This document shows, piece by piece, positions 1 to 41,630 of a DNA stretch of 41,630 nt. Position 1 is the first letter of the stretch. The number at the start of each line of letters is the position of its first letter. Source of the stretch: Nitrospira sp. (GTDB lineage Bacteria > Nitrospirota > Nitrospiria > Nitrospirales > Nitrospiraceae); contig JAICUC010000002.1 in assembly GCA_025936075.1 (NCBI GenBank), forward strand, positions 1-41,630. The letters run 5' to 3'. A program made the position numbers and the translations under genes. A model generated the notes under the pieces. It was given only the letters and a program-made list of their open reading frames with translations. It had not been told where the DNA came from and ran no database searches.

Positions 1-468
1 TATTTCCTCAGACAAACAGCTCAATCAGAATTTTACGACGTCTGTCCGGGGAGAGATTTTTAACAGAATGGATAGGCTATTCCCCTCTCTCCAATCGTCG
101 ATCCGTCTGATCTCTATTGGACACTGAATCAATATGTGATCCGCTTCCAAGACTTAACTAACATGAGCTTAGCAAGAACAGTCGCAACGGACACTGGGGC
201 TGGCTTCATCCTCTTCGGCACACTGACAACCGAAGAGCCATGGATCAAAGTCCGCCGCGCGACCTGAGTTTCGACACCGAGATTGCCTCAAAAGAAACCA
301 AGCTTTACAAAAACGCGCCCTTCGGGCATTTCTTAGACGAGGCGAGCTACCATCCGATTGCTTGATCGGCACGCATCCACACTTTACCCCTCCATAAATC
401 ACAACGGGCAGGTTCCTTTTCAGAAACCTGCCCTCCCTAGACTATCCATTCTATCTTTATCCAATTTG
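1..468. other. Intergenic/unassigned left edge
   Basis: No recognisable gene lies here. Two short overlapping plus-strand ORFs can be read, at 163-267 (34 codons) and 240-365 (41 codons, beginning MDQSPPRDLSFD). Neither has a convincing ribosome-binding site and I recognise neither product. A cysteine-rich minus-strand reading at 169-402 also looks non-coding. An inverted repeat at 406-433 is listed separately. Confidence 0.4.
406..433 (-). terminator. Inverted repeat downstream of hisB, possible terminator
   Basis: GGGCAGGTT (406-414) and AACCTGCCC (425-433) form a perfect 9-bp stem with a 10-nt loop. It starts 35 nt past the hisB stop in the direction of transcription. There is no clear U-tract on the minus strand, so it may end the operon weakly or with Rho, or only protect the 3' end of the mRNA. 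Confidence 0.5.
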
Positions 469-1077
469 CTATAGCATTCCCTTCGTCGAGAGCACCTTCC
501 CCGCCAACCGTTCTTCCAACATCGTCGCGTGATCGAGCGCCTTGGCGAGCGATTTGAAGATCGCTTCCATAATGTGGTGGGGATTACGGCCATAAAGTAG
601 ATTCACGTGCAGGTTCAGACCGCCGTGGGTGACGAAGGCTTGGAAGAAATCTTCGAACAGGCCGAGATCGAACGCTTTGATCTTCCGGTCCGGCAGATTC
701 ACGTTATACACCAAGAATGGTCGGCCGCTGAGGTCCACGGTGACCTGGGCCAATGTTTCATCGAGCGGAGCCGAGGCAAACCCGAATCTTTTGATGCCCG
801 CTTTTTCACCCAATGCCTGGTGCAAGGCCTTCCCCATCACAATTCCGACATCCTCCACCGTATGATGTTCATCGATGTCGAGGTCTCCTTTGGCCTGCAC
901 CGTCAAGTCAAAAAACCCATGTTTGGCAAGTAGCTCCAGCATATGATCAAAAAAACGGATACCGGTGTCGATCTTCCCCTGCCCACTGCCGTCCAAGGTC
1001 CACTCGACACGGATATCGGTTTCTTTGGTGGTTCGTTGGACATTTGCCTGTCGGGGAGCAGATCCGTTCTTCTTCAT
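469..1077 (-). CDS. hisB: Imidazoleglycerol-phosphate dehydratase HisB
   Basis: This enzyme dehydrates imidazole glycerol phosphate to imidazole acetol phosphate, the sixth step of histidine synthesis, in the cytoplasm. The 202-residue length is that of the monofunctional dehydratase, with no fused phosphatase. Both metal-binding signatures are visible: DEHHTVEDVGI near residue 70 and NPHHIMEAIFKS near residue 166. The FFDHMLE segment near residue 43 is also typical. The ATG overlaps the hisD stop as ATGA, so translation is probably coupled. It is the last gene of the chain starting at prfA. The rest of the his pathway (hisH, hisA, hisF and others) is not in the window but may continue to the left. 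Confidence 0.97.
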   Translation of the reverse strand: MKKNGSAPRQANVQRTTKETDIRVEWTLDGSGQGKIDTGIRFFDHMLELLAKHGFFDLTVQAKGDLDIDEHHTVEDVGIVMGKALHQALGEKAGIKRFGFASAPLDETLAQVTVDLSGRPFLVYNVNLPDRKIKAFDLGLFEDFFQAFVTHGGLNLHVNLLYGRNPHHIMEAIFKSLAKALDHATMLEERLAGKVLSTKGML

Positions 1078-2357
1078 GAAAACCTGCTCAGCGCGGATTT
1101 GGCATGCGCATCAAACCCTTCAATCTGCGCCAGTCGAACCAACGGATCTTTGATCCTGGCCAATTCTTGTTTTGTGTAATGCACGATGTTGCTGACCTTT
1201 ACATAGTCATTGACGGAGAGCGGTGAAAAGAACCGTGCAGTGCCTCCTGTCGGCAGCACATGATTCGGACCCGCGACATAATCGGCCACCGCCGGCGGCG
1301 TATAGCGGCCCAAGAATAGGGCTCCGGCATGGCGGATCTTCTCCAAATAGTCGAATGGATTGTCCACGGAGAGCGTCAGATGCTCGGCTGCGATTTCGTT
1401 CGCGACTGCGATGGCTTCGTCTATCGTGGTCACGACGAACGCCACCGAATGGCGCGCGATTGACTTTGATGCGATCTTTTCACGTTGGAGTCCTCTCAAC
1501 TGCTCTTCGATCAATTTCGACACGTCCTTCGCCAATCGTTCAGATGTCGTGACAAGGAATACCTGTGCGTCTTCGTCATGTTCCGCTTCGCAGAGCAAGT
1601 CGGCGGCCACATGCGCCGGTTTTGCCTCGTCATCGGCCACCACCAGCAATTCACTGGGGCCGGCAATCATGTCAATTCCGACGGTTCCGTAGAGCAGTCG
1701 TTTGGCTGTCGCCACATAGATGTTCCCCGGTCCAACGATCTTGTCGACCCGCCCGACGGTTTTTGTCCCATAAGCAAGTGCCGCTACCGCCTGAACGCCG
1801 CCGATGCGATAAATCTCCGTGACACCCGCAATATCGGCTGCAACCAGCAAATAGGGATTAATCCCTCCCTTTTGGGGCGGGGTGACCATCACAATGCGCG
1901 GCACACCGGCTACTTTGGCCGGGATAGCGCACATCAGCACGGAAGACGGGTAAACGGCTTTCCCTCCGGGCACATATACTCCGACGGCATCGACTGGTCC
2001 GACAACCTGCCCCAGCGTGGCATCTCCATCCTGATACATCCACGTTTTTGTCCGCTGCCGCTCATGAAACAACGTCACGCGCTGAGCGGCCAGCCTCAGC
2101 GCATCGCCCTCGTCTTTCCTGATCTGGAAGTAGGCATTTTTGATCTCCTCCGAAGTGATACGCAATGCTTCGGCCTTCAGTGTCACGTTATCGAATTGCG
2201 CGGTATAGCGAAGAACGGCTTTGTCGCCGCCCCGCTCGACGGCTTGCAAGATTGTGCGTACGGTTTTTTCAACGGCCGCACCGGTCGCTCGCCCTCGAAG
2301 CGCAGCTTTTTTCAAGGACGGGAGAAAGCTGCGGTCAGCCTGTGTGACAATCTTCAT
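1074..2357 (-). CDS. hisD: Histidinol dehydrogenase HisD
   Basis: HisD oxidises L-histidinol to L-histidine in two NAD-dependent steps, the end of the pathway. The 427 residues match the family. Visible signatures are the NAD-site stretch VGPGNIYVATAKR, AGPSELLVVAD, the zinc/substrate region LLCEAEHDEDAQ, and the C-terminal block GPNHVLPTGGTARFFSPLSV. It overlaps hisG upstream and hisB downstream by 4 nt each, so the three his genes are almost certainly co-transcribed and translationally coupled. Confidence 0.97.
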   Translation of the reverse strand: MKIVTQADRSFLPSLKKAALRGRATGAAVEKTVRTILQAVERGGDKAVLRYTAQFDNVTLKAEALRITSEEIKNAYFQIRKDEGDALRLAAQRVTLFHERQRTKTWMYQDGDATLGQVVGPVDAVGVYVPGGKAVYPSSVLMCAIPAKVAGVPRIVMVTPPQKGGINPYLLVAADIAGVTEIYRIGGVQAVAALAYGTKTVGRVDKIVGPGNIYVATAKRLLYGTVGIDMIAGPSELLVVADDEAKPAHVAADLLCEAEHDEDAQVFLVTTSERLAKDVSKLIEEQLRGLQREKIASKSIARHSVAFVVTTIDEAIAVANEIAAEHLTLSVDNPFDYLEKIRHAGALFLGRYTPPAVADYVAGPNHVLPTGGTARFFSPLSVNDYVKVSNIVHYTKQELARIKDPLVRLAQIEGFDAHAKSALSRFS

Positions 2358-3052
2358 GAGCGAACCATCTTTTTCTTGCGCGCGCCTACAGCCGACGGTC
2401 GACCATTGCTGGGTAGCACACGCTGGTTTTGCACCGCCGCTCGGAGCTTACGAATCAACTCCATCAGTGGTTCTTGCTTGAGTCGAAGACTAGCCCGATT
2501 GACTATGAAACGAGCCGTCGATTGGGCAATGACTTCAAGCTCGACAAGGTCATGCGCTTTGAGAGTGCTGCCGGTTTCGACCAAATCGACGATCCGATCC
2601 GCCAATCCCACTACCGGAGCTAACTCAATAGAACCGTATAGCTTGATGATCTCGACCGGAATGCCGCGTGTATTGAAATAGCGCTCACTGATGCGAGGAT
2701 ATTTCGTCGCGATGCGAATCTTGGACGACAACCGATCATTGTGGTCCTCTCCCCGGAGCGAAGCGAGGGAGATTCTACACGCTCCGAAGCCTAAATCCAA
2801 TGGTTCATATACGTCACTCTCTTGCTCCATTAAGACGTCCTTCCCCACGATGCCGGCATCCGCCCCTCCATACTCGACATAAGTCGGCACATCGCTGGAA
2901 CGAACGATGAGAAAGGTCATGTCATTCTCGGGACTGACAAATATCAGTCGGCGACTATCCACGGACAATCCGGCAATCTTATAGCCGGCTCGTCGGAAGA
3001 CATCTAGTGCGGACTCTATAAGTTTTCCTTTTGACAGGGCGATCGTCAGCAT
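2354..3052 (-). CDS. hisG: ATP phosphoribosyltransferase HisG, short form
   Basis: HisG catalyses the first committed step of histidine synthesis, joining ATP and PRPP. The N-terminus MLTIALSKGKL, the EYGGADAGIVGKD segment and the PRPP loop DLVETGSTL identify the family. At 232 residues it is the short form, lacking the C-terminal regulatory ACT-like domain. Short HisG is known to work with HisZ, which is not in this window. About 25 residues of basic tail (ending ARKKKMVRS) extend past the usual end. The ATG follows an AAGGA site and lies 9 nt after the murA stop. Confidence 0.95.
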   Translation of the reverse strand: MLTIALSKGKLIESALDVFRRAGYKIAGLSVDSRRLIFVSPENDMTFLIVRSSDVPTYVEYGGADAGIVGKDVLMEQESDVYEPLDLGFGACRISLASLRGEDHNDRLSSKIRIATKYPRISERYFNTRGIPVEIIKLYGSIELAPVVGLADRIVDLVETGSTLKAHDLVELEVIAQSTARFIVNRASLRLKQEPLMELIRKLRAAVQNQRVLPSNGRPSAVGARKKKMVRS

Positions 3053-3061
3053 GGACTGTCC

Positions 3062-4330
3062 TTAATGCGTAATCGTCGTAGCCCGTCGGCGCCGAATGTC
3101 GGCTCCTAAAGCTTGTAATTTTTCTTCGATCCGCTCATATCCTCGATCAAGATGATAGACGCGTTGAACCTGAGTCATTCCTTCTGCAGCCAAACCCGCG
3201 ACAATCAGACCGGCACTGGCACGAAGGTCGGATGCCATGACCGGGGCGCCGGTGAGTTTCGTGCATCCGGTCACCACCAATCGATTACTTTCCACACGGA
3301 TATCGGCTCCCATTCGTCGTAATTCTTCTACATGCATAAACCGACTCTCGAACACAGTTTCGGTTATGACACTCGTGCCTTCGGCCAGGCTCACCAACGC
3401 AACCATCTGCGCTTGCATGTCGGTGGGAAACCCTGGGAACGGCAAGGTTCTGAGGTCGGTTCCTTTCAGCTTGTCCGGCATGGTCAGACGTACCGTGTCT
3501 TTTTCCTCCCGCACATCGGCCCCCGCTTCACGCAACTTCATCAGGACGGCTTCAAGGTGGCTTGGACGACAGTGTGTCGCAGTCACATCCCCACGAGTGA
3601 TGGCCCCTGCGGCCAAATACGTACCGGCCTCAATGCGATCTGGGATTACTTCGTGCTCTCCACCATGCAATTCGCGCACGCCCTCTATCGTAATCACGTC
3701 GGTTCCCGCCCCATCAACCCGAGCGCCACGCTTGACGAGGAAATCGGCCAGATCTACGATTTCAGGCTCCTTGGCCGCATTTTCCAGCATGGTCACTCCT
3801 TCAGCAAGTGACGCCGCCATCATAAGGTTTTCGGTACCGGTCACCGTCGGTGTATCACAGTAAATACGCGCACCATTCAATCGTTTCGCCTTGGCCGTGA
3901 TATAGCCGTGCTCTATAGAGATATCAGCTCCTAATTTTGACAATCCCGCTAAGTGAAGGTTCACCGGTCTGGAGCCGATCGCACAGCCCCCGGGGAGAGA
4001 GACTTTAGCCTCTCCCCAACGGGCAACCAACGGGCCAAGGACCAAAACCGACGCTCGCATAGTCTTGACGAGATCGTAAGGAGCCTCCGTTGATGCAATT
4101 GCATCGGCCTGAATAACCGCTCGGTTACCCTCATGGGACACTTTCGCCCCAAGAATCCCTAGGAGCTTACCCATCGTGAGGACATCAACGACTCTAGGAA
4201 CATTCGTGATGATACATTCCCCGCCACTCAGAATAGTCGAGGCCAAGATCGGAAGAGCGGAATTTTTCGCGCCGCTGATGCGAACTTCCCCGGTCAGTCT
4301 ATTGCCGCCGCTGATGAGAATTTCGTCCAT
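3062..4330 (-). CDS. murA: UDP-N-acetylglucosamine 1-carboxyvinyltransferase MurA
   Basis: MurA transfers enolpyruvate from PEP to UDP-GlcNAc, the first committed step of peptidoglycan synthesis. The 422-residue protein starts with the usual ISGGNRLTGEVRISGAKN-type segment, including the UDP-GlcNAc-contacting K-N pair. The active-site loop reads GGCAIGSRPVNLH, so the catalytic cysteine targeted by fosfomycin is present. The FPTDMQAQ motif near residue 300 is conserved. An AGGA site precedes the ATG. It lies 9 nt downstream of prmC and 9 nt upstream of hisG. Placement between translation-termination and histidine genes suggests an operon held together by growth demand rather than pathway. Confidence 0.97.
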   Translation of the reverse strand: MDEILISGGNRLTGEVRISGAKNSALPILASTILSGGECIITNVPRVVDVLTMGKLLGILGAKVSHEGNRAVIQADAIASTEAPYDLVKTMRASVLVLGPLVARWGEAKVSLPGGCAIGSRPVNLHLAGLSKLGADISIEHGYITAKAKRLNGARIYCDTPTVTGTENLMMAASLAEGVTMLENAAKEPEIVDLADFLVKRGARVDGAGTDVITIEGVRELHGGEHEVIPDRIEAGTYLAAGAITRGDVTATHCRPSHLEAVLMKLREAGADVREEKDTVRLTMPDKLKGTDLRTLPFPGFPTDMQAQMVALVSLAEGTSVITETVFESRFMHVEELRRMGADIRVESNRLVVTGCTKLTGAPVMASDLRASAGLIVAGLAAEGMTQVQRVYHLDRGYERIEEKLQALGADIRRRRATTITH

Positions 4331-4339
4331 GCCGTGGTC

Positions 4340-5230
4340 CTAGCCTGCTTGCCGCACGATCATCACCCGTTCGATGCCGGCCTCATCTTTGACGGTTTGA
4401 AGCCCTGTGTAGCCTCCGATGTGTTCCGCCGCCTGTCGCACACCTGAAGCTTGATCCTGACCAAGTTCCATGACGAGCAATCCACCGGGCAGAAGGAATT
4501 GCCGTGCATCGTGGAGCAATCGTTCATGGAACTCTGTTCCGCTCTGCCCGGCCACCAACGCCAGCCGCGGTTCAAAATCCCGAACCTCCGGCTGCAAACC
4601 GTTCCAGCTCCCTTCAGCGATGTACGGAGGGTTCGACACAATCGCATCCACAGCTCCGACCAATTTACATTCGAGCAAGGGAGATAAAAGATCTCCCTCC
4701 TTCCAAGTAATCTTGTCGCTCACTCCATGCCGCTTTGCGTTCTCTTTTGCGACGGTCAATGCATTCCCAGAACAGTCCAAGGCAAAAATCCGCATGCCGC
4801 TCAGGATGGTCGCCAATGTGATTGCCACACAACCGGAACCTGTTCCCACATCGACCAGCACGGCCCCTTCCGAAAATCCGCCCTCTCTGAGAACCTCTTG
4901 AACAAGAAGTTCGGTCTCAGGCCGAGGAATCAACACCGCCGAATTCACATGAAAGTCGAGGCCGCAAAATTCCTGGGTTTCCAAGATATATTGCAGCGGT
5001 TCATGCGCCATTCGCCTCGATATGACCGATTCGGCACGGGCGAGTCCTTCGCCTGACACCACTTGGTCCTTCCGACTAGCCAGCTCGTGATGTTTCATTC
5101 CCAATGCGTAGGCCAACAACCAGAGCGTTTCCTGAGACACATTTGTCGATCCAGATGTATCCAAAGCGCGTTGGGCCCACGTGATCAGCATGCCAATCGT
5201 CTTGGGACCTGCAGTAATAGGGACGTGCAT
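4340..5230 (-). CDS. prmC: Release factor glutamine methyltransferase PrmC
   Basis: PrmC (HemK) uses S-adenosylmethionine to methylate the Gln of the GGQ motif in release factors. The 296 residues have an N-terminal helical domain followed by a Rossmann-fold methyltransferase domain. SAM motif I reads VDVGTGSGCVAI near residue 126 and the amide-binding motif VSNPPYI lies near residue 197. IPRPETELLV is another hallmark. It starts 2 nt after the stop of prfA, whose product is its substrate, so pairing in the operon is functionally sensible. Confidence 0.96.
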   Translation of the reverse strand: MHVPITAGPKTIGMLITWAQRALDTSGSTNVSQETLWLLAYALGMKHHELASRKDQVVSGEGLARAESVISRRMAHEPLQYILETQEFCGLDFHVNSAVLIPRPETELLVQEVLREGGFSEGAVLVDVGTGSGCVAITLATILSGMRIFALDCSGNALTVAKENAKRHGVSDKITWKEGDLLSPLLECKLVGAVDAIVSNPPYIAEGSWNGLQPEVRDFEPRLALVAGQSGTEFHERLLHDARQFLLPGGLLVMELGQDQASGVRQAAEHIGGYTGLQTVKDEAGIERVMIVRQAG

Positions 5231-5232
5231 CG

Positions 5233-6312
5233 TTACACTTTGGCGGTTTCGGCCTGCTGCTGTTGTGCCTTCAACGCTTGAACGATCTCGTCAAGATCGC
5301 CTTCCATCACCAATTCCAGCTTGTGAAGCGTCATGCCGACCCGGTGATCCGTGACTCGATTCTGTGGGAAATTGTAGGTTCGAATTTTCTCGCTTCGTTC
5401 TCCGGTCCCCACCTGAGACTTTCTGCTCTGCGCAACCGCCGCTTCTTGCTTTTCCCGTTCAGCCTCGACAATTCGGGCACGCAAAGTCCGCATGGCTTTG
5501 GTCCGATTTTTCAGCTGAGACCGCTCATCCTGGCATGTCACGACCACACCGGTCGGCAGATGCGTAATACGAACGGCCGAATAGGTGGTATTCACACTCT
5601 GACCGCCGGCTCCAGACGAGCAAAACGTGTCGATCCGTAAATCCTTCTGATCAATCTGCACATCCACTTCGTCGACTTCCGGCATGACCGCCACCGTCAC
5701 GGTGGACGTGTGAATGCGACCGCTCGCTTCAGTAACCGGGACCCGCTGTACGCGATGAACGCCGGCTTCGTACTTGAAAAGACTGTAGGCTCCCTTGCCT
5801 TCAATTAATGCGACAATGTTCTTATAGCCTCCAATGCCGGTTTCCGACGCTTCGACCGTATCGACCTTGAATCCTTTCTGTTCTGCATACTTGACGTACA
5901 GGCGAAATAGTTCTCCGGCAAACAAGCCGGCCTCGTCTCCACCGGTCCCAGCTCGAATCTCCAGCACCAGACTCTTCTCGTCCCTGGGGTCCCTGGGAAT
6001 CAAAAATTCCCTGACTTGCTCCTCAATTTCCGTCTGCTGTCGCTCCAGTTCGACTTTTTCCTCCTCCGCGAGCTTGTGCAACTCACTGCCGGCCGCCGGG
6101 TCGGCGAGAATTCCCATCGCATCGTCCAGCTGCTTCGAGTATTCATGGTAGGCTCCAAAGAGCTTGGCTGCTGGTTCCAGGTCGGTCCGCTCCTTACTCA
6201 ATTTGTGTAACAACGTTGGTTGGGTCGCAACAGACGGATCCATGAGCTGATCGGTCAACTCCTGAAACCGTGATGCGAGGCTCTCCCATTTCTTGAGCAA
6301 GACCGCTTCCAT
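5233..6312 (-). CDS. prfA: Peptide chain release factor 1 (RF1)
   Basis: RF1 recognises UAA and UAG and triggers release of the finished peptide. The GGQ motif sits in SSGAGGQSVNTTYSAVR, and the stop-recognition tripeptide is of the PxT (RF1) type, in VQRVPVTEASGRIHTS. I place the start at the ATG ending at 6312, giving 359 residues beginning MEAVLLKKW. It has an AAAGGA site about 8 nt upstream and matches normal RF1 length. An in-frame GTG at 6342 would add ten unlikely residues. It begins only about 40 nt past a strong terminator that ends rpmE, so the operon is either fed by readthrough or has its own promoter there. I could not identify one. Confidence 0.97.
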   Translation of the reverse strand: MEAVLLKKWESLASRFQELTDQLMDPSVATQPTLLHKLSKERTDLEPAAKLFGAYHEYSKQLDDAMGILADPAAGSELHKLAEEEKVELERQQTEIEEQVREFLIPRDPRDEKSLVLEIRAGTGGDEAGLFAGELFRLYVKYAEQKGFKVDTVEASETGIGGYKNIVALIEGKGAYSLFKYEAGVHRVQRVPVTEASGRIHTSTVTVAVMPEVDEVDVQIDQKDLRIDTFCSSGAGGQSVNTTYSAVRITHLPTGVVVTCQDERSQLKNRTKAMRTLRARIVEAEREKQEAAVAQSRKSQVGTGERSEKIRTYNFPQNRVTDHRVGMTLHKLELVMEGDLDEIVQALKAQQQQAETAKV

Positions 6313-6353
6313 CGCTTTGTCCTTTGACCTTCGCAGCCACACCGCTATGACAC

Positions 6354-6394
6354 AAAAAAAGACCCTGCTTCGTGTGCGAAGCAGGGTCTTTTTT
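6354..6394 (-). terminator. Strong intrinsic terminator between rpmE and prfA
   Basis: A perfect 13-bp stem AGACCCTGCTTCG/CGAAGCAGGGTCT with a minimal loop is flanked by a run of T on either strand. On the minus strand it follows the rpmE stop (6411) and should end rho-rpmE transcripts. Because A- and T-runs flank both sides it is structurally bidirectional. Confidence 0.92.
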
Positions 6395-6410
6395 CTACTC
6401 AGGGGGTGCG

Positions 6411-6617
6411 CTACTTACCCTTCTTCGCGTACTTCTTTTTGAACCGCTCAACGCGTCCTTCAGTATCGACGATCTTTTGCGTGCCGGTGAAGAACGGATG
6501 GCAATTGGAACAGATATCGACGCTGATATCGCCGATGGTGGTGCGTGTCTTAAACGAATTTCCACAGGCGCAGTGAATCGTCGCCTCACGATAGACCGGA
6601 TGGATACCCTTCTGCAT
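6411..6617 (-). CDS. rpmE: 50S ribosomal protein L31, zinc-binding form
   Basis: L31 is a large-subunit protein that bridges to the 30S head. The 68-residue protein starts MQKGIHPVY and has the four-cysteine zinc site (HCACGNSF near residue 15 and [11 protein letters not shown] near residue 35). It is therefore the zinc-containing form, not the zinc-free paralogue made in zinc starvation. A good AAGGAG site lies 9 nt before the ATG. It follows rho by about 100 nt and is followed by a strong terminator. Confidence 0.97.
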
Positions 6618-6714
6618 GACCTACGACTCCTTACCCATGAATTGCAAACTCGATTGGTCCCTTTCCAAGGGCCAACATTTTATCTGAAGGAAGACCAAGA
6701 AACAAGCACACACA

Positions 6715-7962
6715 TTATCGATTCATCGATTGCAAGAACTCCTGATTGTTTTTGGTTCCCCCGATCTTATCCATGAGAAATTCCATGGCTTCCATCGTCC
6801 CCAAGGGGCTGAGCACTTTCCGGAGAATCCACATCTTGTTAAGGCGATCCTTATCCACCAACAGTTCTTCCTTTCTCGTCCCGGACTGACTGATGTCGAT
6901 CGCCGGAAACAGGCGTTTATCAGCCAAACGGCGATCCAAATGAACTTCCATGTTACCGGTCCCTTTGAACTCTTCAAAGATGACATCGTCCATGCGACTG
7001 CCGGTATCTACGAGCGCCGTCGCCATAATGGTGAGGCTCCCGCCGTTCTCGATATTGCGAGCAGCTCCAAAGAAGCGTTTCGGCCGCTGTAGCGCATTGG
7101 AATCCAGGCCACCCGAGAGCACCTTGCCGCTGGGCGGCGCAATGGTGTTATAGGCTCGTGCGAGGCGGGTGATACTGTCCAACAGGATGACGACGTCTTT
7201 CTTGTGTTCGACAAGCCGCTTCGCTTTCTCCAGCACCATTTCCGCCACTTGAGCATGTCGCTGTGCCGGTTCATCAAACGTGGAACTAATAACCTCCGCC
7301 TTTACCTGTCTCTGCCAGTCAGTGACTTCTTCCGGTCGTTCGTCAATCAACAGAACGATGAGTGTGACTTCTTTATGATTCTTGAGAATGGCCCGGGCGA
7401 TCGCTTGGAGAAGCATCGTCTTACCCGTGCGAGGAGCCGCGACGATCAATCCCCGCTGACCTTTACCAATTGGGGTAGTCAAATCCATAACCCTCGTACA
7501 GTACTCTTCTCGGTCGAATTCCAATTGGATCCGTTCTTCGGGATAGAGGGGAGTCAGGTTATCGAAGAGAATCTTGTCTCGAGCGACCTCCGGATCCTCG
7601 TAGTTGACCTTCTCGACTTTCAGAAGAGCGAAATACCGTTCGCTCTCTTTCGGGGGACGGATCTGCCCCGATACGATATCGCCCGTACGAAGATTGAACC
7701 GACGAATCTGCGAGGGTGAAATGTAAATGTCGTCGGGGCCCGGTAGGTAATTGGAATCCGGCGCCCGCAAGAAGCCGAATCCGTCTGGAAGGGTTTCCAG
7801 AACACCTTCTCCAAAGACCACGCCGTTTTTTTCGGTCTGGGCCTGGAGGATCGCAAAAATCAACTCCTGCTTCCTCAAATTGGCAGCCCCTTCGATTTTC
7901 AGCTCCCGAGCTACATCGTTGAGATCTGCAATCGACTTCTGTTTCAATTCTGCAAGATGCAT
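6715..7962 (-). CDS. rho: Transcription termination factor Rho
   Basis: Rho is the hexameric RNA-dependent ATPase/helicase that ends transcription of untranslated RNA. Domains in order are the N-terminal Rho helix bundle ([14 protein letters not shown]), the cold-shock-like RNA-binding domain with DGFGFLR, and the RecA-type ATPase. Walker A reads [12 protein letters not shown], and [11 protein letters not shown] and the Q-loop region [19 protein letters not shown] are present. I chose the ATG at 7962 (415 residues) because it aligns with the usual Rho N-terminus and follows a purine-rich GAGGGGGG. An ATG at 7986 (eight extra residues) after AGGAG is a real alternative. A near-perfect promoter far upstream implies a leader of about 330 nt. 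Confidence 0.96.
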
Positions 7963-8432
7963 CACTTCCCCCCTCGCTACTGACATACGACTCCTCTCGA
8001 GCCTTGGGTTTGTTCCAGAATACACTCGAACTGATTGGTCATGCGAAACGTGCTTTTACCTTGGCGATGACTTTTGGTCTGTTGGGTTGGAATAGCTTGT
8101 GGAAGTTCGTTGTCTGCTTCTTCAAATATGTAGGGAAATACGTCGTCTCGAATTCTCCGAGGTCTACAGCCCAAGCAAAATCTTTGGTCGGCCCACTTAA
8201 GTCACTTCACTTTCACTGCTGCTAGATTTGATTCGGGACAGGTTCCGGAATTGAATTCTTTGATGGAGAGAATCAGCCCAACCTTAGATGATGAACTGAT
8301 GATACCCAGGCACCGACCGGTTGTCAACTAGCATTATAGAATAATTTATTCTTCTCACGGGTTGTTCCCAGAATTTAAAGTGTGTTACACAGATAGCAAT
8401 TAACTAACAGTCGAATATACGACGAATACGAT
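7963..8432. other. Divergent intergenic region with long rho leader
   Basis: This gap between divergent rho and the DUF2203 gene holds no convincing gene. The part from about 8292 down to 7963 should be the untranslated leader of rho mRNA. Autoregulation of rho through a leader is known in other bacteria and is only a possibility here. I see no recognisable riboswitch. Confidence 0.5.
8299..8327 (-). promoter_or_regulatory. Sigma-70-type promoter for rho
   Basis: On the minus strand TTGACA (8327-8322) is followed after exactly 17 nt by TATCAT (8304-8299), a perfect -35 and a 5/6 -10. The predicted start is near 8292, about 330 nt upstream of the rho ATG. Confidence 0.75.
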
Positions 8433-8849
8433 ATGGCACGTGACGAAAACGAAACCAGCCCGGGACGCGTGTTTTCACTCCTTGAAGCGAATCAGCTCAT
8501 CCCTCAACTCTATTTGCATCTGTCAACCGTCCGCGAAGGTAAAACCGTCCTTATGCGAACCCGCGAGGAGGTGAGCAAAGCATCGGCCAATGCCTGTTAC
8601 GGGGGCGGGACGCCAGCGGGCGTATCCTATGTAAAAAGTCTCCAGGACATCAGTGCCAACCTGCATGCCATCCATGAGTTGGGAGTCGTTGTGAAAGACG
8701 TCGATCTTGGGCTATGCGACTTCCCACACATCCGCGATGGTCGAGTCGTCTACTTGTGCTGGAAACTTGGCGAGGAAGAAATTCGATGGTGGCACGAAGT
8801 CACGTCCGGATACAATGATCGTTGTCCCATCGAAGAAGATCACGCCTAG
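8433..8849 (+). CDS. DUF2203 family protein
   Basis: The 138-residue protein matches the DUF2203 family. It has an N-terminal FSLLEANQLIPQL segment, a central helical part, then ELGVVVKDVDLGLCDFP, VYLCWKLGEEEIRWWH and a C-terminal Gly-Tyr-Asn-Asp-Arg stretch. The family's function is unknown. No signal peptide or membrane segment is seen, so it is probably cytoplasmic. There is no clear ribosome-binding site before the ATG. A YciI-like gene follows 44 nt downstream on the same strand and may be co-transcribed. Confidence 0.85.
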   Translation: MARDENETSPGRVFSLLEANQLIPQLYLHLSTVREGKTVLMRTREEVSKASANACYGGGTPAGVSYVKSLQDISANLHAIHELGVVVKDVDLGLCDFPHIRDGRVVYLCWKLGEEEIRWWHEVTSGYNDRCPIEEDHA

Positions 8850-8893
8850 CATCCTCTCAACAGATATTAAATTAGAAAACAGCACCGGACGTC

Positions 8894-9175
8894 ATGAAGT
8901 TCGCCATCATAGGCTACGACGGCCCGCAAGGGCAGGCCAAACGGGCAATCCATCGGGCTGCCCACTTAGCGAACCTCGAACCGCTTGATAGGCAGGGACG
9001 AGTCGTTCTCGCAGGCCCTCTTACGGATAAAGCTGGAAGCCTACTGGTACTAGAGTTTGAGACACGAGAGGAGGCTGAAGAGTTCATCCGCCATGATCCC
9101 TATACGGTTTACGGCGTCTTTGAACGAGTTGAAATTCATCCATTTCTGCAGGTTCTTCCCAAATCGCCCTCGTAA
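8894..9175 (+). CDS. YciI-like protein
   Basis: This 93-residue protein has the shape of the YciI family, a small ferredoxin-like fold. It starts MKFAIIGYDGP, has a GRVVLAGPLTD segment, then LVLEFETREEAEEFIRHDPY and a final VEIHPFL strand. A conserved His and Asp (HDPY) are present. Family members are proposed to be small enzymes or dimeric binding proteins, but no substrate can be assigned. The ribosome-binding site is weak. It probably shares a transcript with the DUF2203 gene upstream. Confidence 0.85.
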   Translation: MKFAIIGYDGPQGQAKRAIHRAAHLANLEPLDRQGRVVLAGPLTDKAGSLLVLEFETREEAEEFIRHDPYTVYGVFERVEIHPFLQVLPKSPS

Positions 9176-9224
9176 GCTCCATCACTCACTCCTGAGGTTG
9201 TGCTCCCTTTTGGGTTAAAAACAT

Positions 9225-9253
9225 TTGTCCAATGCTAAACCGAGCGGTATAGT
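9225..9253 (+). promoter_or_regulatory. Promoter predicting a leaderless mRNA
   Basis: TTGTCC (9225-9230), a 17-nt spacer and TATAGT (9248-9253) form a good sigma-70-type promoter. The expected start, 6-7 nt past the -10, falls on or next to the A of the ATG at 9260. No ribosome-binding site exists in between. Confidence 0.6.
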
Positions 9254-9259
9254 TTTCTT

Positions 9260-10525
9260 ATGGATTTTCGACATGTACTACGGATTGTTTTCGTCGTCGC
9301 CTCTCTCTTCATCACGTATCAGCCGGCAAATGCTTCAGAAACCACGGTAGTGACCGAGGGACATTATGTGATGGGAGATAGCGACACTCTGACAATAGCT
9401 GAAGAACGAGTCCTCCGGCTTGCTCAACGCAGAGCGGTTGAAGAGGCCGGTGTGTATATCGAGTCCGCATTTCAAGACATCGAGAAAGCCTCCTCTGGCA
9501 CGAGCTTCCAGTCCAGTTCATTGGCGATTCGTACTATTGCTGCCTCGATAACAAAAACCGAAATCCTGGAATCACGACGTTCATTCAAAGATGATCGGCC
9601 TAGTTTCTATATCCGCATCCGCGCGGTCGTCAATCTCGATAGTCTTCAAGCTGCGGTTCGGCGGTGGCAATCCGAGGAGCGATTTGCGGAACATTTCCGT
9701 CGGCTTCAGAGCGAGAATGCGGAACTCAAGGCGCAACTCCGCGAACTCAAGACCGCTCCTACTGTTGTGCGAACTCTCACCATTGAGCCGCTCGACCATA
9801 CAAAAGATCGCGAGCGGGTTCGCATATTGGTCGAGAAAGCGATCCTTTCTCACCACCTTCCCCGGAAACTCGATTTAATCTCACAGGCAGCTGCTTTGGA
9901 CCCTCAGTCTGTGGAACCTTTGATCGTACGTGGGCAAACTTATTTACGGCTGGTATCCGCTGCCTATTCCAACAAGTCAAGACCAAATGAATATTCCGAA
10001 TATATCGACAACGCCAGAATGGATTTCGATCGGGCCATTCTACTTGATCCAAAGAACACATGGGCTTTCCTTGGAAGCGGAGACGTCAACACATGGTTGC
10101 ATCGGCCCGTTGAGGCAGCTCACGCATTTGAACGAGTACTTGAATTGGATCCTTTTTTTGATTTAGCACGCTATCGCCTCATCAATTTATATACCGCCGA
10201 GGCTCGCAAATTGATTTCCTTAAAGCAGTGGTCATCCGCCCTGACAGTCTTGCAAAAGTGCTTGCCTCCGGCAACCCCTGACAGTTGGATTCTCTACCAA
10301 AAAGAAGCCTATTTGCTTAGGAGCAACATCTACAAGAAGTTGGGCCGGCCTACCCAAGCGATCGACGACCTTAGTGCGATCCTACGAGCTGATCCAACTG
10401 ATAGGAAAACCCTGCTCGCGAGAGCCGCGCTTTACCAGAAAGAGCTGCACGGGCGTGCCGCAAAAGATGACCTTGAACGTGCGTGTATGCTCGGGGCCAC
10501 GGCTGCCTGCGAACAACTTCCGTAG
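9260..10525 (+). CDS. Exported TPR-repeat protein with LPP20/FlgT-like N-domain
   Basis: The 421-residue protein has an N-terminal signal peptide (hydrophobic residues about 6-19, probable cleavage after Ala-Asn-Ala near residue 25). Residues about 30-130 contain AEERVLRLAQRRAVEEAGVY and a strand-rich segment resembling the N-terminal domain of FlgT/LPP20-type envelope proteins. A short coiled coil follows at about 140-160. From about 195 onward there are several tetratricopeptide repeats, including AFLGSGDVNTWLHRPVEAAH. It probably acts as a periplasmic scaffold, with partner unknown. There is no Shine-Dalgarno sequence and the promoter puts the RNA start at the ATG. Confidence 0.8.
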   Translation: MDFRHVLRIVFVVASLFITYQPANASETTVVTEGHYVMGDSDTLTIAEERVLRLAQRRAVEEAGVYIESAFQDIEKASSGTSFQSSSLAIRTIAASITKTEILESRRSFKDDRPSFYIRIRAVVNLDSLQAAVRRWQSEERFAEHFRRLQSENAELKAQLRELKTAPTVVRTLTIEPLDHTKDRERVRILVEKAILSHHLPRKLDLISQAAALDPQSVEPLIVRGQTYLRLVSAAYSNKSRPNEYSEYIDNARMDFDRAILLDPKNTWAFLGSGDVNTWLHRPVEAAHAFERVLELDPFFDLARYRLINLYTAEARKLISLKQWSSALTVLQKCLPPATPDSWILYQKEAYLLRSNIYKKLGRPTQAIDDLSAILRADPTDRKTLLARAALYQKELHGRAAKDDLERACMLGATAACEQLP

Positions 10526-10888
10526 CGATACTTCTCACCACGCTTCCTGTTGACGGCCACCGACTTCCTCGCGCATCATGCCACACATCACCCGCTGTCT
10601 CTATGTCATAACCCCACACAGTCATTTGACAATACAAAAGATCGACACCTATAATGCGGAGGCCTCTAGTCAGACTTTTTGACCAGCTTCTCCAGCTCCT
10701 ACAGTTAGGCATGGGGGCAAAGGGCCTAAACTCTCTACTAAATAGTGGCCCGAAAGTTCCGTGAGATGGGCCTTCTGTGATCTTGAACAAGAGTGGAGAA
10801 ACAGCTTAGAGTGTCAACAGAGAATCAAATACGTGGAAAACCATCATTTTTTTCGTCAACTAAAATTTCCCCCGGAGAATAGGTTGTG
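10526..10888. other. Intergenic region and leader of the oxidoreductase operon
   Basis: About 360 nt without a gene. It holds a strong promoter (10626-10655) and then a leader of about 225 nt. The leader contains the inverted repeat TTAGGC/GCCTAA (10705-10710 and 10724-10729). A GGCCC block at 10747-10751 could pair with either of two GGGCC blocks, at 10722-10726 or 10768-10772. I do not recognise a known riboswitch class. Confidence 0.5.
10626..10655 (+). promoter_or_regulatory. Consensus sigma-70 promoter of the oxidoreductase operon
   Basis: TTGACA (10626-10631) and TATAAT (10650-10655) are both perfect consensus hexamers, separated by 18 nt. The predicted start is near 10662. It is the strongest-looking promoter in the window and fits high-level expression of a central carbon enzyme. 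Confidence 0.85.
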
Positions 10889-11524
10889 ATGAGTGACTAT
10901 CGTGTACTTCCAGGCCCAGAACATTTTCTTCCCCCGGCTGCCGCAAGCATGGGAATTCGATTGCCGAATCCAGGAGAAGCTCACATCAACGGCGTGATCG
11001 TCTCGGAGGAAGCCGCCTATGAAGAAGCTGCTCGTCAATTCTTAATGGCCAAAGTCCCGACAATTTTCCCGGGACCTCTCGTGCTGTGGGCATGGAATGA
11101 GAAAGCAGCAAAAAAAGCCACGGCTATTCGGCATCTTTTTAATACGCTCGTCGAATGCGTTCAGCCCGGTCAAAAACCGATGCTGATCCCCATGCCTGAC
11201 TATCGTCCCAAGTATCCAAAAATTAACCCCGAAGTCGAGATCAACCCGAATCATCCCAATTTGACCATTTGGCATAATAAGATTGACTGCTGCGTATTTA
11301 TCGGCGTGCATTGTCATCAGGCCAATCTGTCGCTGAAGATTATTCGTGGAGGAACATCCTGCTACACTATAGCTATGTGTGCGCAGGCCGGTCATGAAGA
11401 TGCCATGCTCTCGTTTCGTGACGCATCTGTTGATAAAATCATGAGATTGGCGGATACCATAAAGCGATTGAAAGGAACCGTCCAACCACGGCTAGCATCA
11501 GCCAATAATGGGGTTTCGAATTAA
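10889..11524 (+). CDS. porE: 2-oxoacid:ferredoxin oxidoreductase, epsilon subunit
   Basis: The 211-residue protein heads the operon. It resembles the extra epsilon subunit of five-subunit pyruvate or 2-oxoglutarate:ferredoxin oxidoreductases of the reductive TCA cycle, often labelled carbon monoxide dehydrogenase beta-subunit family. Visible features are the N-terminal PGPEHFLPPAAASMGIRLP, a HINGVIVSEE segment, then CCVFIGVHCHQANLSLKIIRGG followed by a Cys-Ala-Gln stretch. It carries no CxxC ferredoxin-type motif. Its exact role in the complex is not established. I prefer the ATG at 10889 over the adjacent GTG at 10886. The substrate of the complex cannot be read from sequence. Confidence 0.75.
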   Translation: MSDYRVLPGPEHFLPPAAASMGIRLPNPGEAHINGVIVSEEAAYEEAARQFLMAKVPTIFPGPLVLWAWNEKAAKKATAIRHLFNTLVECVQPGQKPMLIPMPDYRPKYPKINPEVEINPNHPNLTIWHNKIDCCVFIGVHCHQANLSLKIIRGGTSCYTIAMCAQAGHEDAMLSFRDASVDKIMRLADTIKRLKGTVQPRLASANNGVSN

Positions 11525-11562
11525 CCGTTTGAAATCCGCGAGTGTGAAAGGAGGCTGGGTCC

Positions 11563-12774
11563 ATGGCAGAGATAAAATCAGTTATTGGGACACAAAATAA
11601 AAAAGGTCAGACCTATACAGATACCTGGAAAATGATGAATGAGGCTCCGCGTACGCCTTCATTCTTCACGGGAAGCGAAGTCATCAAGGAAGCTCTCCGT
11701 CGGGCAAGTTGCGATGTCATGATCGCATATCCGATCACGCCGCAGAGTGAAGCCGCCGCATTGATCGGCGAATTATTTGCTGAAGGCTATATCGGAGACT
11801 ATTTCCGCGGTGAGAGTGAATTCGCCGTCATGTCGCAATGCGCAGGTTCTGCATTTGGCGGAGCTCGTGTGTTCACGACAACAGCAGGACCGGGCACGAT
11901 GCGGGCCATGGAAAACTTCCCGATGTGGGCCGGCGCCAGACTGCCGATTCAGATGATTGTCACCTGTCGGGGCATCAACTCACCGCTCTCGATTCAGCCA
12001 GATACACTCGAAATCGCCTATTTGTTGAATACCGGCATGCTGGTGTGGCATGCAGAGACTGCTCAAGACTTCTTCGATTGGATTCTGAAGGGTTACATGG
12101 TCTCTGAAGAACCGGATGTGCACCTCCCGCTCGCACTGTGCTGCGATGGATTCTTTGTCACTCACACGAAAGACGTGGTGAATCTGACGCCTGCAGATAT
12201 GTGCCTGCCACCCTACGACCCCTATCGATCTCCCGTGCCTTGTATGGATATGGAATGTCCGCCTGTTCGGATGATGCGCGATCCATTTGTCATGAAGAGT
12301 AACTATATCAGCTACGCGACCCACGCCAGCTGGCAGCAAGAGATTTGGGCTGCTGTCGAACGCTCGCGAAAACATTCGATCCATTGGCTGAATGGCCTGA
12401 TCGACACGGAAAATACGGACGCAGACATCGTGATCGTAGCTTCAGGTACTGCCGTTTCTCAGGGGCGAGAAGCGATCCGGCTACTGGAGGATGAGGGCGT
12501 GCGTTGCGGGCTCGTGAAGGTGAAGACGCTTCGCCCCTGGCCGGAAGAAGAGATTCGTGAGGCGACGAAGAACGCGAAGCACATTTTTGTGCCGGAATTC
12601 AACGTCACCGGGTGGCTGGCCAAAGAAATCCGGGCCACCGTCCCAAATCACCAACGCGTCCATGCTGGTCCCCATGTTTGTGGAGGCATGACGATGCCAC
12701 CGGAAATCATCGTATCCGAGATCAAGACGGCCCTTGGGATGAAGACCTTCTCCCTGGCTGGCCGTGGAAGCTGA
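11563..12774 (+). CDS. porA: 2-oxoacid:ferredoxin oxidoreductase, alpha subunit
   Basis: The alpha subunit forms part of the active site of the enzyme that interconverts acyl-CoA plus CO2 and a 2-oxoacid using reduced ferredoxin. The pyrimidine-binding domain I shows AYPITPQSEAAALIGE near residue 60 and the RGESEFAVMSQCAGSAFGGAR stretch, followed by TTTAGPGTMRAMEN. Domain II follows near residue 290 with DIVIVASGTAVSQGREAI. At 403 residues it has normal length for the split-subunit type. A strong AAAGGAGG site lies 9 nt upstream. It is the second gene of the operon. Pyruvate and 2-oxoglutarate versions are close paralogues, so the symbol is provisional. Confidence 0.88.
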   Translation: MAEIKSVIGTQNKKGQTYTDTWKMMNEAPRTPSFFTGSEVIKEALRRASCDVMIAYPITPQSEAAALIGELFAEGYIGDYFRGESEFAVMSQCAGSAFGGARVFTTTAGPGTMRAMENFPMWAGARLPIQMIVTCRGINSPLSIQPDTLEIAYLLNTGMLVWHAETAQDFFDWILKGYMVSEEPDVHLPLALCCDGFFVTHTKDVVNLTPADMCLPPYDPYRSPVPCMDMECPPVRMMRDPFVMKSNYISYATHASWQQEIWAAVERSRKHSIHWLNGLIDTENTDADIVIVASGTAVSQGREAIRLLEDEGVRCGLVKVKTLRPWPEEEIREATKNAKHIFVPEFNVTGWLAKEIRATVPNHQRVHAGPHVCGGMTMPPEIIVSEIKTALGMKTFSLAGRGS

Positions 12775-12828
12775 GTTGTGTTGTATTGACCTGTTTGCCC
12801 TAGCTGAACGCTACTGAGGAGGCCATAT

Positions 12829-13740
12829 ATGAGCAAGGAACGTATTCAAATATCCGAAGCCCTGTACGATATCATGCCATCGGACTATCAGGATCTCGTG
12901 AAAAGTGCGACATATGGCAAGGAAGATCGGGGATGGAAAGACATTGGGACATCAAAGGAACTGATTGAGCAGCACTCACTCTGCGCTGGCTGCCCCGAGT
13001 CGATGGCTTTCCGCTATATATTGGCTTCTCTTCCCAATCCCGAAGATACGGTCATGGTCGGTTCGACCGGCTGTACCAGTCTGGTGTTTCCAATGGTCGC
13101 TGTCCATAACATTCACTCGTTGTTTGGAAACCAAAACGCAATTGCCTCGGGTCTTAAGCGTGCCCTCACCGTCAGATTCCCCGATCGTGTAAAGGACGTC
13201 GTCGTCCTCGCCGGTGACGGTGCAACTGTCGATATCGGTCTGGACATGACACTCCAGGCCTGGTTCCGGCAAGAAAAATTCACGACCATTTGTTTCGACA
13301 ATGAGCTCTACGCCAATACCGGCGGTCAGGAGAGCGGACTCATGCAGAAAGGCTTTGTCGCAAAGATGGCTCCGGTCGGCAAACTGTTCGATAAGGTTCG
13401 GCTGCCCGAGATCGCTCGCGAATCCGGCTGCCATTACGTTGTGAACTGCACCGTCAGCAAACCATCGCTGGTCGAAAAAGTTATCCGCAATGCGGTGCAT
13501 ATCGCTCGTGAAATCGGCCCGACCTACCTCCAACTCTACACTCCTTGTATTCTCGAAATCGGCAAGAACAGCATGGAAGGCTTGCAAGAAATGCGTGACT
13601 CTGAAAAGCCGACCGAGCGATTTGCGTACAAGGAATACGTCAGCGAACCGGCGAAGCAACTGTTGGTCGAATTGGCCGCCAAGGACAAAGAACGGAAGGC
13701 AGCCGCTAAGCAGTTGGCCGCGCAGGCACAAGCCAATTAG
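12829..13740 (+). CDS. porB: 2-oxoacid:ferredoxin oxidoreductase, beta subunit (TPP-binding)
   Basis: The beta subunit binds thiamine diphosphate and a [4Fe-4S] cluster. The TPP motif runs from LAGDGATVDIGLDM to FDNELYANTGGQ. Cluster cysteines expected in the family are visible: CAGCPE near residue 44, GSTGCTS near residue 84, and YTPC near residue 238. The 303 residues carry a short Lys/Ala-rich tail. GGAGG lies 7 nt before the ATG. The NTGGQ wording occurs in several oxidoreductase types, so I do not use it to decide between pyruvate and 2-oxoglutarate. Confidence 0.9.
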   Translation: MSKERIQISEALYDIMPSDYQDLVKSATYGKEDRGWKDIGTSKELIEQHSLCAGCPESMAFRYILASLPNPEDTVMVGSTGCTSLVFPMVAVHNIHSLFGNQNAIASGLKRALTVRFPDRVKDVVVLAGDGATVDIGLDMTLQAWFRQEKFTTICFDNELYANTGGQESGLMQKGFVAKMAPVGKLFDKVRLPEIARESGCHYVVNCTVSKPSLVEKVIRNAVHIAREIGPTYLQLYTPCILEIGKNSMEGLQEMRDSEKPTERFAYKEYVSEPAKQLLVELAAKDKERKAAAKQLAAQAQAN

Positions 13741-13755
13741 ACCGGGAGACCATCC

Positions 13756-14463
13756 ATGATCAAGAAACGACTGAATATCCGAATGTCAGGGTTAGGTGGA
13801 CAGGGTGCCGTCACCGCCGCTCACGTCATGGCCATGGCCGCTAATCGGGATGGAAAGTTCTCCATCTCAAACCCATTTTTTGGTGCAGAAAAACGCATGG
13901 CCCCGGCAGAGAGCTATTGCCGCATCGGCATCGAGCGGATCTATGATCGCGGCGAACTCGTGTTTCCAGATGTGATTGAAGTATTCCATCCCCAGGTCAT
14001 CACAATGGGGAAAAGTTATACAATGCCGTTCTACTCCGGAATTAAAGAAGGCGGCGTCGTTATTATCAATTCCGGTCAACCTCTGTTGTCGGAAGAAGAC
14101 ATAGAGCGCCTCAAGGATCTGCACGTGGCCACCTTTTATATCGCCGGGACCGAGCTGGCGATCGAGACAGCGGGTACGGAATTATCAACCAATATGACCA
14201 TGATCGGGTCAGTCGCCGGTATTACTAAGTGTGTGTCGATGGAAGCGTTGGACGGCGCATTGCAAGAACGCTTCGGAAAGAAATTCGTCGCGTCGGGTGG
14301 TACCGCTTCTCTCGATGAAGCGATCAAGAAGAAGTTCGCCAAGAAAGAAATGCTCCTGGCAAAAAACCTGGCAACGGTAAAACGGGCCTACGAAATCGCC
14401 GCAGAATGGGCGGAAAAGAACAAGATCGAACTGCGTGTCGGCAATCCGGCCGTCGCAGCCTAA
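13756..14463 (+). CDS. porG: 2-oxoacid:ferredoxin oxidoreductase, gamma subunit
   Basis: The gamma subunit is thought to be involved in CoA binding and closure of the active site. The N-terminal hallmark GLGGQGAVTAAHVMA is at residue 12, followed by FFGAEKRMAPAESYCRI near residue 40. The middle (GGVVIINSGQPL) and C-terminal helical part are typical. The 235 residues are slightly longer than the minimal domain, with a basic helical tail. A GGGAG site lies 7 nt upstream and the gene begins 15 nt after porB. Confidence 0.88.
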   Translation: MIKKRLNIRMSGLGGQGAVTAAHVMAMAANRDGKFSISNPFFGAEKRMAPAESYCRIGIERIYDRGELVFPDVIEVFHPQVITMGKSYTMPFYSGIKEGGVVIINSGQPLLSEEDIERLKDLHVATFYIAGTELAIETAGTELSTNMTMIGSVAGITKCVSMEALDGALQERFGKKFVASGGTASLDEAIKKKFAKKEMLLAKNLATVKRAYEIAAEWAEKNKIELRVGNPAVAA

Positions 14464-14481
14464 GAGAAGGAATGACGTTGC

Positions 14482-14760
14482 ATGTATAACGTTGCACAAG
14501 TCATCGATGAAAAGTGCACCGCCAAGAAGGGCTGTCGGTTGTGCATCATGTATTGCCCGGAGGCCAATTGTCTGGACTTAAACACGACTAAAATGGTGGC
14601 CGAGGTTATTATCGACCGTTGCAAAGGGTGCGAACTCTGTGTGGTCGTCTGCAACGCCGCCAAGCACGAAGCAATCGTGATGCAAGCTGTCACCGCCACA
14701 GGCCAATTGATGTCGAAAAAGGGAGAATCTGCGGCTTTGGGCCAAGCCTACCAAGGCTAA
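14482..14760 (+). CDS. porD: 2-oxoacid:ferredoxin oxidoreductase, delta subunit (2x[4Fe-4S])
   Basis: A 92-residue ferredoxin-like subunit that passes electrons between the catalytic core and external ferredoxin. Two cysteine clusters are visible: CTAKKGCRLCIMYCP near residue 12, with a longer first spacing than the canonical CxxCxxC, and RCKGCELCVVVC near residue 49, lacking the usual proline after the last Cys. It is the last gene of the operon and a strong terminator follows 20 nt later. The order epsilon-alpha-beta-gamma-delta is compact with spacings of 15-54 nt. Confidence 0.88.
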   Translation: MYNVAQVIDEKCTAKKGCRLCIMYCPEANCLDLNTTKMVAEVIIDRCKGCELCVVVCNAAKHEAIVMQAVTATGQLMSKKGESAALGQAYQG

Positions 14761-14779
14761 CCGAGAGAGGCGCGAGTTG

Positions 14780-14814
14780 AAAACCCCATAGCCTCACCGC
14801 TATGGGGTTTTTTA
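14780..14814 (+). terminator. Intrinsic terminator after the oxidoreductase operon
   Basis: CCCCATAGC and GCTATGGGG form a 9-bp stem with a 6-nt loop, followed by TTTTTTA. Placement 20 nt after the porD stop fits the end of the operon. Confidence 0.92.
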
Positions 14815-14835
14815 TTGGGCCTCGGTGAGGCACAC

Positions 14836-15105
14836 ATGAAGAACGAAGACAACGTCATCGAGGAGCTGCTCCGAGAAATCTCTGGTTTGATCGGCGAATA
14901 TCCTAAGGCTATCGAGCGACGGGCGGCAGCCATCCAAGCTACGGGTAAAGATCCTGAGCTTGTCGAAAAGCTCGTCAAAGCAGCGGATACCATGCGCGAC
15001 AGCGGCAATCTTTACCTCACTTGGGCGAGACATTATGCCGCACTGGCAGAAGGCAACACCGACGCCTCGTCCGACGAAGACGAAACAGAAGATTTCGACG
15101 TCTAA
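14836..15105 (+). CDS. Small acidic protein of unknown function
   Basis: I do not recognise this 89-residue protein. It is predicted to be helical, with EELLREISGLIGEYPKAIERR near the start, and ends in a very acidic tail of Asp, Glu and Ser. There is no signal peptide. A GAGG site precedes the ATG at 14836, and an upstream TTG at 14815 would overlap the terminator. The start is only 22 nt past the terminator of the oxidoreductase operon, so it depends on readthrough or on a promoter hidden in porD. The tRNA-Asn gene follows 62 nt later. Confidence 0.65.
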   Translation: MKNEDNVIEELLREISGLIGEYPKAIERRAAAIQATGKDPELVEKLVKAADTMRDSGNLYLTWARHYAALAEGNTDASSDEDETEDFDV

Positions 15106-15132
15106 AAAATCTCCCTATTCCTCGAAGGGTTT

Positions 15133-15141
15133 TGCTAGAAT
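15133..15141 (+). promoter_or_regulatory. Extended -10 promoter of tRNA-Asn
   Basis: TGCTAGAAT is an extended -10 element. A start near 15148 would leave a 5' leader of about 20 nt before the mature tRNA. No good -35 hexamer is seen. Confidence 0.5.
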
Positions 15142-15167
15142 ATCCCTTCTCTTACTAAAGTCTTTGT

Positions 15168-15243
15168 TCCCCGGTAGCTCAGTTGGTAGAGCAGCCGGCT
15201 GTTAACCGGCTGGTCGCAGGTTCGAGTCCTGCCCGGGGAGCCA
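15168..15243 (+). tRNA. tRNA-Asn (anticodon GTT)
   Basis: The 76-nt gene folds as a standard cloverleaf. The acceptor stem is TCCCCGG/CCGGGGA, with a D-arm GCTC/GAGC, an anticodon stem GCCGG/CCGGC with loop CTGTTAA, a variable loop of 5 nt, a T-arm GCAGG/CCTGC with loop TTCGAGT, and discriminator G. The 3' CCA is encoded. Anticodon GTT reads AAC and AAU. Confidence 0.97.
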
Positions 15244-15496
15244 ATCTTGCCACAACACAACAAACTATCCCAATAGCTTCGAATTAGTTAGACCTCACTC
15301 TTGTCATAGGCATTTGACCGAAGCCATTTTAGTATCACATACGGTCTCTTACGGTAGAAGCCAAAACTAATGCTTGCCCCAGTTATCCACCACCCCACTA
15401 ATTAGCCACACTCTCTGACTATTCTGACTATTAGCTTGGCGTCCCTACAAATCCGATTCCGCCTACAACGATCAATCGGAGAAAGAATGGTGCTAC

Positions 15497-15841
15497 ATGA
15501 GCAGGTTGTGTCGTACCCGTAGTCGCTATTCTCTTAAGGTCGTGATGCTTGTTTTCGTGTTTTTGCTGATTCACCCCGCCCAGGCTGAGTGGCATATAGC
15601 AGAACAGGCTGGGTCCCCATTTTCAGGATCCTTTGACCACTTAGGTGGAACGTCGGGAAGCATTGAAGGCCTGAGGTTCCCGCAACACTCGGCCTTCAGG
15701 GATCGCCCCTGTATGGAGGCAAGATCGCATGCCGGTATTGACCTCGCCGATATTCCAACGTGGTTACCGTGGCCTTTCCACCGGGCGAAAGTGAATAGCT
15801 GCCACAGTGGGTGTATCCTGAAGCCTCTTTCTAGGCTGTAG
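15497..15841 (+). CDS. Doubtful small secreted protein
   Basis: The first 30 residues look like a real signal peptide, with a basic start, a hydrophobic core VVMLVFVFLLI and a cleavage site at Ala-Gln-Ala. The remaining 80 residues resemble no family I know and have the composition of random reading frame. The nearest GGAG is 15 nt from the ATG, too far to be good. The 3' end overlaps the opposing aldolase gene by 11 nt. It could be a decayed remnant of a secreted protein gene or not coding at all. Confidence 0.3.
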   Translation: MSRLCRTRSRYSLKVVMLVFVFLLIHPAQAEWHIAEQAGSPFSGSFDHLGGTSGSIEGLRFPQHSAFRDRPCMEARSHAGIDLADIPTWLPWPFHRAKVNSCHSGCILKPLSRL

Positions 15842-16478
15842 CCGACATCAGTCGGTTGGCTATTGTATGTGTCCTTACTCCACTCTTCAGAACGATCTCG
15901 CACACATGGTCCAGTCGCTCGATGTGTTCATACGCCGCCCAGGGATCCATGGCGACTGCACAGACTCCATGATTCGCCTGCCCCACGATGTCGAAATCGA
16001 GGTTGCCGTCTTTTCGAAGACCCAAGCACTCCGCCGTTGCATCGGCCAACTCACGAGACAACGCCGGCAAGGGAGGGACGGTGCGTCCGACCCGCGTATA
16101 GCGCGAGATTTCAGGAAACTCAGCGCTGATAGCCTGCAAGTCGATTCCCGCATAGACTGCCGCCACAACATGCGTCGCATGGACATGCACCACGGTTCGT
16201 GTTCTCGGGGAATCGCGCTGCAAATTCCAGTGCATCCAGAGTTCACCGGATGGCTTCTGTTGCTCGTTAACCATCGGCATCAGCAGCCCGCTCGCTTGAT
16301 CGATGACGATCTCCAGTCGGACTACATGCTCCGGATGAACGATGGTCTTGCGCCAACCGGACGGAGTGAGGTAGAGATATTTTCCATCCCGTTTTCTCAT
16401 GCTGATATTGCCGTCTCTTGTCGTAATCCATCCCCTCTCATAACAACGCCTCATGACATCTCCGATAGCTGTCAGCAT
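15831..16478 (-). CDS. Class II aldolase/adducin-family protein
   Basis: The 215-residue protein belongs to the zinc-dependent class II aldolase/adducin family, which includes fuculose- and ribulose-phosphate aldolases/epimerases and methylthioribulose-phosphate dehydratase. Seen are RDGNIS at residue 21, the KPSGELWMH segment with the catalytic Glu at 79, and zinc ligands H98, H100 and H103 in VHVHATHVV. A further candidate ligand His lies in GQANHGVCAV near 169. The exact substrate cannot be assigned. A GGAGGA site precedes the ATG. It is convergent with the doubtful upstream ORF and divergent from the YheT-like gene. Confidence 0.85.
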   Translation of the reverse strand: MLTAIGDVMRRCYERGWITTRDGNISMRKRDGKYLYLTPSGWRKTIVHPEHVVRLEIVIDQASGLLMPMVNEQQKPSGELWMHWNLQRDSPRTRTVVHVHATHVVAAVYAGIDLQAISAEFPEISRYTRVGRTVPPLPALSRELADATAECLGLRKDGNLDFDIVGQANHGVCAVAMDPWAAYEHIERLDHVCEIVLKSGVRTHTIANRLMSATA

Positions 16479-16599
16479 GATTCCTCCATAAAATGATGGT
16501 ACAGTCTCGCTTTTGATGTCTTTCTTGTGAAGCTTTCGTCTTCACCCGAAGACCTGGGGAAGTTTCATCAAGTTATGCGTACAGCGTATCATATTCAGT

Positions 16600-17604
16600 A
16601 TGGTGACCGATCCAGCAATGGTTGATATCGCCTCATCCTTTCAGCCACCGCTCCCACTTAGAAACGCTCATCTCATGACTCTCGTACCGCGTTACGTGCC
16701 TAGAAACACGTCCTTGGCGGGATTACCCCAGGAGTCGCGGTTCTTTGCCGTTGAGCCCCATGCACAGCTTCAGGGATTCTGTCATTGGCAAGACGATCGC
16801 AAGGCCTCTCCCACAGCGCTACTGGTCCACGGTCTTGAAGGTTGCAGTGAATCGCGATACATGCGCGGCATTGCCGCGAAGGCCTATCGCGCAGGCTTCA
16901 ACGTCATTCGCATGAATCAGCGTACATGCGGCGGAACCGAACATCTCTCTCCGACCCTTTATAACAGCGGTTTGAGCGGAGACTACCGCGCGATTCTCAA
17001 GGAACTCGCCCATCGAGACAGACTCGACCATATATGGTTGGTTGGGTATTCCATGGGAGGAAATCTCATCTTGAAAGCGGGCGGCGAACTTGGCCGGACC
17101 GAACCCGCGCTCGCGGGAATCGCGGCAGTATGCCCGAACATCAATCCGGCCATTTGTGCTCGTGCATTGGAAGAGCCTCGCAATTTCATCTACCATCGCC
17201 ACTTTCTGACGCGATTGAAAGCGAGGTTGCGGAGAAAGGCGGCCCTGTTGCCTGGGAAATGGGATCTTTCCCGACTCGACCGGGTCACCACGATCAGCGA
17301 ATTTGATGATCGCTACACCGCACATGACGGAGGCTATCGAGACGGTGCCGATTACTACGACCGGGCTGGCGCACGCCACGTGCTCGATGCCGTCGCGGTT
17401 CCTACACTCATCATTACGGCACAAGACGACCCGTTTATTCCCTACTCGATGTTTACCATACCGGCGATCCAGCGGCACCCTCAGATTCGCATGGTCGCGC
17501 CGCGCTTTGGCGGCCATTGCGGGTTTTTCAACCGGGGACGGAATGGAGAAGACCCGTACTGGGCGGAGAACCGAATCGTAGACTTTTTGCTGGGACGACT
17601 ATGA
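16600..17604 (+). CDS. YheT/EMB8-family alpha/beta hydrolase
   Basis: The 334-residue protein has the alpha/beta-hydrolase fold of the YheT (UPF0017) family. Seen are the N-terminal PPLPLRNAHLMTL, the oxyanion segment LLVHGLEGCSES, MNQRTCGGTE, the nucleophile elbow VGYSMGGN (Ser151), the acid region TAQDDPFIPY and the catalytic His in GGHCGFF. Members act on small esters or lipids, but the physiological substrate is unknown. There is no clear ribosome-binding site at 16600. It is convergent with pafA, whose 3' end lies 43 nt away. Confidence 0.87.
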   Translation: MVTDPAMVDIASSFQPPLPLRNAHLMTLVPRYVPRNTSLAGLPQESRFFAVEPHAQLQGFCHWQDDRKASPTALLVHGLEGCSESRYMRGIAAKAYRAGFNVIRMNQRTCGGTEHLSPTLYNSGLSGDYRAILKELAHRDRLDHIWLVGYSMGGNLILKAGGELGRTEPALAGIAAVCPNINPAICARALEEPRNFIYHRHFLTRLKARLRRKAALLPGKWDLSRLDRVTTISEFDDRYTAHDGGYRDGADYYDRAGARHVLDAVAVPTLIITAQDDPFIPYSMFTIPAIQRHPQIRMVAPRFGGHCGFFNRGRNGEDPYWAENRIVDFLLGRL

Positions 17605-17647
17605 CGGACGGTTCATCGAGCTTGCCTCCAGCATGAAAATTGAACAA

Positions 17648-19135
17648 CTAGACAATCACACTGTCGAGGTGTGTCCGCACATCTTCCAGATATGTTTTAA
17701 ACGGGTCCGGCATAGGAAACGGGGCATGACCGCGCACTTGGAAGATCGACCAATTGATGACATAGGGAGGGAACAAGCCATCAGGCGTTGGAGACGGATC
17801 CGCCACTGATGCGTGCCGCTCATGCAAGAGATGTCTGACCAATTCACTGCGGCCGTACGCACGCGTGTTTTTCGGCGCCGTTTCCATCGCGAGGTGAATG
17901 AGGAAGTCTGTCGTCACACGAGGGACACGCCCCTCTTCCAATAATCCGTAATACAGTCCCTTCGAGGGATTCAGATTGTGATATTCCAAATCCAAACTTT
18001 TCAGCATGGGATCAGTCCAGTCGGCATGCTCCGCTTCTCGAAAGCATTCCAGCAGCCACAACTTGGACGCCCAGTCAACACGCCCAACAAGCTTTTGATA
18101 ATCGCCGCGTAAATCATGCAGCACCGACGCCCATTGGGTAAGGACCCAATCGGTTTCTTCATCCTGTCCCTTGCAATGCTGAACGGCACAGTCAAGAAAC
18201 CGTTCTTGAATATCCACAGCCGACATCGTCTTGTGAGACTGCAACTGGATCAGCCAGCGCCGTTCTTGATCCTGGGAAATCTCTTGGAGCGCTTCCACCG
18301 GTTCGTCGATTTCCAAATCCTGAGGCGCATGTCCTTCCTCAATGAGTTGCAGCACCAGCCCCGTCGTGCCGAGCTTCAATGCCGTCGCATATTCGGTCAT
18401 GTTGGAATCGCCCAGCAACAGATGAATCCTTCGGTATTGATTGGGATCGGCCAACGGCTCATCCCTCGTGTTTACGATCGCCCGATTGTGCTGCACCCAT
18501 TCGAAAAAATCGTTCACGATATAGTCGGCACGTTGGGAGATTTGAAAGGGCGGCTCCGATACATGATGGGCACCGAGAGCGGAACGCGGAATGAGTAACC
18601 GATCCGTCTGAATCCATGCATCCTGTAGGGCGGCGGAACCGACACGCCCCGAGCCGGTAAAAATCTGCCTGGTCACAAGAAAAGTCACGAGCGGAGCCAG
18701 CCCGCGCCTCGAAAAAGGAAACCGCCGAGAGACCAGATAGTTCTCATGCGAGCCGAAGGTCGCATCGGTTTCATGATCGATGTTGTTCTTGATCAAGGAC
18801 ACCTGTTCTGAAAAACCGAGTTCCTCGAGGGTTTGCTGCAGCAACAGGTCTCCGGCACGGTCCGACGCCACCACATCCGTGAGCGAATGGCATTCCGGCG
18901 AGGCATATTCTAAATGCCCCATATCAAGGTAGATACGCCCCGCATTGGTGAGGAATCCCCCATTGCCGGGAGGCTCATCATGCCCGCGATGGTGCAGATC
19001 CAGCACACCTCGCCGCTGGACCTGGAAGAGATGGTCACGGATCTTATGGGCAAACCATGTCGGAGAATGGTTCGGCCGGTCCTCGTGGATCAAGAGTCCG
19101 TATTCAGTCTCCAAACCAAAGATACGATTCAACAT
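17648..19135 (-). CDS. pafA: Pup/UBact ligase PafA
   Basis: PafA uses ATP to activate the C-terminal Glu of Pup and join it to a substrate lysine. The 495-residue protein has the glutamine-synthetase-like fold. The start reads RIFGLETEYGLL (nucleotide site), IYLDMGHLEYASPEC carries the catalytic Asp, and KNNIDHETDATFGSHENYL, TGSGRVG and NTRDEPLADPNQYRRIH follow. It lacks the insertion (Dop loop) present in the paralogue at 21028-22554, which is why I call this one the ligase. It begins 4 nt after the prcA stop with no good ribosome-binding site, suggesting coupling. It is the last gene of the proteasome operon. Confidence 0.9.
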   Translation of the reverse strand: MLNRIFGLETEYGLLIHEDRPNHSPTWFAHKIRDHLFQVQRRGVLDLHHRGHDEPPGNGGFLTNAGRIYLDMGHLEYASPECHSLTDVVASDRAGDLLLQQTLEELGFSEQVSLIKNNIDHETDATFGSHENYLVSRRFPFSRRGLAPLVTFLVTRQIFTGSGRVGSAALQDAWIQTDRLLIPRSALGAHHVSEPPFQISQRADYIVNDFFEWVQHNRAIVNTRDEPLADPNQYRRIHLLLGDSNMTEYATALKLGTTGLVLQLIEEGHAPQDLEIDEPVEALQEISQDQERRWLIQLQSHKTMSAVDIQERFLDCAVQHCKGQDEETDWVLTQWASVLHDLRGDYQKLVGRVDWASKLWLLECFREAEHADWTDPMLKSLDLEYHNLNPSKGLYYGLLEEGRVPRVTTDFLIHLAMETAPKNTRAYGRSELVRHLLHERHASVADPSPTPDGLFPPYVINWSIFQVRGHAPFPMPDPFKTYLEDVRTHLDSVIV

Positions 19136-19139
19136 GAGA

Positions 19140-19949
19140 TTACGCGAGTGATGGGCTCAGATCCGTCGGAAGCATCGTTCGCAACTCATCGGCCTTCAGC
19201 GCTCGATATTTGGAGGGGCCTTGCACGTGACGATCAAGCAAAGCGCATTCGATTGTCTTTTCGGCAATGCACCGACGCAGATGCGTATAGAGGGCCTCCG
19301 CATCAATCACCTGCTGATCAGGGACGGTCCTTGCTTCGTCATGGCCTTGGCCATCCTCCAGTGCTGATCGTTGCGCTCGATCACCGACCGCCCACGAACG
19401 AACCGCCACATCCACAGCGTCCTTCAGGGACACAATGGACTGTTGTCGGAGATACCCCATCATTTTTTCCTCGACCGCCGAGGTAGCGGCAAGCACCGCA
19501 TACCGACTCTTTTCCTCGAATGTCCCATCATAGTTGATCGTCAAGAAACCGTCTTTCCCGGATTTCTTGCCCAACTCTGCCAGCAAAATTTTCACGATGA
19601 AGGGAGCTTTGAATACCTCTTCGAACGCTTGTTTGATGGCGGGTGTGATGCCGTACTTCACCAGACGGCTCCCCGTCACATCTGATACGGAGCGATTAAA
19701 TCCTTCGACGTGCGCCATTTCCAGCAAATTGAAGCGTAGCTTCTCGAGGTCAGCCGGATGTCCCATGCCTCCCAGGGCTAAACGATCATAAATCTCATAT
19801 AGTTTGGGGGTGCCTTTGCTCATGGTCATGAGCAGAATGCCGCGCTCATACGCGACCCCGACGACAGGGGTCCCCTCTTTCAGTTGATCGTCGAGATATT
19901 GCCGGCGATTTCCGACTGCTTCCACCCACCGATACGGCTCTTCATACAT
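19140..19949 (-). CDS. prcA: Proteasome alpha subunit PrcA
   Basis: The alpha subunits form the outer gated rings of the 20S core and dock the ATPase. The 269-residue protein starts MYEEPYRWVEAVGNRR, followed by the strand VVGVAYERGILLMT. KLYEIYDRLALGGMGHPADLE is the helix region characteristic of proteasome subunits, and RSVSDVTGSRLVKY follows. It has no catalytic N-terminal Thr, as expected. A C-terminal tail of roughly 60 residues after the core fold is not obviously conserved. It lies 11 nt after prcB. Confidence 0.9.
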   Translation of the reverse strand: MYEEPYRWVEAVGNRRQYLDDQLKEGTPVVGVAYERGILLMTMSKGTPKLYEIYDRLALGGMGHPADLEKLRFNLLEMAHVEGFNRSVSDVTGSRLVKYGITPAIKQAFEEVFKAPFIVKILLAELGKKSGKDGFLTINYDGTFEEKSRYAVLAATSAVEEKMMGYLRQQSIVSLKDAVDVAVRSWAVGDRAQRSALEDGQGHDEARTVPDQQVIDAEALYTHLRRCIAEKTIECALLDRHVQGPSKYRALKADELRTMLPTDLSPSLA

Positions 19950-19960
19950 AGCTAACGACC

Positions 19961-20728
19961 TTACGTGCTTCTGGAAACTCTTGATTCAAATAATGAACGA
20001 AGCTGAAGATCAGGCATCATCCTGACACCGCTGCCCGTGATGAACTTAATGATCGGATAGAGACCGGCCTCGCGGTTGACTCCTCCGGTCGCGCTGTCGA
20101 ATTCTGCGGCACTCGTCAACAGACGCAATGCTTGAACGGTTGCTTGCTCTTCGGGCATCGCGTTCAGCGGCTGTTCACCCCATGTATTCAAGTAATGAAG
20201 AATTCCACGAATAGTCGATGAACCGGACCCGGATACCGCATATTCCACTCCTTCGAACTCAGCGCCGAGAATATCGTAAAAGTAGATTTTTGCCGCTTCT
20301 TGCCCGGCATCGTAACCGGCAAAGATCGGGGCAACGGCTCCAGTCCCCGCTAAAGCGGCCGCGACATTCTCCTTCAGCAATTTGGACAGAGCGCGGAGTT
20401 TTCCCTCAAAACTGAGTTCCTGGAGTTGTGTCCGCCGATAATACTTGAAAGAATGTTCAAGGATGCGCGCCATTTCATATGCGGTTGCCGGCACTCCGGC
20501 GATCGCCATGACACTATACCGGTCGATCTCCAATACCTTGTCAGTGCGGTCGTACATCACCATATTTCCGGCTGTCGCGCGCCGATCGCCCGCAACCAGC
20601 ACGCCGTCGCGATACTTAAAAGCAAGGATTGTTGTGGCAATCGTCAGTTCCTGCCCTGTCCCGGCCTGTCCCGACGATCCAAGCACGTATCCTTGTTCTT
20701 TCAAGAGTTGATAGAAATCGCCTTGCAT
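19961..20728 (-). CDS. prcB: Proteasome beta subunit PrcB (catalytic)
   Basis: PrcB is the threonine protease of the 20S core. After a propeptide of 31 residues, self-cleavage would expose Thr32 in TIATTILAFKYRDG as the nucleophile. The conserved AGDRRATAGN and a Lys in DRTDKVLEID follow. I place the start at the ATG at 20728 (255 residues, MQGDFYQLL) because GAGGAG (20743-20738) lies 9 nt upstream. An ATG at 20734 is only 3 nt from it, and starts near 20794 would put a strong inverted repeat inside the gene. The order beta before alpha matches actinobacterial loci. Confidence 0.92.
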   Translation of the reverse strand: MQGDFYQLLKEQGYVLGSSGQAGTGQELTIATTILAFKYRDGVLVAGDRRATAGNMVMYDRTDKVLEIDRYSVMAIAGVPATAYEMARILEHSFKYYRRTQLQELSFEGKLRALSKLLKENVAAALAGTGAVAPIFAGYDAGQEAAKIYFYDILGAEFEGVEYAVSGSGSSTIRGILHYLNTWGEQPLNAMPEEQATVQALRLLTSAAEFDSATGGVNREAGLYPIIKFITGSGVRMMPDLQLRSLFESRVSRST

Positions 20729-20737
20729 ACCCATCTG

Positions 20738-20828
20738 CTCCTCAGTGCTGAGTGAAAAGTGCTGCGTGCCTGAGTCTGACCGGAACAGCATCACTCTGAG
20801 TCTGCTCTCCGCTCAGCACTCAGCACTG
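20738..20828 (-). promoter_or_regulatory. Inverted repeat abutting the prcB ribosome-binding site
   Basis: CACTCAGCACTG (20817-20828) and CAGTGCTGAGTG (20743-20754) are exact reverse complements, giving a 12-bp stem with a 62-nt loop. On the mRNA the 3' arm ends exactly where the GAGGAG ribosome-binding site of prcB (20743-20738) begins, overlapping it by one base. It lies between pup and prcB and could set their relative translation or stability. Confidence 0.65.
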
Positions 20829-20836
20829 CTTCACCA

Positions 20837-21031
20837 CTACTCACCGGTCCTCTGCCGATACCGCTCTGCCTGTTTTGGATCGACCTTGCGCATCCGTTTC
20901 ATGAGACTATCCTTCTCCGGTGATTCTGTCTCCGGACGACGCGGCCCGCCGCCTTCTTCGAGTGGGCGGGGCGACTTCGGCATGGGATCGACTGGTCCTT
21001 CTCGCCGTTCCGGTATTGTGATGTGGTTCAT
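20837..21031 (-). CDS. pup: Prokaryotic ubiquitin-like modifier Pup/UBact
   Basis: A 64-residue, highly charged, probably disordered protein placed between dop and prcB, exactly where pup lies in actinobacteria. The N-terminal half is Pro/Gly/Glu-rich. The C-terminal half KDSLMKRMRKVDPKQAERYR is helical and basic and is the probable ATPase-binding part. It ends Arg-Thr-Gly-Glu, so the terminal Glu needed for isopeptide formation is encoded directly and Gly-Gly is replaced by Thr-Gly. This form, described as UBact in Nitrospirae and some other Gram-negative phyla, differs from mycobacterial Pup ending in Gln. The ATG overlaps the dop stop as ATGA. Confidence 0.9.
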   Translation of the reverse strand: MNHITIPERREGPVDPMPKSPRPLEEGGGPRRPETESPEKDSLMKRMRKVDPKQAERYRQRTGE

Positions 21032-22554
21032 ATCTGTGCTTCCTTTCTGGTGCTCCAGGCTGCCAGTGCATCAGCCGGTGAATGGGCTCGCTGGAAGACA
21101 TCCATGCATCGTCGGACTTCCCGCGGATCAAAGAGATCTGCCATGTCCAATGTTCGGGACCGAAACCTACCGGAAAACCGGACCTGTTCCCATTGCATCG
21201 ACTGAATCTGATCAGAAAACCGCTGCACGCAGAGTCCGCGCAGTCCTCCACGGGTATCGCTCGGACCGTTCCGAATCGCCCCTTCGATCTCCTCATCGGT
21301 CGTCATCCGCCAAGTTTTTCCTTCCGCTTCTAATCCGAAGTACAACCCCTGCGCCGGACTCACATTGTGATACTCCAAGTCCAAGCTGGCCAACCAAGGA
21401 TCGTCCCAACCGATCCGCTCTTCCCGCATGAATGTCTCAAGCAACCACTGTTTTGTGATCCAATCGAGCTTCCCGATCAATTGTAAACGGTCTTGCGCTA
21501 ACAGATGTAAGGTCTCACCCCATTCCGCCAACAGCCACTCCGACTCCTCATCGTATCCGGCCAGCTCGCGATGTGCAGCCTCGCAGTAATACTCTTGAAG
21601 CTCCAAAGCAGAAAGCCTCCGTCCGTCTTGGAGGCGAACGACTGCTTTCAGGTCCGGATCGCGCGATAACTGTTTCACCGCAGCTACCGGCTGATCCAGC
21701 TCGATGTTAGCTATAGCCCCTCGCTCGATGAGGTCGAGCACGAGCCTGGTCGTCCCGACCTTCAACGCCGTCGCATACTCGCACATGTTGGCATCGCCGA
21801 GGATGAGATGGAGTCGGCGATATTTTCGGCGGTCGGCATGGGGCTCGTCCCTGGTATTGAGAATCGGCCGGTTGTGCATCGTATCGACGCCCAACTCCGC
21901 TTCCATAAAATCAGCGCGCTGCGAGAGCTGATACTGTCCTGGAACGTAACCGGACTCCTGTGCTTCAGTCCCGACCTTTCCCGCGCCCGCGATCACTTGT
22001 CGGCTCACTAAAAACGGCACCAAGCCTGCGACGAGAGCCGGAAAGGGAACGGCCCGCGAGACGAGATAATTATCGTGACATCCATAACTGTGGCCATGGA
22101 AATCCGTGTTGTTCTTATACAGTCGGACGTGATGTCCTCCGAGCGTGTGATTGCGTCGCTGGGCAGCTCGCAGAAGAATACGCTCTCCCGCGCGATCTTG
22201 GGCAAGAAGATCTCTGATCGTCCGGCACTCCGGCGTCGAATACTCCGGATGCGTATGGTCGTTGTAGAATCGCGCGCCGTTCGGCAACACCAAATCGCTT
22301 TTCATTTCATGGAACGAAAAGGGACGATGGGCATCCACCTTCGCAAACTCATCCTCTTCCCTATCCTGCTGCAAACCAGAGACGCGAAAGCCACGAGCAT
22401 CCTCATGCGGGTCCTCACCGGCATAATCCCAACGCCGCTCGAAGGAAGCGACGAGATATGCCCGCACCAATTCCATCGATTCCACGACCGGATCCATATC
22501 CGATACGTCATCCCTTGTAATCCCGTACTCGGTTTCAATGCCGAAAAGACGCAT
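21028..22554 (-). CDS. dop: Depupylase/deamidase Dop
   Basis: Dop removes Pup from conjugates and, where Pup ends in Gln, deamidates it. The 508-residue protein starts MRLFGIETEYGI. It then has WDYAGEDPHEDARGF and an inserted loop rich in Asp and Glu (about residues 70-90) that distinguishes Dop from PafA. FYNDHTHPEYSTPEC carries the catalytic Asp, and KNNTDFHGHSYGCHDNYL and NTRDEPHADRRKYRRLH follow. I use the ATG at 22554 because it fits the family start, although the AAAGG site is close to it. An upstream TTG at 22599 is unlikely. Since the local Pup already ends in Glu, only depupylation is needed. Confidence 0.9.
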   Translation of the reverse strand: MRLFGIETEYGITRDDVSDMDPVVESMELVRAYLVASFERRWDYAGEDPHEDARGFRVSGLQQDREEDEFAKVDAHRPFSFHEMKSDLVLPNGARFYNDHTHPEYSTPECRTIRDLLAQDRAGERILLRAAQRRNHTLGGHHVRLYKNNTDFHGHSYGCHDNYLVSRAVPFPALVAGLVPFLVSRQVIAGAGKVGTEAQESGYVPGQYQLSQRADFMEAELGVDTMHNRPILNTRDEPHADRRKYRRLHLILGDANMCEYATALKVGTTRLVLDLIERGAIANIELDQPVAAVKQLSRDPDLKAVVRLQDGRRLSALELQEYYCEAAHRELAGYDEESEWLLAEWGETLHLLAQDRLQLIGKLDWITKQWLLETFMREERIGWDDPWLASLDLEYHNVSPAQGLYFGLEAEGKTWRMTTDEEIEGAIRNGPSDTRGGLRGLCVQRFSDQIQSMQWEQVRFSGRFRSRTLDMADLFDPREVRRCMDVFQRAHSPADALAAWSTRKEAQI

Positions 22555-22585
22555 AATCCTTTGGATGTCCAGATGTGAGGCAACG

Positions 22586-22624
22586 GGTGCAACGGGCAAA
22601 CATCCCGTCCCTCAACCTTGCACC
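22586..22624 (-). promoter_or_regulatory. Hairpin in the ARC-dop gap
   Basis: In the 92-nt gap, GGTGCAA (22586-22592) pairs with TTGCACC (22618-22624) and ACGGG (22592-22596) with CCCGT (22604-22608). No U-tract follows, so a terminator is unlikely. It may be an mRNA processing or stability element. Confidence 0.4.
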
Positions 22625-22646
22625 TTGATTTCTCCCATTTTCCGTT

Positions 22647-24383
22647 TCAGATGATGTGATTCACGAGGCGTTCTTCTGTCTGGCGTCCCCGCCGGAATGA
22701 GGAAATCCCAACGACCTGTTCGGGATGATGATCCAGCAGCTTCAGCCACTCCTCTGCCGCATCATCCGGCGGCAACATTTCACCCTCTCGAAATTCCTCT
22801 GAGACGGAATCGAGTAGATCCTTGGCCTGTAATCCCGACTGTTGCCCCGATTGAACCGTACGATCGATCGCCTTTTCCTTGGCACGTTGAATAATCGAGG
22901 CCAAGATGGCTCCGCTCACCAAATCGCCTCGATACAGCACTTTGTTTTGCCCGCTCCTGAGCCGGATCGACAGAAGCCGATTGTCGTCCGTTCGGCGGAA
23001 GATCGACTCAATGAGGTCTTCGACGAGCGAGGTCACTGCCTGCATCTGCTCACCGCCCCGTTCCTTCACCAGCAGCGGATCCAGCGGCAGATCCACGGTC
23101 AAATACACTTTCAGAATCTCGGCTGCGGCGTCCTTGTTCGGTCGACTGACTTTGATCTTCCGATCGATGCGGCCTGGACGCAGCACCGCCGGATCGATCA
23201 AGTCGGGCCGATTGGAAGCTAAAATAATGACGACGTCACGTAGCGATTCGATTCCATCCATTTCACTGCAAAACATCGGCACGAGCGTATTTGAGATATT
23301 GAAGGAACGCATGGCACGTCGCGTTCCCAAAATCGACTCCGCTTCGTCGATGAAGATAAACGGTAAGGCGCCGTCCTTGCGCCTCGCCCGGGCCTGTTCG
23401 AAGAGATCCCGGACCATCCGCTCCGATTCCCCCAGCCACATGTTGAGAATTTCTGGTCCTTTCACATGCAGAAATGCTCCGCTTGTCACCGGCGGACGCT
23501 TGTCGCGATCGGATCTGTGCTCTTGTTTGGATTCGCCGACCAACCTGGCCAAACTACCGGCTGCCGCTTGGCCGATGAGTGTCTTCCCGCATCCGGGTGG
23601 ACCATAGAGAAGAAAGCCCTTCGGTTGTGAAAACTTGAACCGTTCGAACGTCTCTGCGTGCAACAGCGGATACTCGATCGCCTTTCGGATACCGGCGATC
23701 GCCTCGTTCTGTCCACCGATCTGCTCCCATGTGATCTTGGGCGGGACATCAAGGACATGACGATGTGTCTTGCGATCCGTGAGCTTCTCGATCGCCACTC
23801 GATAGCTTGGATCGATGCGAATTTCATCGCCCGCCTTGAGCTCCACGCCGACAAGATCCGTCGATCTCTGCAAGATCAACGATTGTCGCCCCATCTCCTG
23901 TTCAAACCGCAATCGCCCATCAGGCATGGCCTCGGCCAGTTTCAAGATAGGACCGTTACGATCGTACCCGATCGTTTTAATCACGGCGTAGGCTTCGTTG
24001 ACCAGGATCTGCGTTCCGACCTTAAGATCCGTACCGGAGACGCGGGGGTCCACGTTGGCATAATACTCGGCTCCGCCGACGACGATACGGGCGAGTCCCT
24101 CACCGGGAACATCAAGTAAGGTCCCGATACGATTGGCCGGTGCCGTCAGTTTGACGACGACCTCGCTCACTTTCTTGAATTCCAGTTCACGTTGTTGATG
24201 GGCGGCTTGAGACAATGTCACCGCATGACGCAGCTTATACAGCAGCTTCTGCCGAGCATCCCCCTCGGGAAATGAGGCCAGGCATTGTTCAATCAATTCG
24301 AGCGGATCGGTCCCGGTCTTCAGTGACGGCTCGTCGCTCCGATCGTTGGGTTCATTCTGTTCAGAAACTCTGCGATCACTCAT
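22647..24383 (-). CDS. mpa: Proteasomal AAA ATPase ARC/Mpa
   Basis: A hexameric unfoldase that binds Pup and feeds substrates into the 20S core. The 578-residue protein has an N-terminal coiled coil (about 25-80), two OB domains (about 85-205) and an AAA domain. Walker A GPPGCGKT is at 261-268, Walker B FIFIDEAES at 342-350, and the arginine-finger region contains RPGRIDRKI. The post-AAA part (VLYRGDLVSGAILASIIQRAK) matches Mpa. The C-terminus ends Val-Asn-His-Ile-Ile and lacks the hydrophobic-Tyr-X motif (Gln-Tyr-Leu in mycobacteria) that docks into the alpha ring. The ATG at 24383 has AAGGA 7 nt upstream. Confidence 0.92.
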   Translation of the reverse strand: MSDRRVSEQNEPNDRSDEPSLKTGTDPLELIEQCLASFPEGDARQKLLYKLRHAVTLSQAAHQQRELEFKKVSEVVVKLTAPANRIGTLLDVPGEGLARIVVGGAEYYANVDPRVSGTDLKVGTQILVNEAYAVIKTIGYDRNGPILKLAEAMPDGRLRFEQEMGRQSLILQRSTDLVGVELKAGDEIRIDPSYRVAIEKLTDRKTHRHVLDVPPKITWEQIGGQNEAIAGIRKAIEYPLLHAETFERFKFSQPKGFLLYGPPGCGKTLIGQAAAGSLARLVGESKQEHRSDRDKRPPVTSGAFLHVKGPEILNMWLGESERMVRDLFEQARARRKDGALPFIFIDEAESILGTRRAMRSFNISNTLVPMFCSEMDGIESLRDVVIILASNRPDLIDPAVLRPGRIDRKIKVSRPNKDAAAEILKVYLTVDLPLDPLLVKERGGEQMQAVTSLVEDLIESIFRRTDDNRLLSIRLRSGQNKVLYRGDLVSGAILASIIQRAKEKAIDRTVQSGQQSGLQAKDLLDSVSEEFREGEMLPPDDAAEEWLKLLDHHPEQVVGISSFRRGRQTEERLVNHII

Positions 24384-24461
24384 AATTGGTCCTTCACGAC
24401 GCGTGACCACATGATCCTAACACACGCGCGTCTTGCAATGCTTTCACACGACCGACACGGA

Positions 24462-25580
24462 CTAGTTGACGGCCTGAAGGGTCACGGAAACCTGCTCACG
24501 CCGATTTCCCCGCACAATCTCCACGCTCACTTGGTCGCCGACTTTGTGCGCTTCCATCACATCCATTAGGTCATCAATGGTAGCCACCGGCTTTCCGGCG
24601 ACCGAGACGATGACATCGCCGAGTTGAATCCGCCCGATCATGGTTTCACGCGCCCCCTTGAGCCCTGCGCGATCGGCGGCACCGCCGCGCGTCACCTTGC
24701 CGATAATGACTCCCTTGATGTTCCATCGCTTCGCCATGGCGTCCGGCACGAGCGAGACACCCAAACCTGGGCGAATGAGCTTGCCGTGCTTGATGAGTTC
24801 CGGGACGATGCGGTTCACCATATCGACCGGGACGGCGAATCCGATTCCTGCGTACGCTCCGCTCGGACTCACGATTTGTGTATTGACTCCGATTAATCGC
24901 CCGGCCCCGTCAAGAAGCGGGCCGCCCGAATTTCCGGGATTGATCGCCGCATCGGTCTGGATCACACCTTCAATCGTCCGATTCGACAGGGATTTGATGG
25001 TTCGCCCCAATGCACTCACGACCCCGGTCGTCAAGGTATGATCGAGCCCGAACGGATTCCCGATCGCCAGCACTTTTTGCCCCACCCGCAAATCATGCGA
25101 GGAACCGATCGCCAACGGCTCCACATGACCATCCGGAACCTGAATTTGCAATACCGCCAGATCGTGATCCGGGTCTGCACCGACCAGTTTTGCCTCCTGT
25201 TCGCTGCGATCGGCCAATGTGACCCTGATCGCATGGGCACCGTAGATGACATGAAAGTTGGTGACGATATGGCCTTGCTTGCTCCACACAAAACCGGACC
25301 CTGAACCCTGAGGCACTTCCATGACGTTAAGCGACCAGACATCTTGTTGGATCGCTGTGTTGGCGATGAACACGACGGATTTGGTCGCACGTTCAAACAC
25401 CGCAATCGTCGATCGTTCATCGGCACTCAGTTCCACCGGAGAGGGGCTCACCGGGCGTGGCTTCCCTTCAGGGCCGTCATAGACGGCACCCAGCGGCTTG
25501 CCCCACTCCGCCGCATGGATCGGTGAGTACAGTATCGACGTCACAAGAAGCAGTGTCAGGAATCCGACGTGGCTATTCAC
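24462..25580 (-). CDS. Exported HtrA/DegP-like serine protease
   Basis: A periplasmic trypsin-like protease with one PDZ domain. With the GTG start at 25580 it has 372 residues and a clean signal peptide (hydrophobic core FLTLLLVTSIL, cleavage near Ala-Ala). The catalytic triad is complete: H110 in VTNFHVIYG, D140 in DPDHDLAVLQ and S218 in NPGNSGGPLLDG. The PDZ domain spans roughly 265-370. The GTG follows AGG at 6 nt and overlaps the yjbQ stop by 8 nt. A start at 25616 would overlap yjbQ by 44 nt and weaken the signal peptide. It lies 78 nt before ARC, apparently in the same transcription unit, though its product would be in another compartment. Confidence 0.9.
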   Translation of the reverse strand: MNSHVGFLTLLLVTSILYSPIHAAEWGKPLGAVYDGPEGKPRPVSPSPVELSADERSTIAVFERATKSVVFIANTAIQQDVWSLNVMEVPQGSGSGFVWSKQGHIVTNFHVIYGAHAIRVTLADRSEQEAKLVGADPDHDLAVLQIQVPDGHVEPLAIGSSHDLRVGQKVLAIGNPFGLDHTLTTGVVSALGRTIKSLSNRTIEGVIQTDAAINPGNSGGPLLDGAGRLIGVNTQIVSPSGAYAGIGFAVPVDMVNRIVPELIKHGKLIRPGLGVSLVPDAMAKRWNIKGVIIGKVTRGGAADRAGLKGARETMIGRIQLGDVIVSVAGKPVATIDDLMDVMEAHKVGDQVSVEIVRGNRREQVSVTLQAVN

Positions 25581-25998
25581 CCAGAACCTGCACGACGAGT
25601 TCACGCGTTCTGGCACGGGTATCGAAATCCACGACTACGAGTTGCTGCCATGTGCCGAGCAGAAGCGCACCATCAGCAAAGGGAATGGTGACGGACGGTC
25701 CCTGGAGTTGCCCTCGAAGATGGCTGTGGCCGTTGTCCTCGCCGGGATTGACCGTGTTGTGCTGCCACCGGTTGTCAGGAGGAACGAGACGATCCCAAAA
25801 GGTTTTCGTGTCGGCCCGAATTCCCGGTTCGTCTTCAATAATCATGACGGAAGCGGTGGTGTGTTTGACGAATATCGTCACGATTCCCGCTTTCAGACTG
25901 CAACCAGCCAAAGCGCCGGCAACGGATTTGGTGATATTGTCAATCTGCGTATCACCTGCCATACGGATCGTGAGCGAAACGGTGTGGACGCCCATCAT
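25573..25998 (-). CDS. YjbQ-family protein (UPF0047)
   Basis: The 141-residue protein is a clear YjbQ-family member. It carries HTTASVMIIEDEPG near residue 46, GHSHLRGQLQGPS near residue 90 and LLLGTWQQLVVVDFD near residue 113, with metal-binding histidines in the first two. Members have weak thiamine-phosphate synthase activity, but their real function is not settled. The start overlaps the stop of the HD-domain gene as ATGA, and its 3' end overlaps the protease gene, so the three are tightly linked. Confidence 0.92.
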   Translation of the reverse strand: MMGVHTVSLTIRMAGDTQIDNITKSVAGALAGCSLKAGIVTIFVKHTTASVMIIEDEPGIRADTKTFWDRLVPPDNRWQHNTVNPGEDNGHSHLRGQLQGPSVTIPFADGALLLGTWQQLVVVDFDTRARTRELVVQVLGE

Positions 25999-26876
25999 AG
26001 TCTCCGATCCGTGAGACCGCGAAGGTAGCGACGGTCGCTCGGGGTCAGCGGCTCGCCTCTCGCGTCTTCCAAAATGGAATCGAACACCCCCTCTGCTGCC
26101 AGCGCCCTTACTGCGCGCAAGACTTGACTGCTTAGAATGCCTTCTTGTCCCAGCTTGTCGAGATAGGCAAAAGCTTCCGGCAAGCTCTCTTTGTTCCGAG
26201 CATAATAATCGCGTCCCCGCCGCTGATTGTTGTAAGCCTCAAACTGCTCGCAGGCGACGAGAATTTCAGCCAGTTGCCGCACCCAGGTCTTCGCCTGAGC
26301 CAGCCGTTCCGGGTAATAGTAATACAGCATTACTTGCTGCATCCAAGGTTGCCACTCGATGCCAAGCGTCTTCAGCTTCGGCTTCACCGCACGCAATCGT
26401 CGAGCAAGGCGTCGAGCATAACCCAACCGCATTTCAATCTGCTCGACAGCCCACGGGTCCATGGGTATTCCGGAGGCGATCAGAGCCCGGCGATACAACG
26501 AAACGAACGCTTCGGTCTCCCGACCATACGTCGTCTTGGGGTGAAGGACACGCCATTCACGAGGTCTCGTTGGAATGCCCCGTTGCTTGGCCCACGACCA
26601 AATCGTTCCAAAGAGTTGCCGGTCGAGGCCGGCACGGCCCAGGTCGTGCAAAAGGCAGGCAACATGATAGCGCCGTATCCGATCACGCGGGTGTCCTAAG
26701 CGATCAGCGACGGTCACACACATCTTCGCCGTCCGCACGGCATGCGGCCGATCATAGCCGCGGATTGTTCGTCCCGGTCGACGAGGGTGCGGATAATCGT
26801 AAAGTTTTATAAGAGCCTTCGTGAGAGAACGAGGAACTTCCGGCGGTTCCAATCGGCGGGATTCTGATAGAGTCAT
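25995..26876 (-). CDS. HD-domain protein, putative phosphohydrolase
   Basis: The 293-residue protein has an HD-type metal site: His in YDRPHAVRTAK near residue 45, HD in ACLLHDLGRAGLDR near residue 72, and a likely later His/Asp. This predicts a metal-dependent phosphohydrolase, perhaps on a nucleotide, with substrate unknown. The second half is helical and very rich in Arg and Tyr (VMLYYYYPERLAQAK). There is no GYP motif, so it is not an HD-GYP c-di-GMP phosphodiesterase. It is the first gene of the run that leads into the proteasome cluster. No clear ribosome-binding site precedes the ATG. Confidence 0.8.
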   Translation of the reverse strand: MTLSESRRLEPPEVPRSLTKALIKLYDYPHPRRPGRTIRGYDRPHAVRTAKMCVTVADRLGHPRDRIRRYHVACLLHDLGRAGLDRQLFGTIWSWAKQRGIPTRPREWRVLHPKTTYGRETEAFVSLYRRALIASGIPMDPWAVEQIEMRLGYARRLARRLRAVKPKLKTLGIEWQPWMQQVMLYYYYPERLAQAKTWVRQLAEILVACEQFEAYNNQRRGRDYYARNKESLPEAFAYLDKLGQEGILSSQVLRAVRALAAEGVFDSILEDARGEPLTPSDRRYLRGLTDRRL

Positions 26877-27024
26877 AGTTCGTAGCGAGAACTGAACAAC
26901 GAGCAGATGGACGAGGATATCGTCGGCTGAAACGGCGTGTCAAGGCGGCTCCGAGGAATCGGCTCGCTCAATCAAGCGGACTTTGCTATGCTTGCCTACG
27001 ACATACAGTGAGGACATTAAGATA

Positions 27025-27663
27025 ATGAACCGGGTACGAATCTGTTGCCTCGTCGCGGCTTCGGCCATCGCCATGGAACCGGTGTGCGGCCGCGCCGGAT
27101 CGTTAGACCATTTGACCGATTTGACCGGCCGCGTACAGGCCGTCGTGACATTGAAGGGGCGCGACAACTTCACCAGCGAATATCGCTATGACGTCAGTGT
27201 CAGAAACCTCTCCCCCGACGCGATCATCGGTGACTCACTGGTCATCGTGCTGGACAAAATTACCAACTTGGCCGGGGACGACCGAGAAGGGCTCACGGGT
27301 GAATCCTTCCTGAAACGATTCGACGTGCTGGATCAAGACGGCCAGACAGACGACGAGAAACCATATTTCCGCGTTCCGGCTGCAGCTTCCCCCGACCTCG
27401 TACCGCAAGCCGATAGCCTTCCCGCCATGGTCCGAATCAGGAATCGGGATTATGTGGCGGTCTTCACTCCATCGTTCAAAGTGCTGGGACAGAAGCGGCC
27501 ACCTCCGGAAGCGAAGCGTGCGGAGTCCTCAATATCTTCCACACCTTCCGCTCCTGGACAATCGGCAACAGCCAATCGCAATGCGGTCGAGAAGTTGATT
27601 CAACTGCTGATCAAAAAAGGCATCTTGACTGAAGATGAGTGGCGCAAGGCGAATCAGCCATGA
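27025..27663 (+). CDS. Exported protein of unknown function with SHOCT-like C-terminus
   Basis: I do not recognise the main body of this 212-residue protein. The N-terminus MNRVRICCLVAASAIAM is a signal peptide. Residues about 25-140 are strand-rich (QAVVTLKGRDNFTSEYRYDV), perhaps an immunoglobulin-like domain. A Pro/Ser-rich linker precedes a final helix pair (EKLIQLLIKKGILTEDEW) resembling SHOCT-type short C-terminal domains, usually thought to mediate oligomer contacts. An ATG at 27025 after GAGGA is preferred over an upstream start at 26983, which would bury the signal peptide. Its stop overlaps the next ATG (ATGA). Confidence 0.75.
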   Translation: MNRVRICCLVAASAIAMEPVCGRAGSLDHLTDLTGRVQAVVTLKGRDNFTSEYRYDVSVRNLSPDAIIGDSLVIVLDKITNLAGDDREGLTGESFLKRFDVLDQDGQTDDEKPYFRVPAAASPDLVPQADSLPAMVRIRNRDYVAVFTPSFKVLGQKRPPPEAKRAESSISSTPSAPGQSATANRNAVEKLIQLLIKKGILTEDEWRKANQP

Positions 27664-28085
27664 CGGACGCGTGCATGGCGTGCCGGAGAACTTGGCCGAG
27701 AGAAGACCATTTCATCGCAGATCTCGGATTGTCGAAGGTCTATCTCCATGATGACCAATTCTTCTTAGGCTGGACCGTCGTGGTCTTCCAGCGCCATGCC
27801 ACTGAGTTATTCCAGCTTGCACCCACCGAACGCTTTCAGTTGATTGAAGAGGTCAGCCGAGTGGCCAAGACTGTAGCCGAGATCTACCAGGCTCAGAAAA
27901 TCAACTACGAACTCCTCGGGAACCAACTCCCTCATATCCATTGGCATATCATTCCTCGTCTGGCAAACGATCCGGCCCCACTGGAACCGGTCTGGCGGGT
28001 ACCGCACAGTCCTCTTCTTTTGACGGGAGCAGCGCGTCATGAAGCCATCGACCGCCTGGCACACCTCCTTCGCATGGCCCGGTGA
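27660..28085 (+). CDS. HIT-family nucleotide hydrolase/transferase
   Basis: The 141-residue protein has the histidine-triad motif LPHIHWHIIPRL near residue 93, with the central His as the likely nucleophile on nucleotide alpha-phosphates. The upstream segment FQRHATELFQLAPTER is also typical. A CMAC pair near the N-terminus could bind metal. The substrate could be a dinucleoside polyphosphate or a nucleotidyl phosphoramidate. Start and upstream stop overlap as ATGA, so it is probably translated together with the exported protein before it, although the two work in different compartments. Confidence 0.88.
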   Translation: MTDACMACRRTWPREDHFIADLGLSKVYLHDDQFFLGWTVVVFQRHATELFQLAPTERFQLIEEVSRVAKTVAEIYQAQKINYELLGNQLPHIHWHIIPRLANDPAPLEPVWRVPHSPLLLTGAARHEAIDRLAHLLRMAR

Positions 28086-28170
28086 ACCTGGTCGTTCCAT
28101 ATTATTGCACATGGTAGAGATAGTATAATTGTTGACTATCGTGCTTTCTGTCGAGCGTGAAAGTTTGCCG

Positions 28171-29391
28171 ATGCGTCCCAGATCGATACTGTTGGCCCTC
28201 ACCATTGCCGCGACTGTTTACGCTTCGTCTGCCGCCCGTTCTCATTCACTGGACGAACGCAATCTCTCCGACGACGGGAATTCGCCACAGGCGTCCGAGG
28301 CGACGCCAGGATTTGGGTTCAACGAACCGACCGACGCGGTGACGGAGGTCGCATCGCTGCGCCGAACAATCCGTCTCTTACCAAACGATCCGGACTACCG
28401 GTTAAAACTAGCCGGAGCCCTTTCCCGTGTCGGCGATGTGGATGCAGCGGTTGAGGAATGCCGCGCGGCGATTACATTGCAACCTGATGACGGGAACGCC
28501 CATCTCCAGCTGGGTCTCATGCTCATGGCGAAACAAGAATGGCGGGCCGCCGCTTCCGCTCTGGGCGAGGCAATCCGACTGGAACCTGATCTGACCCACG
28601 CGCACTACAGCCTGGGAAGCGTCTACTACTCCCTCGGCAATGTGACCGCCGCCGTTCAATCCTATCGACGGACGCTCGGATTGCGCCCGCATTTCCCAGA
28701 CGCACATTATCGACTCGCGCTGTTGTTGAGAATTGCAGGACGCACGCGAGAAGCCGTGCAGCATCTGGAAACGGCGGCAACCGGTGGGGTGCCTCAGGCC
28801 CGATTGTTTCTCGGCAATGCCTACCAGACCGGGCAGGGCATCGAGAAAAATCTCGGTTTGGCGATCTTTTGGTGGATGCAAGCCGCCGACCTCGGTCAGC
28901 AAACCGCCGCCGATTCATTGTCCAAGGTGAGACGCCAAGCGCTTTCCTCGGAATCGACGAAGCAGCGACGCGTGGAATTGCAGAGCGCGTTGCAGACATA
29001 TCGCAACACCCTATGGAACGACTTTCCCGATATCAGTCGCCCGACTCAACAGCAATCGCTAGGAAAGGTCCTGCTGGAGCAAAACCGTGCGGAAGATGCG
29101 GTTCCGGTCCTGTTGAAGGAATGCTTCGCGTTGAGCGAAGAGGCCCACGCAGAACTGGCCACACTCTATGAAACCGGATGGGAACAATCTCTGAAGCCGT
29201 ACAACAAGAACATTCTGACCTGTTTTGAATCGACCTCGTCCGACGGCTTCGATCCGGCGAAGAAAATCCTGGCTCGTATCTATGCCAAGGGGCTCGGTCT
29301 GGATGCCGACATTCCGAAAGCCAAGGCGCTCATCAAAAGCCTTCCCAAACAAGAAACACAATCCTTGCTCGAGGAGTTAAGGCTCAACTAG
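28171..29391 (+). CDS. Exported TPR/Sel1-repeat protein
   Basis: The 406-residue protein has a signal peptide (SILLALTIAATVYASSAA). At least three tetratricopeptide repeats follow between about 60 and 190, for example NAHLQLGLMLMAKQEWRAAA and HAHYSLGSVYYSLGNVTAAV-type units, then a Sel1-like unit (PQARLFLGNAYQTGQGIEKN) and a second one near the end (ARIYAKGLGLDADIPKAKAL). It is probably a periplasmic scaffold. Start codons upstream (28129, 28141) would spoil the signal peptide, and the ribosome-binding site at 28171 is weak. The gene for a CHASE2 membrane regulator begins 4 nt after its stop, so the two are probably co-expressed. Confidence 0.82.
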   Translation: MRPRSILLALTIAATVYASSAARSHSLDERNLSDDGNSPQASEATPGFGFNEPTDAVTEVASLRRTIRLLPNDPDYRLKLAGALSRVGDVDAAVEECRAAITLQPDDGNAHLQLGLMLMAKQEWRAAASALGEAIRLEPDLTHAHYSLGSVYYSLGNVTAAVQSYRRTLGLRPHFPDAHYRLALLLRIAGRTREAVQHLETAATGGVPQARLFLGNAYQTGQGIEKNLGLAIFWWMQAADLGQQTAADSLSKVRRQALSSESTKQRRVELQSALQTYRNTLWNDFPDISRPTQQQSLGKVLLEQNRAEDAVPVLLKECFALSEEAHAELATLYETGWEQSLKPYNKNILTCFESTSSDGFDPAKKILARIYAKGLGLDADIPKAKALIKSLPKQETQSLLEELRLN

Positions 29392-29395
29392 TCGT

Positions 29396-32047
29396 ATGCT
29401 GGACCGGCAGAAATCCTGGCGCCTGTTCATCGCGTCGATTCCTCTGCAAGCGCTGGGCATCGGCTCGCTGGCCATGCTGCTGTCGGCGATACTGTGGTCC
29501 GCCGCCCCCGCGACCTTGACGGCACTGGATTATACCGTCTACGACATGTGGCTTCGCCACCGCGCGACCGCCCAGCTCAACCCTTCCCTGGCTATCGTGG
29601 CTCGCGACGCGGCCAGTGAAGAACGATTCGGGAGAGGCTCTTGGGACCGCGGCATCCTCGCTCAGTTGATTGCGACAATCCATGAGGCCGGCGCCGCCGT
29701 CGTCGGCATCGACCATCGATTGAACCAGGGGAGCCCTGCTCAGCTTGGTGGAGTTGCGAGCGATGCGCTCTTCCTTGAAGCGCTTCGTATGGCATCACCC
29801 GTTGTCCTGATTCACGATGCCGATTCACTCCTACAGTCAGACGCCGCGATCTACGGACATATCACAGTCACGAGTGATCCCGATCATGTCGCGCGCCACA
29901 TTCCGTCCGCTGCCAGGATCGGAACACAAACCGTTCCAGCTTTTGGTTCGATCCTATCCGACGTCTTTCACCGAGAAGCCAGGACGCCCATACAGTTTCT
30001 TTCAAGCCGCCCTGATGCCGACGTTCTGCTGGACATAGTCGGCGACGGATCTCTGGCGGCTCTTCAGCCGATCCCATTGTCATCCGTCTGGAACGCAATC
30101 GAACGCCACGACGAGCCGCAATTGGCTTCTTGGTTCAAGGACAAAGCCGTCGTGATCCGATCAAGTCCTGAAAGCCCGTCGACATGGCTTTTACCCTCCA
30201 ACGTGACGGTCGACGGCATGACCATCCACCTCCATTTCCTCAATGCCTTACTCAACCATGAACGGATCGACTCACTCAGCTGGTTCGGCCGCTTCACCGT
30301 CACCATCATGCTGACTTCGCTGGCCGCCTGGATCCTCTTACAGTTTCGTGGGATGATGGGTCTCCTGCTTGCCGGTGCCGTCGTTGTTTTGTATGGGTCA
30401 GTGGCCATCGCGGCGTTGAACGTGACATCTCTCGTGATGCCGATCGCCACTCCGCTCATAGCCTCATTGTCGGTCTTTATCGGCACTGCCGTTTGGGTAA
30501 ATCTGACGGCACGCCAGCGTCTGATCTTGCTGGAACGCGACATGATCCGCATCCAGCAAGAGTCTGCTGCGGTAAAAGAAGCTCTTGTCCTCCATGAGGA
30601 CCGAGCGGAAACCCTTGAGGAAGATTTGGAAACAGCCAACGCGGCAATCGCTTTTTCGGCCGGGCAACGGGAAGAATTGACCAAAGCAACAAGCTTACTG
30701 CGGCTCCAAATCGCTGAAGCGCAGAGTCAGGAACAGAATGCTCGTCGGCACCTTCAGGAACTGGAACGGCAGATCGGCGATCTCCGTACCGCAAGCACCG
30801 TATCACACGCCATCGGCGATGCCGAGCTCAACTGGCTCCAAAACGAATCCCGCCAATTCGGCATCATCACCCACGATCGTTCCCTGCTTCGGTTGTTTCA
30901 CGACGTGAAGAAAAGCGCCAAGTCTTCGTTGACCGTCCTGCTTCTCGGAGAACCAGGTACCGGGAAAGAGCTCTTCGCACGCGCAATCCATCGGCTCAGT
31001 CCACGGTCGGGAAAGAACTTCACCGCCGTCAATATGGCGGCCATACCTCCGGAGCTGTTTGAAAGTGAACTTTTCGGCCATGTGAAGGGCAGTTTCACCG
31101 GAGCCACGAATGACCGTCGCGGCTATTTCGGTCTCGCGGACCACGGCACGATCTTTCTCGACGAGATCGGTGACCTTCGGATGGACCATCAGAGCAAATT
31201 ACTGAGAGTGCTTCAGGACAAATCATTCTATCGAGTCGGCGCCACCGTTCCGACGACGGTAGACGTTCGGATCGTGGCCGCGACCAATCGCGACCTCCGG
31301 AAAGGCGTGTCGGAGGGATGGTTTCGCGAGGACTTGTACTTCCGACTGACCGGGATGGTCTTCTACCTCCCGCCGCTACGCGAGCGCGCCGAAGACATTC
31401 CACTTCTGGCCGACATTTTCCTGAACCAGCTTGCTGAGTCAATGGGGAAGCCGGTCCCTCGACTGACGAATGAGGCGCTTCGTGCATTGACCGACCACGA
31501 CTGGAAAGGAAATGTGCGGGAGCTCCGCCACTGTTTAGAACAGGCCGTCACGCTGAACGATGGACCCCTTCTAACCGGCGACTCGCTCAGGCTTGACGAA
31601 GAACATGGACGATCGAGAAGACGTACCGGATTGATGGTCCCCAATCTGGCCGGCGATGAGGCGGTCTTGAACTGTTTGAGACGACATGGCTTCGATATGC
31701 AGTCCACGGCCAAAACGCTTGGCTGGGATCGCAGCACGGTGACACAGCGCTTGAAGGGTCTCTGCTTTCAGGCACTGGTAGAAGCCAACGGCGATCACGC
31801 CAAGGCTGCGCTGGATATTGCCGGAGATCCGAGCCATCTCAGAACCGCTGAATTAAAACTCAGAGACTACTATGGCTATTTGCAGACTGTGATTGCCCCT
31901 TTCACCACCGCCGAAGAAGCGCTTGCCGATTGCAGACGTCGTTTCAAGAACCTTCCTGAACGCCACTTCGCAGCGGTTGAATCCCTGGTACGGCAATATT
32001 TTCATCGGGGTCAACCATTGTCCGTCCTATCCACCCAGCGCCGCTGA
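29396..32047 (+). CDS. Membrane-bound CHASE2 sigma-54-dependent transcriptional activator
   Basis: The 883-residue protein joins an extracytoplasmic CHASE2-type sensor to a sigma-54 activator. A first membrane helix lies at about 14-38. The CHASE2 region spans about 40-290 (ALDYTVYDMWLRHR at its start), followed by two or three membrane helices at about 300-370, a long coiled coil at about 375-480, then the AAA domain. Walker A GEPGTGKE is near 518, the sigma-54 contact loop reads GSFTGA near 565 instead of GAFTGA, and Walker B TIFLDEIGDL follows. A Fis-like helix-turn-helix lies near 760-785, followed by about 95 extra residues. The ligand and target genes are unknown. Confidence 0.9.
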   Translation: MLDRQKSWRLFIASIPLQALGIGSLAMLLSAILWSAAPATLTALDYTVYDMWLRHRATAQLNPSLAIVARDAASEERFGRGSWDRGILAQLIATIHEAGAAVVGIDHRLNQGSPAQLGGVASDALFLEALRMASPVVLIHDADSLLQSDAAIYGHITVTSDPDHVARHIPSAARIGTQTVPAFGSILSDVFHREARTPIQFLSSRPDADVLLDIVGDGSLAALQPIPLSSVWNAIERHDEPQLASWFKDKAVVIRSSPESPSTWLLPSNVTVDGMTIHLHFLNALLNHERIDSLSWFGRFTVTIMLTSLAAWILLQFRGMMGLLLAGAVVVLYGSVAIAALNVTSLVMPIATPLIASLSVFIGTAVWVNLTARQRLILLERDMIRIQQESAAVKEALVLHEDRAETLEEDLETANAAIAFSAGQREELTKATSLLRLQIAEAQSQEQNARRHLQELERQIGDLRTASTVSHAIGDAELNWLQNESRQFGIITHDRSLLRLFHDVKKSAKSSLTVLLLGEPGTGKELFARAIHRLSPRSGKNFTAVNMAAIPPELFESELFGHVKGSFTGATNDRRGYFGLADHGTIFLDEIGDLRMDHQSKLLRVLQDKSFYRVGATVPTTVDVRIVAATNRDLRKGVSEGWFREDLYFRLTGMVFYLPPLRERAEDIPLLADIFLNQLAESMGKPVPRLTNEALRALTDHDWKGNVRELRHCLEQAVTLNDGPLLTGDSLRLDEEHGRSRRRTGLMVPNLAGDEAVLNCLRRHGFDMQSTAKTLGWDRSTVTQRLKGLCFQALVEANGDHAKAALDIAGDPSHLRTAELKLRDYYGYLQTVIAPFTTAEEALADCRRRFKNLPERHFAAVESLVRQYFHRGQPLSVLSTQRR

Positions 32048-32123
32048 GCCGTGACTGCCGACCGTCGGCGGCGGCTAAGGGGTCTTGATCGCCGATTGAT
32101 GGACGGTTGTTCGGATTGTGTAG

Positions 32124-32585
32124 TCAGAGTGATTTGCATACCACAGATGTGACACGAAGCACTGCTTCTTGTTGAAAACGCGTTTTGTAGGACGCAATAA
32201 TTTCCTGGACAGCTTCGTTGGGCCTGTCATCCTCCGGATGGACGAGACTCAGAACATACGACGGTTCACGTATGATTTTCCCTGAAGCCGACCGCCATTG
32301 ACCGGAGGCCTGCCAGGTCGAAAGCCCTTCAGGAAAACGGGGGGTGACCGTTTCGCTGAGAAATTGCGCCCAGGCTTCCGGCGTGACGTGACCGGACGGC
32401 GTTTCTGTTCCGAAATACAGCAATTCTTGCACCGAGAGTCGCTCATATCCACCGCAGGGGATAACGTTCGCGGTTCCGCAGCCGACGAGCGAAAAGAGCA
32501 ACAGCGCAGTACATGTGTTCTGAAACACGTTCCCGGTGACAATCTGCACTCTAGACCGGTCAACGACGTTCGGATAAATCCGCAT
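32124..32585 (-). CDS. DUF3574 lipoprotein
   Basis: The 153-residue protein has a lipoprotein signal ending LLLFSLVGCG, so it is probably anchored to a membrane. The rest matches DUF3574: ELLYFGTETPSG, WAQFLSETVTPRFPEGLS, ASGQWRSASGKIIREPS and a final strand ending in Cys. The function of the family is unknown. Starts at internal GTGs (codons 13 or 20) are possible and would give a shorter, more usual signal peptide. It lies 34 nt downstream of the DUF2235 gene and is probably co-transcribed with it. Confidence 0.8.
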   Translation of the reverse strand: MRIYPNVVDRSRVQIVTGNVFQNTCTALLLFSLVGCGTANVIPCGGYERLSVQELLYFGTETPSGHVTPEAWAQFLSETVTPRFPEGLSTWQASGQWRSASGKIIREPSYVLSLVHPEDDRPNEAVQEIIASYKTRFQQEAVLRVTSVVCKSL

Positions 32586-32619
32586 ATCAAGCGAAGCTTC
32601 AAATACTCAATAAAACAGT

Positions 32620-34257
32620 TTACACCGATACCGGTTCTTGCTCTTTCGGATTGACGCCTGCTGTATCCCGCTCTTCCGGTATCGCCTTGTCGATGGGTAC
32701 CAACATACGCGGGCCCGAGCCATCCGTGATGATGTTCCGCAAGGATTTGCGATGGTGCTGCCAATGGCTCTGAGCTACGGACGCCATCCGCTTGTCGACA
32801 CCTCCAGACCATAGCCATACCAGAAGGCCGATGCAGACATAGAGGCCGAAAATAACCAGGCTGGAAAACGGACACCATGGCGAGATGACAGCCATAACTT
32901 GCGGAATCGGCGCCATAACATATCCCGATCCGGCAACATGAAGCATGGCCACAACAACGGCATATATGGAGGCTGCAGCAAACACACGATAGGACCATTT
33001 TCCACTCTTGACGGTTGCGCTCAGACCATCGAGTAGGGATCTGTCTCTTCCTTGACGTTCATCCGCATCCTCAACGCGAATCACCTGTTTCTCGATTCTT
33101 TCGAGAGTATTCTGAGACGGCCATGTGCGTGCCCCTCTCGTTCCGACCACCTGAAACCGATTAGGAATGTTGACGGGCGCATAGCATCCGGTGGAGTTGG
33201 CAATACGCTCAAAGACGCTCACATGAATCTTCGGAGAAACCATATGGTGTTCACGGCACAGCGTGGCGACATTGCGCGGGTCCCACCGATAGTACACTCC
33301 CAATCCGGCACGAGCATCATAGAGTTCATCATGGACATCCTGGTGTGTGTGCACATAATCGCGATCCGTCTTAATGAAACGCAACCGATCGTGCTCGTCT
33401 TTCGCGCTGATCTCCGCTTCCGCCATCATCCAGTCTAACGCGACCAAGGACATGCCGTGCTTGACATACCCGCCACCCACGTTGGAATGCACGCCGGCAA
33501 ACCAGACCTGATCGACTTGTCCGGCAGGAATCTCATTTTCGTTCCACAATTCCGGGTAGAATGTCCGCCGATCGTCGTCGATGGACAGAGCATGACAAGC
33601 CCGCTTGATACAGCGGCTCGGCGTCAATTCAGAAAACCGCATAGGGTAGAACCAATTGATCAACGTCCGTAGCCCCTCATGCGGCACCCCGATCGCTGCG
33701 ACCGTATCCCATACCCCGACAAATTCAATGGAAACTTCGTAGGCCTCGTACGGCTTTTGATTGAGAGCGCGTGAATCATCTGTCGCCTGGTTGTGGTGCC
33801 GCTCACTGTCCGACACACGCTTGAACGATTGTTTGCGGAACTCCCTCCAACAGTGTTTGACACGTTGTTTGACCGATGCTTCGCTGATGTCCTGAATATT
33901 CAGAATGCCGCAGCATTGGATCAAGCCCGACAAAGCTCTGACCGTATATGCGCCCCGGCTGAATCCGAAGAGGTAGATGTGATCGCCTGGCTCATAGACG
34001 TGCACCAATTCCGTGTAGAGTTGCCTGACGTTCTTCGCAAACCCGAAGCCGAAGGCTTCTCCAACCAATTTGAGCGGAACCAAGCGAGACGTCCCCACTC
34101 CATCGTCATAAAACGCGACTTGCGGCTTTAAGGTCGGATTGTATTTATGTGCCTGGATATCAACGGCCTCGTACAGTTTGAAGACATTGGTGCCGCGCGC
34201 TTTGATCGCGGTATTGCCTGTTCCATCCGAACACAACACGATGTTCTTGCCCGGCAT
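32620..34257 (-). CDS. DUF2235 (Tle1-like) alpha/beta hydrolase with membrane C-terminus
   Basis: The 545-residue protein has the DUF2235 domain, the fold of Tle1-type phospholipases. It starts KNIVLCSDGTGNT, and the nucleophile elbow IYLFGFSRGAYTVRAL lies near residue 97. FVGVWDTVAAIG and VWFAGVHSNVGGGY (acid and His regions) are also seen. The C-terminal third carries two or three hydrophobic membrane helices (about 420-490). No VgrG, PAAR or immunity gene is nearby, so a role as a type VI effector is not supported. A resident membrane lipase or esterase is more likely. An AAGGGGG site precedes the ATG. Confidence 0.85.
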   Translation of the reverse strand: MPGKNIVLCSDGTGNTAIKARGTNVFKLYEAVDIQAHKYNPTLKPQVAFYDDGVGTSRLVPLKLVGEAFGFGFAKNVRQLYTELVHVYEPGDHIYLFGFSRGAYTVRALSGLIQCCGILNIQDISEASVKQRVKHCWREFRKQSFKRVSDSERHHNQATDDSRALNQKPYEAYEVSIEFVGVWDTVAAIGVPHEGLRTLINWFYPMRFSELTPSRCIKRACHALSIDDDRRTFYPELWNENEIPAGQVDQVWFAGVHSNVGGGYVKHGMSLVALDWMMAEAEISAKDEHDRLRFIKTDRDYVHTHQDVHDELYDARAGLGVYYRWDPRNVATLCREHHMVSPKIHVSVFERIANSTGCYAPVNIPNRFQVVGTRGARTWPSQNTLERIEKQVIRVEDADERQGRDRSLLDGLSATVKSGKWSYRVFAAASIYAVVVAMLHVAGSGYVMAPIPQVMAVISPWCPFSSLVIFGLYVCIGLLVWLWSGGVDKRMASVAQSHWQHHRKSLRNIITDGSGPRMLVPIDKAIPEERDTAGVNPKEQEPVSV

Positions 34258-34702
34258 GCGACACCCCCTTATCTACACTCCAGGATTTCGGGCTGTCTTT
34301 TAGTCACTCCCGGTAACTGGGACCCGCTGTTACTTGCAGTCACAGCAAACCTCATACCTCTTAACATGGTTGAAGGGACTCCTTGTTCTACAGAGGTTTA
34401 GAAAGCGTACTCAGATAGCAGAGAGAGCGAGTCGGCAGGCCTGTATCACTATGGATAAAGAACTGAATCTAAATTGATTCACAAGAGTGCGTCAGATTCG
34501 GAGAGGGGCCGGTTTACAAATCCATGAGCTCTTGTAAGGGAGCCCTGCTTTGCGTTTGCCCACCTCCCTACCCATTCCTGGTTCGATTTGGAGTGGTCTT
34601 GGCGCGTGCTATGAAACGCCTATACGAAATCGCCATTGCTCTCCTGGTGCCTGAAGTCGTTTCAAATCAGGATTCTGCGTATACAAAGGCCATATCTTCA
34701 AC
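34258..34702. other. Intergenic region
   Basis: About 445 nt between two minus-strand genes with no recognisable gene. A plus-strand reading at 34524-34832 overlaps the next gene and lacks family resemblance. It should contain the promoter of the DUF2235 gene, but I could not pick out convincing hexamers. Confidence 0.4.
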
Positions 34703-34999
34703 TCATCCAACCGAAGGTCTGGTACCTCCGGCGTCTTCGGCTGCGAGTACCCGTTCTGCTTGCCCGATCGCATCCCGCAAGACCTTCAGACTCTTCCCTG
34801 ATTTCCTTGCTTTCGGCATACGATCCACATAGCGGGATACCGCGAGCGTCAAATCACGCAACGTCTTTTTCAAATCATTCTCTTCCGTGAATTCCCCCGG
34901 CCCCGTGGCTCGCGCCAGCGCCAGGCGTCTGCGCGGACCCACATAGGGTTGCGGGGCGATCGGATTATCTTTTTCCAGCTCCGGCCGTCTGAATACCAT
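34703..34999 (-). CDS. Small basic protein of unknown function
   Basis: I do not recognise this 98-residue protein. It begins MVFRRPELEKDNPIAPQPY, is Arg/Lys-rich in the middle (DRMPKARKSGKSLKVLRD) and is probably helical in its second half. There is no signal peptide or membrane helix. The ATG at 34999 follows GGGAG at about 7 nt. An upstream start at 35050 would add 17 residues without support. It sits 113 nt downstream of the ICMT-like gene. Confidence 0.6.
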   Translation of the reverse strand: MVFRRPELEKDNPIAPQPYVGPRRRLALARATGPGEFTEENDLKKTLRDLTLAVSRYVDRMPKARKSGKSLKVLRDAIGQAERVLAAEDAGGTRPSVG

Positions 35000-35112
35000 T
35001 GTATTTCTCCCAAGAGTAGGCACTGTATCATCACACTCGGCGGTTTGCACGGCATCCCTCGTGCCATTTCAACACGAGCCTCTCCCTATGGATGGAGTCA
35101 GCCTTACCGTGA

Positions 35113-35784
35113 TCAAATTTTAGGTTGTCGTGCCCCCTTCTTCCATGAAGGGATAAAGGCCGGTGTCTCTGTTGCATATTGATCGTACGCCTCACCGAAT
35201 CGCGCACGAGTTTCGGCTTCTTCTTCGCGAGCCAGATGGATATACAGCCCCACGAGCACGGGAAACATGAACAGAGTTGGAATGGTCGGCCACTGAAGAA
35301 CAAAACCCAGCATGATCATGATGAAGGCGATGTACTGCGGATGTCTGATCAGGGCATAAGGTCCCGTCATGGCCATGGTTTGGTCTCGTTGTGCCCAATA
35401 CAAGATACGCCATGAGAGCGCGAGCAGGATCAGCCCTACGAAGACCAGCAACTCGCTGAAAATATGCAAAGGGCTAGAGTGCGCTGGGCCTTGTCCGTCC
35501 AGCAAGACGTGCCAGAAATGGCCGGTATCATGAGCAAACGGATCCACCTCGGGATAATGGCTCGCGAGCCAGTCGGAGAGCAAATAGATGCTCAAGGGAA
35601 ATCCGTACATCTCCGCAAACAGCGCCACGATAAACGCGGAGAAAACACCCAGCGACCTCCAATCACGCCCCGTTCGTGGGCGCGTAAAGCTCAGTGCGAA
35701 AACAATGAAGAAAAGAGAATTGACGAAGACAAGCCACCACACCCCATAGCTTGCATCATTATCCATCGGCAGATCTTCCGACAT
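35113..35784 (-). CDS. Isoprenylcysteine carboxyl methyltransferase-like membrane protein
   Basis: The 223-residue protein has four or five membrane helices. Its C-terminal signature is that of the ICMT/PEMT phospholipid methyltransferase superfamily: TGPYALIRHPQYIAFIMIM near residue 140, then HLAREEEAETRARFGEAYDQY with the SAM-contacting Glu pair, and TPAFIPSW. Bacterial members methylate lipids or other small hydrophobic acceptors, but the substrate here is unknown. An ATG at 35766, six codons in, has the better site (GGAAG) and may be the true start. Confidence 0.83.
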   Translation of the reverse strand: MSEDLPMDNDASYGVWWLVFVNSLFFIVFALSFTRPRTGRDWRSLGVFSAFIVALFAEMYGFPLSIYLLSDWLASHYPEVDPFAHDTGHFWHVLLDGQGPAHSSPLHIFSELLVFVGLILLALSWRILYWAQRDQTMAMTGPYALIRHPQYIAFIMIMLGFVLQWPTIPTLFMFPVLVGLYIHLAREEEAETRARFGEAYDQYATETPAFIPSWKKGARQPKI

Positions 35785-35944
35785 GGTCCGTTAGGTTCAG
35801 CATTGCACGTAGCCTACTGAGAATCGAATCCATGTCTGCCCTGATCAAGCAGTGATCCGAAACCTAAACCAAAAGCGAGGGAATAATACCTGGCGGATAG
35901 CGGGCTTTGGAACGAGCCCCCAAAGCGGATTCTGGGGTGAGCTG

Positions 35945-36484
35945 CTACAGTTTGCAGGCATCCTCATTGAGCTCTGGACCAGGGATCGGATGTTGGCGAA
36001 CCTGCTTCACGTAATTGCGGCAGTCCATCTCAGCTCCTTCCTTCGTCGACTTGCCCTCGTTGATCAAACGCCGCCATTGAGCAATCCGTACCGCAAACGG
36101 ATCGTACCGGCATACGTCTTTCCCAGAGGGCGGCCCGGCCAGTTGTTCGCACTTGGTCACCCAGAGTTCCGGTGTCAGCGCGCCGCTCTCCGCGGACCTT
36201 GTCAGTTCATAAAGTTTGTCGGCAAATGACCCGAATTCACAGACTGCAGGATCCACAGGAGGTGGAGCCGCATGATTCCGATCGACCGTATTCAGCATCT
36301 GACGACAGTTGGTTTCACCGGCCTCTTTCGAGATCAGCCCCTTTTCGATCTGCCGTTTGGTTTCCGTCCGCCGCTCATCGAACTCAGATTTTGATAGGAG
36401 CGCCGGGGCTCCGACCAGCATGGCCGTCGTGGTCGGACAACCAGCCAGAACAAATGGCAATAGAGCAAGGAGAAGTCGTCGCAT
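35945..36484 (-). CDS. Lipoprotein with three internal repeats
   Basis: The 179-residue protein has a lipoprotein signal (LLLALLPFVLAGC). The mature part holds three similar units, each a helix pair ending in Cys followed by a short stretch. Unit cores are KRQIEKGLISKEAGETNC, AESGALTPELWVTKC and WRRLINEGKSTKEGAEMDC. The six or so cysteines could form disulfides in the periplasm. I do not know the family. The ATG at 36484 is preferred over a TTG at 36490 and has GTGAG 6 nt upstream. Confidence 0.7.
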   Translation of the reverse strand: MRRLLLALLPFVLAGCPTTTAMLVGAPALLSKSEFDERRTETKRQIEKGLISKEAGETNCRQMLNTVDRNHAAPPPVDPAVCEFGSFADKLYELTRSAESGALTPELWVTKCEQLAGPPSGKDVCRYDPFAVRIAQWRRLINEGKSTKEGAEMDCRNYVKQVRQHPIPGPELNEDACKL

Positions 36485-36740
36485 CAGCAACTCACTTTCA
36501 AGATCGAAGAGGCCGCCCGGTCGATCGTGCGCGGATCATACGGACAGCGTCCACCCAGATCAAGAATTTTCACACTCTGACCCTTACGTCTCTTCACGTG
36601 TGAATAAGAAGCTCTGAAGACGTACCGAACAGGACTAGGACAAGAAATTCGGCTTGATGAGGAACCTGACTCTTTTTCTTTATTGCTTCGGACCCGATGT
36701 TTTCCCTATGGATTCACGATGACCTGGAACACACACCATC

Positions 36741-37775
36741 TCACCGTCTGCCTGTCTTCAGTTTTGCGTAATGAGAGCAGCCTTTTGGCTCTCTGAGATC
36801 ACACGCTTTCCCGTAATACTTGAGTGCTTCAGCATCATCCGGCTTGATCCCCCTCCCGACTTGATAGACCATGCCGAGATGGATACAACCCTTGGCGTCC
36901 CCTGCATCACAGGCCTTCCTATAAAGGTTGGCGGCTCGAAGGTCGTCCTGCTTGATGCCGGTTCCCTGAGCATACATCACACCGAGATTGGCGCAGCCCC
37001 TCGCACTCCCCCCGTCACAGGCTTTTCTGTAGAAGTCGGCGGCTTGAAAGTTGTCCGGTTGGCCGCCCATTCCCTCGGCATGCATCACGCCAAGGTTGTA
37101 GCAGCCCCTCGCATTCCCCCCGTCACAGGCCTTCCTGTAGAAGGTGACGGCTTGAACGTCGTCCTGTTGAACCCCCGTCCCCTCGGCATACATCACGCCA
37201 AGGTTGTAGCAGCCCTTCATATTCCCCCCGTCACAGGCTTTCCTGGAGAAGGCAGCGGCTAGAGCATCATCCTGTTGAACCACCGCCCCTTCGGCATGCA
37301 TTACGCCAAGGTTGTAACAGCCCTTCGCATTCCCCCCATCACAGGCTTGTCTGTAGAAGTCGGCGGCTTGAACGTCGTCCTGTTGAACCCCAATCCCCTC
37401 GGCATACATCACGCCGAGATTGGCGCAGCCCTTCATACTTCCCCCGTCACAGGCTTTTCTAGAGAAGACAGCGGCTTGACCATCATCCTGTGGAACACCG
37501 GTTCCTTCGGCATAGACTACGCCAAGATTGGAGCAGCCGTTCGCGTCCCCGCCGTCACAGGCTTTCCTGAAAATGGCTGCAGCTCGACTGTCATCTTGCT
37601 TCACCCCCTCCCCTTTCATATACAACAAGCCTAGGGAGGTGCATGCCGTCGCAGTGCCTTTCTCACAGGCTGCTTTCACGTGTTGTGGCTGGTCGGCTGC
37701 CTCCGAGGATCTCAGCCCCGATGAAATCAATGCTCCGAGGATAATGAATGCGCATAGAAGAGAACGAACCGTCAT
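36741..37775 (-). CDS. Exported cysteine-rich Sel1 (Hcp-like) repeat protein
   Basis: The 344-residue protein has a signal peptide (LLCAFIILGALISSGL) and then eight full 36-residue Sel1 repeats plus a partial ninth. A typical unit is RKACDGGNARGCYNLGVMHA followed by EGxGxQQDDxQAxxFY. Each repeat carries the Cys pair (ACDGG...GC) that forms an intra-repeat disulfide in Helicobacter Hcp proteins. This predicts a rigid periplasmic or surface solenoid. The ATG at 37775 has GGAGG 7 nt upstream. An upstream reading to 38120 is not supported. Repeats 2-7 are also very similar at DNA level (108-bp period), so copy number could change by recombination. Confidence 0.87.
   Translation of the reverse strand: MTVRSLLCAFIILGALISSGLRSSEAADQPQHVKAACEKGTATACTSLGLLYMKGEGVKQDDSRAAAIFRKACDGGDANGCSNLGVVYAEGTGVPQDDGQAAVFSRKACDGGSMKGCANLGVMYAEGIGVQQDDVQAADFYRQACDGGNAKGCYNLGVMHAEGAVVQQDDALAAAFSRKACDGGNMKGCYNLGVMYAEGTGVQQDDVQAVTFYRKACDGGNARGCYNLGVMHAEGMGGQPDNFQAADFYRKACDGGSARGCANLGVMYAQGTGIKQDDLRAANLYRKACDAGDAKGCIHLGMVYQVGRGIKPDDAEALKYYGKACDLREPKGCSHYAKLKTGRR
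36775..37690. repeat. 108-bp tandem repeats encoding Sel1 units
   Basis: Blocks such as CCGTCACAGGC recur every 108 bp within the Sel1 gene. They stay in frame, matching 36 residues per unit, and the copies are degenerate but clearly homologous. Confidence 0.85.
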
Positions 37776-38271
37776 TGAGTAACCTCCGAGGAAGCGGAAA
37801 GTGTCGAACGGGCGAAGTCTAACGAGACAGGCGATCAGATTCAAGGCGGGAGCGAGACTCCTACTCCAAACATCAATTTTCCCACGGGTTCGGTCTCTGC
37901 CTCGCAAACACTTTATGAATGAGTTCTCAAATTTCCAGAAAACCATGAGTGCGTCGTTGTTTGGAGCGCCTGCTATACAATTCGTATTCAAGATTGTCAT
38001 CTTCACAAGATATTCAATATTCCTCACTGCCGGCGGAGCCGGCATTCGGCTCTTCACACCCGTTGCAAAGTGAATCGCGAAGGCGATACGATCGTCTTCC
38101 CTCTTTCTCTTTCCATTCATGAAGAGGGAAAAGCTCCGACATCGGTTCAGGCTTCACTTCAGGTGCTTCCGCTGAGCCTCCTTGGCGGTTTCATGTGCAC
38201 ATGAGTGTGTTGAAATCCAGTGGCGGGGATCCATGTGTGGTCACCGCGCCTTATCTACTTGTGGGTGAAAC
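37776..38271. other. Divergent intergenic region
   Basis: About 500 nt between the divergent Sel1 and OmpA-domain genes. Apart from a probable promoter for the Sel1 gene (37816-37844) I see no gene. Long readings through it on either strand lack family resemblance or ribosome-binding sites. Confidence 0.45.
37816..37844 (-). promoter_or_regulatory. Probable promoter of the Sel1-repeat gene
   Basis: On the minus strand TTGAAT (37844-37839), a 17-nt spacer and TAGACT (37821-37816) match four of six consensus bases in each hexamer. The predicted start is about 35 nt before the ATG. Confidence 0.45.
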
Positions 38272-40113
38272 ATGATCGTCAAGTTATCCGCCTTTGCCCT
38301 TGTATTCACCGCCATGTTGATCGGAAACGTGTCGGTTTCTATTGCCGCAGAAGGTTCAGACGACCAGTCGCCGCAAGACGAATCGGGCGTGATGCGAAAT
38401 GCTCTCCAGCAGGCCAGGCAAAAAATCACCGAGCTTGAGCGACAACTGGCGGGCGGCAATCTGGAGAGTGCAAAGCAACGGATCGGTGAGCTCGTTATCC
38501 AGCTCCGTGCAAAAGATAATGAGATCACAGGCCTGCGATCCAGCGCCCTCGAGAATTCCAAGCAGCTTCGAGATGATCTAGCGTCACAAACCGAGGAGCT
38601 CAACCAGGCCAAGCGCCGTATTGCCGAACTTGAACAACAGCTGGCAACGACGGGGAAAGGGCAGGAATTGGCCCAGGCCAAACGCCGCGCCGCCGACGCC
38701 GAACAACAGACGGCGAGAAAAGAACAAGAACTTGCCCAGGCTAAGCGCCGTATTGCCGAACTCGAACAACAGCTGGCAACGACGGGAAAAGGGCAGGAAT
38801 CGGCCCAGGCCAAACGCCGCGCCACCGAAGCCGAACAACAGATAGTGGCGGGGAAAGAGCAAGAGCTGGCGCAGGTCAAGCGTCGCCTCACCGAGGCAGA
38901 ACAGCAGATGGCGGAGAAAGAGCGGGAATTGGCCCAGGCTAAGCGCCGTGCCACTGAAGCCGACCTGCAGATGGCGGGGAAGGAGCAGGAATTGGCCCAG
39001 GCTAAGCGCCGCGCCGCTGAAGTCGACCAGCAGATGGCGGGGAAAGAGCAGGAATTGGCGCAGACCAAACGCCGTGTCACCGACGCGGACCAGCAGACGG
39101 CAGGGAAAGAACAAGAATTGGCCCAGGCTAAGCGCCGTATCACCGACGCGGAACAGCAGATAACGGGGAAAGAACACGAATTGACGCAAGCTAAACGCCG
39201 TGTCACCGACGCGGAACAGCAGACGGCAGGGAAAGAACAAGAATTGGCCCAGGCCAAGCGTCGTGTCACCGAAGCCGAACAACAAACGGCGAAGAAAGAG
39301 CAAGAGCTGGCGCAGGTCAAGGAGGATCTCAAACAAGTCACGCAAAAGCTGGCGGATCTCAATCCCCAACTTACGGCGAAAGACGCGGAACTTGCGCGCA
39401 CAAAGCAATTGCTGACGGACCTTGAGCTCAATTCATCCAAACAAGCCGGGCCGACTCCCGCTCAGGAGGAGAACCCTCCCTCGCTCGCTCTGCAACCTAT
39501 CGATCATAATCTCTCCTTGACCAACCTGCTCGGACCGGACTCGGAGGCCACCGATGATGAAGAAACATTCGCCTCAAGTAGTGACCTCGGCAAAATAAGC
39601 GAGAGTCTTACGAATCTCTTACAACCCGAACTCAAGAAGGGCAGTGCGGCCTTGAAGCAGCGAGGAAATAAATTGACCCTCGCATTGGCAACGGGTGAGT
39701 TATTTTCCCCAGGTGACGCGACGGTCACCCTAGGAGGGATCTCGTTGCTCGAGCGGGTCGGAGTCGTCTTGCACGGATTCCGCTACCAGAGCATAGAGGT
39801 TGCCGGGCATACCGACAATACACCGCTACGGAGCGACCCTCGGAAAGGATTTCGAGATAATGTCGAACTCTCCCGGACACGGGCTGAACGTGCCATTCAG
39901 ATACTGATCGGTGGGGGGCTGGAAGCCGACCGAATCAAAGCCGTGGGGTACGCAGACAGCAAGCCTATCGCGACGAATGATACCGAAAAAGGCCGGGGCA
40001 AGAATCGACGAATGGAAATCGTCATTACACAGGGGACAGAATCGGGTAGCACTGAGGGCGACGGAAAGGCGCAAGTCGGCAAGAAACCTCAAGATGCTCC
40101 ACTCAAACGGTAA
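38272..40113 (+). CDS. Exported coiled-coil protein with C-terminal OmpA domain
   Basis: The 613-residue protein has a signal peptide (LSAFALVFTAMLIGNVSVSIAA). A very long coiled coil follows, built at about 105-355 from some 11 copies of a 21- to 23-residue unit, for example LAQAKRRVTDAEQQTAGKEQ, equal to three heptads. After a Pro/Ser-rich linker comes an OmpA/MotB-type peptidoglycan-binding domain at about 465-590: VAGHTDNTPLRSD, NVELSRTRAERAIQIL, AVGYADSKPIATN and GKNRRMEIVI. It probably spans the periplasm with its C-terminus on peptidoglycan. The ribosome-binding site is weak. Confidence 0.88.
   Translation: MIVKLSAFALVFTAMLIGNVSVSIAAEGSDDQSPQDESGVMRNALQQARQKITELERQLAGGNLESAKQRIGELVIQLRAKDNEITGLRSSALENSKQLRDDLASQTEELNQAKRRIAELEQQLATTGKGQELAQAKRRAADAEQQTARKEQELAQAKRRIAELEQQLATTGKGQESAQAKRRATEAEQQIVAGKEQELAQVKRRLTEAEQQMAEKERELAQAKRRATEADLQMAGKEQELAQAKRRAAEVDQQMAGKEQELAQTKRRVTDADQQTAGKEQELAQAKRRITDAEQQITGKEHELTQAKRRVTDAEQQTAGKEQELAQAKRRVTEAEQQTAKKEQELAQVKEDLKQVTQKLADLNPQLTAKDAELARTKQLLTDLELNSSKQAGPTPAQEENPPSLALQPIDHNLSLTNLLGPDSEATDDEETFASSSDLGKISESLTNLLQPELKKGSAALKQRGNKLTLALATGELFSPGDATVTLGGISLLERVGVVLHGFRYQSIEVAGHTDNTPLRSDPRKGFRDNVELSRTRAERAIQILIGGGLEADRIKAVGYADSKPIATNDTEKGRGKNRRMEIVITQGTESGSTEGDGKAQVGKKPQDAPLKR
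38588..39340 (+). repeat. 63-bp tandem repeats encoding the coiled coil
   Basis: About 11 in-frame units of mostly 63 bp share blocks such as GCCCAGGCTAAGCGCCG. The first units are 66-69 bp long. The strong repetition makes the reverse strand open over 1 kb (38241-39440), but that reading is a shadow. Confidence 0.88.
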
Positions 40114-40203
40114 CCCATCGTTGACAGTGACGGTCTCATCTTTGCTGAGATCAATACTCCGAAGACCAATGAATGCGTGAAGAAGCGGGGCGGGACCGTG
40201 ACG

Positions 40204-40692
40204 TTACGGTTCCAGCCACTTGTACATGACCAACGCATCAACGTAGCCTTTGGATGGATGACGGAACGCTTTTGGTAAGCGACCCACCGTCGTGAAGCCA
40301 AGCTTGTTCCAAAGCCTGACCGCCCCTTCATTGCTGGACGCGACGAAATTGAACTGCATGGCCTTGTACCCAAGCTCCCGTGCAATCGCTTGAGAGTGCT
40401 TGCACATCGCCGTCGCGACCCCCCGTCCTCTGGCAGCCGATGAAACCATATAGCCACAATTACAGACATGATCGCCTGGACCGAGCTGATTCGTCCTTAT
40501 GTAGTATGTTCCCAGGATTTTCCCATTCTCTTCGAGCACATACGTTTTTCTCGGAGTATCAATCCAGAGCTGGATTGCTTGTTCTTGAGTGATGTCTCGC
40601 GGATATCCATAGGTCTCACCGGCGGCTGCGATCTCATGGAAAATCGGCCCAATCTGCGCAAAATCGTCTCGTGTCGCTTCTCGAATAGTCAT
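40204..40692 (-). CDS. GNAT-family N-acetyltransferase
   Basis: The 162-residue protein has the GNAT fold. It starts MTIREATRDDFAQIGPIF, the acetyl-CoA-binding motif A reads VSSAARGRGVATAMCKHS near residue 82, and motif B FNFVASSNEGAVRLWNKLGF follows near 115. This would acetylate an amine, but the substrate (small molecule or protein N-terminus) cannot be told. No strong ribosome-binding site is seen. It is convergent with the OmpA-domain gene. Confidence 0.9.
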   Translation of the reverse strand: MTIREATRDDFAQIGPIFHEIAAAGETYGYPRDITQEQAIQLWIDTPRKTYVLEENGKILGTYYIRTNQLGPGDHVCNCGYMVSSAARGRGVATAMCKHSQAIARELGYKAMQFNFVASSNEGAVRLWNKLGFTTVGRLPKAFRHPSKGYVDALVMYKWLEP

Positions 40693-40879
40693 GCCGCTTA
40701 ATTTGCTTGCTCCGAAAAGCCGGTGCGTAACAAAACTTCCTATGGCCCGGTCCGGTCGAGCTCTACCCTCCTGTGCGAGCTGCGAAGTCGAATGCCGTCA
40801 CGACATGCTCTTAGCCGACCTCTGATCGAACTCTCATACCTCTCTGGATCGCGCGTCGCTGCGTCTCAAGACACCTTCC

Positions 40880-41143
40880 TCATAGCCGACTTCGCAGCCG
40901 CTCATAGCCCTTCTTCAATTCGTCGATCGCCAGGCCCAGTGCGGCGCCGACAGATTCCGCCGTTTTACCGGCTTCCTCCCTGGCCGCCTCCAGCTTGGGC
41001 CTTATTTCCTCCCACTGACTTTCCAGGCGAGCCCATTCGTCCTTCGCGTCCGCCTTCGCGAGGCGAAGCTGGACGTGAAGCTCATCGCGCTGTTGCTTGA
41101 AATGCTCCAAGGCTTTGGTTATTTGCTCCTTTACGTCTTCCAT
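40880..41143 (-). CDS. Small helical (coiled-coil) protein of unknown function
   Basis: The 87-residue protein is almost entirely predicted helix, rich in Glu, Lys and Ala, starting MEDVKEQITKALEHFKQQ. It carries the segment WARLESQWEEIRPKLEAAREE and ends with basic residues. There is no signal peptide. It could be a cytoplasmic stress or structural protein, but I assign no function. The ATG at 41143 has AGGAG 10 nt upstream. A reading from 41215 is not supported. Confidence 0.7.
   Translation of the reverse strand: MEDVKEQITKALEHFKQQRDELHVQLRLAKADAKDEWARLESQWEEIRPKLEAAREEAGKTAESVGAALGLAIDELKKGYERLRSRL

Positions 41144-41630
<487 letters not shown>

Follow-up and report, generated by a model that had tools for sequence, protein, structure and literature searches.

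What a Pup-type ligase reads at the C-terminus of its tag is the question raised by a small gene in the window, by which we mean the whole stretch of DNA analysed (41,630 nucleotides of a Nitrospira sp. genome, contig JAICUC010000002.1). The original prediction described this gene, at 20837-21031 between dop and prcB, as a 64-residue modifier of the Pup/UBact type with a C-terminal Glu ready for ligation, preceded by Thr-Gly in place of the Gly-Gly of Pup. Translation and gene calls confirmed the ORF and its neighbours and added that it lies on the minus strand; the same coordinates are not open on the plus strand. The translation, MNHITIPERREGPVDPMPKSPRPLEEGGGPRRPETESPEKDSLMKRMRKVDPKQAERYRQRTGE, comprises 64 aa and has the C-terminus RQRTGE. 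Its ATG overlaps the stop codon of the dop-like gene (ATGA), and a Shine-Dalgarno-like AAGGAAG can be read in the sequence about 8 nt upstream. The flanking dop-like and prcB-like genes share its strand within a six-gene group, given here in the order of transcription:

22647-24410, minus strand: Mpa2, an Mpa-like proteasomal AAA ATPase (TIGR03689, 431 bits, below the cut-off of 504.75; C-terminus VNHII)
21028-22599, minus strand: Dop2, the putative Dop-like enzyme of the UBact system (PF03136, 1.3e-165; Dop-loop present; best Foldseek match Dop, 7oxv)
20837-21031, minus strand: UBact, 64 aa (PF20513, 2.2e-21; NF033388, 1.1e-21; family alignment)
20837-20851, minus strand: terminal Arg-Thr-Gly-Glu codons and stop codon of UBact (translation; Arg-Thr-Gly invariant in 93 distinct relatives, with synonymous codon variation)
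19961-20794, minus strand: PrcB2, a PrcB-like proteasome beta subunit (PF00227, 1.7e-24; N-terminal Thr motif TTILAFKYRDGVLVAGDRR)
19140-19949, minus strand: PrcA2, a PrcA-like, diverged proteasome alpha subunit (PF00227, 1.5e-5, 25 bits; TIGR03691, 2.3e-19)
17648-19135, minus strand: PafA2, PafA-like, the probable UBact ligase (PF03136, 4.6e-129; best Foldseek match PafA-Pup, 4bjr)

The ORF matched PF20513 (UBact, Pfam) with 75.8 bits against a cut-off of 27.8, and NF033388, the NCBIfam equivalog for the ubiquitin-like protein UBact, with 76.7 bits against a cut-off of 35, in both cases through the last profile position. A genome scan for UBact loci, of which the 80 closest were listed, returned titles almost all from Nitrospira or other Nitrospirota; among these 80 the closest relative of the window UBact was a Nitrospira sp. 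protein with 97% identity, and the carriers of the locus included Nitrospira moscoviensis and Ca. N. defluvii. The Dop/PafA-type enzymes, proteasome subunits and Mpa/ARC-type ATPase that define a UBact locus are all encoded alongside. Judged by its sequence, the window ORF belongs fully to UBact, a family already described, and the naming of UBact as the known exception to the Gly-Gly ending was right. The family reportedly received its name from Lehmann et al. in 2017 (BBRC 483:946).

A chance or unrelated small ORF that encodes no modifier might also look short, charged and of low complexity, and might lack detectable homology to Pup, as UBact does in profile-profile comparison (E 0.14, probability 0.4%, not significant). 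Matches of about 1e-21 to both the Pfam and the NCBIfam model, the synonymous codon pattern and the conservation of the operon speak against this idea so strongly that we count it as refuted. Searches with PF05639 (Pup) gave no match to the window UBact at E up to 10, and the UBact profile found no match in the PDB. Since no profile homology between the two families is detectable, UBact appears Pup-like in its working yet falls outside Pup membership. Its RTGE end departs from the Gly-Gly-[E/Q] of Pup and, in ending GE, carries the wider G[EQ] signature. The motif Y-x-Q-[KR]-x-G that is common to UBact and Pup is descriptive.

Conservation of the tail was read within Nitrospirota, in a sample of 296 genomes. 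UBact matches occurred in 104 of them, and all matches above the family cut-off extended to the last profile position. The Arg-Thr-Gly tail was present in 93 of 93 distinct UBact proteins, followed by Glu in 73 and Gln in 20. These three residues were kept across 117 distinct UBact genes from Nitrospirota while every possible codon was in use for each of them (four for Thr, four for Gly and six for Arg), and this synonymous turnover implies that the constraint acts at the protein level. Gly-Gly was found in all Pups of the phylum (29/29), whose last residue is also E or Q.

Thr-Gly in place of Gly-Gly is thus real. As a difference from Pup it stands; as a notable departure it does not, because Arg-Thr-Gly-[E/Q] is universal among the UBacts of the phylum and endings other than Gly-Gly were reported in 2008 and 2012. 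Iyer and colleagues (2008) gave the C-terminal Pup signature, in actinobacteria and beyond, as G[EQ] and not GG[EQ] (PMC2588565), and a 2012 review described Leptospirillum ferrooxidans as having two entire systems, the Pup of one of which lacks the terminal GGE (PMC3511204). As far as sequence comparison goes, RTGE is the normal signature of the UBact family and no oddity. The observation was correct but concerned a known family signature, and the notable addition is that two systems reside in the same genome. In PMC8599861 we found no description of glycine contacts in Pup complexes, and a literature search found no paper on mutants of the third-last tag position, which is Gly in Pup.

Two further loci concern UBact copy number. 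An apparent second UBact in one genome (G141, locus L051) scored 26.1 bits, below the cut-off, and was rejected as a chance RRQRTGE within a longer frame. In Nitrospira YR-XLJ-1 the UBact block is duplicated in tandem (L097, 1622-10191); pieces of PafA2 and Dop2 lie where the copies meet, and both UBact copies end RTGE.

The PF05639 search of the phylum recovered a canonical Pup in the window's own genome:

6202-6399 of locus L064, on contig C414: Pup, 65 aa, ending FVKNYVQKGGE; stands alone, away from its presumed partners Dop1, PrcBA1 and PafA1 (contigs C216 and C128)

It is flanked by ORFs that we take to encode a membrane pyrophosphatase and a recJ-like protein. On contig C216 lie a second Mpa, with a GHYL tail, and the beginning of a Dop gene; contig C128 holds the remainder of the Dop, followed by PrcB, PrcA and PafA. 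This genome gave five Pup_ligase matches; two of them, at the ends of contigs C216 and C128, appear to be fragments of a single gene, so the genes were counted as four. No match to Pup was found between Dop1 and PrcB1 on these contigs. In deeper Nitrospirota lineages Pup lies on the same stretch as the genes of this first system (e.g. L068, L071, L075, L076 and L188).

Counted by profile matches, both tags are present in 97 of the 296 genomes, Pup only in 41 and UBact only in 7. Four Pup_ligase-family genes are usual where both tags occur and two where there is a single tag, the exceptions being mostly fragmented assemblies. Among the seven genomes with UBact only, G089 and G181 carry four copies, and so Pup was probably missed there. 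The one-contig genome G019 (L045) has UBact only, with the tail RTGQ, and two Pup_ligase genes, both within the UBact operon. Two Pup-type systems coexist in most sampled Nitrospira. Such coexistence was earlier reported for one Leptospirillum species (PMC3511204); no survey of it was found in searchable papers.

The original prediction also held that the tag C-terminus may reach differently into the PafA active site; the analysis covered which residues the two enzymes of the UBact operon keep and which they have altered. Dop2 scored best with the Dop model (TIGR03688, 473 bits, versus 370 bits for PafA), yet below the curated cut-off, while PafA2 scored about equally with the Dop model (321.1 bits) and the PafA model (TIGR03686, 318.5 bits) and missed the PafA cut-off of 551.3. 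PF03136, individual residues and structure matches give PafA2 the carboxylate-amine ligase fold of PafA and Dop with its catalytic Glu, Asp and Arg. Residue mapping showed that PafA2 retains Glu9, Glu11, Asp71, Arg218, Arg224 and His238, where Asp71 is the equivalent of the catalytic Asp and Arg218 that of PafA R201, which in the structure of the PafA-Pup complex is bound to the C-terminus of Pup by a salt bridge (PMC8599861). The catalytic residues and the Glu-binding Arg are identical in all four enzyme groups (Dop1, Dop2, PafA1 and PafA2). In the alignment the Dop-loop motif is present in Dop2 and absent from PafA2. With VIA-align 2, Dop and PafA chains differed by a few Z units at most as matches to PafA2. 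AlphaFold2 models of the single chains reached a pTM of 0.85 (PafA2) and 0.89 (Dop2). In PafA2 the predicted alpha-loop is helical at residues 210-217, where pLDDT stays below 50; in Dop2 most of the predicted loop is non-helical, with block means of about 79-88. These models point toward PafA2 as the ligase and Dop2 as the depupylase, but are not decisive.

Two changes set PafA2 apart. The Thr-Thr of the alpha-loop is replaced by Val214 and Gln215 in the PafA2 clade, and Leu228 takes the place of a His that is invariant in all other compared enzymes. The first of the two threonines hydrogen-bonds the C-terminal residue of Pup in Dop (PMC8599861), and alanine mutants of both are slower in M. 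smegmatis PafA (PMC7947786), so that with these threonines and the His lost the activity of PafA2 could differ or be reduced. A rival reading sees the operon in decay, with tagging and degradation both lost through the remodelled alpha-loop of PafA2 and the missing docking tail of Mpa2. The divergence of PafA2 and PrcA2 (the latter with only 25 bits to PF00227), the missing Thr-Thr and His, and the absence of a GQYL-like tail from Mpa2 would agree with decay. However, all six genes are open, and the order Mpa2-Dop2-UBact-PrcB2-PrcA2-PafA2 is the same in the 86 loci that reach far enough; the UBact tail and the catalytic residues are invariant, the Mpa2 tails are conserved, and the one-contig genome keeps UBact as its sole system. 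We consider decay very unlikely.

In a tree of 118 enzymes, Dop1, Dop2, PafA1 and PafA2 each formed a single clade, with Dop2 and PafA2 as sisters (SH-aLRT 96) and a long PafA2 stem. We do not claim the independent ligase/hydrolase split that this topology would imply, since the AU test also allows all Dop versus all PafA (p 0.319) and the stem is long. Coevolution of enzymes and tails is likewise not claimed: at 70% conservation 7 columns separated UBact-type from Pup-type in both Dop and PafA, versus 3 and 1 in two control partitions, which is too weak and could be explained by shared ancestry. At 90% conservation no specificity-determining column was found.

Taken together, we consider it very likely that this Nitrospira genome runs two Pup-type systems for tagging and proteasomal degradation side by side, and that UBact is the tag of the second and is ligated by PafA2 of its own operon. 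This reading starts from the observed family membership, invariant tail, operon, catalytic residues, second Pup system and one enzyme pair per modifier, and we infer its ligation, removal, degradation and insulation steps with reactions carried over from the Pup system. By this analogy, PafA2 would most likely phosphorylate the side-chain carboxylate of the C-terminal Glu of UBact and link it to lysines of substrates. Removal of UBact would fall to Dop2, as would, in relatives with a terminal Gln, the deamidation of the RTGQ forms. The ATPase of the operon and its PrcBA core would degrade the tagged proteins. Arg-Thr-Gly-Glu would serve as the fixed recognition sequence of the family.

With a canonical Pup system present in this genome as well, the Thr/Gly difference can plausibly be given a function. 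The tag ends align as Y-x-Q-[K/R]-x-G-[E/Q], in which the third-last residue is Gly in Pup and Thr in UBact, and over the last 24 residues UBact has a mean net charge of +4.1 and Pup one of -4.7. This Thr and the reversed charge probably help each tag to stay with its own enzyme set. The ATPases (22647-24410 in the window and L095 1926-3725) differ at their C-termini: Mpa1 tails are GHYL or GHYF and resemble GQYL, the motif that opens mycobacterial proteasomes (PMC12288473), whereas Mpa2 tails are conserved, mostly of the NQII type (NHII in the window), and lack a GQYL-type docking tail. These sequences suggest that the two ATPases do not dock to their proteasome cores in the same way. The N-terminal segments of Mpa1 and Mpa2, where we sought a charge difference matching that of the tags, showed none worth noting.

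We give an even chance to the proposal that two systems work in mutual insulation within the cells of most Nitrospira and of many other Nitrospirota, through a Gly-Gly/Thr-Gly code, the charge reversal of the tags and matching ligase, depupylase and ATPase variants. If instead either PafA used either tag, the third-last Thr would be a lineage marker fixed by descent. The shared features of all Pup-type tags would then suffice, these being only the second-last G and the last E or Q (G[EQ], PMC2588565), and neither the sameness of the catalytic residues and Glu-binding Arg across the four enzyme groups nor the want of a strong pattern of specificity-determining columns would surprise. Such free exchange is harder to reconcile with a Thr that all 93 sequences retain while its codons vary, alongside an invariant Gly in the co-resident Pups, with recognition segments of opposite charge, and with an enzyme copy number that tracks the number of tags; we regard it as unlikely.

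A genome that holds two related tags, each with an invariant tail of its own and a separate pair of enzymes, is a natural experiment on what Pup-type ligases read at the tag C-terminus. The pairing of the tags also bears on whether bacteria divide their substrates between two proteasomes. Candidate organisms for the two-tag question are Nitrospira moscoviensis and Ca. N. defluvii.

Compared with known systems, the window member agrees with the UBact family in sequence, in length, in its operon with Dop, PafA, PrcBA and Mpa-like genes and in its R-T-G-E/Q end, and no difference was found. Like Pup of the actinobacteria and of its own genome, UBact is small, charged and encoded with or near Dop, PafA and proteasome genes, with homologous enzymes; unlike Pup, it has Thr-Gly and not Gly-Gly, a basic and not an acidic C-terminal segment, and its own enzyme clades. 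The nearest precedent for the pair is the L1 and L2 systems of Leptospirillum ferrooxidans (PMC3511204), where a Nitrospirota genome likewise has two entire, very different systems and one tag, that of L2, without GGE. That report concerned one species, whereas both tags are found here in about a third of the sampled genomes of the phylum, and in Nitrospira, unlike Leptospirillum ferrooxidans, the canonical pup is detached from its own operon.
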